From Alphaproteobacteria bacterium (GTDB lineage: Bacteria; Pseudomonadota; Alphaproteobacteria; JAUHZY01), in contig JAUHZY010000001.1 in NCBI GenBank assembly GCA_030425825.1, positions 1,088,834 through 1,152,833 of the forward strand: 64,000 nucleotides of DNA, in the 5' to 3' direction. The notes under the pieces were generated by a model. It was not told the DNA's origin. It did no database searches and worked only from the letters and a program-made list of their open reading frames with translations. A program made the position numbers and the translations under genes. Positions 1 to 64,000 of this stretch are shown piece after piece; positions within the stretch are counted from its first letter, which is position 1, and every line of letters begins with the position of its first letter.

Positions 1-1507
1 CAGTCTTATTAAGGCCCGCAAAGTCATGTTCTCTTAATTTTCCAACAAGGGCTGCCGTAAATTTTTCAGTAGACGACACAAGCTGGCCACCTTGAAGGTG
101 TCTGCCCTGTATACCCATTGCAAGCCAGTTTGGGAAGAATTTCAGCTCCTCTTTTGTCAATTTACGTCCAAAGTTCTCGATAAACGGCCCGATAAATCCT
201 TCAAAAGCCTCAGGCCATGCTTGACCTTTTTGCGTGCCAATAGTCCCTAGTTGATACGCATTAGTAGGAACCAACATAGAAGATTCAAAAACTTCCAGGG
301 CACGACCCCAAACAGAGTTTTTAGGTATCGGCACACCCTCTTTTTTATAATTTAAAAGATCTTTTATATGTGGAAAAAGCTGGGATGAAAAATCAAGTGA
401 GGATCTTCTTGGGAAAAAGCTTGGTGAATGATTAATCGTTACAGCAGAGACATTTCGACCCAATTTTGTCACTGGCTTTTCGAATGTTGTCGTCACATAA
501 TTGCGTGAGCGAATCCTGTTTTTATCATCTGTTGTATCGGCTGTCACATCGCCAATAAAGGCAATATCTTGGAATTTTTTAAGTTTTTCATCTGTGACAA
601 ATGGCGAACAAGCAACGTTACTGAAAGTGCAGTTAAATATTAATTGAAACTTCTCTATCCCCTGAAGGCCATCATCTCTTTGTTTTGAAACTGTTTCTTC
701 CCTTCCCCAACGAACAACAGGCAACTGCTGATTTTCTGAAAGATATTGGTTCAGATCATTTACAAAATTCATTACACCGTTTGCTGAACGACCTTTTTGT
801 CCGCCAAGAACCAGCGTGTCAGGAACACCATTCCCTTTATTTTGATCCACTCTTTTCTCTATTGCCTGCTTAACAAGGTCGGCGATAACAGGTAAAAAAT
901 CTTCCTTTTTATCATACGAAAAAGAAGAAAAGCGTGGCACATATGGATATTGCCGCGACGCTTTTTTGGCCCACTGATACACCGTCATTGCAGCTGTTGC
1001 ATACCCAGCACTTTCACCAAACGCTGCAACTCTTTTTCCTTGTTCATCAACCAAATATTCTAAATCTAATAGCAGCGACCCACTACCTGGGTAACTTAAA
1101 TAAGGAGACTGCTTATCTGGTGCAAAACCAAACCTCATTAAGCGCTTCCAAGCTTCATCCTGACCTTTAAAACTGTGATCAAAATAAACAAAAACCTGAT
1201 TCTTAAGTGGATACTTTGGATCAGAAAGGTCTTTGTCTTCAATTTCCTTCACACCCAGTATAACTGCATTCTCATAAGCTGGATCTTCTTTCCACTCTTG
1301 TGGGTCTATAAGCTTGAAGTTGTCAGGGTTTCCGTTTTTACCTACAGAATCTACATATTCTTGGTCTTTAAAAATACGGTCTGCCCATTTCGCAACAGCA
1401 ATTTTATGACCATCTCGAGTTAATTTTGCAACTTGCGCAGGCGTCAAAGCTGTTCTTTTTTCATGCTCTAAAGTTTCTTCTCTTAGAACAAGATCTATTT
1501 GTTTCAT
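1..1507 (-). CDS. saccharopine dehydrogenase (LYS1-like) / AlaDH-PNT family protein, 3' end outside window
   Basis: Open frame from an ATG at 1507 to the window edge (about 502 codons, no stop reached), preceded by AGGAG about 10 bases upstream. The N-terminus (LREETLEHEKRTALTP) is the start of the alanine dehydrogenase/transhydrogenase N-terminal domain. It continues with ILGVKEIED, a segment around FVYFDHSFKGQDEAW, and LLLDLEYLVDEQGKRVAAFG, the pattern of NAD-dependent saccharopine dehydrogenases such as yeast Lys1, which interconvert saccharopine with lysine and 2-oxoglutarate. The second half contains LGGQKGRSANGV, where a nucleotide-binding domain would lie. It is last in a minus-strand run and starts 31 bases after the rluB stop. 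The family is clear at the N-terminus. The exact substrate is inferred, and a related lysine/alanine-type dehydrogenase is possible. Confidence 0.75.
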   Translation of the reverse strand, partial: MKQIDLVLREETLEHEKRTALTPAQVAKLTRDGHKIAVAKWADRIFKDQEYVDSVGKNGNPDNFKLIDPQEWKEDPAYENAVILGVKEIEDKDLSDPKYPLKNQVFVYFDHSFKGQDEAWKRLMRFGFAPDKQSPYLSYPGSGSLLLDLEYLVDEQGKRVAAFGESAGYATAAMTVYQWAKKASRQYPYVPRFSSFSYDKKEDFLPVIADLVKQAIEKRVDQNKGNGVPDTLVLGGQKGRSANGVMNFVNDLNQYLSENQQLPVVRWGREETVSKQRDDGLQGIEKFQLIFNCTFSNVACSPFVTDEKLKKFQDIAFIGDVTADTTDDKNRIRSRNYVTTTFEKPVTKLGRNVSAVTINHSPSFFPRRSSLDFSSQLFPHIKDLLNYKKEGVPIPKNSVWGRALEVFESSMLVPTNAYQLGTIGTQKGQAWPEAFEGFIGPFIENFGRKLTKEELKFFPNWLAMGIQGRHLQGGQLVSSTEKFTAALVGKLREHDFAGLNKT

Positions 1508-1538
1508 ATTTATGTTTTCTCCTAAAGATCAATTATCT

Positions 1539-2273
1539 TTAAAGAAAACCCACCGTTTTTTCAAGGGAAACCTCTGATATTTCTTCAGGCTTTAACTTTC
1601 CCAGCTTAAAAGGACCATATTCCAGACGTATCAAACGACTGACCTGGAGACCCGCAAACGCCATTAATTTTCTAATTTCGCGGTTTTTACCTTCATGCAG
1701 TGTCATTTGTATCCAGTTATTTTTTCTGTTTTTCTGAACTTCTTTAAGGTTCATTTTCACAGGCTGATAAGATACACCATTAACCTTCGTCCCTTTTTCA
1801 ATTTGCTTGAGACGATCTAAGTTTACTTCTCCAAAAACACGCACGCGATAAACACGAGGAAGTTTTGTTTTTGGATGCTCTAGCTTTCGCGCTAATGCAC
1901 CATCATTTGTCAGCAACAAAAGGCCTTCCGAGTTTAAATCAAGACGACCAACCGAAATCACACGCCCCATATCCTCTGGCAGATGCTGAAAAACTGTTGG
2001 TCGACCTTGTGGATCATCGTGGGTGACGAGCAAACCAACAGGCTTATGATATATCCAAAGACATACGTCCTTTTTTTGAGAAAGCGCCTGGCCATCTACG
2101 ACAATTTCATCTTTCTTGGTTACTTTAAAAGCAGGCGTTTCGACAAGAGCACCATTAACAAAAACGCGCCCTTCTTCGATAAGCTTTTCAGCAGCGCGGC
2201 GCGAACAAACACCAGCAGCAGCAATAACCTTAGCTATTCTTTGGGAAGTATCATGGTTACTTTCGGCAGGCAT
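1539..2273 (-). CDS. rluB: 23S rRNA pseudouridine synthase, RsuA/RluB family
   Basis: Converts a specific uridine in 23S rRNA to pseudouridine. With the ATG at 2273 the protein has 244 residues. An S4 RNA-binding domain fills the first 65 residues (QRIAKVIAAAGVCSRRAAEK, then a GRVFVNG turn). The catalytic domain follows, with the family signature GRLDLNSEGLLLLTNDG holding the catalytic Asp. A late segment HEGKNREIRKLMAFAGLQV is also typical. I prefer this start over an upstream TTG because homology begins here. The start lies 17 bases inside the end of the amidotransferase gene and has no clear ribosome site, so translational coupling is likely. RsuA (16S) and RluB/RluE/RluF (23S) are hard to separate by eye; RluB is the commonest alphaproteobacterial form. 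Confidence 0.85.
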   Translation of the reverse strand: MPAESNHDTSQRIAKVIAAAGVCSRRAAEKLIEEGRVFVNGALVETPAFKVTKKDEIVVDGQALSQKKDVCLWIYHKPVGLLVTHDDPQGRPTVFQHLPEDMGRVISVGRLDLNSEGLLLLTNDGALARKLEHPKTKLPRVYRVRVFGEVNLDRLKQIEKGTKVNGVSYQPVKMNLKEVQKNRKNNWIQMTLHEGKNREIRKLMAFAGLQVSRLIRLEYGPFKLGKLKPEEISEVSLEKTVGFL

Positions 2274-2997
2274 CGACAAAGGCCTTGATAAGATCAAAAT
2301 CTTTATCATTAGAGTCAAATTCAGGATGCCACTCTACCCCAAGGAAGAAAGGGTGATCAGGATGTTCAACGGCCTCAATAACGCCATCTGGCGCCCTTGC
2401 TGAAACAATCATACCTTGATTGCCAACATCTTTTACAGCCTGATGATGCGCTGAATTAATCTCTACATGCTCTTGACCGTAAATCTCGAAGAGCTTTGTC
2501 CCTTTTTCAATGATAAGATCATGAGAAGTATGATGTGCTGTGTCCTTTTGCATATGGTCGATATCTGTTTCTACCATATCTGGAATATGCTGAATCATTG
2601 AACCACCGAACAAAACGGACATCACTTGCATCCCACGACAAATACCCAGCGCAGGGCGCTTATCATCAAAGAATCTTTTCAAAACTGTGCGTTCAAACTC
2701 TGAACGATCACCATGGCCAATTTTTGTCTTTGGATGAATATTGTTTTCCTGACCATAATACCTTGGATGTACGTCATGCGACCCACCAGGAACCAGTAAA
2801 CCATCAATCATGTCTATATAGTCTTGAAGCACTTCTTGGTTATAAGATAAGAGAACAGGGATACCGCCGGCACGAACAACAATATCAGAATAATGAAATC
2901 GCAAAGCATAATAACGATACTTTGAAAAAGCACTCTCATCGCCATTTTTTTCTGGATCACCATAATCAAGGGTAATTCCAATAACTGGCCGCTTCAT
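2257..2997 (-). CDS. class I glutamine amidotransferase-like peptidase C26 (PuuD-like gamma-glutamyl hydrolase)
   Basis: Start set at the ATG at 2997, which has AAGGAG six bases upstream; the protein is 246 residues. It begins RPVIGITLDYGD, typical of peptidase C26. The nucleophile elbow GICRGM gives the catalytic Cys, and GVEWHPEFD gives the catalytic His with the following Glu. LLVPGGSHDVHPRYYGQ is the usual oxyanion-region motif of PuuD and related gamma-glutamyl-GABA hydrolases. Such enzymes split gamma-glutamyl bonds in putrescine breakdown or related pathways. No other puu gene is visible. The gene sits between fliQ (13 bases away) and rluB (17-base overlap), so it is probably transcribed with the flagellar genes. 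Family sure, substrate unknown. Confidence 0.8.
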   Translation of the reverse strand: MKRPVIGITLDYGDPEKNGDESAFSKYRYYALRFHYSDIVVRAGGIPVLLSYNQEVLQDYIDMIDGLLVPGGSHDVHPRYYGQENNIHPKTKIGHGDRSEFERTVLKRFFDDKRPALGICRGMQVMSVLFGGSMIQHIPDMVETDIDHMQKDTAHHTSHDLIIEKGTKLFEIYGQEHVEINSAHHQAVKDVGNQGMIVSARAPDGVIEAVEHPDHPFFLGVEWHPEFDSNDKDFDLIKAFVDACRK

Positions 2998-3010
2998 TTC
3001 ATTCTCCTTC

Positions 3011-3280
3011 TTAGGCACCCAACGAAATAATCTTGTCTGCCAATTCCATCGCAAAATCTGTCAATGATGTTAGCATATAAGACCCGAATATCATAAGGGA
3101 GAGAAATACAGCAAGGATTTTAGGGATGAAGGTAAGTGTCATCTCTTGAATTTGTGTAATTGCTTGCAGAAATGCAATCAAAAGGCCAATGACAAGGGCC
3201 ACAAACATCGCAGGGCCTGAGACCTTTACAACCAACCAAAGCGCGGAACGAACAATACCAATTGCGTCTTCGGGACCCAT
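3011..3280 (-). CDS. fliQ: flagellar type III export protein FliQ
   Basis: An 89-residue protein with two hydrophobic hairpin segments (about residues 12-38 and 50-75), the normal size and topology of FliQ. With FliP and FliR, FliQ forms the export gate of the flagellar type III secretion system in the inner membrane. The segment GLLIAFLQAITQIQEMTLTF is the conserved FliQ core (QAxTQIQExTLxF). It follows fliE by ten bases, in the usual alphaproteobacterial order flgB-flgC-fliE-fliQ. The fliR and flhB genes that often follow are not here; the next gene is an amidotransferase. Confidence 0.93.
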   Translation of the reverse strand: MGPEDAIGIVRSALWLVVKVSGPAMFVALVIGLLIAFLQAITQIQEMTLTFIPKILAVFLSLMIFGSYMLTSLTDFAMELADKIISLGA

Positions 3281-3290
3281 AAAATTACCC

Positions 3291-3602
3291 CTAAACTGGT
3301 GTACGCATGACTTCTTGGTAAGCGGAAACCATTCTGTCGCGAATTGAAATAACTGTTTGAATCATTGTTTCAGCATTGTTAACGGCCTCAACGACACTTT
3401 GCAGGTCTGCTTTTCCAGCGACAAGCTTTTTAGAAAGATCTTCACTTCTTCGCACTTCGCTTGCTGTTTGCTGAATGCCTTGCTTTACAAGGTCAGAGAA
3501 TGTTGAAGATTCACCCCCTTGCTGAAATTGGGGCTTCTTTATAGGACTGGAGCCTAGGGTCATATTTTGCTGGTAAATAGATGTAATATCAGACGGTTTC
3601 AT
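3291..3602 (-). CDS. fliE: flagellar hook-basal body adaptor FliE
   Basis: A 103-residue FliE. It joins the MS ring and export gate to the proximal rod. The C-terminal half carries the family pattern: DLQSVVEAVNNAETMIQTVI followed by IRDRMVSAYQEVMRTPV, ending in the conserved YQEVMRMxV-like tail. The N-terminal half is variable and polar, as usual. It lies 19 bases after flgC and ten before fliQ, on the same strand, so it belongs to one rod/export operon. Confidence 0.93.
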   Translation of the reverse strand: MKPSDITSIYQQNMTLGSSPIKKPQFQQGGESSTFSDLVKQGIQQTASEVRRSEDLSKKLVAGKADLQSVVEAVNNAETMIQTVISIRDRMVSAYQEVMRTPV

Positions 3603-3621
3603 TTCTTTCTCCCATTAAAAC

Positions 3622-4029
3622 TTATTGCAACAAATCAACCATTTGCTGCATCATCTTCCGTGAAGCCTGTAAGGCCCCTAAATTTGCTTCGTAACTACGT
3701 TGCGCCTCACGCATGTCCATCATTTCGATCAACGTGTTCACATTTGGCATCTTCACGTACCCTTTTTCATCGGCAGCAGGGTGGTTCGGGTCAAACTTCA
3801 AAGGAAATGGTGACATATCCTTGACTTGTCTATCAGCACGGACAACTTCAACACCCTGCTTTTGATCTAAAACATTTCTAAAAGTAATCATTTTACGGCG
3901 GTAAGGATCTCCACCAGGCACTTGAGATGTTGATCCTGCATTAGCAAGGTTTTCTGATACAATGCGAAGTCTTTTCGACTGTGCAGCCATTCCTGCTGCA
4001 GAAACCTGTTTAGCCGCTTTCAAGTCCAT
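3622..4029 (-). CDS. flgC: flagellar basal-body rod protein FlgC
   Basis: A 135-residue proximal rod protein, the normal length. The N-terminus carries the axial-protein motif (SKRLRIVSENLANAGS) and the C-terminus the matching coiled-coil segment with MREAQRSYEANLGALQASRK. These two helices pack in the rod. The central LKFDPNHPAADEKGYVKMPN is specific for FlgC. Its ATG overlaps the flgB stop codon by one base (TAATG), so the two are translationally coupled. Confidence 0.95.
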   Translation of the reverse strand: MDLKAAKQVSAAGMAAQSKRLRIVSENLANAGSTSQVPGGDPYRRKMITFRNVLDQKQGVEVVRADRQVKDMSPFPLKFDPNHPAADEKGYVKMPNVNTLIEMMDMREAQRSYEANLGALQASRKMMQQMVDLLQ

Positions 4030-4430
4030 TAATTATTTCCTCCACCAACAACACGACGAATCATTCCCATATGACGACGATACAAGTTTGTCACTTGCTG
4101 ATGCTTACCTGCGGCGCTTGAAACATTTAACATTTGCTCTTCAACATTGACGTTATTTCCATCAGGCGCCACTTCATATGTATCCGGCCTATAAGACCTA
4201 AAGCTTGCCCCCCCTTTTAATCCAGCGACATGATTCGGATGTGTAACAGTCATTGATGGCCTGGAAGAGGCCGTCAAAAGATCTTTAAAGTTTGGGTTCT
4301 CAAGGTCTCTGACCTTATATCCAGGTGTATTTGCATTTGCGAGGTTTTGAGACAATAAGGTTTGCCTTTCAGCAAGCCAATTCATCTTGCGTCCCATCAT
4401 CTTAAAAAGCGTCATATTGCTTAAATCCAA
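4029..4430 (-). CDS. flgB: flagellar basal-body rod protein FlgB
   Basis: Proximal rod protein, 133 residues from a TTG start at 4430. The TTG gives an N-terminus (M)DLSNMTLFKMMGRKMNW that matches alphaproteobacterial FlgB, and GGGGGA lies five bases upstream. A longer frame begins at 4460 but adds residues unlike the family, and an internal ATG at 4415 would drop conserved residues. The rod-protein motif RQTLLSQNLANANTPGYKVR is clear, and the C-terminal helix occupies the last 35 residues. It is first in the flgB-flgC-fliE-fliQ run; no promoter could be fixed upstream. Confidence 0.9.
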   Translation of the reverse strand: MDLSNMTLFKMMGRKMNWLAERQTLLSQNLANANTPGYKVRDLENPNFKDLLTASSRPSMTVTHPNHVAGLKGGASFRSYRPDTYEVAPDGNNVNVEEQMLNVSSAAGKHQQVTNLYRRHMGMIRRVVGGGNN

Positions 4431-4576
4431 GACAATCCCCCAACTACAGCATTTTGACAAAAATATAGAAACCTACACTGGATCTAGTATGTCACACCCA
4501 AATCTTTTGGTAAAGTTTTGTCTTCATTTTTTCTTGGTTCAGAGATATGATTAAGGATAAATTGAAAGGTTATCAA

Positions 4577-4873
4577 ATGACAGAAAGCGACATTGAGCAA
4601 CTTAAACAGCGCCTAAACGCCCTCGAGAAAGCCATCGACCTGGCGCAAAATGATTTCAATGAAGGCAATGTGAAAGACCTTTCGGCGATCCATGAATCTG
4701 TTGAAGCTATTTTCCAGCAATTCACAACAGCCGCCAAAGACAACATCACAGAGTTAGAACCACAGCTTAAATCAATTATTGAAAAACTGAATGCATTCAT
4801 TCAAGAGTATCAATCTGATACAGGCCAGAAAGACACCTTAAAACAAGCAAACAAAGCATACAGAGACAATTAA
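4577..4873 (+). CDS. small acidic coiled-coil protein, function unknown
   Basis: I do not recognise this 98-residue protein. It starts MTESDIEQLKQRL and is helical throughout, with heptad-like spacing of Leu/Ile over residues 5-85, so a coiled coil or helical bundle is likely. There is no signal peptide or membrane segment. The start at 4577 is chosen because AAAGG lies seven bases before it; an ATG at 4547 in frame would add ten residues. It is divergent from flgB and meets dksA tail to tail with no gap. A flagellar or motility role is possible from position only. Confidence 0.6.
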   Translation: MTESDIEQLKQRLNALEKAIDLAQNDFNEGNVKDLSAIHESVEAIFQQFTTAAKDNITELEPQLKSIIEKLNAFIQEYQSDTGQKDTLKQANKAYRDN

Positions 4874-5329
4874 TTAGTCAATGTGAACATCAGCCATATC
4901 ACGACGTGTTTTTTCACGCTTCTCATGGCGCTCTTGCGCCTCAATACAAAGCGTAGCCGTTGGACGCGCTTCAAGGCGCCTTACGCCAATCTCTTCGCCT
5001 GTCTCTTCACAATATCCGTATTCACCTTTTTCAATATTATCTAAAGCTTCATTAATTTTATTAATAAGTTTTCTTTCACGATCACGTGTGCGCAGCTCTA
5101 AGCTGTGCTCAGTTTCAAGTGTTGCGCGATCATTTACATCAGGCTCACGAATACCGCCTTCCTGTTCAAGCTGTGCAAGGGTATGCTCAGATTCACGGAC
5201 GATCTCAGCCTTCCAAGCCAAAAGCTTTTCCTTAAAATACTGAAGCATATTTGCGTTCATGTATTCTTCTTTTTCCGTTGGTTTGTAATCTGGCGGCAAT
5301 AAAACTGAAGAGATATCTTGTTCTGTCAT
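4874..5329 (-). CDS. dksA: RNA polymerase-binding transcription factor DksA
   Basis: A 151-residue DksA. The protein binds the RNA polymerase secondary channel and works with ppGpp. A coiled-coil region (residues 30-100) precedes the globular zinc-finger-like domain. The coiled-coil tip contains the conserved DxxDxA-type motif (EPDVNDRATLETE). In the finger, the usual four cysteines are reduced to two: CEET and CIEA replace the CxxC pairs, while GVRRLEARPTATLC is otherwise standard. Cys-poor DksA forms are known in alphaproteobacteria, so this is normal for the class. Its stop abuts the stop of the small + strand gene. Confidence 0.93.
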   Translation of the reverse strand: MTEQDISSVLLPPDYKPTEKEEYMNANMLQYFKEKLLAWKAEIVRESEHTLAQLEQEGGIREPDVNDRATLETEHSLELRTRDRERKLINKINEALDNIEKGEYGYCEETGEEIGVRRLEARPTATLCIEAQERHEKREKTRRDMADVHID

Positions 5330-5393
5330 TGTTATTCTCCCAAAAATTCTTACATGCTTTTAATACGATAATGATTTGAAGACAAATGTTTTT

Positions 5394-5828
5394 TTACTTT
5401 TTTTCGAATTTAGCCAGCTCAACACGCACGCGCAATTCAATTTCATTAAGGACCATTTGAAGGTCTGGGTGTAGGTTTTCTACCGCCATTTTTTGGTCAA
5501 CCATTTCTCTAATTTTCTGAAGTTTCGAGTAAGAAAGCTGTCCGCCAAGAAGGCCCAAGCGAATCTGCTCAAGCTCGTCCAACAACCCTTCACCATGGTC
5601 TTTTGCTTTTTGTTGATCATCAGGCTCCTGGTCAACTTCTTGTAAAGCAATCAGCGCAGAAACCGGCGAAACTGTGTATGTGGGTGTTGTTGATTCGATT
5701 GCTTCCGCATCACCTTCACCAGAAGACTGCACTAAACTAGAAAAGTTTGTGTTGCCTGTTGTCGATGCTTTTTTTTTCGCTTTAGATTTACCAACCTGAC
5801 CAACGCCTTTTGTTCCATCAATCTTCAT
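5394..5828 (-). CDS. fliX: flagellar assembly regulator FliX
   Basis: A 144-residue protein from the ATG at 5828 (GGGG seven bases upstream). It matches FliX, the alphaproteobacterial regulator that links early flagellar assembly to FlbD-dependent transcription of later flagellar genes. Support comes from the N-terminus MKIDGTKGVGQVGK, the central SALIALQEVD, and the C-terminal LLDELEQIRLGLLGGQLS with LNEIELRVRVELAKFEK. The start lies 11 bases inside the 3' end of recR, so translation is probably coupled to the DNA repair genes upstream. A longer frame from 5903 overlaps recR more deeply and is not family-like. Confidence 0.85.
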   Translation of the reverse strand: MKIDGTKGVGQVGKSKAKKKASTTGNTNFSSLVQSSGEGDAEAIESTTPTYTVSPVSALIALQEVDQEPDDQQKAKDHGEGLLDELEQIRLGLLGGQLSYSKLQKIREMVDQKMAVENLHPDLQMVLNEIELRVRVELAKFEKK

Positions 5829-6447
5829 TAACGACCCCTTTATGCATAGCTTCACCAAGCATGGGCTGCCTGGACTCCAAAGCAGTTGACAATGTTCCAT
5901 CATCTAGGTAGTCGAGCTCTCCGCCAACAGGAACACCATGTGCAAGTCTGGTTATTTTAATAGATGAATCATGAATTTTATCCATGATGTAATGTACTGT
6001 AATTTGGCCTTCGATAGTTACGTTCAATGCAAAAATAATTTCTTCTACTGTGCCATCTAATCTTTTCAAAAAACTATCTATTCTTAGGTCTTCTGGCCTG
6101 ACACCATCCAGGGCAGATAATGTACCACCAAGCACATGATAACGCCCCTTAAAAGAGTGTGTACGCTCCAAAGCCCATAGGTCAGAAACATCTTCGACGA
6201 CACAAATAATTGAAGCATCGCGGCGATCTTCTAGGCAAATTGCACATGTTTCACTTGTCCCTAAATTACCGCAAACAGAACATGTTTTAATATTCTGAGA
6301 AACATTCTCTAAGCTTTGAATAAAAGGAGGCATAATACTTTGCTGCTTTTTCAATAAGTGCAAAACAATACGTCGCGCTGACCGCTGACCCAAGCCAGGT
6401 AGCTTAGAAAAATGCGTAATAAGGTTGTCTAAGTCAGGATCAATCAT
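5818..6447 (-). CDS. recR: recombination protein RecR
   Basis: A 209-residue RecR, which with RecF and RecO loads RecA on gapped DNA. A helix-hairpin-helix lies at about residues 9-30 (KLPGLGQRSARRIVLHLL). The C4 zinc finger uses Cys56, Cys59, Cys68 and Cys71. The Toprim domain begins at ICVVEDVSDL (residue 81) and contains YHVLGGTLSALDGVRPEDL. It follows ybaB by eight bases in the classic dnaX-ybaB-recR order and overlaps fliX downstream. Confidence 0.95.
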   Translation of the reverse strand: MIDPDLDNLITHFSKLPGLGQRSARRIVLHLLKKQQSIMPPFIQSLENVSQNIKTCSVCGNLGTSETCAICLEDRRDASIICVVEDVSDLWALERTHSFKGRYHVLGGTLSALDGVRPEDLRIDSFLKRLDGTVEEIIFALNVTIEGQITVHYIMDKIHDSSIKITRLAHGVPVGGELDYLDDGTLSTALESRQPMLGEAMHKGVVNED

Positions 6448-6455
6448 TTTTTCTT

Positions 6456-6779
6456 CTAAAACGGCATTTTAAAACCAGGAGGCAACGGCATACCACCTGT
6501 CATTTTTGCCATATCTTCTTCCATTTTTGTTTCAAGCTTAGATTTAGCATCATTGAATGCTGCAACAACAAGATCTTCAAGAACTTCTGCTTCGTCTTGG
6601 ACAATAAGAGAAGGATCAATCTTTAAGCTTTCCACATTATTCTGACCATTGAGAACAACAGACACAAGACCACCACCAGACGTCCCTTCAACTGTCGTTT
6701 GTGCCATTTCTTCTTGCATTTTCGTGAACTTTTCCTGCATAAGCTGCGCTTGCTTTAAGAGATTTCCAATATCTTGCAT
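6456..6779 (-). CDS. ybaB: nucleoid-associated protein YbaB/EbfC
   Basis: A 107-residue DNA-binding protein of the YbaB/EbfC family, which forms dimers and coats DNA. The N-terminal helix ([20 protein letters not shown]) is the usual Gln/Met-rich segment. The core has [24 protein letters not shown] as the family's central beta hairpin (quoted here in two parts: [10 protein letters not shown] and [14 protein letters not shown]). The C-terminus is rich in Gly, Pro and Met. It lies between dnaX and recR with short gaps, as in many bacteria. Confidence 0.95.
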
Positions 6780-6796
6780 ATCAATTCCTTTAACGT

Positions 6797-8392
6797 TTAA
6801 TGAACTGTGTTTTCTATAATATTCTCAATTTCTGCATCAGGGAAGCAAGTTAAAAGATTTTGCATAAATGGGTGCGCTTCTATCTTTTTCTTATCTTCTT
6901 CTTCTGCTTGTTTTATTTTCTCGGCAATCGTCACCTCACCTTCGGCTTCAGAAGATGAAACAGCCCATGATTCTTCAGTTTCACGCCTTAAAACTTCCTG
7001 TAGTTTACGTAAAATATCATGATCTTTTTTATCAGATATTCTTAACTTAACTTCCAACCCATCCGAGGAAACAAAATTTACCTGGTTTCTCAATCTACTT
7101 GCCAACACCATCTCTTGCGCTTCTTCACACAGACCAACAATGTCTTCAAAATCATTAAGAATTAAAGTTTTTTTTTGAGCAGCTGCAGATGACTCAGACG
7201 GTTGCTTGGTTGCCGTCGGCGGCACAGACACCCCGCCTTCTAACACCTGCATTGGTGTTGGCAAAGTGGAAGTATAACACAAACGAATAATGAGCATTTC
7301 CAAAGCCTGCAAATCATTTGAAGCTTGCTTAACCTCTCCAACACCTTTTAGAAGCACTTGCCATGTTCTAGAAAGCACAGGGATAGAAAGAGACTCCGAC
7401 AAAACTTTTCCCCTTTTACGCTCACCTTCAGGAGCTGTAAATTCATCTGAAAGTTTTGGGTTAACCTTCATGCGTGTTAACCAATTTGTAATTTCAAGAA
7501 GTTCTTCTAAAATAAGGCTTGGGTTTGCCCCTTTAAAATACAAATCGTGTAAAACTTCCAACGCCTTATCAGCATCTGCTGCATGAATATAGTCAAATAA
7601 GTCAAACAAAACATCTCGGTGAGAAAGACCCAACATACTAGAAACAATATCTTCACTTACTTCGCCTTCTGATGTTGCCATTGCTTGGTCCAGCAAGGAC
7701 AAGCCATCACGGACCGAACCCGCCGCCGCTTTTGCAACAAGGCTGGCTGCTTGATCTGTTATTTTAAAATCTTCTTTCCCACAGATTCTTTTAAAGTGCT
7801 CAGAAAGCTCGCCCTCATCAACGCGGCGTAAATCAAAACGCTGACATCTTGAAAGAATCGTAACAGGAATTTTATGAATTTCAGTTGTCGCAAAAATAAA
7901 TTTCACATGCGCCGGTGGCTCTTCCAACGTTTTTAACAAAGCATTAAAGGCGTTTTTGGACAGCATATGTATTTCATCAATAATATACACTTTATATCGC
8001 GCTGAAACAGGCTTGTAGTTTACGCCATCAATCAACTCTCGAATATCATCAACACCTGTACGGCTTGCTGCATCCAGCTCCATAACATCTAGGTGTCTGT
8101 CTTCTGTAATTGAGACGCAATTCTCACAGGTACCACAAGGAGAGATTGTTGGTTCGTCCTTTTCATGCCCGATACAATTAAATGCTTTTGCAAGAATTCT
8201 TGCTGTTGTTGTTTTTCCGATACCACGCACACCTGTTAGCATAAAAGCATGGGCCAGGCGACCTGTTTCAATGGCGCGACTTAGAATTTGCACCATACTG
8301 GATTGACCAATCAGGTCATCAAAGTTTTGTGGCCGATATTTGCGGGCTAAAACACGATATTGTGAAGATGTATTATTTGCGTCTTCTGTCAA
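6797..8392 (-). CDS. dnaX: DNA polymerase III subunit tau (and probably gamma)
   Basis: Clamp-loader ATPase, 531 residues from a TTG start at 8392. The AAA+ domain shows Walker [11 protein letters not shown] (residues 54-63), the zinc cysteines Cys73, Cys86, Cys89 and Cys92, Walker B with DEIH at 139-142, and [15 protein letters not shown]. The collar domain follows to about residue 375. After a short linker a tau-specific C-terminal region begins near residue 410. Exactly at that boundary there is a run of nine A residues in the coding strand (codons 406-409); slippage either way meets a stop within four codons. The gene lies downstream of rpsU and the SRP RNA gene and is followed by ybaB and recR. 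Confidence 0.95.
7168..7176 (-). promoter_or_regulatory. A9 slippage tract inside dnaX
   Basis: Nine consecutive T on the + strand, nine A in the dnaX coding strand, reading CAA AAA AAA ACT for Gln406-Lys-Lys-Thr409. Adding one A would give Asn-Phe-Asn-Ser then stop. Losing one A would give Leu then stop. Either way a protein of 409-412 residues, the AAA+ and collar domains only, would form. In Thermus thermophilus a nine-A run in dnaX makes gamma by transcriptional slippage. That this one works the same way is inference. Confidence 0.6.
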
Positions 8393-8421
8393 TTTAACAT
8401 TCTTTATCTATATCATTTATA

Positions 8422-8520
8422 GGGTGGAAGACCGACAATGACCCGAAGGGATCTTACTACGGCTGCTTCCTTTCGGACCTGACCGGGTTCATAAGGCATT
8501 CGTCCACGACGACCTTCCAG
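8422..8520 (-). ncRNA. ffs: signal recognition particle RNA (4.5S)
   Basis: On the minus strand the conserved SRP domain IV core reads GGTCAGGTCCGAAAGGAAGC, with the asymmetric loop and tetraloop that bind Ffh and FtsY. The two ends pair (GGAAGGTC near 8518 with GGTCTTCC near 8426), giving a hairpin of about 99 bases, the size of a small bacterial SRP RNA. It lies between the rpsU terminator and dnaX, on their strand; SRP RNA next to dnaX is common. The exact ends are estimated from the pairing. Confidence 0.95.
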
Positions 8521-8563
8521 GAATAGATATAACATTTTATAAAGAAAAGTAAAGGTAATGGAT

Positions 8564-8591
8564 AAAAAAAACCAGCCCGAAGGCTGGTTTT
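8564..8591 (-). terminator. intrinsic terminator of rpsU
   Basis: Read on the minus strand, AAAACCAGCC and GGCTGGTTTT form a ten-base-pair stem around TTCG, followed by a run of seven T. It begins seven bases after the rpsU stop codon, so rpsU is probably a single-gene unit and the SRP RNA gene downstream needs its own promoter. Confidence 0.9.
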
Positions 8592-8597
8592 AAACGA

Positions 8598-8801
8598 CTA
8601 AAAACCAAGACGTTCTTTGCGTTTTCTTTCAGCTTTTCGCTGACGACGTTGACCTTCAGCATTTTTGCGCAGTCTTGCTTCAGAAGGTTTCTCATAGTGA
8701 CGGCGTAATTTCATTTCGCGAAACACACCCTCACGCTGCATCTTCTTCTTCAGCGCGCGTAAAGCTTGATCAACATTGTTGTCACGTACAGTTACATGCA
8801 T
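8598..8801 (-). CDS. rpsU: 30S ribosomal protein bS21
   Basis: A 67-residue ribosomal protein beginning [20 protein letters not shown], the standard bS21 start, and ending in a Lys/Arg-rich tail. It binds near the 3' end of 16S rRNA and helps initiation. The ATG at 8801 is chosen because AAAGGTGG precedes it at proper spacing, and because a longer frame to 8837 would begin inside the -10 promoter box. It has its own sigma70-type promoter and terminator. Confidence 0.95.
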
Positions 8802-8836
8802 ACGTAAACACCACCTTTCTACAGTTTGAACTGGCA

Positions 8837-8866
8837 TTTATAATAGCTTGCCGCTATAACTGTCAA
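8837..8866 (-). promoter_or_regulatory. sigma70-type promoter of rpsU
   Basis: On the minus strand a perfect -35 box TTGACA (8866-8861) is followed, 18 bases on, by TATAAA (8842-8837); TATTAT at 15 bases is an alternative -10. The predicted transcript starts near 8830 and leaves a leader of about 30 bases carrying the rpsU ribosome site. Confidence 0.7.
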
Positions 8867-8887
8867 GCACTTTATGGGTAAGAAGCT

Positions 8888-10351
8888 ATGACTGAAAACA
8901 AACATCATAACGCACCTGAATATTCTGTCAGCGAAATATCAGGAGCAATCAAACAAACTGTTGAATCTTCCTTTGGCTATGTGCGTGTGCGTGGCGAGAT
9001 TAGTGGTGCAAAACGAGCTTCATCAGGGCATTGGTACTTTACATTAAAAGACGACAAGGCAAACCTTAAGGCCACATGTTGGAAAGGTGTCGCATCACGC
9101 CTTCAAGTTCAACCAGAAGACGGCCTAGAAGTTATTTGCATTGGTCGCATCACAACATATGGCGGACAGTCAACTTATCAAATCAGCGTTGATAATATTG
9201 AGCTTGCTGGCCAGGGCGCACTTCTTGCTTTACTAGAAAAGCGCAAGAAAGAACTGGCCGCTGAAGGTTTATTCGATAAAGAAAGAAAACAAGAACTACC
9301 CTATATTCCAAACGTTATTGGTGTTGTATCATCTCCAACAGGGGCTGTTATCCGTGACATTATGCACAGAATCTCTGATCGCTTTCCGCGACACGTCCTT
9401 TTATGGCCTGTTCCCGTTCAAGGAAAAGGCGCCGAAGACAAAATCGCAGCAGCAATCCATGGTTTTAATGCGCTGCCAAATCATATTCCAAAACCTGATG
9501 TCATCATCGTTGCTCGTGGCGGTGGGTCACTAGAAGACCTTATGCCTTTTAATGAAGAAGTTGTCGTGCGCGCAGTAGCTGCATCACATATTCCAGTGAT
9601 TTCTGCTGTCGGGCATGAAACAGACACAACATTGATTGATTTTGTAGCAGACCAACGTGCACCCACCCCTTCTGCAGGCGCAGAAATGGCGGTTCCTGTC
9701 CGTGCCGAGCTTTATGGATATGTTTTAGATACGGGATCAAGGCTAACAAACTCTCTTAATAAATTCTTACAAATTTCACAGTCTAACTTAGAGAAAAACC
9801 GCTTACCGCAACCTAGAAATTTGCTTGAAAACGCATATCAAAGGTTTGATGAGAAATCAGACAAGTTAAAATCATCATATGCTTTTTTCACACAAAAATT
9901 GATGACTAGCTTAACACGTGTCACATCAGGCCTTCGCACACCACACCAGTATATTCATCAAATGCATGAAAAACTAAAACATCAGGGCAATATTCTTGTT
10001 CGCCAGATCACCCGCACACATGAAATCAAAATGTCTGATTTTGCCAAAACATCTTCTTTATTACGACCAAAAGTCTTAAAAGATGTGTCAAAAAGCCACC
10101 AAGAGAAATTGACTTTGCTTAGCAATAGCCTCACAAAAGAATTTAAAAACCAACTCAACAACCAGGCACAGTCACTAGATAAATATGCCAACCTTCTTGA
10201 AAGCTATTCACATAAGAAGGTACTAGAAAGAGGGTTCGCACTTGTTCAAAACAGTGAAGGCCAAGCTATATCAGCTGCTGGACAGGTTCAGAAAAGTGAT
10301 AAAATATCAATCACACTAAGCGATGGATCAATTCATGCAGAGGTTGACTAA
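8888..10351 (+). CDS. xseA: exodeoxyribonuclease VII large subunit
   Basis: A 487-residue subunit of the nuclease that degrades single-stranded DNA to oligonucleotides. The N-terminal OB fold (residues 12-110) has YSVSEISGAIKQTVE and VRVRGEISGAKRASSGHWYF. The catalytic domain contains IGVVSSPTGAVIRDIMHRIS, DVIIVARGGGSLEDLMPFN and SAVGHETDTTLIDFVAD, all diagnostic. A long coiled coil follows (about 270-430), then LERGFALVQNSEG near the C-terminus. It is divergent from rpsU and its stop overlaps the argB stop region. The small subunit xseB is not in the window. Confidence 0.96.
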   Translation: MTENKHHNAPEYSVSEISGAIKQTVESSFGYVRVRGEISGAKRASSGHWYFTLKDDKANLKATCWKGVASRLQVQPEDGLEVICIGRITTYGGQSTYQISVDNIELAGQGALLALLEKRKKELAAEGLFDKERKQELPYIPNVIGVVSSPTGAVIRDIMHRISDRFPRHVLLWPVPVQGKGAEDKIAAAIHGFNALPNHIPKPDVIIVARGGGSLEDLMPFNEEVVVRAVAASHIPVISAVGHETDTTLIDFVADQRAPTPSAGAEMAVPVRAELYGYVLDTGSRLTNSLNKFLQISQSNLEKNRLPQPRNLLENAYQRFDEKSDKLKSSYAFFTQKLMTSLTRVTSGLRTPHQYIHQMHEKLKHQGNILVRQITRTHEIKMSDFAKTSSLLRPKVLKDVSKSHQEKLTLLSNSLTKEFKNQLNNQAQSLDKYANLLESYSHKKVLERGFALVQNSEGQAISAAGQVQKSDKISITLSDGSIHAEVD

Positions 10352-11265
10352 GAAGACTTTTTAAACAAGGTACCAAAACCTTTATCTGTAAACATATCAA
10401 TTAAAATTGACTTTTTCTGGCGGCCATCAACAATAACGGCTGCATCGACGCCTTCTTTAACAGAGTTCACACATGTTTCTACTTTTGGAATCATGCCGCC
10501 ATTAATCACACCATCTTTAATCAATTGTTTTGTTTCTGTTAAGTTAAGCTCTGTGATCATATTGCCGTCAACATCCAAAACGCCTGGAACATCTGTCAAC
10601 AAGAACAAACGTGAAGCCTGCATAGACGAGGCGATCGCGCCAGCAACCGTATCGGCATTAATGTTATAAGTTTCACCTTTTGGACCAATACCAATTGGCG
10701 AGATAACAGGAATAATATCAGATTCAATCAAACCATATAAAATTTCAGGATTGATATGACTGGGCTCCCCAACAAATCCAAGGTCTAGAACATGTTCAAT
10801 ATTAGAGCCAGGATCTCTTCTAGAGCGCCTTAATTTTTTGGCTTCAATCAAACAATCGTCTTTACCAGAAAGTCCGACTGCCTTACCGCCAGCAGACTGA
10901 ATAGAAGTAACAATTTGTTTGTTTATACGCCCTGCCAGAACCATCTCAACGACATCAACAATCTCTTTGGTTGTTTTTCTAAGGCCATCCACAAACTCTG
11001 TTTCGATACCAAGGCGCTGAAGCATTTCACCAATTTGCGGGCCGCCACCATGAACAACGACAGGGTTCACACCAACATGCTTTAACAAGACAATATCTTC
11101 AGCAAAAGACTGTGCCAGGTCATCATCACCCATTGCGCTGCCGCCATATTTCACAACAACAGTACATCCCGCATATTGACGTAAATAAGGAAGAGCTTCT
11201 GTCAAGATCTCAGCTTTGGCAAGTTGCTTTGCCACATCTTTTAACTTGGTTAATTTTTCTGACAT
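10348..11265 (-). CDS. argB: acetylglutamate kinase
   Basis: Phosphorylates N-acetyl-L-glutamate with ATP, the second step of arginine synthesis; 305 residues. The motifs VVVKYGGSAMGD (near residue 35), PVVVHGGGPQIGEML and the later NINADTVAGAIASSM are typical of amino-acid kinases of the NAGK type. The extra N-terminal helix (LKDVAKQLAKAEILTEALPY) is found in hexameric, arginine-inhibited NAGKs, so feedback control by arginine is likely (inference). It ends tail to tail with xseA; no other arg gene is nearby. Confidence 0.95.
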   Translation of the reverse strand: MSEKLTKLKDVAKQLAKAEILTEALPYLRQYAGCTVVVKYGGSAMGDDDLAQSFAEDIVLLKHVGVNPVVVHGGGPQIGEMLQRLGIETEFVDGLRKTTKEIVDVVEMVLAGRINKQIVTSIQSAGGKAVGLSGKDDCLIEAKKLRRSRRDPGSNIEHVLDLGFVGEPSHINPEILYGLIESDIIPVISPIGIGPKGETYNINADTVAGAIASSMQASRLFLLTDVPGVLDVDGNMITELNLTETKQLIKDGVINGGMIPKVETCVNSVKEGVDAAVIVDGRQKKSILIDMFTDKGFGTLFKKSS

Positions 11266-11306
11266 TCTCTATCCTTAAACTTAAAGAAGAGACATATTAC
11301 CAAGAT

Positions 11307-12236
11307 CTAGAAATATTTAAAGGTAAAATTATTTGAACGAAGAGATTGCAAAGATCTATCACTTACATACCCAATCGGAAGAAGACCTGGGCCAACAGGC
11401 TCTGCCAGCACAAAAGACTTACCCTCTATTTGAATGGTATTATCACCTTCTTGTGGAGGCACACCAACTGCAACCAAAGCATGTCCAGGTACATAAACCA
11501 TAACCGTGTCAGCCGTTGGCAATAAATTCTTCAGAATCGCAGCAAACGCCACAGATTTAGAGTCGCAGTCCCCTCGGTTCTTCTTAAACAACTCCAAAGG
11601 AGTTACAAAGCCAGAACCATTTGATGTTTGACGATTTTGAAGCTTGTCGTAAGGGATCGTTTGTAAAAAGCTTAAAATATAGTTTATCTTCTCTCTGTCA
11701 CTTCTGTCTCTTAATTTTTCATCTATCGTTTTCGCAATAGGGTTGGCAAAGTGAATAAAGTTGTCTGAAATCCTAGGATGATCCGGCAGGATATAATTCC
11801 CTGTTTTATCTCTTGTATAATAATAACTGTGAAGTAGGTCAGCCTTTGTTTGTTCTTCTTGATTTTTAATAAATGACATTGCCTCTCGAAGACGCTCATT
11901 AGAATAGCTTTTCGCGTTTATTTTTATCGATTTCCCAAACCTCCTAATATTTACATCTACATCAGGAAAAGAAACAGCGATTGAGGATTGTATATTTTTA
12001 ACCACCGCATCACTTAAGCTGCGCTCGTCAAGGCGCTCAAAACGCCTTATGTCTTTTGCGATATCTTTTTCTGTTACAGTAAAAGATAAATTCTGAACAC
12101 TTCTTGTGTAATCCTTGAATTTGTAAGTGAAAACGATATCGTTCCCATAATTATACTTACGAAAGCTTACTTGTTTCGCAGAGGCGGAAGTGATTGAAAA
12201 GACAACAAGAAAGATAAAGACAAAAACTGGACGCAT
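11307..12236 (-). CDS. exported transglutaminase-like protein
   Basis: A 309-residue protein with a signal peptide (about residues 1-20, cut near ASA-K). The C-terminal third has a transglutaminase/cysteine-protease-like triad: Cys224 in RGDCDSKSVAFA, His252 in YVPGHALVAVG, and Glu279 in VLAEPVGPG. A helical segment with EKINYILSFLQTIPYD precedes it, as in bacterial transglutaminase-like proteins. The N-terminal half has no known match and looks beta-rich. It probably acts in the periplasm on peptides or proteins, as a hydrolase or amide-bond exchanger. It lies between argB and hemY-like, same strand, with gaps of about 40-50 bases. Function is not known. Confidence 0.75.
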   Translation of the reverse strand: MRPVFVFIFLVVFSITSASAKQVSFRKYNYGNDIVFTYKFKDYTRSVQNLSFTVTEKDIAKDIRRFERLDERSLSDAVVKNIQSSIAVSFPDVDVNIRRFGKSIKINAKSYSNERLREAMSFIKNQEEQTKADLLHSYYYTRDKTGNYILPDHPRISDNFIHFANPIAKTIDEKLRDRSDREKINYILSFLQTIPYDKLQNRQTSNGSGFVTPLELFKKNRGDCDSKSVAFAAILKNLLPTADTVMVYVPGHALVAVGVPPQEGDNTIQIEGKSFVLAEPVGPGLLPIGYVSDRSLQSLRSNNFTFKYF

Positions 12237-12286
12237 GACTTACTCCCATTTCTCAACTTTAATTCTAGCATGTTTTATAAAAAAAA

Positions 12287-13474
12287 TCACTTCTTGATAG
12301 GGTCAGCAATACTTAAAATCATATCGCGCCAATAATCTGCTTGCTTACTTTTTGCACCATTATTTTCTTTTTCTATTTCAAGCATGACCCTCGCAACTCG
12401 CAAGTCATCAGAGCCTTCTTTAGTCCAAGGCTTCAAAGCTTCTTTCGCTTTTGCATGATCACGTGCACGCAAATAAGTTTGGGCCATTAAAATCGAAGAC
12501 TCTTTGTTATCAGGGTGAGGCCTAATAAACTTTTCAATCAGCTTTAAGGCTTCTTTTGGTGGTTTTTTACTAATGACTTTTTTAAAGCCTTTTACAAACA
12601 ATTTATCAGCCTCATTCTCCCAAGCCTTTGTCAGCACTTTTATTGCGTGTTTGTCATCTGACTTTTTAGTCAACAAATAGGCATAGTGAACAACTGTCGC
12701 AGGAACACTCGCATCACGTTTATATGCCTTTGCAGCTGTTTCAACGGCATCATTCAAGTCACCTTGTTCAAATTGTTCATAGCTTTTTAGTGTTAATGTT
12801 TGCGATGCTAGCTTTCTAAACTCCGCTTCTTTTATACCGCCACAATCACGATACTCTTGAAGGGTTTTCAAGGACTCTTCCCAATTTTTAAGCGCTGACT
12901 CTAATTGGAATTTTTGTCGTAACAAGCTCAACTCTTTCGGGTATTTTTGATATGCTTTCTTGATATAGTTAAGCGCACTGTCATAGTCTTTATTTTGCGC
13001 AGAAATCCCTGATAATCCAACCATACCAGCAAGCTCTGTTTCTTTATGTCCCAACATTGTATTGTAATTGTTTTGCAGCTCTTCTTCATTGCCTGCCTGT
13101 CTATTCGCAAGCACTTTGATGCCTAAAGAAAGGGACGTCATTTTTGACTTATCAAGTTTTTTTGCACTGGCAAGTGATTTTTCAGGTTGGTCAATACATA
13201 AGCTCATCAAGGCTTTCGCTGTATCGTCCATTGCTTGTCTCATAGACTTTATCTTCCGCCCTCTTTGCCATCTCTCAGTACTAAAGAAAATGGATCCAAA
13301 AAAGCGTGAAAGCATCAAGATGATGTATACAAGAATAATGAAAAGGAAAATGAATGTTGCAAAAGACATATCAACTTCATATAAGTGCCAATCAACATGA
13401 ATTTGGCCCGGATAACGCTGCAAGACTAGAAAAAATCCGATCAAAAGAATAAGTTTAACAAGAGAAAAAATCAT
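12287..13474 (-). CDS. hemY: HemY-like inner-membrane TPR protein of the haem cluster
   Basis: A 395-residue protein with two N-terminal membrane segments (about 1-20 and 38-62), matching the HemY N-terminal domain, and TPR-like helical repeats over about 100-380. This is the proteobacterial HemY of haem operons, not the protoporphyrinogen oxidase that shares the symbol. Its exact role in haem synthesis is unsettled. It overlaps the Mic60-like gene by four bases, so the two are coupled. The order hemC-hemD-mitofilin-hemY is standard in alphaproteobacteria. Confidence 0.85.
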   Translation of the reverse strand: MIFSLVKLILLIGFFLVLQRYPGQIHVDWHLYEVDMSFATFIFLFIILVYIILMLSRFFGSIFFSTERWQRGRKIKSMRQAMDDTAKALMSLCIDQPEKSLASAKKLDKSKMTSLSLGIKVLANRQAGNEEELQNNYNTMLGHKETELAGMVGLSGISAQNKDYDSALNYIKKAYQKYPKELSLLRQKFQLESALKNWEESLKTLQEYRDCGGIKEAEFRKLASQTLTLKSYEQFEQGDLNDAVETAAKAYKRDASVPATVVHYAYLLTKKSDDKHAIKVLTKAWENEADKLFVKGFKKVISKKPPKEALKLIEKFIRPHPDNKESSILMAQTYLRARDHAKAKEALKPWTKEGSDDLRVARVMLEIEKENNGAKSKQADYWRDMILSIADPIKK

Positions 13475-14361
13475 TTAGAGTCTCCTAAAAAAGGACGCAC
13501 CAAGTTTTCAAGAGCTATTTTCTGTAACTGTTTTATTTTTTGTTCTGCAATTAACCTTAACTCTAAACTTTTAACCCACATTTCAAAAGGCCTGTCATCA
13601 CGATCTATTTTCTTAGCAAGCTCCAATGCGCGCTCATAGTCCTGAAGAATAAAAGCTTCTTCAATCGCGTCTTCTGTTGACAGGCGTGTTCCTGGTTGTC
13701 TTTTTTTCACTTTTATTAGTGAACTAAAATACATCTTAAGCTCTTGAAACCATTTTACATCGCTTGTGTCTAAAGAAGCTTCACTTTCTTCTTCTATTAA
13801 TTGCTGATAAGTTCGAACAATTGCAGCGTAAGAAGGTACACCAACGCCTGAATGACTCTTAAAAAATGGCAGCAAGTCTTCTGCCAACTCGTCATGTTCG
13901 GGCATCGTCTCTTCAACAACTCTGACTTCCAAAGGATACGGCTTTGCAAATTCAATTGCCTGCTCCAGCGCAGAAACAGCAACAACAAAGCGGCTTTTTT
14001 GCCTTTGAGTTTCATGTATTTGTCTTATTTTTTCTTCATAAGCATTAATTTTTTCAACAACTAACGGTGATGAAAGTGTCTCTTGTTTTGCTTGGTGCAT
14101 TTGTGATTTCAAGCTCTCAATTTGCCCTGTTAGGTCTGCTTTCAGCGCTTCTATTTGTGCATTTGCGACAACGGCTGACTTCCGCTTGTTCTGCTCTGGT
14201 TTATCGATATAAGAACGAGAAACATCCAGAATAAAATCAACGACAGTCTGCCTGTTGTAAAACAACACAGCGCCAGCAAGCATAAGTGAAATAACAAAAA
14301 CCCAAAAAATACCACCAAAAGCTGATTTTTCGACCTTTTTTTCTTCTATTTTCTTTGACAC
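13471..14361 (-). CDS. Mic60/mitofilin-like inner-membrane protein
   Basis: A 296-residue protein from a GTG start with AAGGA upstream. One membrane segment lies at about residues 15-35, followed by a coiled coil (about 65-125) and a helical C-terminal domain with LSTEDAIEEAFILQDYERAL, where mitofilin proteins have their conserved domain. Alphaproteobacterial Mic60 is encoded in this same place, between hemD and hemY, and is the relative of mitochondrial Mic60 that shapes cristae. Older annotations call it HemX-like. At under 300 residues it is short for the family. Topology and context are strong; fine homology was judged by eye. Confidence 0.7.
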   Translation of the reverse strand: MSKKIEEKKVEKSAFGGIFWVFVISLMLAGAVLFYNRQTVVDFILDVSRSYIDKPEQNKRKSAVVANAQIEALKADLTGQIESLKSQMHQAKQETLSSPLVVEKINAYEEKIRQIHETQRQKSRFVVAVSALEQAIEFAKPYPLEVRVVEETMPEHDELAEDLLPFFKSHSGVGVPSYAAIVRTYQQLIEEESEASLDTSDVKWFQELKMYFSSLIKVKKRQPGTRLSTEDAIEEAFILQDYERALELAKKIDRDDRPFEMWVKSLELRLIAEQKIKQLQKIALENLVRPFLGDSK

Positions 14362-14386
14362 AATCTTTTCCTTGAGAGTTTAAAAG

Positions 14387-15094
14387 TTATTCATGGACAA
14401 TTAGTTTTTGTAAAGACACCATAGAAGGATGCTGTGGTGCTGTCACGCTTTTCCAGTTTTTTTGATGCTCTACATCTATAATGGAAGAGCGCAAAACAAC
14501 AGCTTCTATGTCTTTGCAAAACACTTGTAAATTATATTTTTCGATTAATGCCCAAGCAGCGGCATATGTCGCGGAAGAGAAAAAACAGACAAGATCAATA
14601 TTGAGAAACGCGGTAAGGAATTCTGGATCAACATCATCAATATATTCTGTTTGATAAACCACGAAACGGTTAATTTTTACTCTATCAGACTGAAGGTCTC
14701 GCTTTACCTTTTGACCCGAGAAATATAAAAGCGTCTGGTTTTCTTGAAAGTTGTTATCAATATAGTTTTGGATATCTTTTGCGGTGCCATCCAAGCTGAT
14801 AACATTTACAAAACCACTTTCTTTTAGCAGGTCTGCTGTTGAGTCTCCAACTGCAATGCATAGAGTTGACTTTTCTTCTCGAAAAGGGGTGATGATATTA
14901 ACCGCATTTTGGCTGGTAAAAATGAGTGCATCTGCTGATTGATTGATGTCATCAATACTAAAGCGCGCTGGATGCACATGAAAAACCGGTTGATGCAAAA
15001 CATTAAAGTCATACTCCTTTAGAAATGAAATAAATGTTTTACTTCTAATCTTAGGGCGTGTTACCCAAACTGTTTTTTTCTGGCTATTTAACAT
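14387..15094 (-). CDS. hemD: uroporphyrinogen-III synthase
   Basis: Cyclises hydroxymethylbilane with ring D inversion; 235 residues. The family is poorly conserved, but the start (VWVTRPKIRSKTFISFLKE), the segment ALIFTSQNAVNIITPF and a second-domain VCFFSSATYAAAW fit the two-lobed HemD fold. The start overlaps the hemC stop by 11 bases, and hemC-hemD adjacency makes the call firm. Confidence 0.88.
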   Translation of the reverse strand: MLNSQKKTVWVTRPKIRSKTFISFLKEYDFNVLHQPVFHVHPARFSIDDINQSADALIFTSQNAVNIITPFREEKSTLCIAVGDSTADLLKESGFVNVISLDGTAKDIQNYIDNNFQENQTLLYFSGQKVKRDLQSDRVKINRFVVYQTEYIDDVDPEFLTAFLNIDLVCFFSSATYAAAWALIEKYNLQVFCKDIEAVVLRSSIIDVEHQKNWKSVTAPQHPSMVSLQKLIVHE

Positions 15095-16004
15095 CGAAAA
15101 GTCCCGCCCCCGATTGAGATTTTAAACGCTTTCCTAGAATCATCCCTATTTCTTCTGCATCATCAATAGATCCAACTTCTTGATCACGGATTATGATACC
15201 CCCATCTGGACTAGCAACAAGCCCTTGAAGGGTTAGCTTTCCACCATCCAGTTCGCTATGCGCACCAATCGGCGTACGGCATGATCCATCCAACATCTCT
15301 AGCATTTTGCGTTCGGCAAGCACTTGGTGAGCTGTCTCAGCATGGTTTATCTGGCTTAAGATTTCTATTAGATCAAGACGATCTGCACGACATTCTATGC
15401 CAATTGCGCCTTGCGCCACCGCAGGAAGCATTTCCTCAACACTTAGAATTTTTGTTATTTCTGCCGTCAGATTAATGCGCTTCAGACCGGCCATTGCCAG
15501 GAAAGTTGCAGCGACCTCTCCCTCTTTTACCTTTCTTAGGCGTGAATTAATATTGCCGCGGAAAGTAATCACTTCTAAATCTGGCCGTTGACTTAAAAGC
15601 TGTGCTTGTCTGCGTAATGCGGTTGTGCCAACAACGGCGCCTTCTGGCAAGTCTTCAATCGACTTATACTGACTAGAGATGAAAGCATCACGGACATCTT
15701 CACGCTCTAGCAAACAAGGAATAATAAGACCTTCTGGCAAAACTGTTGGCATATCCTTCATTGAATGAACGGCTAAATCAATCTCGCCTGATAAAAGAGC
15801 TTCTTCTATTTCTTTGGTAAACAGCCCTTTTCCACCAATATTGGCGAGTGATTGCTCTAAAAATTTATCACCACTTGTCACAAAGTGAACAAGCTCAACC
15901 GTCATGCCTGGTGCAATTTTAAGAATTTCAGCCTTGGTTTGTTCGGCTTGTGCCAGTGCAAGAGGACTTTTCCGCGTTCCGATCTTTAAACATGTTAAAG
16001 TCAC
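15084..16004 (-). CDS. hemC: hydroxymethylbilane synthase (porphobilinogen deaminase)
   Basis: Joins four porphobilinogen units to hydroxymethylbilane; 306 residues. The N-terminus (LKIGTRKSPLALAQAEQTK) and the catalytic-region HSMKDMPT are diagnostic. The dipyrromethane cofactor is held by Cys242 in LDGSCRTPIGAH. It overlaps trxB by four bases and hemD by 11, so trxB-hemC-hemD-Mic60-hemY is probably one transcript. Confidence 0.97.
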   Translation of the reverse strand: MTLTCLKIGTRKSPLALAQAEQTKAEILKIAPGMTVELVHFVTSGDKFLEQSLANIGGKGLFTKEIEEALLSGEIDLAVHSMKDMPTVLPEGLIIPCLLEREDVRDAFISSQYKSIEDLPEGAVVGTTALRRQAQLLSQRPDLEVITFRGNINSRLRKVKEGEVAATFLAMAGLKRINLTAEITKILSVEEMLPAVAQGAIGIECRADRLDLIEILSQINHAETAHQVLAERKMLEMLDGSCRTPIGAHSELDGGKLTLQGLVASPDGGIIIRDQEVGSIDDAEEIGMILGKRLKSQSGAGLFDVK

Positions 16005-16951
16005 GCAGCAACCTCCAGCTCGCCAAGGTATTTTTCAGCCTCCAACGCAGCCATACAGCCCATCCCCGCAGCCGTTACAGCCTGGCGGTATGTATGGTCT
16101 GTTACATCACCTGCAGCAAAAACACCTGGAATATTGGTCTTGGTGCTGTCTGGTGCTGAAATAATATAACCTGTGTCTTCCATTTCTACCTTGCCTTGAA
16201 AGATTTCTGTCGCAGGCTTATGACCAATTGCAATGAAAACGCCATCAACATCAACCAACATTTCTTCACTTGTCTTTGTGCTTTTCAAACACATGCCTGT
16301 CACAGCTTTGGGATTATCTTTTCCGATGATTTCTTCCAATTCATGATCCCAGATGACAGTTACTTTTGGATGCTGCAATAAACGGTCTTGCAAAATCTTC
16401 TCTGCACGCAAAGCATCACGACGATGAACCAGAACAACTTCTGAAGCATGATTGGTCATATACAGCGCTTCTTCCACAGCAGTATTCCCACCACCGATCA
16501 CAGCAACTTTCTGATTACGGAAGAAAAAACCATCACATGTCGCACAAGCCGACACACCAAACCCCATATACTCTTCTTCAGATGCAAGACCAAGCCACTT
16601 GGCTTGCGCACCCGTCGCAATAACAACGCTGTCGGCTGTATATAAAGTGCCACCATCGCCTTTGCATTCAAAAGGGGTTTTTGTAAAATCAACATCAATA
16701 ATCATATCTTCAATAATTTCTGTGCCAACATGTTCAGCCTGCCCACGCATTTGTTCCATCAACCATGGGCCTTGGATGACATCTGCAAACCCTGGATAAT
16801 TCTCAACATCTGTCGTGATTGTTAATTGTCCGCCTGGCTGATACCCCGCCACCATTAAAGGGTTTAAGTTGGCGCGTGCTGCATAGATTGCCGCCGTATA
16901 TCCCGCAGGGCCAGAGCCGATAATCAGCACTTTTGTATGTTTTGTTGTCAT
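16001..16951 (-). CDS. trxB: thioredoxin reductase
   Basis: NADPH-dependent flavoprotein of 316 residues. The FAD-binding GSGPAGYTAAIYAARA begins at residue 12. The redox pair is Cys136-Ala-Thr-Cys139 in SACATCDGFFF, and VIGGGNTAVEEALYMTNHA binds NADPH. The FAD-binding close GVFAAGDVTDHTYRQAVTAAG is also present. AAGGA precedes the ATG at 16951. It leads the haem gene cluster. Confidence 0.97.
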   Translation of the reverse strand: MTTKHTKVLIIGSGPAGYTAAIYAARANLNPLMVAGYQPGGQLTITTDVENYPGFADVIQGPWLMEQMRGQAEHVGTEIIEDMIIDVDFTKTPFECKGDGGTLYTADSVVIATGAQAKWLGLASEEEYMGFGVSACATCDGFFFRNQKVAVIGGGNTAVEEALYMTNHASEVVLVHRRDALRAEKILQDRLLQHPKVTVIWDHELEEIIGKDNPKAVTGMCLKSTKTSEEMLVDVDGVFIAIGHKPATEIFQGKVEMEDTGYIISAPDSTKTNIPGVFAAGDVTDHTYRQAVTAAGMGCMAALEAEKYLGELEVAA

Positions 16952-17055
16952 TGTTATCTATTCCTTGAATTTTTGGTCCATATAGTTTGAACCCAAATAA
17001 TGCTTTTTTCAAGCTTTTAGTATGCCACCCCCTCTACAAAAACAATATGTAGCGG

Positions 17056-17084
17056 TTGAGGAGAAACAATACTTATGATATAAT
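17056..17084 (+). promoter_or_regulatory. sigma70-type promoter of the acidic protein gene
   Basis: TTGAGG (17056-17061) and a perfect TATAAT (17079-17084) are separated by 17 bases. The transcript should start near 17091, about 40 bases before the ATG at 17132. Confidence 0.75.
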
Positions 17085-17131
17085 GATAGGTGAGCAAAAC
17101 GCTTATGGAAGACGAGGTTAGGAGATAAAAA

Positions 17132-18373
17132 ATGGCTCAGGAAACGTCAAAAGATGCCTTAAATGGCGCGGAAGATGAACCACCATCTACGGTAGACAAT
17201 CAGCTTGATGAAGCAAAAAAGTCTATTGGTCGCGGTGATGACGAAACACTTACAAGCTATGACCAAGTCGAAGATCTTATCAAAAAAGAAATTGAAGCCG
17301 CCCCCTTATCGGATGTGATCGGCAACGCATCTGGCGTGATGGGAACACTGATCAGTAAATTCCCACAATTTGCCCAACAAATCCAAGAAACAGTCACTGT
17401 CTTTCGCAACAAAGCTTTAAAAGATGTTGAAATTGACAACAAAGAAGCCGCCCAAAAACTTGCAAACATGGAAAAAGCTGCCACCGCCGCAGGTGACAGA
17501 TACACCAACAGCGGATATAAAGACGATGCTGCAATGCATGCAAAACACAGCATTAACGGCTATAAAGGTGGCAACACAAGCACAGACTTTTCAAGCACAG
17601 AGGCCACACCAACAGCCACTGCTGCTCCGGCGCCATCCTACAACGCCGCACCCAGCACGACATACATCCAATCCGACAGCATCCAAGAAGGTATGGAGAG
17701 TGGTCACAATAATGGTGGCGATATTCGTTTTAAAGAAAATGGTAAAGATCAAAAAACAAAAGAAAGTACGTCTTTTTTAAGCGAGCTAGAAGAGGCCACC
17801 GGCGAAAAAGATCAAGCGGATGAAAAAGGAGTTGAAGCAACACAGGATGCTGAAAAAACACAACCAGCAGAAGAAAACTCTGTTGAAAAACCGCTGACAA
17901 TTGACCCTGTGAAGGTTCAGGAAACAGACCCTGCTCGCATAGAAGCCCTTGAAAAACAAGAAACTATCAAGGACGAGATCAAGCCGGAAGACACGAGCAC
18001 TGGATCTGAAGAACCTGAAAGTGAGGCGGAGAAGAAAGTTGCCTCTGTTCAGCAAAGCACGCCTGGCATCACACAGAACAATTCTGAAAACAAAGAGAAA
18101 AAAGGCCTTGGAAAATTTCTTAGCAAGGTTTTCGGTAAAAAGGATCGCGCCGAAAATGACGAAACCACAAAAGACTTGGACGCTACATCGGGTGAAAATA
18201 AAGAAGCCGAAGAGATCGCGCCAGAAAAAGAAGAAATTGGTGGCCAATCATTGGCAAACCATTTCAGCCTGACCGCACAAAAAAACCAAGAACAGAGTTT
18301 TGAGGTACCCAAAATGGATGACAACATCATCCAAAATATGCAAACAAATGAAATGCAAGCATTCAAAGAGTGA
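17132..18373 (+). CDS. acidic low-complexity protein, function unknown
   Basis: Not recognised. A 413-residue protein with no signal peptide and no membrane segment. Residues 45-120 form a helical part with SDVIGNASGVMGTLISKFPQ and a following helix. The rest is low-complexity and very rich in Glu, Lys, Thr, Ala and Asn, probably disordered. A basic patch (KGLGKFLSKVFGKKDRAE, about residues 327-344) could be an amphipathic helix that touches membrane. TAGGAG lies before the ATG, and a strong promoter (17056-17084) stands upstream. It runs toward the tandem lipoprotein genes on the other strand, with a gap of five bases. Such composition is seen in secreted effectors and in scaffold proteins, but there is no direct evidence for either. 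Confidence 0.7.
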   Translation: MAQETSKDALNGAEDEPPSTVDNQLDEAKKSIGRGDDETLTSYDQVEDLIKKEIEAAPLSDVIGNASGVMGTLISKFPQFAQQIQETVTVFRNKALKDVEIDNKEAAQKLANMEKAATAAGDRYTNSGYKDDAAMHAKHSINGYKGGNTSTDFSSTEATPTATAAPAPSYNAAPSTTYIQSDSIQEGMESGHNNGGDIRFKENGKDQKTKESTSFLSELEEATGEKDQADEKGVEATQDAEKTQPAEENSVEKPLTIDPVKVQETDPARIEALEKQETIKDEIKPEDTSTGSEEPESEAEKKVASVQQSTPGITQNNSENKEKKGLGKFLSKVFGKKDRAENDETTKDLDATSGENKEAEEIAPEKEEIGGQSLANHFSLTAQKNQEQSFEVPKMDDNIIQNMQTNEMQAFKE

Positions 18374-18378
18374 TCGTG

Positions 18379-19623
18379 CTAGCGTAAAGCACCACCATTT
18401 GCGGACATCCCATTATTCCAATGAGTCGCCGTTGTATAGCCGTTACGTTCTGCTTCTTCTCTTAGCGCTTCCATTTTTGCAAAAGCACCATTCTGATCCG
18501 CACCAAAAAAGGTTACGATCGAAGACGTCACATTATCACCAAAAACAAACTTACCCTCTGTATAACGCCCGATTTCAGGGGACGTCTCAAGCGCAATCAA
18601 AACATCACCTGCTTTGTGGATAAGGTTCCCGGGACTAAACTCTGTACCATCTCTTCCCACATGCACGCCACCATCAAGGCCCGTATACTTTGCATCGCGG
18701 TTTTGATCATATACACCCAAAAAGGTCGCCGATCGAACAGCATCACGAACCTCTGTTTCTTCGCGTGTTTTATCACCAGAGGCCTTTGCTCTGTATGTAG
18801 AAGACTCCAGCTTTTTAAGAATTTTCGCAAATGCATCAGAAAAAACCTGGTCAAACTTATTGGCTGTACCATTAGAAAGGCGCTCTTGAGAACTATCATA
18901 TGCTTCCTGCAACAAAGACTGTGAAGCAGTAACATCAGTTACCCATTTTCCGTTCGAAGCTTTATCTGGCGCGTCCCAAACAACAAACTCAACATCATCC
19001 AAAGCCTTAAAACCCTCAACAGACTTCAACATATTGTCACCGTCATCATGGAGGTCAAAAACACCACGCTTCACAACATCTGCAACTTCTGTATTATCTT
19101 TGTGTTGAGTGTAATACGACATGTAAGTTTGGTTGGATTCAGACTTACCCTCATCATCCACACTAGAAACAGGGGACTCAATAAAATAAATGAACTTTTT
19201 TGAGGCCAAAGAAGGGTTCTGCCTAATCTGCTCTCCCGCATGCGCCGCAAGATTGTTATCATTCTCAATGTCATGATGACTGGCATAAAAGACAAACTGA
19301 AACTGCTCATGCACATCCGTGACGTTGTCAACCTCGTTAATGAAAACGTTCCCTGTGGTGTCTCTAGAAAATGTTACACTACCACTTTCACGAGGCAACA
19401 GTCCCTTATCACCATTATGCTTTAATGAAGGCGTTCTTCTGAAATGTGGCTTGGAATACTCCGGCGAACCCCAAGACATCTCTGTCTTGATATTTCTTTC
19501 CGTTGGCTCTGGACCCATGTCACTTTTGGGCACTAAAGATGTGCTTGGCTTGCTCTCGTCACAGGACGCAACGACAGACATGGTAAGAAAAAACAAAAAT
19601 GTGCGCCTAAAACTTTTTAACAT
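18379..19623 (-). CDS. tandem-duplicated lipoprotein, copy A, function unknown
   Basis: A 414-residue protein with a lipoprotein signal peptide: basic start (MLKSFRR), hydrophobic core, lipobox VVASC with the lipidated Cys at about residue 21. The mature part begins with a low-complexity linker. The body has FQFVFYASHHDIENDNN followed by KFIYFIESPVS, and a C-terminal VTFFGADQNGAFAKMEALR. I do not recognise a family for certain. The H...IES pattern recalls ChaN/TraB/erythromycin-esterase-like folds (weak inference). The C-terminus is shorter than in copy B: after the shared SANGG it ends ALR. Copy B lies 88 bases upstream on the same strand, so the two may be cotranscribed. Confidence 0.8.
   Translation of the reverse strand: MLKSFRRTFLFFLTMSVVASCDESKPSTSLVPKSDMGPEPTERNIKTEMSWGSPEYSKPHFRRTPSLKHNGDKGLLPRESGSVTFSRDTTGNVFINEVDNVTDVHEQFQFVFYASHHDIENDNNLAAHAGEQIRQNPSLASKKFIYFIESPVSSVDDEGKSESNQTYMSYYTQHKDNTEVADVVKRGVFDLHDDGDNMLKSVEGFKALDDVEFVVWDAPDKASNGKWVTDVTASQSLLQEAYDSSQERLSNGTANKFDQVFSDAFAKILKKLESSTYRAKASGDKTREETEVRDAVRSATFLGVYDQNRDAKYTGLDGGVHVGRDGTEFSPGNLIHKAGDVLIALETSPEIGRYTEGKFVFGDNVTSSIVTFFGADQNGAFAKMEALREEAERNGYTTATHWNNGMSANGGALR
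18392..19522. repeat. direct repeat, copy A of the 1.13 kb duplication
   Basis: Matches 19764-20894 at a constant offset of 1372 bases with no net insertion or deletion. The first 503 bases (18392-18894) look identical between the copies. Two patches, about 19044-19167 and 19367-19400, differ strongly; the rest has only scattered single differences. The left edge lies 13 bases from the copy A stop end. Confidence 0.9.
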
Positions 19624-19711
19624 GTTTTATTCTAATGATTTTTAACAAACTCTAAAGATCTATCAACACAGAAGACTTCTCTTTTCCTTCAAAATCAAAA
19701 GGAATTGAAAT

Positions 19712-20992
19712 CTATTTATTAATAGCGGGCGCAGAAAATGACGTTGCCAGCTGTTGTGATATGCCACCATTTGCGGACATCCCATTATTCCAATGAGTCG
19801 CCGTTGTATAGCCGTTACGTTCTGCTTCTTCTCTTAGCGCTTCCATTTTTGCAAAAGCACCATTCTGATCCGCACCAAAAAAGGTTACGATCGAAGACGT
19901 CACATTATCACCAAAAACAAACTTACCCTCTGTATAACGCCCGATTTCAGGGGACGTCTCAAGCGCAATCAAAACATCACCTGCTTTGTGGATAAGGTTC
20001 CCGGGACTAAACTCTGTACCATCTCTTCCCACATGCACGCCACCATCAAGGCCCGTATACTTTGCATCGCGGTTTTGATCATATACACCCAAAAAGGTCG
20101 CCGATCGAACAGCATCACGAACCTCTGTTTCTTCGCGTGTTTTATCACCAGAGGCCTTTGCTCTGTATGTAGAAGACTCCAGCTTTTTAAGAATTTTCGC
20201 AAATGCATCAGAAAAAACCTGGTCAAACTTATTGGCTGTACCATTAGAAAGGCGCTCTTGAGAACTCTCATATGCTTCCTGCAACAAAGACTGTGAAGCA
20301 GTAACATCAGTTACCCATTTTCCGTTCGAAGCTTTATCTGGCGCGTCCCAAACAACAAACCCAACATCATCCAAAGCCTTAAAAGCCTCAACAGACTTCA
20401 ACATATTGTCACCGTCAGTATGAAAGTCAAAAACGGCTCTTTTCACAACATCAGCTACCTTGACATTATCTTTTTGTGCTGTGTAATACGACATATAAGT
20501 CTGCTTTGGGTCCACTGTACCATCAGCATTTGTTCTAGAAACAGGGGACTCAATAAAATAAATGAACTTTTTTGAGGCCAAAGAAGGGTTCTGCCGAATC
20601 TGCTCTCCCGCATGCGCCGCAAGATTGTTATCATTCTCAATGTCATGATGGCTGGCATAAAAGACGAACTGAAACTGCTCATGCACATCCGTGACGTTGT
20701 CAACCTCGTTAATGAAAACGTTCCCTGTGGTGTCTCTAGAACCTACTATGTTGTCACTCTCATTAAAGGCAAGACCCTTATCACCATTATGCTTTAATGA
20801 AGGCGTTCTTCTGAAATGTGGCTTGGAATACTCCGGCGAACCCCAAGACATCTCTGTCTTGACATTTCTTTCCGTTGGCTCTGGACCCATGTCATCTGTA
20901 AATGGAGGCGGGCCACCGCCGTCTTTGTTACACGATGCAAGGATTGACGTCGCCGTCAAAAAAAGTAAAGCATGTCTAAAACTTCTGAACAT
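19712..20992 (-). CDS. tandem-duplicated lipoprotein, copy B, function unknown
   Basis: A 426-residue paralogue of the protein at 18379-19623. Signal peptide with lipobox ILASC (Cys at about residue 21), then NKDGGGPPPF as linker. The body is almost the same as copy A, apart from two variable stretches: around GLAFNESDNIVG (copy A GLLPRESGSVTF) and around SRTNADGTVDPKQ (copy A SSVDDEGKSESNQ). The C-terminus goes on for 17 residues after the shared SANGG (ISQQLATSFSAPAINK plus neighbours), so copy B is likely the full-length form. It probably sits on the inner leaflet of the outer membrane or on the periplasmic side. Upstream lies a 399-base gap with a divergent gene beyond. Confidence 0.8.
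   Translation of the reverse strand: MFRSFRHALLFLTATSILASCNKDGGGPPPFTDDMGPEPTERNVKTEMSWGSPEYSKPHFRRTPSLKHNGDKGLAFNESDNIVGSRDTTGNVFINEVDNVTDVHEQFQFVFYASHHDIENDNNLAAHAGEQIRQNPSLASKKFIYFIESPVSRTNADGTVDPKQTYMSYYTAQKDNVKVADVVKRAVFDFHTDGDNMLKSVEAFKALDDVGFVVWDAPDKASNGKWVTDVTASQSLLQEAYESSQERLSNGTANKFDQVFSDAFAKILKKLESSTYRAKASGDKTREETEVRDAVRSATFLGVYDQNRDAKYTGLDGGVHVGRDGTEFSPGNLIHKAGDVLIALETSPEIGRYTEGKFVFGDNVTSSIVTFFGADQNGAFAKMEALREEAERNGYTTATHWNNGMSANGGISQQLATSFSAPAINK
19764..20894. repeat. direct repeat, copy B of the 1.13 kb duplication
   Basis: Partner of 18392-19522. The 5' signal-peptide regions and 3' ends of the two genes fall outside the repeat and differ, so the duplicated block lies inside the coding frames. 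Confidence 0.9.
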
Positions 20993-21391
20993 TACCTGAT
21001 ATCCCTCAAATTACTTCTTCGTCTTTAACAAATTTGTTATGAATTTCATAGACTAATATACCATAAAACACAAGCTCTACAAACAAAAAATAAATTACAT
21101 TTTGAAGGAAGCGACCACCCTGTGTTGCATAAATTTTAAGCACACAAAATCTTGTAGAAAATGTATATTTTTATCGCTATATAGCCAGCAAAGCCATCAA
21201 AACAAGGTAAACACAAAGTCTTATTTTGAGATAAATAATGTAATTTATCACTCAACATAAAGGTGCCGCATGGCGTTTTAATGCTTTTTTGGGGCGCTGT
21301 TTTTAAGATATTTTTCTACATCATCTGCACGCATTGATTTTTCGAAGGTTTTTTGCTATAATGGAAAGGAAATTTGAAAAGGAACGCATAA
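20993..21391. other. 399-base AT-rich intergenic region
   Basis: No gene is seen. It separates the lipoprotein operon (minus) from the TerB-like/amidase unit (plus) and must hold both promoters. The plus-strand promoter is clear at 21334-21362. A dyad GATAAAT/ATTTATC with a six-base loop lies at 21230-21249 and could be a regulator site. On the minus strand TATATT near 21060 could serve copy B, but its -35 box is poor. Confidence 0.5.
21334..21362 (+). promoter_or_regulatory. sigma70-type promoter of the TerB-like/amidase unit
   Basis: TTGATT (21334-21339) and a perfect TATAAT (21357-21362) separated by 17 bases; transcript start expected near 21369, with AAAAGGA before the ATG at 21392. Confidence 0.75.
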
Positions 21392-22198
21392 ATGGAAAGA
21401 GTCGCAATCGCAAACGATAATTCAGGCATCCAGAATTTGGAGCCTCAAAATCGTGACGTACCGCATTACGACCGTGCATTTGTTGAAAAAGCGCTTAATG
21501 ACTTTCGTTCTATCGCAGAGAAAGAAGGCCGCGAAGACATCACGACAGAATTAGACAACATAGACTTAGACCACCTAACAGCTGTTAACCTTGCAAAACT
21601 TGAAGGCATGTTCCATAGCCTTGCCGGTGACAACATTGTTGATCCAGGTGAGATTTCTAACCTTAAAAGCTATGGTCACAGGTTGGGGCTTGATTCATAC
21701 ACAGTTGACACATATGTCCAAGAGTTTTTGGGGAAAACAAATGTTGCCCTGGATGACAAAGCGAATCAAGATGCCGAAAATAATGGCGTGGGACCGCTGG
21801 AAGTTATTCTGACAGTTGATGCGTACAACGATTACATCATGTCTAAAGAAAAAGAAGAAATGGCCCCAAAACAAAGCGGGTTCTCGCTTGGCAAACTATG
21901 GGATGAGACGAAAAAACTAGCTTATGATCTTTATAAAAGTGCAAGCGATTACTTTGCAGGCGAAGAGGACGAGAAAGAAGCGGAAGACGCAAAGAAAGCA
22001 GCGAAAAAAGGAATGTTTACAAGCCAAACATATGGCTTGAACGAAGGAATCGAACAAGAACAAGCGCAAGCAGAAGCTGTTAAACAAGCCGCACAAAAAG
22101 AGACTGGAAAAACAACAGCATCGAACAATCCTGACAAAGAAAACAATGTTATTAATTTAGCAGCCCTGGTAAAAGGAAAAGGCTTTTCGAACAACTAA
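21392..22198 (+). CDS. TerB-like domain protein, function unknown (paralogue of 23082-24014)
   Basis: A 268-residue cytoplasmic-looking protein, not assigned to a named family. It begins MERVAIANDN. Residues 28-115 are helical and end with AGDNIVDPGEISNLKSYG, HRLGLDSYTVDTYVQEF, which recalls the TerB helical domain (a D...E segment followed by a helix with LGL). The C-terminal half is charged, Ala/Lys/Glu/Gln-rich, and ends in NNVINLAALVKGKGFSNN. The protein shares the IANDN start and the helical segment with the product of 23082-24014. It has a strong promoter and is 12 bases from the amidase gene, so the two form one unit. A link to cell-wall remodelling is suggested by this context only. 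Confidence 0.65.
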   Translation: MERVAIANDNSGIQNLEPQNRDVPHYDRAFVEKALNDFRSIAEKEGREDITTELDNIDLDHLTAVNLAKLEGMFHSLAGDNIVDPGEISNLKSYGHRLGLDSYTVDTYVQEFLGKTNVALDDKANQDAENNGVGPLEVILTVDAYNDYIMSKEKEEMAPKQSGFSLGKLWDETKKLAYDLYKSASDYFAGEEDEKEAEDAKKAAKKGMFTSQTYGLNEGIEQEQAQAEAVKQAAQKETGKTTASNNPDKENNVINLAALVKGKGFSNN

Positions 22199-22210
22199 GG
22201 CTTTTCTTTT

Positions 22211-22891
22211 ATGATCACGACATATCTTTCACCAAATTTTAATGATCGCCCTGACGGCATGCGTATTCAGCACCTTGTCTTGCATTACACAGGCATGAAA
22301 AGCTTTGAAGATGCGCGCGACAGATTATGTGATCCAGCAGCGCAGGTCAGCAGCCATTATATTATTGATGAGACAAGCGAGATCTATCAGCTTGTCCCTG
22401 ATGAAAAACGCGCATGGCATGCAGGCATCAGCCACTGGCGTGGTCAAGATAACATTAATGATAGCTCAATCGGGATTGAAATTGTCAATCCAGGACATGA
22501 GTTTGGCTATCGCCCCTTCCCTGCATCGCAAATAAAAAGTGTCATTTCCCTCAGCCAATCACTTATTCATACACACAAGATCCCTGCCGTAAATATTGTT
22601 GGGCACAGCGATATTGCACCAGGACGCAAACAAGATCCTGGTGAGCTTTTCCCCTGGAAGCTGTTAGCACAGGAAAAAATTGGGCTTTTTCCACAGCTCA
22701 CCACACAAGAAAACAGCATTGACAAGCCCGCAGCCTTTAAAATGCTTTCAGCAATCGGGTATCAAAATGAATGCGACAAAAGTACATGTACAGCATTCCA
22801 ATCACGGTTCTGCCCTACCGAGCTGTCACGCGGGATGACACTAAAGACCTATCAAACGATCAAAGCCGTGGCTGAATTGTTCAACAAATAG
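22211..22891 (+). CDS. N-acetylmuramoyl-L-alanine amidase, AmiD-like (Amidase_2)
   Basis: A 226-residue zinc amidase that cuts the bond between MurNAc and L-Ala of peptidoglycan or of its breakdown products. Zinc ligands: His25 (VLHYTGMKS), His132 (VGHSDIAPGRKQDPG) and Asp142, with Glu90 in SSIGIEIVNPGHE as a catalytic-site residue. The segment VSSHYIIDETSEIYQLVPDE is the standard core. A short helical C-terminal domain (about 165-226) resembles a peptidoglycan-binding domain. No signal peptide is seen, so it fits the cytoplasmic AmpD-like recycling role or export by other means. It follows a TerB-like gene by 12 bases. Confidence 0.9.
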   Translation: MITTYLSPNFNDRPDGMRIQHLVLHYTGMKSFEDARDRLCDPAAQVSSHYIIDETSEIYQLVPDEKRAWHAGISHWRGQDNINDSSIGIEIVNPGHEFGYRPFPASQIKSVISLSQSLIHTHKIPAVNIVGHSDIAPGRKQDPGELFPWKLLAQEKIGLFPQLTTQENSIDKPAAFKMLSAIGYQNECDKSTCTAFQSRFCPTELSRGMTLKTYQTIKAVAELFNK

Positions 22892-22959
22892 AAATCTCAC
22901 GGTGTAATTTTCAGCAAATCTTGTGGGCAACACAGCATACTAACACAATATGGACTGTG

Positions 22960-22988
22960 TTGCTTTTGCAACTTTTTTCAGGTATACT
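22960..22988 (+). promoter_or_regulatory. sigma70-type promoter of the second TerB-like gene
   Basis: TTGCTT (22960-22965) and TATACT (22983-22988) at 17-base spacing; the transcript should start near 22995. This places the upstream in-frame ATG at 22950 before the transcript start and supports the ATG at 23082. Confidence 0.7.
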
Positions 22989-23081
22989 AGCTTTAGGCAC
23001 ACAAGAAATAAAAAAGTGTTTGACTATATATCACAGGGGGAAAAGACCAAGATTCGGCAAACGAATAGAAAGGTTTTTCCG

Positions 23082-24014
23082 ATGCCAGAGAAAGAAGACA
23101 AAAAAAACGAAAACATCGCCAATGATAATAAAGGCATGAAGTCTTCCCCTGACCTTATCCAACATATTAAAGCATCACACAATTCAACAAACGAACTTCA
23201 TTTTAAGAAAAGAAAACGCGACCTCTTAGGAGGCCTCAACCTGGAAGAGGTTCTCATGCATGTCGATGACATCGCTATTGACGAAAAAGATAAGGCCTTC
23301 CTTCGTGAAGGCCTTAAATTTGTGTACAGCATTGCAGCTGAAGAAACAGAAATTAATGATGAAACTGCCTATATTCATGCAAAAGAAAAATTACGCCACG
23401 TGTATGCGCGCCTCATCAGCGATGACGTTTTTACAGAATCAAATCGTCATTTCATTTTCAATCTTGGTCACTCTATGAGGATGACTAATCATCAAATCTT
23501 TAACATCATCGGACAAAAACGAGCAACTTTTGAATCTTACGAACAAAAACGCCTATCAACCGGCAAAAAAAATAACATTTTAAGGCTTGCCTCACATATT
23601 ATTGACATTGTTCACTTTGCAAAAGCCTCAGAAATTAAAAAAACACGCTGGCAGAAATGGAAACAAAAAGTCAGAATCTTTGCAAAAAAATTCTACAGGA
23701 TTCTTAAAGAATCAGCACGCACAGTAAGGCACATTGCCAAATTCGCCTTAAGAACGCCACGTGAAATGCTAAAATGGGGCTTTGGAAAAGCGCACCGCTT
23801 TAAAAGAAGAGCGCGCGTTGCAGAGTATAAACTCTCTAAAAACATCGCATCAAACTTCAACACGAAACCTTTTCGTACAACAACACAAAAAACAAACAAT
23901 AAAGAAAAACAAACTCAGCCAACAAAAAAAGCTAGCTTAAAAACAAGCTCGCAAACAGACATGTTAAGAGCCTCTATTCAAATGAAACTCAACAACAAAC
24001 TCCAAAGAGGCTAG
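23082..24014 (+). CDS. basic TerB-like protein, function unknown (paralogue of 21392-22198)
   Basis: A 310-residue protein, not recognised by name. The ATG at 23082 has AAAGG eight bases upstream and lies after the predicted transcript start. It begins MPEKEDKKNENIANDN, with the same IANDN string as the gene at 21392. Residues 45-150 are helical: EEVLMHVDDIAIDEKDKAF, then SDDVFTESNRHFIFNLGHSM, aligned with the TerB-like part of its paralogue. The C-terminal half (about 190-310) is strongly basic with many Lys, Arg and Trp, ending in a Thr/Lys-rich tail; binding to nucleic acid or to acidic polymers is possible. No signal peptide or membrane segment was seen. Confidence 0.65.
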   Translation: MPEKEDKKNENIANDNKGMKSSPDLIQHIKASHNSTNELHFKKRKRDLLGGLNLEEVLMHVDDIAIDEKDKAFLREGLKFVYSIAAEETEINDETAYIHAKEKLRHVYARLISDDVFTESNRHFIFNLGHSMRMTNHQIFNIIGQKRATFESYEQKRLSTGKKNNILRLASHIIDIVHFAKASEIKKTRWQKWKQKVRIFAKKFYRILKESARTVRHIAKFALRTPREMLKWGFGKAHRFKRRARVAEYKLSKNIASNFNTKPFRTTTQKTNNKEKQTQPTKKASLKTSSQTDMLRASIQMKLNNKLQRG

Positions 24015-24042
24015 CCCTTAACTTATACAACCGATTAAACGC

Positions 24043-25863
24043 TTACTTAAAATATTCATAAATTTTTGTCGCGAAAGCCTTACTGATTCCAGGGACTTCC
24101 ATTAAATCTTTGAGTCCTGCCTCTGTCACCGCTTTTCCTGAGCCAAAATACTGTAAAAGAGCCTTTTTGCGTGCAGGACCAACGCCTGGCACACCATCCA
24201 AAGGTGACTTCACCATTTCTTTTTTGCGCTTCGCACGATGCGTCCCAATTGCAAATCGATGTGCTTCATCACGCAAACGCTGTAAGAAATAAAGTGTCGG
24301 ATCATTAAGAGGCAACTGAAATTCCTTGCCATCTGATGTAAAGAATTGCTCGCGGCCTGCATTCCTATCTGGCCCCTTCGCAATAGCTACTATTGGAACA
24401 GATGTAACACCCAAATCTTCCATGACTGATATAGCAGAAGAAAGCTGCCCCTTTCCTCCATCTACCAAAACCAGGTCTGGAAGATTCGACTGATCTTTTT
24501 CCAGCCCATGTTTAAACCTTCGCGTCAACACCTCACGCAGCATTGCATAATCATCTCCTGGAACGACATCTAATGACTTTATATTGAATTTTCTATATGC
24601 ATTCTTCATCCAGCCCTCACTACCTGCAACAATCATGGCGCCAACTGCATTTGTTCCTGAAATATGGCTGTTATCATACACCTCAATACGCTCTGGAACT
24701 TCTTCTAAACCAAATAAGTCACCAACGGCCTTAAGCAACTGACGTTGAGAAGCCGTTTTTGAAATATGTTGATGAAGCGCCGCTTTAGCATCTTGAACAG
24801 CTTGCTCTATTAAAGTTTTTTTATCTCCCCTCATAGGGCATAAAATTGTTACTTTCTCATTTTTTAACAGAAAAAATGCTTCCTCAAGCGTTTTGACTTC
24901 TTCCATCGGCTCTGAGACGATGAGTGTACTAGGCATTGTTTTTGCCTCATAAAACTGACCAATAAAAGCAGCTAAGATCTGAGACGGTGAATCATCCACG
25001 CTATGTCTTGGAAAGTAATTTTGTGAACCAAAGTGATTGCCACCGCGATAAAACATGATACGAATGATTGTTTTACCGCTTTCTTGGTAAACACTTAGAA
25101 CATCCGCGTCTTTCAAACCTTGCACATGAAAGTTTTGATGTGCTTGTACTTTTGTCAAAGCACGCAACCTATCGCGCAAAACTGCTGCTTTCTCATAGTT
25201 TTGGGCATCACTTTCACGCATCATCTCTTGTGATATGACATCTGTCACCACACGACTTTTCCCACTTAAAAAATCGCGCGCCTGATCAACAAGTTTTTTG
25301 TAATTTGACTCAGTAATTTTATCAACACACGGAGCAGAACACCTCTTGATTTGATACTGAAGACAAGGTCGCGTCCTATTTGCAAAAACATGGTCTGAAC
25401 AGTTACGTAATAAAAAAGCCTTCTGAAGCGTCATCACAGATTCATTCACCGCAAACGTTGAAGCAAAAGGCCCAAAATACACTCCTTTATCTTTTCGCAT
25501 ACCACGATGTTTTTTAACCTGAGGATAAGCATGAGATGTGACATGTATATAAGGAAAAGATTTATCATCACGTAACAATATATTATATTTGGGCTTTAAC
25601 TCTTTTATAAGATTGGCCTCTAACAAAAGTGCCTCGGCTTCTGTATGCGTTGTTGTGTATAATAAATTGACTGTGCTACTTACCATTTTTGATATACGCA
25701 CCGATAATCTTTGCGGCTTTGTATAGTTTGCAAGGCGTTTTTTCAGGTTTTTTGCTTTTCCAACATAAAGCACCTTATCATCTTCCCCTACCATACGATA
25801 CACACCTGGAGTTGAAGGAGCATCATTTAATTTACACTCTATGAGTGTGAAGCCTTTTAACAT
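24043..25863 (-). CDS. uvrC: excinuclease ABC subunit C
   Basis: Makes both cuts in nucleotide excision repair; 606 residues, full length. The GIY-YIG domain is at about 15-95 (GVYRMVGEDDKVLYVGKAKN). A Cys-rich segment RPCLQYQIKRCSAPCVDKI and a UVR motif (about 200-235, MRESDAQNYEKAAVLRDRL) follow. The RNase H-like nuclease domain has EVYDNSHISGTNAVGAMIV, LPDLVLVDGGKGQLSSA and DEAHRFAIGTHRAKR. Tandem helix-hairpin-helix motifs end the protein (VPGVGPARKKALLQYF). It is convergent with the basic TerB-like gene. Confidence 0.97.
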   Translation of the reverse strand: MLKGFTLIECKLNDAPSTPGVYRMVGEDDKVLYVGKAKNLKKRLANYTKPQRLSVRISKMVSSTVNLLYTTTHTEAEALLLEANLIKELKPKYNILLRDDKSFPYIHVTSHAYPQVKKHRGMRKDKGVYFGPFASTFAVNESVMTLQKAFLLRNCSDHVFANRTRPCLQYQIKRCSAPCVDKITESNYKKLVDQARDFLSGKSRVVTDVISQEMMRESDAQNYEKAAVLRDRLRALTKVQAHQNFHVQGLKDADVLSVYQESGKTIIRIMFYRGGNHFGSQNYFPRHSVDDSPSQILAAFIGQFYEAKTMPSTLIVSEPMEEVKTLEEAFFLLKNEKVTILCPMRGDKKTLIEQAVQDAKAALHQHISKTASQRQLLKAVGDLFGLEEVPERIEVYDNSHISGTNAVGAMIVAGSEGWMKNAYRKFNIKSLDVVPGDDYAMLREVLTRRFKHGLEKDQSNLPDLVLVDGGKGQLSSAISVMEDLGVTSVPIVAIAKGPDRNAGREQFFTSDGKEFQLPLNDPTLYFLQRLRDEAHRFAIGTHRAKRKKEMVKSPLDGVPGVGPARKKALLQYFGSGKAVTEAGLKDLMEVPGISKAFATKIYEYFK

Positions 25864-25901
25864 CTTATTCTATTTTCTTTCATTTATTTTACAAATACCC
25901 C

Positions 25902-25930
25902 TTGACGAAGCATCTGATAAATATTACATT
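25902..25930 (+). promoter_or_regulatory. sigma70-type promoter of the phasin gene
   Basis: TTGACG (25902-25907) and TACATT (25925-25930) are 17 bases apart. The transcript would start near 25937 and have a leader of about 110 bases, which includes a CCAAAG/CTTTGG hairpin at 25967-25985. Confidence 0.6.
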
Positions 25931-25941
25931 TACCTCAGATG

Positions 25942-25952
25942 TTGCAGTGCAA
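25942..25952. promoter_or_regulatory. possible PhaR operator
   Basis: Perfect palindrome TTGCAGTGCAA placed just after the predicted transcript start. It contains TGC-N3-GCA, the core reported for PhaR sites before phasin genes in Paracoccus and Rhodobacter. Repression by PhaR when no polyhydroxybutyrate is present is inferred from this match. Confidence 0.45.
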
Positions 25953-26048
25953 CAATTATAAAGTCACCAAAGATGATAACTTTGGGAACTGCAAGAAATC
26001 AAAATACGTTTTTATAATATTGGTTAACTTACATTTAGGAGTATTAAA

Positions 26049-26597
26049 ATGTCTACATCTAACACAAAAGCTAAATCAACAGCTTCAAACACTGCTGCAA
26101 AAGCAGCAAGTAATGTTATCAACGTTTCTAAGCAGGCCGTTGAAAACTTCGCAAAAATGAGCAACGAAGCTGCTTCTCAAGGTTACGAGCAAGCAATGGA
26201 GTTCTCAAAGCAAAACGCTGAGAAAGCAAGCACAGCTGCTTTCAAAAACTACGAGCAAACAGCTGGTTTTGCAAAAGAAAACATGGATGCAGTAATGCAA
26301 GCTTCTAACACAATGACACAAGCAATGGAAACTGTTGGCAAGCAAGCAATGAATGCAACGCAAGCAATGTTTGAGCAAACAATGAATGCAATGAAAGACA
26401 TGATGAACTGTAAATCAGCTCAAGAAGCTGCTGAAATGCAAGCTGACATGGCTCAAACAACAATGAATAACGCAACTGCTGAGGCTTCAAAAGCTTCTGA
26501 GACAATGACAAATGCAATGCAACAGTCTATGACGACGATGCAAAAGCAAGCTCAAAAAGCAATGACACAAATGACTAAAATGACTTGCTCTAACTAA
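26049..26597 (+). CDS. phasin family protein (polyhydroxyalkanoate granule-associated)
   Basis: A 182-residue protein that is almost wholly alpha-helical and rich in Ala, Met, Gln, Lys and Thr. VINVSKQAVENFAKMSNEAA and the later NYEQTAGFAKENMDAVMQAS fit the phasin domain, which coats polyhydroxyalkanoate granules and limits their size. The C-terminal half is Met-rich (TMTNAMQQSMTTMQKQ), giving an amphipathic surface. TTAGGAG precedes the ATG, and the gene has its own promoter and terminator. No PHA synthase gene is in the window, so use in PHA storage is inferred from the family. Confidence 0.85.
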   Translation: MSTSNTKAKSTASNTAAKAASNVINVSKQAVENFAKMSNEAASQGYEQAMEFSKQNAEKASTAAFKNYEQTAGFAKENMDAVMQASNTMTQAMETVGKQAMNATQAMFEQTMNAMKDMMNCKSAQEAAEMQADMAQTTMNNATAEASKASETMTNAMQQSMTTMQKQAQKAMTQMTKMTCSN

Positions 26598-26623
26598 GCT
26601 TGTTTTTAAGTTGTTTTAAAGGG

Positions 26624-26653
26624 CCGCTCGGGATACTTCTCGGGCGGTTTTTT
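26624..26653 (+). terminator. intrinsic terminator of the phasin gene
   Basis: CCGCTCGGGA and TCTCGGGCGG form a ten-pair stem with two G-U pairs around TACT, followed by TTTTTT. It ends phasin transcription 27 bases after the stop and lies 38 bases before yejB. Confidence 0.85.
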
Positions 26654-26690
26654 ATTGTGCATTTTCTGACAAAAGCATATTCTCCTTGTT

Positions 26691-27767
26691 ATGTTTTTCT
26701 ACATTCTTAAACGCCTTGCCTTAATTCTCCCAACACTGTTCGGCATTTTGCTGTTAACATTCCTGATCGTACAATCTGCCCCTGGCGGCCCTGTTGAACA
26801 ACTTGTTGCAGAGCTGTCTGGCCATGGCACAGACGCTGCAACAGCACGCCTTACAGGTACAGCAAATAATGAGATTATTTCTTCTGACTACAAGGGACGA
26901 GAAGGGCTGGACAACGACCTTGTCAAAAAAATAGAGAAAATATATGGGTTTGATCAACCACCCTCTCTTCGATTTTGGAATATGTTGAAAAATTTTGCGC
27001 GTTTTGACTTTGGTGAAAGCCTTTTCAAAGGGCGCTCTGTCATTGACCTTATCAAAGAAAAACTACCTGTCAGCATCTCACTTGGGATTTGGTCAACGTT
27101 GATTATCTACTTAATTTCAATCCCACTCGGCATCAAAAAAGCTGTCAAAAATGGTGAGAGCTTTGATATATGGACAAGCGCTGTTGTATTGGTTGGATAT
27201 GCAATTCCTGGCTTTATGTTTGCCATTTTTCTCATTGTTCTTTTTGCCGGCGGCCAATATTTAGATTTATTTCCTTTACGTGGCCTGACATCTGATAATT
27301 GGGATAACCTTTCAACAATCGGTCAAATCACAGACTATATATGGCATATGACTTTACCTGTAATCTCAATGGTCATTGGTGGGTTTGCAGGACTAACCCT
27401 TTTAACAAAAAACTCCTTTCTTGATGAACTTTCAAAGCAATATGTTTTAACGGCGCGCGCAAAAGGACTAAGTGAAAAAAAAGTTCTTTATGGGCATGTT
27501 TTTAGGAATGCCATGCTTATTGTCATTGCAGGCTTCCCAAGTGCTTTTATTGGTGTGTTTTTCACAGGATCTGTCCTTATAGAAGTCATTTTTTCTCTTG
27601 ATGGGTTAGGGCTTCTTGGTTTTGAAGCAGCGATGAACCGCGATTACCCATTAATTTTTGCATCACTTTATATCTTCACGCTGCTTGGCCTGGTGATGAA
27701 TCTGATTGGTGACCTTACATATGTCTTGATTGATCCACGTATCGATTTTGAGAAAAGGGCAAGGTAA
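26691..27767 (+). CDS. yejB: peptide/microcin C-type ABC transporter permease YejB
   Basis: A 358-residue inner-membrane permease. The start [18 protein letters not shown] and [15 protein letters not shown] are typical of YejB/OppB-type permeases. Five or six membrane segments are visible, and the coupling loop [19 protein letters not shown] for the ATPase lies near residue 255. Together with the next two genes it forms a peptide importer of the YejABEF type. Its stop shares bases with the next start (TAATG). No good ribosome site is seen before the ATG. Confidence 0.93.
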
Positions 27768-28798
27768 TGACTCCACACTCAAGAAAGATCTTAAAATTCA
27801 AACAAAACAAACGCGCCTATTGGTCGACAGTTCTTTTTGCGATCATTTTCTTAACAACACTTTTTGCAGAACTTATTGCAAATGAAAAACCTCTTATTAT
27901 CTTCTTCCAAGGTGATATTTACACACCTGTTTTCACAGACTACCCAGAGACAGTTTTTGGTGGCGAATTCGAAACCATAGCAGATTACAAAGATCCATAC
28001 GTGCGTGAGCTTATATCAAAAAATGGCTGGGCAATTTGGCCACTCATTGAATATCACTATCAAACAATTAATTTAGCCTTAAAATCTCCTGCACCCTCAC
28101 CTCCTGATACACACAATATTTTGGGCACTGATGATCAAGGTCGTGATGTACTTGCACGGCTTATCTACGGGATTCGTATTTCTGTTCTTTTTGGCCTTAG
28201 CTTAACAGTTTTAAGCTCAATCATTGGTATTATTGCAGGGGCTATACAAGGATATTACGGCGGATGGATCGATTTAGCTTTTCAGCGCTTTATTGAAATT
28301 TGGTTCTCTTTGCCAACGCTTTATATGCTTATTATCCTCGCATCCCTTGTTGAGCCCAACTTCTGGTGGCTTCTTGGGTTTTTATTACTTTTCAGCTGGT
28401 CTTCTTTAGTTGGTGTTGTGCGCGCAGAGTTTTTACGCACACGACAACTAGGATACGTCAAAGCCGCTCATGCGCTAGGCGTTAAAGATCACATTATTAT
28501 GTGGCGCCATATTTTACCTAATGCTGTTGTCGCCACGGTAACAATGCTGCCATTTATTTTAACAGGGTCCATCACGACACTTACTTCTCTTGATTTCTTA
28601 GGATTTGGCCTGCCACCCGGATCACCTTCCCTGGGGGAGCTTCTAGCGCAAGGAAAAGCAAACCTGCAAGCACCTTGGCTGGGCTTGACCGCATTTTTTA
28701 CACTTGCAATTCTCCTAAGCCTTTTAATCTTTATTTTTGAAGGCATTCGTGATGCGCTTGACCCTCATATGAAGGGAGACATAAATGCTGGAAATTAA
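27767..28798 (+). CDS. yejE: peptide/microcin C-type ABC transporter permease YejE
   Basis: A 343-residue permease partner of YejB. The large periplasmic segment after the first membrane helix includes VFGGEFETIADYKDPYV, typical for YejE. The conserved HNILGTDDQGRDVLARLIYG precedes the permease core, and the coupling loop YVKAAHALGVKDHIIMWRH contacts the ATPase. FLGFGLPPGSPSLGELLAQG is a further family mark. It overlaps yejF by 14 bases. Confidence 0.94.
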   Translation: MTPHSRKILKFKQNKRAYWSTVLFAIIFLTTLFAELIANEKPLIIFFQGDIYTPVFTDYPETVFGGEFETIADYKDPYVRELISKNGWAIWPLIEYHYQTINLALKSPAPSPPDTHNILGTDDQGRDVLARLIYGIRISVLFGLSLTVLSSIIGIIAGAIQGYYGGWIDLAFQRFIEIWFSLPTLYMLIILASLVEPNFWWLLGFLLLFSWSSLVGVVRAEFLRTRQLGYVKAAHALGVKDHIIMWRHILPNAVVATVTMLPFILTGSITTLTSLDFLGFGLPPGSPSLGELLAQGKANLQAPWLGLTAFFTLAILLSLLIFIFEGIRDALDPHMKGDINAGN

Positions 28799-30344
28799 AA
28801 ATCTCACTGTTAAATTCGGAAGCTTTAAAGCCGTTAAAAATGTTTCTTTTTCTATCAAAAAAGGGCAAGTTGTTGGTATTGTTGGCGAGAGTGGATCAGG
28901 CAAAACCGTCACAGCACTTTCTATTCTACAACTGCACCATCCAAAGTCCGTTTCTTATGGCACAAAAAGCGCTATCAGCTTTAATGACAAAAACATTCTT
29001 AAAATGAGAGATGCTGATATACGAAAAATACGTGGTAAAAAAATCTCTTTTATTTTTCAAGAGCCCATGACATCACTCAACCCACTTCACAAAATCGAAA
29101 AGCAGATTGCCGAAGCCCTCTCCATTCATAAAAACATTCAACATCACACTGCAAAAAAAGAAATTAGAAAGCTTTTCAAAAAAGTGAACTTAAACCCTGA
29201 CAAAATGTCTGCATACCCACACCAACTTTCTGGTGGCCAACGTCAGCGCGTTATGATCGCGATGGCATTGGCTTGTGATCCTGACCTGTTAATTGCAGAT
29301 GAGCCAACAACGGCATTGGATGTGACAACCGCAAAAACAATTCTGGAGCTACTAGAAAAACTACGAAAAGAACAAGGGCTTAGTATTTTAATGATCAGCC
29401 ACGACTTAAATCTTATTCGCAAGCACTGCCATGATATTCACGTGATGAAAGATGGTGAAATTGTTGAGTCTGGGAAATGTGACTCTGTTTTCAAAAACCC
29501 CAAGCATGACTATACAAAACATCTTCTTAACTCTCTTCCAACAACCTTAAAAGATCGCTTTAACCCAAAGAAAGAAACCATTCTAGAATCAAAGAAATTA
29601 ACCGTGAAATTCCCAATAAAAAAGTCGCTCTTCGGTCGCCCTCGCACACACCTCACTGCAGTTAAAGATGTCTCCTTAAAATCTTATTCAGGTCAGACGG
29701 TTGGTATTGTCGGCGAAAGCGGGTCCGGCAAAACAACATTGGCAATGTCTCTTTTACAACTTCAAAAATATGAAGGAACCGTTTCATTTATGGGTAAAGT
29801 CTTACATAAAATGTCAGATAAAGATTTACGAGAAAAACGTGCTAATTTCCAAATTGTTTTTCAAGACCCTTTTTCTTCGCTGAACCCACGCTTATCTGTC
29901 GGTGAGATTATCTCGGAAGGCTTAAAAGCACACAATTTTGCAACAGATAACAGCCATCAAAAAAAAGTCCAAAAAGCCCTTGAAGATGTTCAGCTGCCCA
30001 TAAATTTTATCAACAGATATCCGCATGAGCTCTCGGGTGGACAACGCCAGCGTGTTGCAATTGCACGCGCAATTGTCCTAAACCCAAAGGTAATTATTTT
30101 GGATGAACCAACATCTGCGCTAGATGTTTCTGTGCAAATTCAAGTGCTTGATCTTCTCAAAACGCTTCAACGTGATCTAGATTTAAGCTATATTCTTATC
30201 AGTCATGATATGAATGTTATTCAAGCAATGTCACATTATGTAATGGTAATGAAAGATGGTAAAATTGTTGAAGAAGCGCCACGCGCAAAACTCTTCAAAA
30301 ATCCGAAATCACCTTATACAAAGACACTGCTTGAAGCTGTTTAA
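28785..30344 (+). CDS. yejF: peptide/microcin C-type ABC transporter, fused ATPase YejF
   Basis: A 519-residue protein with two ABC ATPase domains in one chain, as in YejF. Domain 1: Walker A GESGSGKTVTAL at residues 34-45, signature LSGGQRQRVMIAMAL and Walker B DLLIADEPTTALD. Domain 2: Walker A GESGSGKTTLAMS near residue 310, signature LSGGQRQRVAIARAI and Walker B VIILDEPTSALD. Each is followed by an oligopeptide-transporter C-terminal segment. No yejA (binding protein) gene is adjacent. The gene ends 14 bases before icd. Confidence 0.95.
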   Translation: MLEIKNLTVKFGSFKAVKNVSFSIKKGQVVGIVGESGSGKTVTALSILQLHHPKSVSYGTKSAISFNDKNILKMRDADIRKIRGKKISFIFQEPMTSLNPLHKIEKQIAEALSIHKNIQHHTAKKEIRKLFKKVNLNPDKMSAYPHQLSGGQRQRVMIAMALACDPDLLIADEPTTALDVTTAKTILELLEKLRKEQGLSILMISHDLNLIRKHCHDIHVMKDGEIVESGKCDSVFKNPKHDYTKHLLNSLPTTLKDRFNPKKETILESKKLTVKFPIKKSLFGRPRTHLTAVKDVSLKSYSGQTVGIVGESGSGKTTLAMSLLQLQKYEGTVSFMGKVLHKMSDKDLREKRANFQIVFQDPFSSLNPRLSVGEIISEGLKAHNFATDNSHQKKVQKALEDVQLPINFINRYPHELSGGQRQRVAIARAIVLNPKVIILDEPTSALDVSVQIQVLDLLKTLQRDLDLSYILISHDMNVIQAMSHYVMVMKDGKIVEEAPRAKLFKNPKSPYTKTLLEAV

Positions 30345-30358
30345 GAGGGAGTTTTAAA

Positions 30359-31816
30359 ATGGCAAAGTCAAAAAAACAAACGGTTACCTTGATTCCAGGA
30401 GATGGTGTTGGTGTTGAAATTTCAGAGGCGGTAAAGCGTGTTTTTGAAGCAGCTGGCGCAAATATTGAGTGGGACGAATGTGAGGCCGGAGAAAAGGTCT
30501 TTTTACAAGGCAATGCGACAGGTGTTACAGACGAGACAATTAACTCTATTAAAAAGAATAAAGTCGCACTTAAAGGACCGCTAACAACGCCTGTTGGATC
30601 TGGCGAAAAATCTGCCAATGTGACACTTAGAAAATATTTTGAGACATTTGGAAACACACGCCCTATCCGTGAAATCCCAGGCATTAAAACACCATTTACA
30701 GGACGTGGTATTGATTTTGTTACCGTACGTGAAAACTTAGAAGATCTTTATGCAGGGATTGAGCACATGCAAACACCTGGTGTTGCACAAGCGTTGAAAC
30801 TTGTCACACGTAAAGGCTGTGAGAAAATTGTAAGACTGGCTTTTGAAATTGCTGTTGCGGAAGGCCGTAAATCTGTTCACTGCGCAACAAAATCAAACAT
30901 TCTGAAATTGACTGAAGGTATGTTAAAACGCACCTTCGAAGATGTTGCAAAAGAATACCCAAAAATCAAAGCAGAGCATCTCATTATTGATAACTGCGCG
31001 CATCAGCTGATGATTAACCCTGAGCAATTTGAAGTCATTGTATGTACAAACCTACATGGCGACATTATTTCTGATCAAGCTTCTGGACTTGTGGGTGGAC
31101 TGGGCATCGCGCCGTCTGCAAATATTGGATCTGAGGTTTCAATTTTTGAAGCTGTTCACGGCTCAGCCCCTCCCATTGCAGGCAAAGACATTGTGAACCC
31201 AACTGCCTTCTTGCTGTCTGCTGTTGGTATGTTGAAGCACATGAAAAAATTCGATGTGGCGATGGAAATTGAAAATGCAATTTACTACACAATTGAACAA
31301 GGTAAAGTTCTGACTGCGGATCTTGCAAAAACGGCCAAATCTGCTGTTGGCACAAAGCGCTACACAGATGAAGTCATCAAAAACCTCGGCAAAAAGCCAA
31401 CGAAAAACCAAGCAAGAAAACAGAAAGCTGTGAAACTTCCCAAAGTTGCAAAGCGTGCTGATTTCGTTCGTACGAAAAAGCGTAAATATGTTGGCTTTGA
31501 CCTCTTTATTGAATCCGATCTCGCTGTCGATAAGCTTGGCAAGAGTGTCAAAGCAATCGCCCGCAATTCAGGGTTCGAGCTTAAGTTGATCTCAAACCGT
31601 GGCGTCAAAGTCTTCCCCGTCGGCCTGGTATCGCCTGACGTTGTTGATCACTGGCATTGTCGTTTCATGCTGGAAAACACCAAGAAAGAAATGAAAGACA
31701 AAGATATGCTTGATCTCGTCACGCGCCTTGGTAAAAAGCATAAGTGGATGCACATCGAAAAGCTTGATGAAATCAAAGGTGCGGTGGCTGCTACGAAATC
31801 GCAGGGTGAGTTTTAA
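30359..31816 (+). CDS. icd: isocitrate dehydrogenase, extended Thermus/Rickettsia-like form
   Basis: Oxidises isocitrate to 2-oxoglutarate in the TCA cycle. The protein has 485 residues, longer than the common E. coli type (about 416), owing to a C-terminal domain of about 140 residues after residue 345, as known from the Thermus-type enzyme. The catalytic domain has VTLIPGDGVGVEISEAV, the substrate-binding SANVTLRKYFETFGNTRP and LHGDIISDQASGLVGGLG. Residues TVRENLEDLYAGIEHMQ are also typical. A GGGAG site precedes the ATG. Cofactor (NADP or NAD) was not decided from the sequence. Confidence 0.9.
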   Translation: MAKSKKQTVTLIPGDGVGVEISEAVKRVFEAAGANIEWDECEAGEKVFLQGNATGVTDETINSIKKNKVALKGPLTTPVGSGEKSANVTLRKYFETFGNTRPIREIPGIKTPFTGRGIDFVTVRENLEDLYAGIEHMQTPGVAQALKLVTRKGCEKIVRLAFEIAVAEGRKSVHCATKSNILKLTEGMLKRTFEDVAKEYPKIKAEHLIIDNCAHQLMINPEQFEVIVCTNLHGDIISDQASGLVGGLGIAPSANIGSEVSIFEAVHGSAPPIAGKDIVNPTAFLLSAVGMLKHMKKFDVAMEIENAIYYTIEQGKVLTADLAKTAKSAVGTKRYTDEVIKNLGKKPTKNQARKQKAVKLPKVAKRADFVRTKKRKYVGFDLFIESDLAVDKLGKSVKAIARNSGFELKLISNRGVKVFPVGLVSPDVVDHWHCRFMLENTKKEMKDKDMLDLVTRLGKKHKWMHIEKLDEIKGAVAATKSQGEF

Positions 31817-32991
31817 ACAACTTCCCCAGCTGCAACGGCGGAAGCCCATGCCCATTGGAAATTGAATCCGCCTAAATGGCCCGTGACATCGACGACTTCA
31901 CCAATGAAGTGTAGCCCTGGGACCTTTTTTGCTTCCATGGTTTTGGATGACAGTTCGTTTGTATCAACGCCACCCAAAGTGACTTCTGCCGTACGGTATC
32001 CCTCACTGCCGCTTGCCTTAACGATCCATGCATTCACACGATCTGCAATAATGTGTAAGTTTTTATTTGATTGGTCGGCAAGGTTTCCTTGAATTTTTAA
32101 TTCTTCACAAATTTGAACAGCTACGCGTTTAGGAATAAATTTCGAAAGCACATTTCTAAGCTCTTGCTTTGGGTTTTCTGTCCGCATCACTTTAAGGTTT
32201 TCAAGCATGTTCTCATCTGGCGCAATATTGACCGTGATACTTTCGCCATCCTTGACATAAGATGAAATCTGCAGAATTGAAGGCCCACTTAATCCACGAT
32301 GCGTAAATAATAAGCCCTCTCGGAATTTTGTTTTTTTATGACTAACAACCGCATCAACAGACACACCTGAAAGTGGCTTTAAGCGCTCTAATGTGCCCTC
32401 ATCAAAACGCAGCGGCACAAGACCTGCGCGTGGGGGCACCATACTTAACCCAAACTTCTCCGCGACTTTGTATCCAAACGGCGAAGCACCCATCTTAGGA
32501 ATTGAAAGGCCACCTGTTGCAATGACTAATGAATCTGATTCATAAGTTTCATACTGTGTCACGACTGAAAATGTCTCTGCATTTTTTTCGATTGATTCAA
32601 CATCAACACTTAAACGCACTTGAACATCACCTTTATCACATTCACTCAACAACATCTGAATGATTTGCTTGGATGAATCATCACAAAATAACTGTCCTAG
32701 TGTTTTTTCATGATAAGCAATATCGTATTTCTTGACGAGTTCAATAAAATCCTGCGGCGTATAGCGCTTGAGTGCTGATACACAAAACCGTGGATTTTCC
32801 GATAGAAAATTTTCTGGGGAAGTATGAATATTGGTAAAATTACAGCGACCACCACCCGAAATGCGAATCTTTTCGCCAGGCGTATCACCATGATCAATCA
32901 ACAAGACTCTCCGTCCACGCTGACCTGCTACTGCGGCACACATCATGCCCGCAGCTCCTGCACCAACAACGATTACATCAAACTGGGCCAC
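31813..32991 (-). CDS. BaiN/HI0933-type NAD(P)/FAD-dependent oxidoreductase
   Basis: A 392-residue flavoprotein from a GTG start at 32991. The FAD-binding VIVVGAGAAGMMCAAVAGQRG is at the N-terminus, and ISGGGRCNFTN (about residue 45) is the HI0933 family signature. LVIATGGLSIPKMGASPFGY and the end GLHFIGEVVDVTGHLGGFN are also typical. Physiological substrate is unknown for the family. It is convergent with icd (four-base overlap) and follows thyX with no gap. Confidence 0.9.
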   Translation of the reverse strand: MAQFDVIVVGAGAAGMMCAAVAGQRGRRVLLIDHGDTPGEKIRISGGGRCNFTNIHTSPENFLSENPRFCVSALKRYTPQDFIELVKKYDIAYHEKTLGQLFCDDSSKQIIQMLLSECDKGDVQVRLSVDVESIEKNAETFSVVTQYETYESDSLVIATGGLSIPKMGASPFGYKVAEKFGLSMVPPRAGLVPLRFDEGTLERLKPLSGVSVDAVVSHKKTKFREGLLFTHRGLSGPSILQISSYVKDGESITVNIAPDENMLENLKVMRTENPKQELRNVLSKFIPKRVAVQICEELKIQGNLADQSNKNLHIIADRVNAWIVKASGSEGYRTAEVTLGGVDTNELSSKTMEAKKVPGLHFIGEVVDVTGHLGGFNFQWAWASAVAAGEVV

Positions 32992-33930
32992 TTAGGCTTC
33001 TTGTCCTAATGAATCCATCAGCTCATTCCACTCACGCATCGAAAGGCCAGATGTTTCTTGTGTCACTTGCTCACCCGACAACAAGCGCTGAACAATCTCC
33101 AGCCCTTGCTTAGAAAGGTTAACACCTCCCATACGATAATCCATGAACGCCTCATACGTCAGTGGCACCCAACGCTTAAGCGTTTCTAGCATTGCTTCGG
33201 CAAACACACGAATTTCATATTGTGCATGATGATCTGCACGTAGACTTAGGAAGTGCATCAGGTTATGAAGGTCAATTTTCCAGTACCACTGCGTATATGT
33301 ATTAAGCGTCAAATTCATACGCGCAAGCTCACGCGCAAAACTATCACGTGATTCATCAACAGTGTTACCCTCTTGATCTTCATTTAACATATACTCATAG
33401 TTTTTATAGCAACGATCCGCATCTTCACGCAGCATATCCATCAATTTTGTAGCCTGCTCATCATCCAATACTTCTGCTCGACCTTGACGGTTAGAAGAAG
33501 ACTGTGCCGCCATTTGGTCACGTGAAGGAATGTAAAACTCTTTATCCAAAATTGAATAGCGTGCTGAATACTCATTCACATTTGCCGTACGGTGACGAAT
33601 CCATTGACGCGCAATAAAGATTGGCATCTTGATGTGATATTTAATTTCACACATCTCAAACGGCGTTGTGTGGCGATGACGAATCAAATAACGCAGCAAA
33701 CCGCGATCCTGATTGACTTTTTTTGTCCCTTTACCATATGACACACGCGCTGCTTGAACAATCGCGCTGTCATCACCCATATAATCAATGACACGTACAA
33801 AACCATGATCCAAAACAGGCATCACGTCATAAAGCACTTCTTCCAAAGCAGGAACTGTTGCACGAACTGTTTGGTTTTTTGTTGATTTTAGCTGGTTAAT
33901 TTCTTCTTGTTGTTCAGGCGTAAGTGACAT
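32992..33930 (-). CDS. thyX: flavin-dependent thymidylate synthase ThyX
   Basis: Makes dTMP from dUMP using FAD, NADPH and methylenetetrahydrofolate. The ThyX motif [15 protein letters not shown] (RHRX7S, from residue 112) is complete. The start at 33930 has AAAGG seven bases upstream; a longer frame adds ten residues unlike the family. The protein is 312 residues, with [11 protein letters not shown]-like [18 protein letters not shown] before the motif and [21 protein letters not shown]-like text after it. ThyX replaces ThyA in many alphaproteobacteria; no thyA is seen here. Confidence 0.95.
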
Positions 33931-34008
33931 TTTTGGTCCTTTCTTAGCAATAAGAGGCACATCCTAAAACCAAAATGATAAATCTTCAATCTTTCTGAAC
34001 AAATTCTT

Positions 34009-35976
34009 TTAATTTTTCTTCTTAGGGTTTTGCTTCACACGATGATGAATATCCCAAACAGGCTTTCTTTTTGAGGGATCATCACATGTATAGCGTGCAA
34101 CTTCCTGCTGTCCATAATATGTGAAAAGCTTACAGTTCTTCTCAAGATAAAGAGCTCTATCTGGATAAAAGTTAATCATTTTCTGGTTTTCTTTATCTTC
34201 AAGATCAAGAACGTAAATCACTGAATCCGCATCTTGGGGAGGGTTATTGAAAATAAAGTTATGTGTTTTTGAGTTTGTAAAAACAAGCGATTTTTTATTT
34301 TTCAATGTTTCTTCAATCTCATAAAATAAAGTCGAACTAACGCCGCCGAAGTCTCTTGCATAAAGCTGATATAAAGGCGCATACATTTTCATTGCTGCAA
34401 AACAAAACAAAATTACAATAAAAACAACCAACGATGTTGTAGACGTTTGACTTTTTTTCTGCACAAAAATATCTTGTGAAAGACGCCACACATTCCTCAT
34501 ACCTTGCGCAACCAATATAATAAGCAAGCCTGATATTTCATATAAAAACCGAGGACCAAAGGTCCAGTCTTGGAAAGAATACAGAAAATAAAAGCCGATT
34601 AATGATAAAGCTTGAACAGCCCAAAACCCCTGCCAACTGATGAATGCTTTTTTATAGTATGCTGCAAACACAAAGAACAAAGCAGGCACAGGCCACATAA
34701 ACAAAAAGTAATTTAACCCCACAATGTTACGTAAAGTGTTTTCAACACCTGATAAAAAATCATGATAATCACCGTCAAAGCGACTGCCAAAACCAGGAAT
34801 CGTTGCCTCGCCCCAACGAGCCATATAGCCTAACTTGAAAGGGTCACCTGTTGTTTGCTGGTTGTAATAAAGTAGAAATGTTAATAAAAACAGCGCAGGA
34901 ATAGCGCTTATGAAAACAGAGAACAAACGCTTTTTTTCTGTCACAAGAAAGTACGACATTAAAGCCATCACAGGCAATGTAAGTGCCAATGATGTATAGG
35001 GCCGCGTAATCGCAAGCATTCCTGCGCCAAGCCCAATTAAAAGACTGTTTTTAAAATTTGGGCCTTGCACCCATGCAACGATGCCATTCATCATCACCAT
35101 GAACCACAACAAAGCAGACGCATGATTCATATATTCAGACGACATCCACACAGTAAATGGAGACAATAAAAATAAAAGCACCGCAATTCTTGCTGTTTTT
35201 TCTGAATCCACCTGACACGCTAGTTTGTAAACAAGTACAAGCGTCAACCCGCCTAAAACAGGATTAACAGCCCAAGGAGCTCCAACAAGGCGACCTAAAG
35301 CAAGAGAAAGCATATGGCCTGGTGGATATTGCGAAAACAAACGATCTTCTATTTCGACAAAAAAGGTGCTGCCGAAAAATTCCTGTAAAGGATGTGCATT
35401 AAAAAAAAGTGAGCCCTCAATAAAAGCGCGAGAATTCATATATTGCTCGACAGAGTCAAGGACGTGAGGCAGCCCGCCAAAAGCAAAATGTGATAAAATA
35501 GACGTCAAAAAGACGAAAAAAGCGAAGAATGTCATAAGAAAATATCTTGGCTCTGATACAAAAAATAACTGTGTTATTTTTTTAATCCTTGCCTGCCAGT
35601 GCATCTTAAAACTTGGAAAACGTAATAAACCTAACACAACAAGGAGCAACGCAAGCATATTAGAAATCCAAAAACTGGTGTATACATTGTGCCCCAAAAT
35701 TGGACTAAACGTTAAAAGCCATAATATACCTAATAAAAGAAACGAAAAAGATAGTGGTTTATTTGATGTACGGCGTCGATACCAATAAAAAATAAGGGTT
35801 ATAAAACCTAAAACATAAACATTAACAAAAGCCGTTACATATAGAACCTGCCAAGAATGAAAAACAAACGGCGGCAGTGGATTCCACAAAATCCAAACGC
35901 TTCCCACAAAAACCAGAAGCGCCGGAAATATATGATTTAGTATTTTACTTTTTTGAGAGAATTTGTGTATCATCAT
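34009..35976 (-). CDS. polytopic membrane glycosyltransferase, GT39/ArnT-like
   Basis: A 655-residue inner-membrane protein with about 12 membrane segments and a C-terminal periplasmic part after residue 530. The first periplasmic loop holds acidic residues and FSQYPPGHMLSLALGRLVG, the pattern of the PMT/ArnT superfamily, which transfers sugars from a polyprenyl-phosphate carrier to lipid, glycan or protein on the periplasmic side. It is divergent from a GT2 gene of the polyprenyl-phosphate sugar type 34 bases away. Together they suggest a two-step path: carrier loading in the cytoplasm, then transfer outside. Acceptor and sugar are unknown. Confidence 0.75.
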   Translation of the reverse strand: MMIHKFSQKSKILNHIFPALLVFVGSVWILWNPLPPFVFHSWQVLYVTAFVNVYVLGFITLIFYWYRRRTSNKPLSFSFLLLGILWLLTFSPILGHNVYTSFWISNMLALLLVVLGLLRFPSFKMHWQARIKKITQLFFVSEPRYFLMTFFAFFVFLTSILSHFAFGGLPHVLDSVEQYMNSRAFIEGSLFFNAHPLQEFFGSTFFVEIEDRLFSQYPPGHMLSLALGRLVGAPWAVNPVLGGLTLVLVYKLACQVDSEKTARIAVLLFLLSPFTVWMSSEYMNHASALLWFMVMMNGIVAWVQGPNFKNSLLIGLGAGMLAITRPYTSLALTLPVMALMSYFLVTEKKRLFSVFISAIPALFLLTFLLYYNQQTTGDPFKLGYMARWGEATIPGFGSRFDGDYHDFLSGVENTLRNIVGLNYFLFMWPVPALFFVFAAYYKKAFISWQGFWAVQALSLIGFYFLYSFQDWTFGPRFLYEISGLLIILVAQGMRNVWRLSQDIFVQKKSQTSTTSLVVFIVILFCFAAMKMYAPLYQLYARDFGGVSSTLFYEIEETLKNKKSLVFTNSKTHNFIFNNPPQDADSVIYVLDLEDKENQKMINFYPDRALYLEKNCKLFTYYGQQEVARYTCDDPSKRKPVWDIHHRVKQNPKKKN

Positions 35977-36010
35977 TGGCTCTATGTATCTCGTTTTATA
36001 AAGAAAAACA

Positions 36011-36751
36011 ATGAAATTAAATTTAAAAAAACCCCTAAAACTAACTGTTATAGCACCATGTTATAATGAAAGCAGAACACTTGATGAGTCTTTAAAAAGA
36101 CTTACTAAAATTGCACAAAAAAATCTTACATTAGAAATTATTGTTGTCAACGACGCCTCAGTCGACGACAGCTTGGAAAAACTGAAAGCGCTTGAGAAAA
36201 AAACAACCAGTATCAATGTTTTCTCACACAAAAAGAATAAGGGAAAAGGCGCGGCACTACAGACAGGTTTTAAGCAAGCAAGCGGCGACATTGTCGCAAT
36301 TCACGACCTTGACCTTGAATACAATCCTAAAGATCTTCTTCGACTCCTCTCAGTTATGATAGAACACGACGCAGATGTTGTTTACGGATCTCGCTTCCTA
36401 ACGGGACAAGAGCGACGCGTCCATGGATTTGTGCACGCAAATGCAAATAAATTCCTCACTTTCTTCTCTAACTTATTCACGAACCTTAACCTGACAGATA
36501 TGGAAACATGTTACAAAATGGTACGTGGAGATATTTTAAAAAAACTAGCCCTAAAAGAGAATGGGTTTGGTATTGAGCCCGAATTAACAGCAAAGCTTGC
36601 AAAATTTAAAAAAAACGGTCGTCGTCTACGTTTTTATGAAATTGGTATTTCTTATGATGGTCGTGGTGTTGAAGAAGGGAAGAAGATTCGTATAAAAGAT
36701 GGCTTCCATGCTCTTTATTGTATTATTAAGTACAACCTAACAAGTCATTAG
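36011..36751 (+). CDS. family 2 glycosyltransferase, polyprenyl-phosphate sugar synthase-like
   Basis: A 246-residue cytoplasmic GT2 enzyme. The start LTVIAPCYNESRTLDESL, IIVVNDASVDDSLEKL and IVAIHDLDLEYNPKDL (with a DLD in place of the usual DxD) fit the DPM1-like branch. YGSRFLTGQERRVHGF and LTDMETCYKMVRGDILK follow, as in dolichol-phosphate mannose or glucose synthases. No membrane helices at the C-terminus. It probably loads a polyprenyl-phosphate with a sugar for the divergent membrane glycosyltransferase. Confidence 0.85.
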   Translation: MKLNLKKPLKLTVIAPCYNESRTLDESLKRLTKIAQKNLTLEIIVVNDASVDDSLEKLKALEKKTTSINVFSHKKNKGKGAALQTGFKQASGDIVAIHDLDLEYNPKDLLRLLSVMIEHDADVVYGSRFLTGQERRVHGFVHANANKFLTFFSNLFTNLNLTDMETCYKMVRGDILKKLALKENGFGIEPELTAKLAKFKKNGRRLRFYEIGISYDGRGVEEGKKIRIKDGFHALYCIIKYNLTSH

Positions 36752-36904
36752 AAAATCTCTGATCATCAAAGGTTTTGATACGCTAGGCCTTTCAATTTCA
36801 CTTTAAAACCTCTATATTAGCCATGTCAGCTTGCTGACTATGATGATAAACGCTTTGCGGAATAAGCGTGATGGACCCGGGTGCGACTCCCGGCGCCTCC
36901 ACCA

Positions 36905-36949
36905 AGTATTTTCTAAGATTGCAGTAATGCTTTTTAAAAAATACTTTAA
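36905..36949 (+). other. intervening segment removed from the tmRNA precursor
   Basis: Forty-five bases between the CCA end and the 5' acceptor strand. Its ends pair as AGTATTTT (36905-36912) with AAAATACT (36938-36945), which brings the two tmRNA termini together for processing. In mature two-piece tmRNA this part is absent. Confidence 0.8.
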
Positions 36950-37035
36950 GGGGGCGAATTAGGATCGACATTCCGCAGTAAAGGCAAAGTTTTCATTCGG
37001 CATTGTACCGCCGTTATCGGGCTATTTTTACAATT

Positions 37036-37074
37036 GCAAACGATAATGATTTTGCGTATGCAGTTGCTGCTTAA
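37036..37074 (+). other. tmRNA proteolysis-tag reading frame
   Basis: Twelve codons plus TAA: GCA AAC GAT, then on to GTT GCT GCT TAA. With the Ala from tmRNA the tag is AANDNDFAYAVAA. It keeps the AANDN start and VAA end seen in alphaproteobacterial tags, so both the SspB-binding part and the ClpX-recognised end are present. Confidence 0.92.
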
Positions 37075-37128
37075 TGCAGCTTAGAAAGGCCCATGGTCTT
37101 TCTAGCAATTTTTAAGCTAGCGCGGTTT

Positions 37129-37172
37129 GAGGGGACGCCGGGCAACAGAAGTCCTCTCACTTTTATTTTTTT
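37129..37172 (+). terminator. intrinsic terminator at the end of the tmRNA gene
   Basis: GAGGGGAC (37129-37136) and GTCCTCTC (37151-37158) form a stem with one G-U, followed by TTTTATTTTTTT. The stem may also be part of a tmRNA pseudoknot. Confidence 0.65.
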
Positions 37173-37244
37173 CAGAGCTTGCCCTCGACAAGGCTACATG
37201 AATTGATTAAGTATCAAACATAAACGTAAAAATAGGTTCGCAAC

Positions 37245-37739
37245 ATGGATGATTCTCAACTTATTAGATATGACCAAATGATGGAAGGCGCTTTGCGCGG
37301 CATTATCCGCCAGGTCCTTCAGACTGTTGAAGAAAACGACGCACAGCTTCCTGGACAGCATCATTTCTATATTAGCTTTAAAACAAACCACCCTGATGCT
37401 GTTTTGCCAGACTTTTTGCGGGAAAAATACCCTGAAGAAATGACTGTTGTGATGCAACACCAATTCTGGGACTTGATGGTTCACAACGACTCTTTCGAGG
37501 TTACGCTTAGCTTCTCAAAAGTACCTTGCAGCCTAAAAATACCTTTTATTGCAATTACAGGGTTTGCTGATCCATCTGTTGAATTTGGACTTCAGTTTCA
37601 TTCCGACCTTGAAGCCGCCATTATTGACGAAGAAGTTGAAAATGATGCAGAAGCAGATGATGACCAAAAAAGCAGCACATCTAAAAAAGCAAAATCACAG
37701 GATAATGTGGTTTCTCTTGACTCTTTCCGCAAAGACTAA
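37245..37739 (+). CDS. sspB: SspB, ClpXP adaptor for ssrA-tagged proteins (alpha type)
   Basis: A 164-residue adaptor. The start IRYDQMMEGALRGIIRQVLQ and then HHFYISFKTNHPDAVLPDFL and MTVVMQHQFWDLMVHNDSFE match alphaproteobacterial SspB, which binds the ssrA tag. An acidic flexible linker (about 125-150) leads to the C-terminal NVVSLDSFRKD, the ClpX-binding tail. The gene lies just downstream of the tmRNA gene and just upstream of fumC. SspB delivers tagged proteins to ClpXP, so source of tag and adaptor are side by side here. Confidence 0.92.
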   Translation: MDDSQLIRYDQMMEGALRGIIRQVLQTVEENDAQLPGQHHFYISFKTNHPDAVLPDFLREKYPEEMTVVMQHQFWDLMVHNDSFEVTLSFSKVPCSLKIPFIAITGFADPSVEFGLQFHSDLEAAIIDEEVENDAEADDDQKSSTSKKAKSQDNVVSLDSFRKD

Positions 37740-37753
37740 AAATAGAGGTTTAA

Positions 37754-39145
37754 ATGTCTAATTACCGTATTGAAAAAGATACTATGGGTGACATGAAGGT
37801 CGCCAATGACAAACTTTGGGGCGCACAAACACAACGCTCCCTAAAAAACTTTAAAATTGGCACAGAAACAATGCCGGCCCCTCTTATTCGCGCACTTGGC
37901 ATACAAAAAAAGGCCTGTGCCCTTTCAAATAAAAAACTGAAAAACCTAGAAGCGAAACTAGCAAATGCCATTGTTAAAGCTGCTGAAGAGGTGATGAGCG
38001 GTAAGTTAAATGACCAATTCCCTTTGGTAGTATGGCAAACAGGATCTGGCACGCAAACAAATATGAATAGTAACGAAGTCATTGCAAACCGAGCAAACGA
38101 AATGCTTGGTGGCAAACGTGGTGACAAAACACCTGTTCATCCAAACGATCATGTAAACAAATCACAGTCATCAAACGACACTTTTCCAACTGTAATGCAC
38201 ATCGCGGCTGTTGAAGAAATTCACCATCAATTAATTCCTGCGCTTGAAGCGCTTCACAAAAGCCTAGATGCAAAAGCGAAAGCATTTAAGAAAATTATTA
38301 AGATCGGAAGAACACACCTACAAGATGCAACGCCATTGACATTGGGCCAAGAGTTCTCGGGTTACGCTTTTCAAATCGAAATGGGCATCAAGCGTGTGAA
38401 AGACACACTACCACGCCTATATCCACTAGCCCAAGGCGGCACAGCCGTTGGGACAGGTATTAACTCATTAAAAGGGTTTGATAAAGAAGTTGCCAAGAAT
38501 GTTGCTAAAATCACAGGGCTTCCTTTTGTAACGGCAAAGAATAAATTTGAAGCACTGGCAGCACATGATGCAATTGTTGAAGCTTCTGGCGCCTTAAACA
38601 CACTTGCTGCAAGCCTCATGAAAATTGCAAATGATATTCGTCTGCTTGGATCTGGACCAAGATCAGGCCTTGGTGAGATAAGCCTTCCTGCGAATGAGCC
38701 TGGATCAAGTATTATGCCAGGAAAAGTAAACCCGACACAATGCGAAGCGATGACAATGGTTTGCGCGCAAGTTATGGGGAATCATGTGGCAACGACAATT
38801 TCTGGCTCAAACGGCCATATGGAGCTAAATGTCTTTAAGCCGGTTATGATTTATAACTTACTTCAATCCATTCGCCTTATTGCCGACGCCTCAAACAGTT
38901 TTGCTGAAAAATGTGTAGATGGCATCGTTGCAAACGAAGATAAAATAGATGAGCTTATGCAAAATTCTTTGATGCTCGTCACGGCGCTAAACCCTCATAT
39001 TGGGTATGATAATGCTGCAAAAATTGCTAAAACTGCACATAAGAATGGAACAACATTAAAAGAAGAAGCTGTTAAATTAAAGCTGCTAACAGAAGATGAA
39101 TTTGATAAATATGTTCGCCCTGAAAAAATGGTAGCGCCCAAATGA
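37754..39145 (+). CDS. fumC: fumarate hydratase class II
   Basis: Converts fumarate to malate in the TCA cycle; 463 residues, full length. It starts [20 protein letters not shown] and contains [35 protein letters not shown] and the superfamily signature [16 protein letters not shown]. Iron-independent class II enzyme. Its stop overlaps the lspA start (ATGA). Confidence 0.97.
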
Positions 39146-39618
39146 CTCTTTTCTGGCGTTATTGCCTGCCCGTTTTGTTTGCGGACTTTATTACAAAAGG
39201 TATTTTCTTTCATTACCTCCCACACGCCAAAATAACCTCTTTTTTAAACATTGTCTCTGTGTGGAATCATGGTATTACGTTTGGCATGCTGCAGCATAAT
39301 GACCTACGCAATCAGCTATTACTGACATGGCTTGTGATGACAATCATTCTTTACCTCGTCTATTGGATCAAATCAGAAGAACATCATCAAACGAAAATCA
39401 TCCTCAATATCATTCTTGGCGGCGCGTTGGGGAATTTTCTAGACAGGCTCCGATTTGGTGCTGTTTATGACTTTATTGACTTCCATATCTATGGATACCA
39501 TTGGCCAGCTTTCAACATTGCTGACAGCTGCATTACGATTGGCGCATTATACCTTATTTACACAAGCTTGCGTCATGACGTACAATTGAGTAAAGTCAAA
39601 AAAATTTCTAAGAAATAG
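39142..39618 (+). CDS. lspA: lipoprotein signal peptidase II
   Basis: Cuts the signal peptide of prolipoproteins at the lipobox. A 158-residue protein with four membrane segments. The two aspartate motifs are present: [19 protein letters not shown] and [12 protein letters not shown]. It is coupled to fumC and followed at once by a lipoprotein gene that would be one of its substrates. Confidence 0.95.
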
Positions 39619-40203
39619 TTGGGTTCAGTGACAAATCGTATTTTCTTTTGTTTATGTTTTTTTCTTATACTGAATGCCTGCGGCAGTCTTTCAGAGACCT
39701 TTGGCCTGAAAAAAGCCACGCCTGATGCTTTTGTGGCAGCCAGCCAATCTCCCCTTGCTATTCCACCCAGCTTTGACATTCACCCCCCAAGTCCCGGAGC
39801 TCCGAGACCGCAAGAAGAAACATCTCATCTTTTTGCAAAAAAAAGCTTCTTTGGATTCGAATTTAAAACAAACCCCGAACATGCTTCTCCTGGCGAACGT
39901 GCTTTTCTAAGTAAAATTGGCAAGATAGATCATGATATTCGCGATAAAGTACGCATTGAGTCAAAAAAAGATGATGATAAACTGCTTCTTGATGAATGGT
40001 GGGGTGGCAATGAAGATATTTTGGACCCAACAAAAGAGGCAACACGTCTCAATGACCCAAGGCTAAAAGCGCAAGAACGAGATCCTTTAGAAGAAGACCA
40101 AGATGATGAAGGTGTCGAAAAAGAATCTATTTATGAAAAAGAAAATGAGAAAAAAAAGAAAAAGAAAAAAGAACAAATCGAATTTATTGAAGGAAACTTT
40201 TAA
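39619..40203 (+). CDS. DUF3035 lipoprotein
   Basis: A 194-residue lipoprotein with lipobox LNACG (Cys at about residue 21). After the Cys come PDAFVAASQSPLAIPPSFDI and the HPPSPGAPRPQE motif, the DUF3035 signature of alphaproteobacteria. The C-terminus is very rich in Lys and Glu. The start is TTG at 39619 or GTG at 39628; the second gives MTNRIFF and is about as likely. The gene is next to lspA as in other members of the class. Function is unknown; outer-membrane assembly has been suggested for the family from context. Confidence 0.8.
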   Translation: MGSVTNRIFFCLCFFLILNACGSLSETFGLKKATPDAFVAASQSPLAIPPSFDIHPPSPGAPRPQEETSHLFAKKSFFGFEFKTNPEHASPGERAFLSKIGKIDHDIRDKVRIESKKDDDKLLLDEWWGGNEDILDPTKEATRLNDPRLKAQERDPLEEDQDDEGVEKESIYEKENEKKKKKKKEQIEFIEGNF

Positions 40204-40205
40204 GA

Positions 40206-40937
40206 ATGGATAAGAAACAAATTTATGAAGGCAAAGCTAAGGTTCTTTTTGAAGGGCCAGAAGAAGGGCAAATCATCCAGTATTTTAAAGATGATGCGAC
40301 GGCTTTCAACAAGCAGAAGTTTGATGTGATAGAAGGAAAAGGCGTGCTGAACAACATCATTTCAGCATATATGATGGAGTTTTTCTCAAAAAACGGTATC
40401 GAAAATCACTTTATTGAGCGCCTAAACAAACGCGAACAACTCGTTAAAAAAGTAGAAATCGTCCCTGTAGAAGTTGTTCTCCGCAACTATGCAGCAGGAA
40501 CGCTTGTCAAGCGCTATGGCCTAGAAGATGGTATAAAGCTTTCGCGCCCTCTCATCGAATTTTGCTATAAATCAGATGAACATGGCGACCCCCTTCTTTC
40601 AGAAGAACATATTCTGATTTTTAATTTTGCGACACAAGATGAAATTGACATGATGAAAAAAACAACCCTTATTATTAATCAAATTTTGGGTGACCTTTTT
40701 GATAAAATTGGTATTATCCTAGGCGACTTTAAAGTCGAATTTGGACGGGTCACTGAGAATGGCAGCACAAGATTGATTCTTGCTGATGAAATGAGCCCCG
40801 ATAATTGTCGACTTTGGGATAAAGAGACGTTAGAAATAATGGATAAAGATCGTTTTCGTAAAGGCCTTGGGTCATTGACTGAGTTTTACCGCGAAGTCGC
40901 TGTAAGACTAGGCCTAGAAAAAGAATTAGAGGAATAA
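40206..40937 (+). CDS. purC: phosphoribosylaminoimidazole-succinocarboxamide synthase
   Basis: SAICAR synthase of the purine pathway, 243 residues, single-domain bacterial type. It starts with IYEGKAKVLFEGPEEGQIIQ. EVVLRNYAAGTLVKRYGL and LGDFKVEFGRVTENG precede LILADEMSPDNCRLWD, all family marks. First gene of the cluster purC-purS-purQ-purL. Confidence 0.97.
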   Translation: MDKKQIYEGKAKVLFEGPEEGQIIQYFKDDATAFNKQKFDVIEGKGVLNNIISAYMMEFFSKNGIENHFIERLNKREQLVKKVEIVPVEVVLRNYAAGTLVKRYGLEDGIKLSRPLIEFCYKSDEHGDPLLSEEHILIFNFATQDEIDMMKKTTLIINQILGDLFDKIGIILGDFKVEFGRVTENGSTRLILADEMSPDNCRLWDKETLEIMDKDRFRKGLGSLTEFYREVAVRLGLEKELEE

Positions 40938-40940
40938 AAA

Positions 40941-41183
40941 ATGAAAGCACGCGTATACGTTCAACTTAAGCCTGGCGTCCTAGATCCAGAAGCATCTGTC
41001 GTTTCAAAAACGCTGGGAACGATGGGCTTTGATACTCTGTCAAAACTTGATATGGGTAAGTTTTTTGATATCGAATTAGATGTAGACTCAACAGAAAAAG
41101 CTGAAGCAACATTAAAAGAAATGTGTGAGAAGCTTCTTTCTAATACTGTTATTGAAAACTATAAGATTGAGATCCAATCATGA
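40941..41183 (+). CDS. purS: FGAM synthase subunit PurS
   Basis: An 80-residue subunit that joins PurQ to PurL in the three-part phosphoribosylformylglycinamidine synthase. KARVYVQLKPGVLDPEA and GKFFDIELDV are typical. Its presence fits the short PurL encoded downstream. It overlaps purQ by four bases. Confidence 0.95.
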   Translation: MKARVYVQLKPGVLDPEASVVSKTLGTMGFDTLSKLDMGKFFDIELDVDSTEKAEATLKEMCEKLLSNTVIENYKIEIQS

Positions 41184-41860
41184 AATCTGCTGTTATTGTT
41201 TTTCCAGGGTCAAATTGTGATCGTGATGCCTATGTTGCGATACGTGATGTTTTGGGTAGTGAGCCTGAAATGGCATGGCATGGTGATTCAAGTTTAGAAA
41301 AAAAAGATCTTATTATTGTTCCAGGTGGGTTTTCATACGGTGATTACTTGCGTTGTGGCTCTATGGCTGCAAACTCTCCGCTGATGAAAGAAGTTATTAA
41401 ACAGGCTAATGAAGGCACTAAAATTATTGGTATTTGTAATGGCTTTCAAATCTTAACCGAAACAGGTCTATTACCAGGAACATTGATGCGTAATAAAGGA
41501 CTAAAGTTCATCTGTCGCCAGATACATATGCGTGTTGAAAACAACACAACAAGCTTCACAAGAAAATATGCTGATAAGCAAGTCATTCAAGTTCCGGTTG
41601 CACATAACGAAGGAAATTATGTGGTTGAAGATGATGTACTAAAATCTCTACAAGATAATGACCAAGTTGCTTTCCGCTATTGCGACGAAAGCGGCACTGT
41701 GAATGATGATACAAACCCAAATGGTGCCACAGATAACATTGCAGGTGTTTTAAATAAGAATAAAAACATCTTGGCCCTAATGCCTCACCCAGAGCGTGCC
41801 TTAAGTAAGCTTTTTGGAAGTGATGATGGCAGAGGTGTTTTTGAAAGTTTAATGGGATAA
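41180..41860 (+). CDS. purQ: FGAM synthase glutaminase subunit PurQ
   Basis: Supplies ammonia from glutamine to PurL; 226 residues. [20 protein letters not shown] starts the class I amidotransferase fold. Catalytic Cys in [17 protein letters not shown], and catalytic His and Glu in [14 protein letters not shown]. Four bases before purL. Confidence 0.97.
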
Positions 41861-41864
41861 GAAA

Positions 41865-44057
41865 ATGACCGAAGTCACAAGAGAAAACGCAAAAGAACAT
41901 GGCCTAACAGATGAAGAATTTGACCTTATGTGTCAACTTGTAGGGCGTGTGCCAAACCTCACGGAACTTGGCATCTTCTCTGCCATGTGGAATGAGCATT
42001 GCTCTTATAAGTCATCGAAAAGATGGTTAAAAACGCTTCCTACCACGGCACCTTGGGTGATTTGTGGTCCTGGGGAAAATGCTGGTGTTATTGATATCGA
42101 AGATGGTGACGCTGCAATTTTCAAAATTGAAAGTCATAACCACCCTTCTTATATTGAGCCGTACCAAGGTGCTGCAACGGGTGTTGGTGGCATTTTGCGT
42201 GACGTTTTCACAATGGGTGCACGTCCTGTTGCGTTGATGAATGCACTACGTTTTGGTGCCCCAGAGCACCCTAAAACACGCCACTTTGTCAATGGCGTTG
42301 TTTCTGGCATTGGTGGCTACGGTAATTGCATGGGAATTCCAACAGTCGGTGGAGAAACCGAATTTCACGAAGCCTATAATGGTAATATTCTTGTTAATGC
42401 AATGTGTGTTGGCACCGCAAAAACAGATAAGATTTTTTACGCAACAGCAAGCGGTATTGGTAACCCTGTTGTTTATGTTGGTGCGAAAACTGGTCGCGAT
42501 GGCATTCATGGCTCAACAATGGCCAGTGCAGAGTTTACTGAAGACGCCGAAAGTAAGCGCCCTACGGTTCAAGTCGGGGACCCCTTCACTGAAAAGCTTG
42601 TGATGGAAGCTTGCCTAGAGCTGATGAAAACAGACAGCGTTATTGGCATCCAAGATATGGGCGCTGCTGGCCTAACATGCTCAAGCATGGAAATGGCATC
42701 AAAAGGTCAAGTCGGCGTTGAACTGCACCTTGAAAACCTTCCAACACGCGAACCAAACATGACACCTTACGAAATCATGCTTTCAGAAAGCCAAGAGCGC
42801 ATGCTGATGGTCTTAAAGCCTGGCCGTGAGGAAGAAGCGCACCAAATTTTCAAGAAATGGGGCCTAGACTTTGCTGTTATTGGTCATCTCACTGATACAG
42901 GGAGACTTGTCGTTAAAATGGATGGCGAAATATATGCTGACCTAAAAGTGCAAGACATTGTTGATAACTCTCCTGAATATGACCGCCCATGGAAAGAGTC
43001 TCCTAAAAAAACTGAAATCACACCTGACACACTAAAGAATACACAGGATCCAATTCAAAGTTTGAAACTGATGCTGGATACAGCAAACTTATCTTCGCGT
43101 CGATGGATTTGGGAGCAATACGACCACATGGTAATGGGAGATACAATTCAATATCCAGGTGGTGATGCTGGCGTTGTGCGTGTTCATGACACAAAGAAAG
43201 CTTTAGCAATCACAACTGACTGCTCTCCCCGATACTGTCTTTCTGACCCTTTTGAGGGTGGCAAGCAAGTCGTTGCCGAAGCATGGCGCAACCTTGTTGC
43301 GGTGGGTGCAAAACCTCTCGCAATCACCAACAACTTAAATTTCGGGAACCCTGAAAGAGAAGAAATCATGGGGCAGTTTGTTGGGTGCATTAAAGGGATA
43401 ACCGAAGCTTGTAAAACTTTAGATTTTCCTGTCATTTCGGGGAATGTTTCCCTCTATAATGAAACAGAAGGAAAGGCAATTATGCCAACACCTGTGATTG
43501 GTGGTGTTGGATTGATGCGCGACTCATCAAAGATGATGACAATGGGATTCAAAGATAAAAACGAGTTCATCTATCTTGTCGGAGGATCTGAAAAAGATGT
43601 ACCGTGGTTGGGCTCATCACTTTACCTAAAAGATATAGAAGGCATTGAAGACGGAGCACCACCACCTGTTGACCTTTCTTTAGAAAGAAAAACTGGTGAG
43701 TTTATTCTATCACTTAATGAAAAAAGCCTCTTAAGCGCATGTCATGATGTTTCTGCAGGCGGAATTTTAATTGCAATCGCAGAGATGGCTATAAAAAGTA
43801 AAATTGGCGCACAATTATATAATTTGGATGTTATTCCTGCATGGTGGTTTGGTGAAAATCAAGCGCGTTACATTATTACAACCAATGATTGCGCTAGCTT
43901 CGAAAAACTTGCTACATCAAATAATATTACAACCCTAAAACTAGGGGAAACCTGTGGACAGAAAATCCAAATTGGTGATAACCTGTCAGTAACTCTTGAT
44001 GAAGTTGATCAAATCCACGGAAAATGGTTTGATCGATATATGAGTCAAGCAGCGTAA
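41865..44057 (+). CDS. purL: FGAM synthase subunit PurL (small form)
   Basis: ATP-dependent synthase subunit of 730 residues, the small form used with PurS and PurQ. It carries the linker helix part at the N-terminus ([18 protein letters not shown]), [35 protein letters not shown] and [20 protein letters not shown]. The second AIRS-like half begins near residue 420 and has [13 protein letters not shown]. Complete. Confidence 0.97.
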
Positions 44058-44098
44058 GAGCTTGAATTTAAAATGGTTGTGAAGAGGAGAGAGCAACC

Positions 44099-45322
44099 GT
44101 GACTTTTAATTATGATAGTTTTTTTTCAAAAAAACTTGAAGATATACAGCTGGAAGGTCGCTATCGGGTGTTTGCCGAGCTTGAGCGCACGGCTGAAAAC
44201 TTCCCCAAAGCAACATACCATGACGAGTCTGGCGCAACGCGTGAAATCACAATTTGGTGTGGAAATGATTATCTTGGCATGTCGCGTCATCCAAAAGTCA
44301 TAAAAGCAATGGCTGAAATGGTTCAAGAAGGCGGCGGCGGCGCAGGCGGCACACGCAATATTGCAGGAACAAACCACCACCATGTTTTACTAGAAAAAGA
44401 GCTTGCAGATTTGCACGACAAAGAAGCTGCCCTTATTTTCACTTCAGGGTTTGTTGCAAATGACTCTACGCTTTCAACGCTTGCTTCACAAATGCCAAAC
44501 ACCGTTATTTTTTCTGATGACCTTAATCATGCATCAATGATTCAAGGCATTCGAAGGTCGCGTGCTGAAAAACATATTTTTCGACATAATGATTTAGAAC
44601 ATTTAGAATCTCTCCTTCAATCTGTTGATATAAATCGCCCAAAAATTATCGCTTTTGAGTCTGTATACTCTATGGACAATAGTGTTGGGAAGATTTCTGA
44701 AATTTGCGCTTTGGCAAAGAAATATAATGCCATTACATTTCTTGATGAAGTTCACGCTGTTGGCCTTTATGGAAAGCGTGGCGGCGGCATTGCTGAAGAG
44801 CTGGGGGTCTCTGACCAAGTTGATGTGATTCAAGGAACACTTGCCAAAGGATTTGGTCTTATTGGTGGATATATCGCAGGGAACTCTAACTTCGTTGATT
44901 TTATTCGCTCATATGCTTCTGGGTTTATCTTTACAACTGCAATCTCTCCTGTGATTGCTGCAGGAGCTATTGCATCTGTACGCCACCTGAAAGCAAGCTC
45001 TACTGAGAGAAGCCAACATCAGCAGCAGGTTGCAAAATTTAAACAAGCCCTTCGTGACAGAAACATCACATTCATGGATTCACCGAGCCACATTGTTCCA
45101 GTGGTTATTGGCGAGGCTATTAAGTGTAAAAAAATATGCGACATCTTATTGGATGAATTCAACATATACGTACAGCCTATCAACTATCCAACTGTACCCC
45201 GTGGCACCGAGAGATTGCGCTTTACACCGAACCCCTTCCATAGCGACGCAATGATCGAAGACTGTGCAAATACGCTTGAATCTGTTTTAAATAGGTTTTC
45301 TTTGGATAAAGTCGCCGCTTAA
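44099..45322 (+). CDS. hemA: 5-aminolevulinate synthase
   Basis: Condenses glycine and succinyl-CoA to 5-aminolevulinate, the Shemin route found in alphaproteobacteria; 407 residues. A GTG start at 44099 has GAGGAG upstream. [38 protein letters not shown] and [17 protein letters not shown] fit the PLP enzyme, and the PLP lysine lies in [16 protein letters not shown]. It sits alone between purL and nuoH, away from hemC-hemD. Confidence 0.96.
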
Positions 45323-45397
45323 CAGCGTTTATTTCTTGCCATTATGCGTGTAATCACTAATATAAAAATGAATTCTTGAGGAGTGAGAGTTTATCGA

Positions 45398-46426
45398 ATG
45401 TTGGATTTGATCCCTACATATTTGCTGCCGTTTTTGCCGCTGTTAAAAATTGTCCTTGGTATTTTATCAATTACAATGCCCTTGATGATTAGCGTTGCTT
45501 TTCTAACTTTGATGGAAAGAAAAGTGATTGGCGCGATGCAACTACGCAAAGGTCCAAATGTTGTTGGTCCTTTTGGATTGCTGCAACCTTTTGCAGATGG
45601 GCTTAAACTCTTTACAAAAGAAATCATTATTCCAGCAGGTGCAAATAAGATTCTTTTCATTATTGCACCCATGATTATCTTCACGCTGGCTTTGGTCGCC
45701 TGGGCTGTAGTTCCCTTTGGAGAAGGGCTGGTATTAGCCAACATTAACGTTGGTATTTTGTATCTTTTTGCAATTTCCTCACTTGGTGTTTATGGCATTA
45801 TCATCGCAGGCTGGGCAAGCAACTCTCGCTATGCTTTTTTAGGAGCACTACGTGCTGCGGCACAGATGGTCTCTTACGAGGTTTCAATTGGATTTGTTAT
45901 TGTAAGCATTCTTTTGAGCGTTGGCTCCCTCAATCTATCTGATATTGTTCTTGCACAAAAAGGCATGTGGTTTGCGCTGCCGCATTTACCAATGTTTATC
46001 ATCTTTTTTATCTCAGCTCTTGCAGAAACAAATCGTGCGCCATTTGACCTGCCAGAAGGAGAATCTGAGCTTGTCGGCGGTTATTTTGTTGAGTATTCTG
46101 GCATGCCTTTTGCGTTATTCTTTCTTGGTGAATATGCAAACATGATCTTGATGAGTGGGATGACCGTCATCTTATTTATGGGTGGATGGCTCCCTCCATT
46201 CGACATTATGCCTTTCAATATGGTGCCAGGTCCTATCTGGTTTATTCTGAAAATTGTTTTTGTTTTATTCTGCTTTATCTGGGTTCGTGCAACAATGCCA
46301 AGATTCCGTTACGATCAGTTGATGCGACTGGGGTGGAAGGTCTTCTTACCAATCTCTTTTGCGTGGGTTATTTTAACAAGTGGTTACCTGGTTTACTTTG
46401 ACAAACTTCCTGGATTGAAAGGTTAA
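45398..46426 (+). CDS. nuoH: NADH-quinone oxidoreductase subunit H
   Basis: Membrane subunit that joins the complex I arms and forms part of the quinone cavity; about 342 residues. [34 protein letters not shown] and [20 protein letters not shown] are diagnostic. The ATG at 45398 is chosen; a GTG at 45383 touches the GAGGAG site with no spacer. It begins the second part of a split nuo set: nuoA-G are not upstream, where hemA lies. Confidence 0.95.
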
Positions 46427-46428
46427 AA

Positions 46429-46923
46429 ATGTTTAAGGCACTCTCTCAGTTTGCAAGAAGCTTATTTCTGAAAGAAATTTTCGGGGGCATGGCCTTGACA
46501 CTCAAGTATTTTTTCAAAAAGAAATACACCTTGAACTATCCACACGAAAAAGGGCGTATCAGCCCAAGGTTTAGAGGCGAACATGCCTTAAGACGTTATG
46601 AAAACGGTGAAGAAAGGTGCATTTCCTGTAAGTTGTGTGAATCTGCCTGCCCTGCACAAGCTATCACAATTGAAGGCGCGCCACGAGAAGATGATGAGTC
46701 ACGCCGCACACTAAAATATGATATCGATATGACAAAGTGTATTTATTGTGGTTATTGCCAAGAAGCATGTCCTGTCGATGCAATTGTCGAAGGCCCCAAC
46801 TTTGAGTTTGGAACAGAGTCTCATGAAGAGCTTCTTTATAACAAAGAAAAGCTCCTTGATAATGGTGATAGATGGGAGCCTCAACTAGCGTTAAATATTG
46901 ACGAGGATGGGCCTTATAGATGA
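46429..46923 (+). CDS. nuoI: NADH-quinone oxidoreductase subunit I
   Basis: A 164-residue ferredoxin-like subunit carrying two [4Fe-4S] clusters, N6a and N6b. Cys motifs: [16 protein letters not shown] and [36 protein letters not shown] precedes them. It starts two bases after nuoH and overlaps nuoJ by four. Confidence 0.97.
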
Positions 46924-47522
46924 TTTATACATTTGGATTTTATCTTTTCTCATCGATTCTACTGGCCAGCTCAATCATGGTTGTTTTTGCACGTAACCCT
47001 GTTCATTCGGTCCTTTTCCTTATTCTTGCATTTTTTAACACTGCAGGTCTTTTTGTCTTGCTGGGTGCAGAGTTTTTAGGAATGATTCTGGTCATTGTTT
47101 ATGTTGGTGCTGTTGCTGTTTTATTCTTATTCGTAGTCATGATGCTTAACATTCATATGGCTGAATTAAAGTATAAATTGAAAGAACACCTACCCATTGG
47201 GCTTATGGTTGGTATCGTTTTATTTATTGAGCTTATTATGGCTTTCATTGGTTGGTCTGTTGCAGACGGACGTGCTGAGCTTGCTTCTCCGACGCCTGCA
47301 GGCATTGAAAACAGTGTTGCTTTAGGGCAGTTAATTTATACGAAATACTTTATGCTTTTCCAGCTAAGCGGCCTTGTTCTCTTGGTGGCAATGATTGGAT
47401 CAATTGTCTTAACACTTAATCACCGCAAGGGAATTAAAAAACAAAATATCGCAGATCAAGTTGCACGCAGCCGAGATGAGGCCGTCAAACTCGTTGATGT
47501 GCCTATCGGGAAAGGTGTTTAA
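46920..47522 (+). CDS. nuoJ: NADH-quinone oxidoreductase subunit J
   Basis: A 200-residue membrane subunit with five membrane segments. The conserved [20 protein letters not shown] and [20 protein letters not shown] (the pi-bulge helix) are present. Next to nuoK with no gap. Confidence 0.96.
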
Positions 47523-47831
47523 ATGGCTATTACCTTATTTCACTATATTGCCCTAAGCGCGATCATTTTTACACTTGGAATTGTTGGTATTTTTCTAAAT
47601 CGTCGTAATGTTATTGTTATTTTGATGTGTGTTGAGCTTATTCTTTTATCAGTTAACTTGAATCTTGTAACATTTTCGACATCCATGTCAGATATGACAG
47701 GACAAGTCTTTTCAATGTTTATTTTAACTGTTGCTGCAGCTGAGGCTGCTATTGGCCTTGCAATTGTTGTTGTATATTTTAGAAACAGAGGAAGCATCAA
47801 TATTGAAAAAATTGATGCCATGAAGGGATAA
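47523..47831 (+). CDS. nuoK: NADH-quinone oxidoreductase subunit K
   Basis: A 102-residue three-helix membrane subunit. [20 protein letters not shown] and [20 protein letters not shown] contain the two conserved membrane Glu residues used in proton transfer. Confidence 0.96.
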
Positions 47832-47836
47832 AATTT

Positions 47837-49783
47837 ATGTCACCACTTCATTACTCACTTATTGTCTTTTTACCTTTAATTGGATCGCTGATTGTTGGTG
47901 TTTTCTTTAATAAAATAACAAATAAAGGTGCACAACTTATAACATCTTCATGTGTTTGTCTTGCTGCACTCCTTGCTATTATTGGTTTTGTTAATGTTGC
48001 CTTGCATGATAATGCTCTCTCTGTTTTTGTCTTGGATTGGATAACATCAGGAGAACTTAATGCACCATGGAAATTACGTTTTGATACATTAAGTATTGTT
48101 ATGTTGTGCGTTGTGACAATTGTTTCATCAATGGTGCATATTTATTCTATTGGGTATATGCATCACGACCCATCTATTCCTCGCTTCATGGCCTATTTAA
48201 GCCTCTTTACATTTTTCATGAATATGTTGGTCACATCAGATAACTTAATTCAGTTATTTTTTGGCTGGGAAGGTGTTGGTCTTGCTTCTTATTTGCTGAT
48301 CGGATTTTGGAACGAAAAAAAATCAGCAAACAAAGCTTCTATTAAAGCTTTTGTCGTGAATCGTGTCGGTGATTTCGGTTTTGCTTTGGGAATTATGGCC
48401 GTTTATGTCATCTTCAAATCTGTTAACTTCAATACAATTTTTGCAAATGCAGCGCTACATAGTCAAACAGAGCTTTCTCTTCTAGGTTATCAAGTCCATG
48501 GTTTAACATTGGCCTGTATTCTGCTGTTTATTGGTGCAATGGGTAAGTCGGCACAGCTCGGCCTACACACTTGGTTACCTGACGCAATGGAAGGACCTAC
48601 GCCTGTCTCCGCATTGATTCATGCAGCAACAATGGTAACGGCTGGTGTCTTCATGCTTGTCAGACTTTCTCCATTGTTTGAGTTTGCACCAAGTGCCCTT
48701 GCCATTGTGACAATTGTTGGTGCTTGTACAGCCTTCTTTGCCGCGACAGTTGGTATGACTCAATTTGATATTAAACGCGTTATCGCTTATTCAACATGCT
48801 CACAACTTGGGTACATGTTTTTTGCCATTGGCGTTTCAGCATATACTGCTGCAATGTTCCACTTGGTAACGCACGCTTTCTTCAAGGCACTTCTTTTCCT
48901 CTGTGCAGGGTCCGTTATTCATGGTGTTGATGGTGAACAAGATATGCGCAATATGGGAGGGCTTTACAAACTGATGCCTTATACCTATGCCTTCATGTGG
49001 ATTGGCAGCTTAGCACTTGCAGGAATTCCTCTCTTCGCTGGATATTATTCCAAAGATATGATCTTAGAAGCTGCTTGGGCCTCACATGGATTCGGTGCAC
49101 ATTTTGCTTATTTCATGGGTATTGCCGCTGCGCTTATGACTGCTTTTTACTCTTGGAGATTACTTTTCATGACATTTCATGGCACACCAAGAATGCCGAA
49201 AAAGGTTTTGTCCCATGTTCATGAGTCCCCTTCTGTTATGTTGTTTCCATTATTCATTCTTGCGATTGGCGCCCTCTTCTCTGGCGCGTTGGGATATGAG
49301 CTGTTCGTAGGACATGGTCGTGTTGATTTCTGGCAAGCTGCCATTTTTGTCTTACCTGCACATGACAGCGTTGAACACGCCCACCACGTTCCTCTTTGGG
49401 TCAAAAAGCTGCCTCTTGTTGTGGCTGTTTTTGGTATTGGGCTTGCCTATCTTGCATATATGAAGCGCAAGAATCTTCCCGAAAAAATTACACAAGCATG
49501 CCCACGCCTATACCAGTTTTTCTTTAACAAATGGTATTTTGACGAGCTTTATGACACGGTTTTTGTAAAACCAACAAAAAAAGCTGGTCTTTGGTTTTGG
49601 CAAAAAATTGATGTCGGCGTCATTGATCGCTTTGGCCCTAATGGTATTGCCGCAGCTGCACAGCGTATAAGTAGATATACCTCAAGCCTACAGACTGGTT
49701 ACATATATCATTATGCTTTCGCGATGGTTTTTGGCGTTGTTGTTTTGATGACTGTCTATCTTTTCGGAATTAAAGGACTGTAA
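47837..49783 (+). CDS. nuoL: NADH-quinone oxidoreductase subunit L
   Basis: A 648-residue antiporter-like subunit at the end of the membrane arm. FFGWEGVGLASYLLIGFW holds the key membrane Glu, and GAMGKSAQLGLHTWLPDAME the key Lys; AYSTCSQLGYMFFAIG follows. The long lateral helix occupies the last 130 residues. Confidence 0.97.
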   Translation: MSPLHYSLIVFLPLIGSLIVGVFFNKITNKGAQLITSSCVCLAALLAIIGFVNVALHDNALSVFVLDWITSGELNAPWKLRFDTLSIVMLCVVTIVSSMVHIYSIGYMHHDPSIPRFMAYLSLFTFFMNMLVTSDNLIQLFFGWEGVGLASYLLIGFWNEKKSANKASIKAFVVNRVGDFGFALGIMAVYVIFKSVNFNTIFANAALHSQTELSLLGYQVHGLTLACILLFIGAMGKSAQLGLHTWLPDAMEGPTPVSALIHAATMVTAGVFMLVRLSPLFEFAPSALAIVTIVGACTAFFAATVGMTQFDIKRVIAYSTCSQLGYMFFAIGVSAYTAAMFHLVTHAFFKALLFLCAGSVIHGVDGEQDMRNMGGLYKLMPYTYAFMWIGSLALAGIPLFAGYYSKDMILEAAWASHGFGAHFAYFMGIAAALMTAFYSWRLLFMTFHGTPRMPKKVLSHVHESPSVMLFPLFILAIGALFSGALGYELFVGHGRVDFWQAAIFVLPAHDSVEHAHHVPLWVKKLPLVVAVFGIGLAYLAYMKRKNLPEKITQACPRLYQFFFNKWYFDELYDTVFVKPTKKAGLWFWQKIDVGVIDRFGPNGIAAAAQRISRYTSSLQTGYIYHYAFAMVFGVVVLMTVYLFGIKGL

Positions 49784-49784
49784 A

Positions 49785-51350
49785 ATGCTGGATTGGCCGC
49801 TTTTAACACTAACAATATTTCTGCCAACATTTGGCGCGTTTTTCATTTTCTTTATTCGCAATGAGAATCCCGAAATTGTCACACGCAACGCACGTTATGT
49901 TGCAATGTGGGTGAGTGGCTTTACGTTTGTACTTTCTCTTCTTCTACTGCGCGATTTTGACTTTGCTGCAGCAGGTGACTTTCAATTTGTAAACCGTTTT
50001 GCATTCTCTTCAAATTCTTTCTTTTCTTATTATGTTGGTGTTGATGGTATTTCTCTCGCTTTCATTCTTTTATCTACCTTTCTAACGCCACTATGTATCC
50101 TCAGCTCGAAGCACGCCATCAAGAAAAATGTTAAAGAGTTCATGATTGCTTTTCTGCTGCTTGAAACCTTTATGATTGGGACCTTTTCTTCTTTGAACCT
50201 TGTTATTTTCTATATTTTCTTTGAAGCTGTTTTGATTCCAATGTTTTTGATCATTGGAATTTGGGGCGGGGAGCGTCGGGTTTACGCTGCTTTTAAGTTC
50301 TTTCTTTATACGTTATTAGGCTCTGTTTTAATGTTAATTGCCATTATGGTTATCCACCATAAAACTGGCACATCTAACATTCCTGAACTGATGTTCCAAA
50401 ACCTTCTAGATCCAACGACACAAAAATGGTTGTGGGTTGCGTTTTTTGCTTCTTTTGCTGTGAAGGTTCCTATGTGGCCTGTACACACATGGTTACCAGA
50501 CGCTCACGTAGAAGCGCCAACAGCTGGTTCCGTTATTCTTGCGGGTGTTTTGCTAAAAATGGGTGGCTATGGGTTTTTAAGGTTAAGCTTGCCAATTCTT
50601 CCTGACGCTTCTGTTTATTTTGCACCCTTTATGTTTGTTCTAAGTGTTCTTGCTATCATTGTCACTTCACTTATCGCCTTTGCACAGAAAGATATGAAGA
50701 AGCTGATTGCTTATTCCTCTGTGGCGCATATGGGATTTGTAACACTTGGTCTTTTTGCTTTGAATCTACAAGGTATCCAAGGGGCTATCATGGTGATGAT
50801 ATCTCATGGTCTTGTTTCTGCTGCATTATTTCTTTGTGTTGGTGTTGTTTATGATCGCCTTCACACACGCGAGATTGCGCGCTATGGTGGTCTTGTGAAG
50901 AAAATGCCTGTTTATGCAACTGTCTTTATGTTTTTTATTTTCGCCAGCGTTGGGCTGCCTGGAACATCTGGTTTTGTTGGTGAGTTCTTATCACTTGTCG
51001 GCGTTTTCCAAGCAAACAAGATCATTGCTGCCTTTGCGACACTTGGGGTTATTTTAGGCGCTGTTTACTCTCTATGGCTTTATCGAGAAGTTGTTTTTGG
51101 CGTGATCATCAATAAAGACCTAGAAATCATGAAAGATCTTACGCTTCGAGAAAAGCTTGTGTTTATTCCACTTATTGTCATGACCCTTTTCTTTGGCATA
51201 TACCCGAAGCCTCTTTTACAGCTTGTAGAAGAGCCAAGCGCGAAAATTGTTGCTATTTATACGTTACCTGACACATTGTCAGAAAACCTTGTGCGACCAT
51301 CAACGATCAATATTGATGAGAAAAATAATCAAGAACATGGGGGACATTAA
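49785..51350 (+). CDS. nuoM: NADH-quinone oxidoreductase subunit M
   Basis: A 521-residue antiporter-like subunit. FEAVLIPMFLIIGIWGGERR carries the conserved Glu, and VKVPMWPVHTWLPDAHVEAP the conserved Lys. KLIAYSSVAHMGFVTLG is typical. It follows nuoL by one base. Confidence 0.97.
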   Translation: MLDWPLLTLTIFLPTFGAFFIFFIRNENPEIVTRNARYVAMWVSGFTFVLSLLLLRDFDFAAAGDFQFVNRFAFSSNSFFSYYVGVDGISLAFILLSTFLTPLCILSSKHAIKKNVKEFMIAFLLLETFMIGTFSSLNLVIFYIFFEAVLIPMFLIIGIWGGERRVYAAFKFFLYTLLGSVLMLIAIMVIHHKTGTSNIPELMFQNLLDPTTQKWLWVAFFASFAVKVPMWPVHTWLPDAHVEAPTAGSVILAGVLLKMGGYGFLRLSLPILPDASVYFAPFMFVLSVLAIIVTSLIAFAQKDMKKLIAYSSVAHMGFVTLGLFALNLQGIQGAIMVMISHGLVSAALFLCVGVVYDRLHTREIARYGGLVKKMPVYATVFMFFIFASVGLPGTSGFVGEFLSLVGVFQANKIIAAFATLGVILGAVYSLWLYREVVFGVIINKDLEIMKDLTLREKLVFIPLIVMTLFFGIYPKPLLQLVEEPSAKIVAIYTLPDTLSENLVRPSTINIDEKNNQEHGGH

Positions 51351-51352
51351 GA

Positions 51353-52819
51353 ATGTCATTTATTGATTTTTTACCCGCGATTTCAGAAATATACTTAATC
51401 ATCTGTACACTTGTTCTTTTATTGCTGGGCGTCTTTGGTCTAGGACATCAATTAAAACGCATTACATCCATTTCACTCACTGCTCTGGTGGGAACAATTT
51501 TATTGATTGTTTTAAGTCCCCCTCAAGGCAGTGTTGTTATTTTCAATGGCCTTTTTACCGTCGATAACTTTGTCGTGATGATGAAGGCCATTACTGTTGT
51601 TGCAGCCTTGGTTAGTTTGCTACTTACAATGGATCAAGTCTCTAACGAAAATGACCCAACCTTCTTTATCCCTTGGGAATATCCTGTTCTTTTACTGTTC
51701 TCAACACTTGGCATGATGGTCATGATCTCTGCCAATGACTTTATGTCTGTTTATATTGGGCTAGAACTACATAGTCTGCCTCTTTACGTTATGGCTGCAA
51801 TTCAACGTGAAAACTTAAAATCAACTGAAGCTGGGATAAAATACTTCATCCTTGGTGCTGTGGCGTCTGGTCTTTTACTGTATGGTATTTCTTTGACATA
51901 TGGTTTTGCTGGATCAACTAATTTTGATGCTCTCGAGAAGCTCTTTGCTTCTCAACAAATCATTTCTATTGGCACACTTGTCGGTCTTGTTTTTATTCTT
52001 TGTGGGCTAGCATTCAAAGTTGCGGCTGTACCTTTCCATATGTGGTCACCTGATGTCTATGAAGGAACCCCAACAACTGTGACAAGCTTTATTGCTTCTG
52101 CCCCTAAAATTGCTGCAATTGCTGTTATTTTGCGCATTTTTTATGGCCCTTATCACTATCTAGCAGCACAATGGCAATTGATTGTTATTGTGATTGCAGT
52201 CTTTTCAATGTTCGTCGGTGCTTTCGGAGCACTACAACAGAAAAATATCAAACGCCTTCTCGCCTACAGTTCTGTCTCGCACATCGGGTACGCTTTAGTT
52301 GGTATCGCAGCTGCAAATCATTTTGGCCTTCAAGCTGTGATTATTTATATGACACTTTATGTGGTTAGCGCACTGGGCATTTTTGCAGCACTTCTTACGC
52401 TTAGGAAATCTGGCAAAGGAATTACAAATATCTCTGAATTTGCAGGCCTAAGTAAAACGCATCCATTCTCTGCTGTTTGTATGGCCATCTTTATGTTTTC
52501 TATGGCAGGTATTCCTCCTCTTGCAGGTTTCTTTGGTAAGTTTTATGTCTTCATGTCTGCCGTACAATCCAGCCTCTACTTTCTTGCCGTCATTGGCGTT
52601 CTAGCAAGTGTGATTGGGGCTTATTACTATCTTAGAATTATTAAGATAATGTATTTTGATACAACAGAAGCGTCACTTGATCACATGCGTGAAGGAACAA
52701 CGAGTAAAGTTATTATGACGATTTGTGGCATCACACTTCTGACGTTTTTTATCGCATCAGACTGGCTTCTCTCCTTAAGCGCAGGAGCCGCTGAAACACT
52801 TCTGACATCTATTCCCTAA
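51353..52819 (+). CDS. nuoN: NADH-quinone oxidoreductase subunit N
   Basis: A 488-residue antiporter-like subunit. YIGLELHSLPLYVMAAIQR has the conserved Glu, and FKVAAVPFHMWSPDVYEGTP the conserved Lys. RLLAYSSVSHIGYALVG is also present. Last nuo gene; birA starts six bases on. Confidence 0.97.
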   Translation: MSFIDFLPAISEIYLIICTLVLLLLGVFGLGHQLKRITSISLTALVGTILLIVLSPPQGSVVIFNGLFTVDNFVVMMKAITVVAALVSLLLTMDQVSNENDPTFFIPWEYPVLLLFSTLGMMVMISANDFMSVYIGLELHSLPLYVMAAIQRENLKSTEAGIKYFILGAVASGLLLYGISLTYGFAGSTNFDALEKLFASQQIISIGTLVGLVFILCGLAFKVAAVPFHMWSPDVYEGTPTTVTSFIASAPKIAAIAVILRIFYGPYHYLAAQWQLIVIVIAVFSMFVGAFGALQQKNIKRLLAYSSVSHIGYALVGIAAANHFGLQAVIIYMTLYVVSALGIFAALLTLRKSGKGITNISEFAGLSKTHPFSAVCMAIFMFSMAGIPPLAGFFGKFYVFMSAVQSSLYFLAVIGVLASVIGAYYYLRIIKIMYFDTTEASLDHMREGTTSKVIMTICGITLLTFFIASDWLLSLSAGAAETLLTSIP

Positions 52820-52825
52820 AGCTAT

Positions 52826-53518
52826 ATGTTCTATTGCTTGCACTATTTTGACACGGTGAACAGCACAAACACTGTAGCAAAGGAAAAGACATTCCCCCTA
52901 CCTGCCGTTATCTTTTGTGAAAAGCAAGACAATGGGCATGGCAGGAATGGAAAAAAATGGGTGTCTAAACCTGGCAATCTTTTCATGACCATCTGTCTCG
53001 AAAATCACTTTGGTACAAAAGCAACAGAACTTTCTTTTGTCGCTGGTCTTGCAATCTACGATGCTGTGGCCTCCTATAGTGAAACAAAACCAGTATTAAA
53101 GTGGCCAAATGATGTCCTTGTTCATGAAAAGAAAATATCTGGGATACTGATCGAAAATACTGGTGATAAAATCTTCATTGGCATTGGGGTAAATCTTTTT
53201 AATCACCCTGAAAACCTTGATCAAGATTGTTGCCACCTTTCTGAAATAAGCGACCAAAGTTTTGGTCGTGATGACATCCTTCTAAAAGTTATCGAGAAGT
53301 TTGAGGTGTATAAATCCCTTTGGCAAAAAGATGGGGTTTCTATAATTTACAATCTTTGGTCTGAGCGATCTTTCCCTCGAGGGAAAGAGCTGACGGTTTA
53401 TCTTGAAAAACATAAGGAAAAAGGGTTGTATGAAGGAATTGATGAAGAAGGGTGTCTTCTTCTTAAGACAGATAACAAAGTGATAAAAATAACAACGGCC
53501 GATGTCAGATTACAATAA
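52826..53518 (+). CDS. birA: biotin-[acetyl-CoA carboxylase] ligase, without DNA-binding domain
   Basis: Attaches biotin to the carboxylase carrier protein; 230 residues. The ATP/biotin motif GHGRNGKKWVSKPGNLFMT and KWPNDVLVHEKKISGILIE are clear. The short form starts at the catalytic domain and lacks the helix-turn-helix of E. coli BirA, so it does not act as a repressor. Placed after nuoN and overlapping rnj by 17 bases, as in many alphaproteobacteria. Confidence 0.93.
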   Translation: MFYCLHYFDTVNSTNTVAKEKTFPLPAVIFCEKQDNGHGRNGKKWVSKPGNLFMTICLENHFGTKATELSFVAGLAIYDAVASYSETKPVLKWPNDVLVHEKKISGILIENTGDKIFIGIGVNLFNHPENLDQDCCHLSEISDQSFGRDDILLKVIEKFEVYKSLWQKDGVSIIYNLWSERSFPRGKELTVYLEKHKEKGLYEGIDEEGCLLLKTDNKVIKITTADVRLQ

Positions 53519-54866
53519 AGACGACCTTCTCTTCGTTCCTTTAGGTGGTACCGGTGAAATTGGTATGAACCTTAACCTTTACCATTACCAAGGTAAGTGG
53601 CTTATTGTCGATATGGGCGTGATGTTCAATGATGAAGAGCTCTCGAAAATGGGCATTGATGTCATTGCACCAGACCCTTCTTTTATTGAGAAATATGTTG
53701 ATGATGTTGTTGGTATTGTTTTAACACATGGTCATGAAGATCATATTGGTGCCATCCAATATTTATGGGACCGCTTTCAATGTACTGTTTACGCGACACG
53801 TTTTACAGGCATCTTGCTTTTTGAAAAACTCAAAGAAGTTGGCCTGGCAAGAAAAGTACCTATTCACACTATTCCTTTATCAACACGTTTTTCTTTAGGG
53901 CCATTTGATATTGAATATGTTTCAATTACACATTCAATTCCTGAAGCTAATGCTCTTGCCATTCGCACAGAAGCAGGCAACATCCTACACACAGGTGACT
54001 GGAAATTTGATCCATCACCATTGATTTGCGATGAAACTGACACATCATCCCTTAAAAGGTTCGCTGATGAAGGCGTTCTTGCACTGGTAGGTGACTCAAC
54101 AAATGCAATGGTTGAAGGTACCTCTGGTTCCGAGTTAACAGCACGAGAAGGATTGACAGAGTTATTCCAGGGATTGAAAAAAGGATGCATTTTTGTTGGA
54201 TGCTTTGCTAGTAACATTGCGCGTCTTGAGTCTATTGCCATAGCTGCACATGAAAGCGGACGCGCTGTTTACTTAGCAGGAAGATCTCTTCACCGTTATA
54301 CAATGGTCGCAAAAAAATCTGGTTATATGAAAAATATTCCGAACTTCTTAAATGACCGTGAGATTAAAAAAATACCAATGGATAATACTGTTATTATTTG
54401 TACAGGTTCGCAAGGTGAGAATCGTGCAGCGCTTAGCCGAATTGCTGCTGATAAACACCATTTTTTATCCTTGAAAAAAGGTGACCACGTTGTCTTTTCA
54501 TCGCGTGAAATACCCGGCAATGAGGAACGCATCCAAGAGATGAAAAACCAGCTTCTTGCTTTAGGAGCCAATATACACACAGCTGAAGAATACAACATAC
54601 ATGTTTCTGGACATCCTGCACGTGAAGAGCTAGCAACCATGTATGAAATGATCAAACCTCGCTTTGCCATCCCAACACATGGAGAAAGTGATCACTTAAA
54701 AGCACATAAAGAGCTTGCAGAAGATTGTGGCGTTGAAAGCGCGCTGCATATTAAGAACGGAGATGTCGTGAAACTGAATGACGAGTTTCCACGTGTGATA
54801 GATGAAATTGAATCCGGCCGCCTTGGGTTGGATAAAGGCTTTCTAAGATCGTTGCGTACTTCTTAA
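53502..54866 (+). CDS. rnj: ribonuclease J, C-terminally short
   Basis: Metallo-beta-lactamase/beta-CASP RNase with endo- and 5'-exonuclease activity. Zinc motif HGHEDH at residues 76-81, then HTGDWKFD and VGDSTNAMVEG. The beta-CASP part ends with SGHPAREELATMYEMIKPRF and PTHGE. The protein has 454 residues; alphaproteobacterial RNase J is usually near 550. The stop falls after SGRLGLDKGFLRSLRTS, where the linker to the C-terminal domain would begin, so that domain is missing. I found no continuation in the other frames downstream. Confidence 0.9.
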   Translation: MSDYNKDDLLFVPLGGTGEIGMNLNLYHYQGKWLIVDMGVMFNDEELSKMGIDVIAPDPSFIEKYVDDVVGIVLTHGHEDHIGAIQYLWDRFQCTVYATRFTGILLFEKLKEVGLARKVPIHTIPLSTRFSLGPFDIEYVSITHSIPEANALAIRTEAGNILHTGDWKFDPSPLICDETDTSSLKRFADEGVLALVGDSTNAMVEGTSGSELTAREGLTELFQGLKKGCIFVGCFASNIARLESIAIAAHESGRAVYLAGRSLHRYTMVAKKSGYMKNIPNFLNDREIKKIPMDNTVIICTGSQGENRAALSRIAADKHHFLSLKKGDHVVFSSREIPGNEERIQEMKNQLLALGANIHTAEEYNIHVSGHPAREELATMYEMIKPRFAIPTHGESDHLKAHKELAEDCGVESALHIKNGDVVKLNDEFPRVIDEIESGRLGLDKGFLRSLRTS

Positions 54867-55151
54867 AAAAGAAGGTAAAAGTGATGATTTTGAAAACGAA
54901 GACTTCCAGCTTTTTGTTTTTATTTGTTTGTCTAGCTCTTGTATCGTCTTATCTTCACCTTGTTTAAAAGATGTTTCAAATGGCGTTTCTTTATGAAGGG
55001 GGAAATTACCTATTTCATCGTCTCTTTGAAAAAGGCTCTTTGCTTTAGAAGACATCGAATGAACCCAAAGAGCAAAAGCCGCAGTATATGCCACTACGTT
55101 GATGACCCTACTTAACGACTTTTTTCCTAGAAAATTGAATTTTTTCAACAA
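54843..55151 (-). CDS. small single-pass membrane protein, function unknown
   Basis: Not recognised. A 102-residue frame from a TTG at 55151 with one membrane segment at about 15-33 (SRVINVVAYTAAFALWV) and a basic Ser/Lys-rich C-terminus. It overlaps the 3' end of rnj by 24 bases, tail to tail. A promoter-like TTGTCG/TATACT pair lies at 55186-55214. The start codon is weak and no ribosome site is clear, so this may not be a real gene. Confidence 0.4.
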   Translation of the reverse strand: MLKKFNFLGKKSLSRVINVVAYTAAFALWVHSMSSKAKSLFQRDDEIGNFPLHKETPFETSFKQGEDKTIQELDKQIKTKSWKSSFSKSSLLPSFLRSTQRS

Positions 55152-55185
55152 GTTGATGCCTAATCATATTTCTTATACTAAATGT

Positions 55186-55214
55186 AGTATACTAAAAAGA
55201 AACAGATACGACAA
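55186..55214 (-). promoter_or_regulatory. possible sigma70-type promoter
   Basis: On the minus strand TTGTCG (55214-55209) and TATACT (55191-55186) are 17 bases apart, after the end of fabI. The -10 box is inside a dyad TATACTA/TAGTATA (about 55174-55191), which might bind a regulator. Confidence 0.45.
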
Positions 55215-55219
55215 GAAAC

Positions 55220-55996
55220 TTAGTCAATAATATGATATCCACCATCAATATAGATGATATTCCCTGTAACAGAAGTGGCTGCATCAGAGGCCAAAAAAGC
55301 TGTATAAGCACCAACATCACCTATATTAACAAGGTGGCGCTGAGGTGACTTTGACTGTACAAGCGTGGTCAATTCATCGAACTGTTGAAGACCTGAAGCT
55401 GCACGCGTTTCAATGGGACCTGCAGAAATAGCGTTAACACGAATGCCTTCCGGCCCTAACTCAGAAGCCAAATATTTTGTCGCACATTCCAGCGCTGCTT
55501 TAACAGGGCCCATCATGTTATAGTGATCTACCACCTGCGTCGCACCATAAAAAGACATTGTCATCAATGTCCCTCCATTTTTCATCAAAGGACGTGCTCG
55601 CCGTGCCATTTCAATAAAAGAGTATGTAGAAATATCCATCGCCGTTAAAAAACCCTGGCGCGAAGAATTGACAAGATCATTGTTTAAATCTTCTTTAGGC
55701 GCATAAGCAATAGAATGCACTAAGAAATCAAGTTCTCCCCATGTTTTCTGAATCTCGCTAAAAACATTCTCTAATTGACCTTCGACACGCACATCCAAAG
55801 GCAGTGTTAATGTTGCTTCTAAACCTTCTGCAAGAGGTCGCACATAATTTTCAGCTTTCTCGTTCAAATATGTGATGGCAAGATCTGCACCACAGTCTTT
55901 AAAAGACTTCGCACAGCCATAAGCAATACTTTTATCGTTAGCAATTCCAACGACCAGTCCTTTTTTTCCCGTTAAGTCAATAAGTGGCTTTATCAT
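55220..55996 (-). CDS. fabI: enoyl-[acyl-carrier-protein] reductase, NADH-dependent
   Basis: Last step of each fatty-acid elongation cycle; 258 residues. GIANDKSIAYGCAKSF binds the cofactor. The active-site pair is Tyr159 and Lys166 in DHYNMMGPVKAALE; at the place of the first Tyr of the usual Y-Y-K triad there is Phe149 next to Tyr150. NAISAGPIETRAASGL follows. It overlaps the acyl-CoA synthetase gene by four bases and is last in the unit. Confidence 0.94.
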   Translation of the reverse strand: MIKPLIDLTGKKGLVVGIANDKSIAYGCAKSFKDCGADLAITYLNEKAENYVRPLAEGLEATLTLPLDVRVEGQLENVFSEIQKTWGELDFLVHSIAYAPKEDLNNDLVNSSRQGFLTAMDISTYSFIEMARRARPLMKNGGTLMTMSFYGATQVVDHYNMMGPVKAALECATKYLASELGPEGIRVNAISAGPIETRAASGLQQFDELTTLVQSKSPQRHLVNIGDVGAYTAFLASDAATSVTGNIIYIDGGYHIID

Positions 55997-58113
55997 ATTT
56001 TTATCCGTCCATCTAAAGCAACAACACCTTCTTCACTAACCCATAATGGGTTTATGTCTAACTCTTCAATTTGAGGAAAATCACACGCCAAAACACTTAA
56101 TGCGTGAATAACGTCAGCAACCTTCTCATATTGGGCCTTTGGATAGTTACGATACCCTTCAAGCTGCTTGAATATTTTCGTTTTCCTCATCATTGCAAGC
56201 GCCATTTCTTGATCTACCGGCACCAAGTCAATAGCCTTATCCTGATAGATTTCAACAGCTGTGCCACCTTGTCCAAATAAAACAAAATGGCCAAATGTGG
56301 GGTCTTTTTTTAAGCCAACAATCACCTCTCGTGCGTGCGGAATTTCTACCATTTTCTGAACACTCACGCCTTCTATGTTAGCTTCGGGGAAGGTTTTTCT
56401 TAACCCTTGCAGCATGGACTCTGTTGCGTCGAAAACATCTTGCGAAGATAAAAGACCTAAGCGCACACCGCCAACATCTGTTTTGTGGGTAATATCTTTA
56501 GAAAGAACCTTAATAACCTTTTTCCCTTTAATTTTTTCTGCAACCTTTTGTGCTTCTACAGCCGTCTTCACAGAGTACGTCTCAACAATAGGAATTTGAT
56601 AAGCTGCAAAAACCTGCTTTGATTCAACCTCGCTTAACATATGGCGCCCATCTATTTTTACCTGCTTAAAAATTTCTTCAACACGCTTTTTGTTTTTCTT
56701 TAAATGGTTCATTGAAACATCATCTGAACGTGTCCGTATTTTTTGATTCTTTGCATAATCAACTGTATGCATAAATGCACGAATAGCCTGACCTGGCGTA
56801 TCAAAAGATGGAATATTGTTTTCATAAAACATTTCGCGTGCACTATGCGCGGCACCCTCACCTAACCAACTTGCATAAACTGGTTTCTTTGCTGTCTTTT
56901 TCACAGCAACATCAATCACTGCCTTTGCTGTTTCAGATGTCGAAGAAATAGCTGTCGGGCAATTAAGAACAAGCACTGCATCAACTTCTTTGGCCTTCAA
57001 CAAAATATTCAAAGCATCCTGGTAACGCTCCCCAGGGGCATCACCTAAAATATCTACGGGATTAGAATGCGACCATGTCGGTGGTAAAACCTTATTTAAT
57101 TTTTGGATTGTTTTCTCTGAAAGTTCTGCTAAATCACCTTTTAAATCCATCAGCGAATCAACAGCGACAATTCCCATCCCACCACCGTTCGTTAAGATAG
57201 CAAGCCTTCCTTCGCCAGGTGATTTTTCTTTCGCTAGTATTTCTGTTGCATCAAAAAGCTCATCAATATCATAAACGCGCAACATGCCTGTGCGACGAAA
57301 AGCAGCATCATAAACTTCATCAGCACCTGCAAGTGCACCCGTGTGTGAAGAAATGGCTTTTGCACCAGCCTCATGCCGACCTGACTTAATAACAATAACT
57401 GGCTTTTGACGACACACTTCACGTGCAACACGCAAAAACTTTTCAGGCTCTTTAATTGATTCCATATAAAGCAAAATAGCCTCTGTTTTATCATCATCTT
57501 TGAGATAGCTTAGCATATCACCAAAATCAACATCGCTCATCGCGCCAAGTGAGACAACATGTGAAAACCCTACGCCTCGTGATGTCGCCCAATCAACAAT
57601 GGATGTTGCAAGCGCGCCAGACTGACTTAAAAAAGCAATATTTCCAACATGTGGGTTTACATGAACAAAAGAGGCATTCACACCAGCACCTGGCACGATC
57701 ACGCCCAAGCAGTTTGGACCAATAATACGCAGCTTTGAATCACCTGTCGCCTTAAGCATTTCTAATTTTAATTGCTCACCTTTTTGGCTATCTCCCTCAC
57801 CAAAACCTGCTGTGATGACAATAACAGCCTTCGTTCCATAATCTGCGAGCTCACCAACGATGTCAGGGACTGTGTTCGGTGGTGTACAAATGACAGCAAG
57901 ATCAGGGACTTCGGGCAAAGAGGCAATATTAGGGTAAGCACGGACACCTTCGATTGCATTGTATTTGGGGTTAACAGGCATGATCATGCCATCAAAGTCA
58001 GCGCGCAAAAGATTGCGCATCACGACGCGACCAACTGAATATTCACGACGTGAGGCACCAATAACGGCTATAGATTTTGGATTAAAAAACTTTTCAAGAT
58101 AGATATCGCTCAT
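55993..58113 (-). CDS. ADP-forming acetate/acyl-CoA synthetase (fused alpha-beta)
   Basis: A 706-residue enzyme that links acyl-CoA cleavage to ATP formation, or the reverse. Domain order: CoA-binding Rossmann part (1-130, FNPKSIAVIGASRREYSVGR), a succinyl-CoA-ligase-like part with RIIGPNCLGVIVPGAG and the phospho-His region AISSHTGALAGADEVYD (near residue 255), and a C-terminal ATP-grasp part (about 480-706, KVLSKDITHKTDVGGVRLG). No GNAT acetyltransferase domain is attached, so it is an enzyme rather than a Pat-type protein acetyltransferase. It overlaps both neighbours by four bases. Confidence 0.88.
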   Translation of the reverse strand: MSDIYLEKFFNPKSIAVIGASRREYSVGRVVMRNLLRADFDGMIMPVNPKYNAIEGVRAYPNIASLPEVPDLAVICTPPNTVPDIVGELADYGTKAVIVITAGFGEGDSQKGEQLKLEMLKATGDSKLRIIGPNCLGVIVPGAGVNASFVHVNPHVGNIAFLSQSGALATSIVDWATSRGVGFSHVVSLGAMSDVDFGDMLSYLKDDDKTEAILLYMESIKEPEKFLRVAREVCRQKPVIVIKSGRHEAGAKAISSHTGALAGADEVYDAAFRRTGMLRVYDIDELFDATEILAKEKSPGEGRLAILTNGGGMGIVAVDSLMDLKGDLAELSEKTIQKLNKVLPPTWSHSNPVDILGDAPGERYQDALNILLKAKEVDAVLVLNCPTAISSTSETAKAVIDVAVKKTAKKPVYASWLGEGAAHSAREMFYENNIPSFDTPGQAIRAFMHTVDYAKNQKIRTRSDDVSMNHLKKNKKRVEEIFKQVKIDGRHMLSEVESKQVFAAYQIPIVETYSVKTAVEAQKVAEKIKGKKVIKVLSKDITHKTDVGGVRLGLLSSQDVFDATESMLQGLRKTFPEANIEGVSVQKMVEIPHAREVIVGLKKDPTFGHFVLFGQGGTAVEIYQDKAIDLVPVDQEMALAMMRKTKIFKQLEGYRNYPKAQYEKVADVIHALSVLACDFPQIEELDINPLWVSEEGVVALDGRIKI

Positions 58114-59228
58114 TCAAAATCTTTAAGATATGTAAAAACCAAACCAATAACGTGTTCTTCTATACCATTTTGGTCATGCAACTTCCAGCCAAGATCTGCG
58201 GATAGCCCACCGCCTAAGTCCTTCCCAAATGAAATTTGAAAAGCATCTTCTTCATAGGCTGTTATTCCACCTTGGGACTCATCAAAGTTATTGTAAGCAA
58301 CAGCCGTATTCCACTCACCACGCATCAGCTTAAGGCCTGCTGTTGTGAACTCACGGCGCTGTGCCTCAATACCATCTGCATCATCAATGCGTACGTATTC
58401 AAGTAATGTCTCTGCTAAAATCTCTTCTGTTAATTTTGCACTGTGAATAACAGCAAATGCATAACGTGATTCATCGCTTTGATCATTAATACCTGATGCT
58501 GTTTGGCGCGCATAATGAGCAAAATACTCAAGACCAGGTAAAGCGTCAATATCACGACCTTCTAATGTAAAGGCATATGATTCAAGGTCTCCTGTATTAC
58601 TAACACCCCCATCTGATTGGTGCAGACGACCACGCTCTTGTAATGTTGAATTGCTAAAAATTGTGGTATCTGCAACGAACGTGTAGGCGCCCCATACATG
58701 CTTACCCGCTTTTCCCATATCGTTTTCAAACTCACCACCAATAATTAAACGGTCATACATCGGATAGTATTCGGCAATATCAACACCAAACACACCTGGT
58801 GCACGCTCCCACGCAACAGCAAATTTAGGCACCATAAATCCACCATATAAATAAAGTGGACCATCACGATACTGTAGAAGCATACGATCAACATAAAGGC
58901 CATGGTCATCGAACCAACGATCATCAGGTGACTGAAAGCTATTTGGTTCCAATGCAATTGTTGTTTGGAACGTCCATTTAGGGGAAAGATTTAAATTAAA
59001 TGTTGGGAAAAGCGTCCAATACAAATCATTTGCTTTGTCTCTGATACCTTCGGAAGAGACAACGTAATCATGCTGTAATTGACCCCAGAAATTAACTGTT
59101 AAATTGGGATATGATGTTGCTGATGATTGACCATAATTTGCGTTCTTAGGATTCTCAATATAGGTATCTGCGAATGCCGTGGAAAAAGAGGCCAGTGACA
59201 ATAAGGTAAATAAAAAAAGCTTTTTCAT
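58110..59228 (-). CDS. outer-membrane beta-barrel protein, porin-like
   Basis: A 372-residue protein with a signal peptide (1-20, cut after AFA). The rest has alternating polar and aromatic residues typical of beta strands, for example YVDRMLLQYRDGPLYLYGGF, WNTAVAYNNFDE and the final HVIGLVFTYLKDF. No family name could be given. It may form a channel for organic acids, as it heads a unit with an acyl-CoA synthetase and fabI (inference from context). AGGAG-like GGAGCAAAAA precedes the ATG. Confidence 0.75.
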   Translation of the reverse strand: MKKLFLFTLLSLASFSTAFADTYIENPKNANYGQSSATSYPNLTVNFWGQLQHDYVVSSEGIRDKANDLYWTLFPTFNLNLSPKWTFQTTIALEPNSFQSPDDRWFDDHGLYVDRMLLQYRDGPLYLYGGFMVPKFAVAWERAPGVFGVDIAEYYPMYDRLIIGGEFENDMGKAGKHVWGAYTFVADTTIFSNSTLQERGRLHQSDGGVSNTGDLESYAFTLEGRDIDALPGLEYFAHYARQTASGINDQSDESRYAFAVIHSAKLTEEILAETLLEYVRIDDADGIEAQRREFTTAGLKLMRGEWNTAVAYNNFDESQGGITAYEEDAFQISFGKDLGGGLSADLGWKLHDQNGIEEHVIGLVFTYLKDFE

Positions 59229-59317
59229 TTTTTGCTCCGTTTGTTTTATCCCTTCCTAATGTCACCTCGAAAAGAACTGAATTGATTTTTTACGTTTTAA
59301 CGTCTACATCATATAAC

Positions 59318-59659
59318 ATGAAATATTTTTTTCTATTCCTTTTTATGAGTTTGCCTGCTTTTTCAGACAATATTGATGAAAAAGTCATGCAATTATCATC
59401 TGAAATAAAATGTGTCGTCTGTGAGGGTGAGTCAATCAAAGAATCACGTGCTGATTTGGCTGTTCAAATGCGTGAAATCATGCGTGAAAAATTTCAAGCT
59501 GGTGAAAATAAAGAACAAATCAAAAGCTATCTTGTAGAGCGATACGGTGAAGGCATTTTGTTTAACCCCCCTGTCAATGGCTCAACCCTTTTGCTGTGGG
59601 CTAGTCCTCTTCTCCTGCTGATAGGTGGTTTATTTGTTTTGAGAAAGATGACAAAATGA
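59318..59659 (+). CDS. ccmH: cytochrome c maturation protein CcmH
   Basis: Membrane-bound thioredoxin-like protein that keeps apocytochrome c cysteines reduced for haem attachment; 113 residues from the ATG at 59318. Signal peptide at 1-17. The redox motif CVVC lies in SEIKCVVCEGESIKESRA, and a C-terminal membrane segment is at about 85-105. YGEGILFNPPVNGSTLLLW is typical. Its stop overlaps the next gene by four bases. Confidence 0.93.
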   Translation: MKYFFLFLFMSLPAFSDNIDEKVMQLSSEIKCVVCEGESIKESRADLAVQMREIMREKFQAGENKEQIKSYLVERYGEGILFNPPVNGSTLLLWASPLLLLIGGLFVLRKMTK

Positions 59660-60006
59660 TGTGGATTTTTGTAATTGTTATTAATTTTTTCGTAGTGACA
59701 GTTCTACTTTACAGCTTACGCAAAGAAAAAAATCTTTTCTTAAAAGTTTTTGTTGTAGGTTTTATTGTATTGGGGTCAACAGGCCTTTACCTTTACCTTG
59801 GCAGTCCTGATTATCCCGATCAACCTATTGAAGCACGCAGAGAAATTATGCGTGAAAACTTAGCTGATTGGCTATTACTAGAACGTGACCTTCCTAAAAG
59901 TGACGCCAGGCGTGAAACGCTCACCAAAATGATTGAGAAAACAGCGGAATTATTAGAAGTAGATTTACAAAAAATACGGACGCACTCTATCGTGAAGGAC
60001 CAATAA
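59656..60006 (+). CDS. short CcmI-like cytochrome c maturation protein
   Basis: A 116-residue protein with two membrane segments (about 1-20 and 28-48). After them comes YLYLGSPDYPDQPIEARRE, the CcmI mark (LGSPDxPDxP). In CcmI a periplasmic TPR domain of more than 200 residues follows; here only a short helix remains, ending IRTHSIVKDQ. CcmI binds apocytochrome and passes it to haem ligation. Either a minimal CcmI or a truncated one. The stop lies inside the end of the next gene, tail to tail. Confidence 0.7.
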   Translation: MMWIFVIVINFFVVTVLLYSLRKEKNLFLKVFVVGFIVLGSTGLYLYLGSPDYPDQPIEARREIMRENLADWLLLERDLPKSDARRETLTKMIEKTAELLEVDLQKIRTHSIVKDQ

Positions 60007-61399
60007 GATTTGAGTTCATAAGGATAGAATAGTTTGAGAAGCTCTCAGTCGCTACATTATATTCATACATGCCTGAGCTGTCATTGTCGACCGGGGCTAA
60101 TGTAACCAAATCCATGCCACGCGCCTTCATTAACTCATCCATACCCTTAATATTATCTCCTTCAATAGAAGCTAAATGCCCTTGCCCCATATGAATCACA
60201 TAACATGATTTTTTACCTTCGGCTTTCGCAAGACCATCATGTTTTTGTTCAATATCAGAAATTCTTTCGACAAGATCTTGGTTTTGTTGTCCCAAGCGTA
60301 TTTTATAAAAAGCCTCATTGTCTGTCGTCAGATCATTGAATGTTAACTTTTTTGATGGATCAAAATGCACAAACCCATCAACATCATACCCTGTAAATGG
60401 GTAAATAGCCTGCTCACTTAAATTCTCACTCTGCTTTAAATCAAGAAAATATTCCTTTTGGTCTTCCAGCTCTTTAAACCCCTTAAAATCACTATCTACA
60501 CCTTCCATTTTTTCTTTGTCATAGCCAGAAAAACTCCTCGCCATCGCTTTGAGTTGAGCGCCTGTATAGACATTAGGAATATCTAAACCTTCAATGATTG
60601 CACCATTTGCACGTGCAGACCATATTTTCTGGATTCGAGGTCCATCAAGAGATGTGTGCATTGTCGTCAAGACATCGCCATCAACCTTTCCCTGATAAAG
60701 AGGTGCATAAGAAACTTCTAATACCTTTTCATAAAGAAACTGTATGACCGGGTCATTTGGTTGCGCCTCTCCAGAAAGCTCCAAAGCTTTTTCATCGAGA
60801 GACTCTGCACGCTTTATCAAATCACCAACAAGTTGTTTCTTCAAAGCATTATTAGAAGCCCCTACACCTTCAAGGTGAAGGCCTATTTTACTAAACACAA
60901 AGCTTTCTTTATCCATCTTAAAAGCGGATGGATCTTTATTAAGCATTGTATTCTCATAAGCTTTTAGAATTTTAATTAAGAAGTCCTTTTGGTTGCTACA
61001 TTGATTCACAAGGTCTTTAACCCAACTACTAGAAGATACACTTTCAAGCATCAGAACAGAATGTGCATCTTCAGGAAATAACTTTTGACTATTATTACGG
61101 ATAAAAACATCATCTGCAGAAGCTGGTGTATATTCATCCAACTGTAAGTGGCTTCTATCAGCAACAAAGGTAAATTTATGACCAAAAATATCTGGGCTAT
61201 GAGATGTTTGCTCAAAAACTGGACCTCTCTGCGTATCCAGATCTAACGAGCCATTTTTTTTTGCTTCAGACAAAAGAAATTTAGGTTTTTTGTCTAGTTG
61301 CCCCATCAAGAAACTATTGCCAAAATCCTTCCATTCACGATATGTCGAAAAGCTTACCCCTTCATCTGCTGGCGGTGGAACCACCTTATCTTCAGACAT
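59987..61399 (-). CDS. unrecognised 470-residue protein, possible ChaN/TraB-like fold
   Basis: No firm family. The protein has 470 residues, begins MSEDKVVPPPADEGVSF, and has no signal peptide or membrane segment. Two segments resemble the Tiki (ChaN/TraB) and erythromycin esterase fold: FTFVADRSHLQLDEY followed by SVLMLESVSSS near the N-terminus, and CYVIHMGQGHLASIEG near residue 410, with the usual Gly-His. A similar first pair is seen in the tandem lipoproteins at 18-21 kb. AAGGAGAAA precedes the ATG. It is tail to tail with ccmI-like. Enzyme activity is a guess. Confidence 0.7.
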   Translation of the reverse strand: MSEDKVVPPPADEGVSFSTYREWKDFGNSFLMGQLDKKPKFLLSEAKKNGSLDLDTQRGPVFEQTSHSPDIFGHKFTFVADRSHLQLDEYTPASADDVFIRNNSQKLFPEDAHSVLMLESVSSSSWVKDLVNQCSNQKDFLIKILKAYENTMLNKDPSAFKMDKESFVFSKIGLHLEGVGASNNALKKQLVGDLIKRAESLDEKALELSGEAQPNDPVIQFLYEKVLEVSYAPLYQGKVDGDVLTTMHTSLDGPRIQKIWSARANGAIIEGLDIPNVYTGAQLKAMARSFSGYDKEKMEGVDSDFKGFKELEDQKEYFLDLKQSENLSEQAIYPFTGYDVDGFVHFDPSKKLTFNDLTTDNEAFYKIRLGQQNQDLVERISDIEQKHDGLAKAEGKKSCYVIHMGQGHLASIEGDNIKGMDELMKARGMDLVTLAPVDNDSSGMYEYNVATESFSNYSILMNSNLIGPSR

Positions 61400-61518
61400 G
61401 CATTTCTCCTTTTAAGTATGCCCTTAAATTGTAGCATATTTTAGGGTATTTCTCAATATCACCAGAGGAAAAATAATAATATTATATTAGGTTAATGCAT
61501 CGCAAAAAGAACCCGGGG

Positions 61519-62115
61519 TTAAAGCTCATAGGTTCTTTCATTATCAGGAGTATGAAAGGTAGGAGAGCCAATCTGCATTTCATAACCAAGTTCATTTGCA
61601 AACTCCTGAAGCAAAAGCAATCTCACAGATAATTTATATGTTTCTAGAAGCCCTTCATGCTTACCATTATTTATTTCTTTCTCAAAACCTTCACGTAGAT
61701 TTTTATTCCCTTCATCAAAATGATTATTGGGGTGAGATGCAAGAAGAGAATCTAAAATAGATACGTTTTTGATATCTTTTTTTTCAATATTTTTTGCAAG
61801 ATTATCAAGCTCAAAATGACGTGCCATATCGGCTTTGATTACTGAGAAATTATGATACACTCGAAGCTTGATCGTAGTTAATGAGTCATATTCACGTATA
61901 TTTTGATAAGAGCTGCTATTAACTTTATCATCAACAATAGCCTCTTTCGACATGGCATCAAGGCGACCATTCACCCACTGGTTATCTGGATTCAAAAGCT
62001 CTCGCTTAACATGCTCCATTTTTGATTTTCTTTTTGCTTCATCAACAGCAATAAAGCCAACAAAAGCCAGCACAGCAAAAGCGGCCCAGTAGAAATTTCT
62101 AGATAATCGGTTCAT
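61519..62115 (-). CDS. membrane-anchored protein, function unknown
   Basis: Not recognised. From the ATG at 62115 it has 198 residues, with one N-terminal membrane helix (about 9-24, FYWAAFAVLAFVGFIAV) and a mostly helical, charged periplasmic or cytoplasmic part. The end is GSPTFHTPDNERTYEL. A TTG start at 62139 would add eight residues. It lies between the UvrD gene and the 470-residue gene on the same strand, with a 119-base AT-rich gap after it that holds no clear terminator. Confidence 0.65.
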   Translation of the reverse strand: MNRLSRNFYWAAFAVLAFVGFIAVDEAKRKSKMEHVKRELLNPDNQWVNGRLDAMSKEAIVDDKVNSSSYQNIREYDSLTTIKLRVYHNFSVIKADMARHFELDNLAKNIEKKDIKNVSILDSLLASHPNNHFDEGNKNLREGFEKEINNGKHEGLLETYKLSVRLLLLQEFANELGYEMQIGSPTFHTPDNERTYEL

Positions 62116-62182
62116 TTTTTTCACGTCTATCGTTTGCAATTAACAGTAATTGCGCCTATAAAACAATAAAGTTTCCGAAATG

Positions 62183-64000
62183 TCAAACAGCTTCGACAAA
62201 GCGCTCGATAATTTTCTTTACACCGCTGTGCTCAAAATTAACTGTTAGCTTGTCGCCATCAATACCTGTCACACAGCCATAGCCAAATTTTTGATGAAAA
62301 ACACGCTCTCCTTGCGAAAACTTTGAAGATGAAGAAATTGTTTTCATTTGTGGTGTTTGATTAAAAGACTGAGCTTGTTGTTGGTAAGAATGTGCGCCAT
62401 GACTCACAGTGCCCCCCATATCTTCAAGTGCCTCTTGTGGAAGCTCAGAGATAAAGCGTGACGGCAAAGCATTGTGCCATTGATTATGGATACGGCGATT
62501 TGCAGCATAAGAGATTACTGCGCGCTCACGCGCACGTGTAATACCAACAAACGCAAGGCGACGCTCTTCTTCTAAACCTTTTTCACCATCACCATCTAAT
62601 GTGCGCTGTGATGGAAAAAGGCCTTCTTCCCAGCCTGGTAAGAAAACTGTATCAAACTCAAGTCCTTTAGCACTATGTAACGTCATTAAGCTAACCTGAT
62701 CATCAACGTCGTTTGTGATATTTTCCATCACTAAACTAACATGCTCTAGGAATCCGCCTAAATTCTCAAAATCTTCCATCGCATGGATAAGTTCTTTCAA
62801 GTTCTCTAAGCGTCCTGGACCATCTGGGCCTTTATGGTTTTGCCACATTGTGGTATATCCAGATTCATCTAAAACAATTTCTGCAAGCTCAGTATGACTG
62901 TAACCATCAACCATTTCACGCCATCTTTCAAAGTCTTGCATCAATCGTGTTAAAGATTTTCTGGCTTGTGGGCGTAATTCTTCTGTTTGAATTAAACGTG
63001 TCGCTGCACGGTAAAGTGAAATATTTTGATGGCGCGATATCTCATGTAATTTCTTTGCAACCGCATCTCCAAGGCCTCGTTTTGGTGTATTCATAATACG
63101 CTCAAAAGCAAGAGAATCTTCTGGTTGTGCAATCACACGAAAATAAGCCATTGCATCACGAATTTCCATACGCTCATAGAAGCGTGCACCACCAATAACG
63201 CGATATGGAATACCCATTGTCAGCAAGCGCTCTTCAAACTCACGTGTTTGGAAGCCAGCGCGCACCAGTACAGCAATCTCATTTAATGAATGTTTTTTCA
63301 CATAGAGATTTTCAATAATATCACTGACAAAGCGGGCTTCCTCTGGGCCATCCCACACACCACGCAGCATGACCTTCTCACCGTCTTCTTCGGCCGTCCA
63401 CAGCTCTTTCCCTAAGCGTTCTTTATTATGTGAAATAAGATAAGAAGCAGCCTGTAAAATATATGGTGTTGAGCGATAGTTTTGTTCAAGTCGGATCGTT
63501 TTTGCACCCTCGAAGTCTTTTTCAAATTTCAAGATATTACCAACTTCTGCGCCGCGCCAGCCATAAATAGATTGATCATCATCACCTACACAACAGATAT
63601 TTTTATGTACTTGTGTCAGTAAACGTAACCACAAATATTGAGCAACATTTGTGTCTTGGTACTCATCAACCAGCAAGTACTGAAACTGTTCTTGGTATTG
63701 GCGCGCAACGTCTGGATGCTCACGAAAAAGCGTGAGATTATGTAAAATAAGATCACCGAAATCTGCAGCATTCAGTGTTTTTAAACGCTCTTGATAATCT
63801 GTATATAGCTGTAACATTTTACCATCAGCAACAGTTCCAACATCTGATAGATGGACTTTATCAGGTGTCATTGCACGGTCTTTCCAGCGTTGAATAATAG
63901 ACTGTATCAAACGCGGCGGATTTTTTTTCGTATCAATATCATGAAACTCTAGAAGCTGTTTGATAAGACGTTTTTGATCATCGTCATCCAGAATTGTAAA
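62183..64000 (-). CDS. UvrD/PcrA-type DNA helicase, 5' end outside window
   Basis: Superfamily 1 3'-5' helicase of repair and replication. The frame is open to the window edge (606 codons), and the start lies beyond it. Motifs seen: VDEYQDTNVAQY (Walker B), GDDDQSIYGWRGAEV, LEQNYRSTPY, VSLMTLHSAKGLEFDTVFLP, and EEERRLAFVGITRARERAV. The C-terminus ends with a PcrA-like Tudor-type segment (GERVFHQKFGYGCVTGIDGD) that in UvrD/PcrA binds RNA polymerase. The Walker A part is missing only because the window ends. Confidence 0.95.
   Translation of the reverse strand, partial: FTILDDDDQKRLIKQLLEFHDIDTKKNPPRLIQSIIQRWKDRAMTPDKVHLSDVGTVADGKMLQLYTDYQERLKTLNAADFGDLILHNLTLFREHPDVARQYQEQFQYLLVDEYQDTNVAQYLWLRLLTQVHKNICCVGDDDQSIYGWRGAEVGNILKFEKDFEGAKTIRLEQNYRSTPYILQAASYLISHNKERLGKELWTAEEDGEKVMLRGVWDGPEEARFVSDIIENLYVKKHSLNEIAVLVRAGFQTREFEERLLTMGIPYRVIGGARFYERMEIRDAMAYFRVIAQPEDSLAFERIMNTPKRGLGDAVAKKLHEISRHQNISLYRAATRLIQTEELRPQARKSLTRLMQDFERWREMVDGYSHTELAEIVLDESGYTTMWQNHKGPDGPGRLENLKELIHAMEDFENLGGFLEHVSLVMENITNDVDDQVSLMTLHSAKGLEFDTVFLPGWEEGLFPSQRTLDGDGEKGLEEERRLAFVGITRARERAVISYAANRRIHNQWHNALPSRFISELPQEALEDMGGTVSHGAHSYQQQAQSFNQTPQMKTISSSSKFSQGERVFHQKFGYGCVTGIDGDKLTVNFEHSGVKKIIERFVEAV

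Follow-up and report, generated by a model that had tools for sequence, protein, structure and literature searches.

In Thermus thermophilus, transcriptional slippage at a run of nine A's in dnaX was described by Larsen et al. in 2000, as summarized in two later articles (PMC1088944, PMC5009743), and the kind of mechanism considered here is known from this gene. The alphaproteobacterial dnaX that we analyzed, located in a stretch of 64,000 nucleotides (the window), resembles the Thermus gene as far as those summaries describe it: an A9 run lies in the sense strand, stop codons follow nearby in both shifted frames, and the unshifted mRNA encodes tau while gamma comes from slipped mRNAs, which for our gene is read from the sequence. 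In contrast to Thermus, it stems from another phylum, its run lies just ahead of DUF3646 and its slippage is a prediction. A related layout was reported by Antonov et al. in 2013, who described two-ORF dnaX genes identified by GeneTack with a poly-A run of 7-10 at the gamma/tau border (PMC3711429). According to the text searched, these genes resemble those of an alphaproteobacterial order discussed below (the order of genome G005), where gamma is encoded in frame 0 and tau is reached by a -1 transition, whereas our gene is a single ORF with the roles reversed and tau in frame 0. E. coli also makes gamma and tau from one gene, by a -1 frameshift on A_AAA_AAG with a Shine-Dalgarno element and a hairpin. 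The focal run contains an in-phase A_AAA_AAA, which is not the optimal heptamer, and it differs from the E. coli site by lacking a Shine-Dalgarno element and a hairpin beyond chance and by having stops in both frames. Moreover, gamma-like DnaX forms are known from the same class in Caulobacter crescentus (Vass and Chien, as cited in PMC5422525); there, according to this source, they arise by ClpXP cleavage of the protein instead of a recoding signal in the gene. A report of slippage in an alphaproteobacterial dnaX was not found in the literature searched, which covered few subscription journals and an incomplete version of the list of 12 genera of Antonov et al. The wide alphaproteobacterial distribution described below is accordingly given as not found in that literature and is not claimed as new.

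The original prediction had placed nine A's in the dnaX coding strand at codons 406-409, and this was correct: a T9 on the plus strand at exactly 7168-7176 corresponds to the A9 of the gene. In frame 0 the region reads GCT(405) CAA(406) AAA(407) AAA(408) ACT(409), hence Q406 K407 K408 T409. Gain of one A changes this to K K N F N S with a stop 4 codons past the run (412 aa), and loss of one A to K K L with a stop 1 codon past the run (409 aa), so that the predicted arithmetic of four residues and one residue before the stop also held. Pfam confirmed the proposed position at the border of the collar domain (residues 245-384) and the tau-specific part (412-525), since the run lies at the end of a 27-residue linker, 3 residues ahead of DUF3646. 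Both shortened products are therefore of gamma size and lack exactly this domain. Three features of a Thermus-type site were found, namely a sense-strand run of at least nine A's, nearby stops in both frames and a position at the domain III/tau border. The identity of the gene is supported by matches of its protein to PF13177, PF22608, PF12169 and PF12362 (clamp-loader ATPase, lid, domain III and tau C-terminal domain), by a score of 730 bits against PRK09111 (cut-off 604) and by the gene order, in which ybaB and recR come after dnaX.

Table 1. Positions of dnaX and its elements in the window.
Feature	Position	Strand	Basis
dnaX, DNA polymerase III subunit gamma/tau, 531 aa, TTG start as listed	6797..8392	-	Pfam, PRK09111
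Domain III (collar), residues 245-384, PF12169	7241..7660	-	Pfam
Linker, residues 385-411, contains the A9 run	7160..7240	-	alignment, Pfam
A9 run, codons 406-409, candidate transcriptional slippage site	7168..7176	-	sequence
TAA reached after loss of one A (409-aa gamma)	7162..7164	-	sequence
TAA reached after gain of one A (412-aa gamma)	7155..7157	-	sequence
DUF3646, tau-specific C-terminal domain, residues 412-525, PF12362, absent from both slipped products	6818..7159	-	Pfam
Bacterial small SRP RNA, RF00169, directly upstream of dnaX, same strand	8422..8518	-	

Taken as a whole, the evidence indicates that the A9 run is probably a programmed transcriptional slippage site that yields gamma. 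RNA polymerase would slip on the nine A's and produce dnaX mRNAs with fewer or additional A's. Unchanged mRNAs, as well as those altered by three A's in either direction, would be translated into tau of 531 aa, while every other number of A's would lead to a stop 1 or 4 codons past the run and to a gamma of 409 or 412 residues, which would keep the ATPase and collar domains without the tau C-terminal domain. We infer from the sequence features that the polymerase slips in vivo and that this bacterium produces gamma and makes use of it; how strongly an A9 run slips depends on the RNA polymerase.

A second genome of the focal order or family was not present among the genomes searched, and a near relative was found neither among genome contigs (best match by E-value 48% identity) nor among viral contigs or plasmids; the nearest DnaX proteins were about 47-62% identical. 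dnaX was read and aligned in 184 loci comprising class-level relatives and more distant matches, with the borders of the linker, which varies in length, set by the alignment. In the 153 alphaproteobacterial genes the linker amounted to 10,250 codons and the remainder, about eight times longer, to 79,855 codons. Runs of at least nine A's occurred 27 times in the linker (11.0 expected from synonymous codon permutation) and 6 times in the remainder (6.6 expected). Among genes in the same GC class as the focal one (0.36-0.50), 15 runs were located in the linker versus none elsewhere. For dnaX genes of other phyla the numbers were 10 and 2, and linker runs were present even at a GC content of 0.60-0.63 (L094, L113 and L116, all from other phyla). 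T9 was never found in the dnaX loci read. Slippage on poly-G or poly-C as an equivalent in high-GC genes was rejected, because G7+ and C7+ runs did not show the enrichment sought in linkers but were depleted there.

The run is not universal. Many AT-rich alphaproteobacterial dnaX genes have no A9, for example those of Wolbachia (L083, L084) and L067 and L072. Therefore, gamma production via slippage, as judged from the genes, is not required in every alphaproteobacterium. A FastTree phylogeny built from 158 N-terminal regions of DnaX required at least 14 changes of the trait, 8 of them forced by well-supported branches, although this count is soft given the many open forks of the tree. According to this tree, the linker run has been gained and/or lost repeatedly at the class level. 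Several short or broken dnaX ORFs were examined and set aside: L072, L083, L088, L237, L239, L241 and L242 simply end early with the next gene behind them, L017, L078, L086 and L193 are cut by contig ends, and for the broken gene of G058 (L223) an intact sister exists, so that either an assembly error or a mutation private to this genome may account for the break.

In two other orders the run was conserved completely, where counts refer to genomes that share ancestry and are not independent trials. All 47 readable dnaX genes in the order of G047 carried an A9 or A10 in the linker, despite GC contents of 0.32-0.51 and 46 different peptide sequences surrounding the run. Together these genes contained 56 linker runs and none elsewhere, and both shifted frames were closed within 12 codons in 56 of 56. 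Given the peptides and an AAA usage of 80%, lysines written entirely as AAA would be expected by chance in about 29 of the 47 genes. Nine genes of this order (L281, L285, L291, L292, L296, L297, L302, L340 and L343) possess two linker runs of A9-A10, about 10-25 codons apart.

The order of G005 showed the reversed arrangement. In all 15 readable genes (L245-L259) frame 0 stops right past an A9-A10 run, gamma being the frame-0 product; the tau domain is encoded beyond it in the -1 frame. Since the tau domain sits in this frame, slippage or frameshifting is, as judged from the sequences, obligatory for tau in this order. A sequencing error is an unlikely cause, because the layout is kept over 15 genomes. 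Two further genes have a comparable appearance. The dnaX of G106 (L207/L353), the sole genome of its order among those searched, ends frame 0 with TAAAAAGGGGGAGTAG at 399 aa and has a tau-like domain in the -1 frame; here an A5G5 slippage site is possible. The 417-aa ORF of G187 (L325, GC 0.27) ends just past an A9 run; a match to the tau domain lies just downstream, and this is probably an independent two-ORF dnaX. It had been proposed originally that the focal run is kept to make gamma by slippage. Alignment of relatives, carried out in other orders, supports this against chance (47 of 47 and 15 of 15), but it also revealed a patchy distribution over the class with some alphaproteobacterial genes lacking the run.

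The main rival to transcriptional slippage is -1 ribosomal frameshifting as described for E. coli dnaX, in which the ribosome would slip back on A_AAA_AAA and terminate after N-F-N-S at residue 412. The heptamer is indeed in phase at the focal run, with the -1 stop 4 codons on, and the two-ORF junction in the order of G005 ends in AAA AAG like the E. coli A_AAA_AAG, with the -1 frame alone opening into tau. The stops behind 36 linker runs were compared with a null obtained by permuting the downstream synonymous codons. The frame reached by gain of an A closed within 5 codons in 75% of the runs (39% expected). The frame reached by loss of an A, which is useless to -1 frameshifting, did so in 69% (36% expected). 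Closure of both frames within 5 codons was seen in 53% of the runs, where permutation gave 13%; with a limit of 12 codons the figures were 35 of 36 runs (97%) and 41%. Such paired stops agree better with transcriptional slippage, which both adds and drops A's, than with a -1 shift, for which the second stop would serve no purpose. The stimulatory elements of E. coli were not found at the focal site either. No Shine-Dalgarno-like element was present between -17 and -4 (upstream sequence TGAGTCATCTGCAGCTGCTC), and such motifs accompanied just 4 of the 36 linker runs. The nearest predicted stem begins 17 nt past the run and is not beyond chance (z -1.1 against dinucleotide shuffles), and the 46-nt window downstream gave z +1.28. 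Over all linker runs the mean z of downstream structure was -0.06; a weak trend, to which we attach no weight, was seen in the order of G047 (mean z -0.41 to -0.74). Besides, frameshifting in E. coli is far weaker on A_AAA_AAA than on A_AAA_AAG (PMC5009743). Ribosomal frameshifting at the focal run is thus disfavored on the sequence features and in our estimation unlikely.

Less probable still is that the run arose by chance in an A-rich, unconstrained linker of an AT-leaning gene in which Q-K-K-T happens to be written with A-ending codons; some slippage might then occur but would have no role. The genome uses AAA for 69% of lysine and CAA for 68.5% of glutamine codons, and once the peptide QKKT is given, all-A codons are about 33% likely. 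A lysine-rich, unconstrained linker makes A runs likelier by itself. In addition, the focal genome stands alone in its order among the genomes searched, and its run is located away from the usual place, about 20 residues further along than in most relatives, where it directly follows the collar. Against chance stand the linker-specific enrichment, the paired stops and the complete conservation in two other orders. The statistics within the genome, based on a 464-kb sample (417 ORFs, window included) and on all A9 sites of the assembly, also speak against it. Expectations were derived by permuting synonymous codons within genes, a conservative null in which the codons of the run itself take part. 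Sense A9+ runs in ORFs of the sample numbered 5 where about 33 were expected, while A8 was near expectation (60 versus 69). Among the 43 sites in the sample encoding [QE]KK[TNISRMK], only the one in dnaX is written as A9. From whole-genome run counts we estimate about 0.02 A9+ runs for a gene of 1.6 kb and about 0.001 for the linker; with both stops within 5 codons the expectation falls to roughly 2e-4, an estimate that uses the 13% permutation figure. The suggestion that such a run is improbable as a chance event was thereby borne out by this estimate, by the genome-wide avoidance and by the linker enrichment elsewhere in the class. Baranov et al. argued that avoidance of a run length signals that this length is prone to slippage (PMC1088944). 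By this logic, a run of nine A's is slippage-prone in this bacterium, since avoidance sets in at that length, as far as run counts can tell.

In the whole 1.95-Mb assembly about 35 distinct A9+/T9+ runs were counted, about 23 of them sense in ORFs, 10 outside ORFs and 2 antisense; some of the ORFs behind the sense count are probably spurious. Two further sense A9 runs are located in the window. One (5769-5777) lies early in a flagellar-gene-like ORF (5394-5903) with stops at 10 and 11 codons, the other (61254-61262) in an ORF of 471 codons with stops at 14 and 3 codons. An A12 (L166, G000:C11:38974-38985), longer than any other A run observed in this genome, lies at the beginning of an ORF of 673 codons (MRQKKKTVIDFFEEQ...), which, judged by eye, is perhaps a peptide synthetase-like enzyme; from its length the A12 could be a slippage or phase-variation site.

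Finally, it is very improbable that gamma is made by partial ClpXP proteolysis of tau with the run being irrelevant: Caulobacter, of the same class, obtains gamma1 and gamma2 by such processing and critically needs these forms for growth, as far as described in PMC5422525 and PMC5009743, and most high-GC alphaproteobacterial dnaX genes have a long linker and no A run, but proteolysis leaves the run, the paired stops and the frame-0 gamma of the two-ORF genes unexplained. Proteolysis may coexist with transcriptional slippage.

The importance of gamma and the way in which bacteria produce it are the subject of a long debate. Ribosomal frameshifting is known as a route in E. coli, transcriptional slippage in Thermus and proteolysis in Caulobacter. 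Our comparison of genes suggests, with good likelihood, that poly-A slippage in the linker is a recurrent and selected route to gamma and tau across the Alphaproteobacteria of lower GC content, with many gains and losses, which is invariant in some orders, reversed and obligatory for tau in one whole order, and a counterpart of the ClpXP processing in Caulobacter. The layout also yields testable predictions for organisms without prior replication biochemistry. Because the slippage layout recurs in the class of Caulobacter, complete in two orders and reversed and obligate in one of them, the sequences indicate that a shorter second DnaX is maintained by selection in lineages that differ greatly and that one route to gamma is easily exchanged for another.
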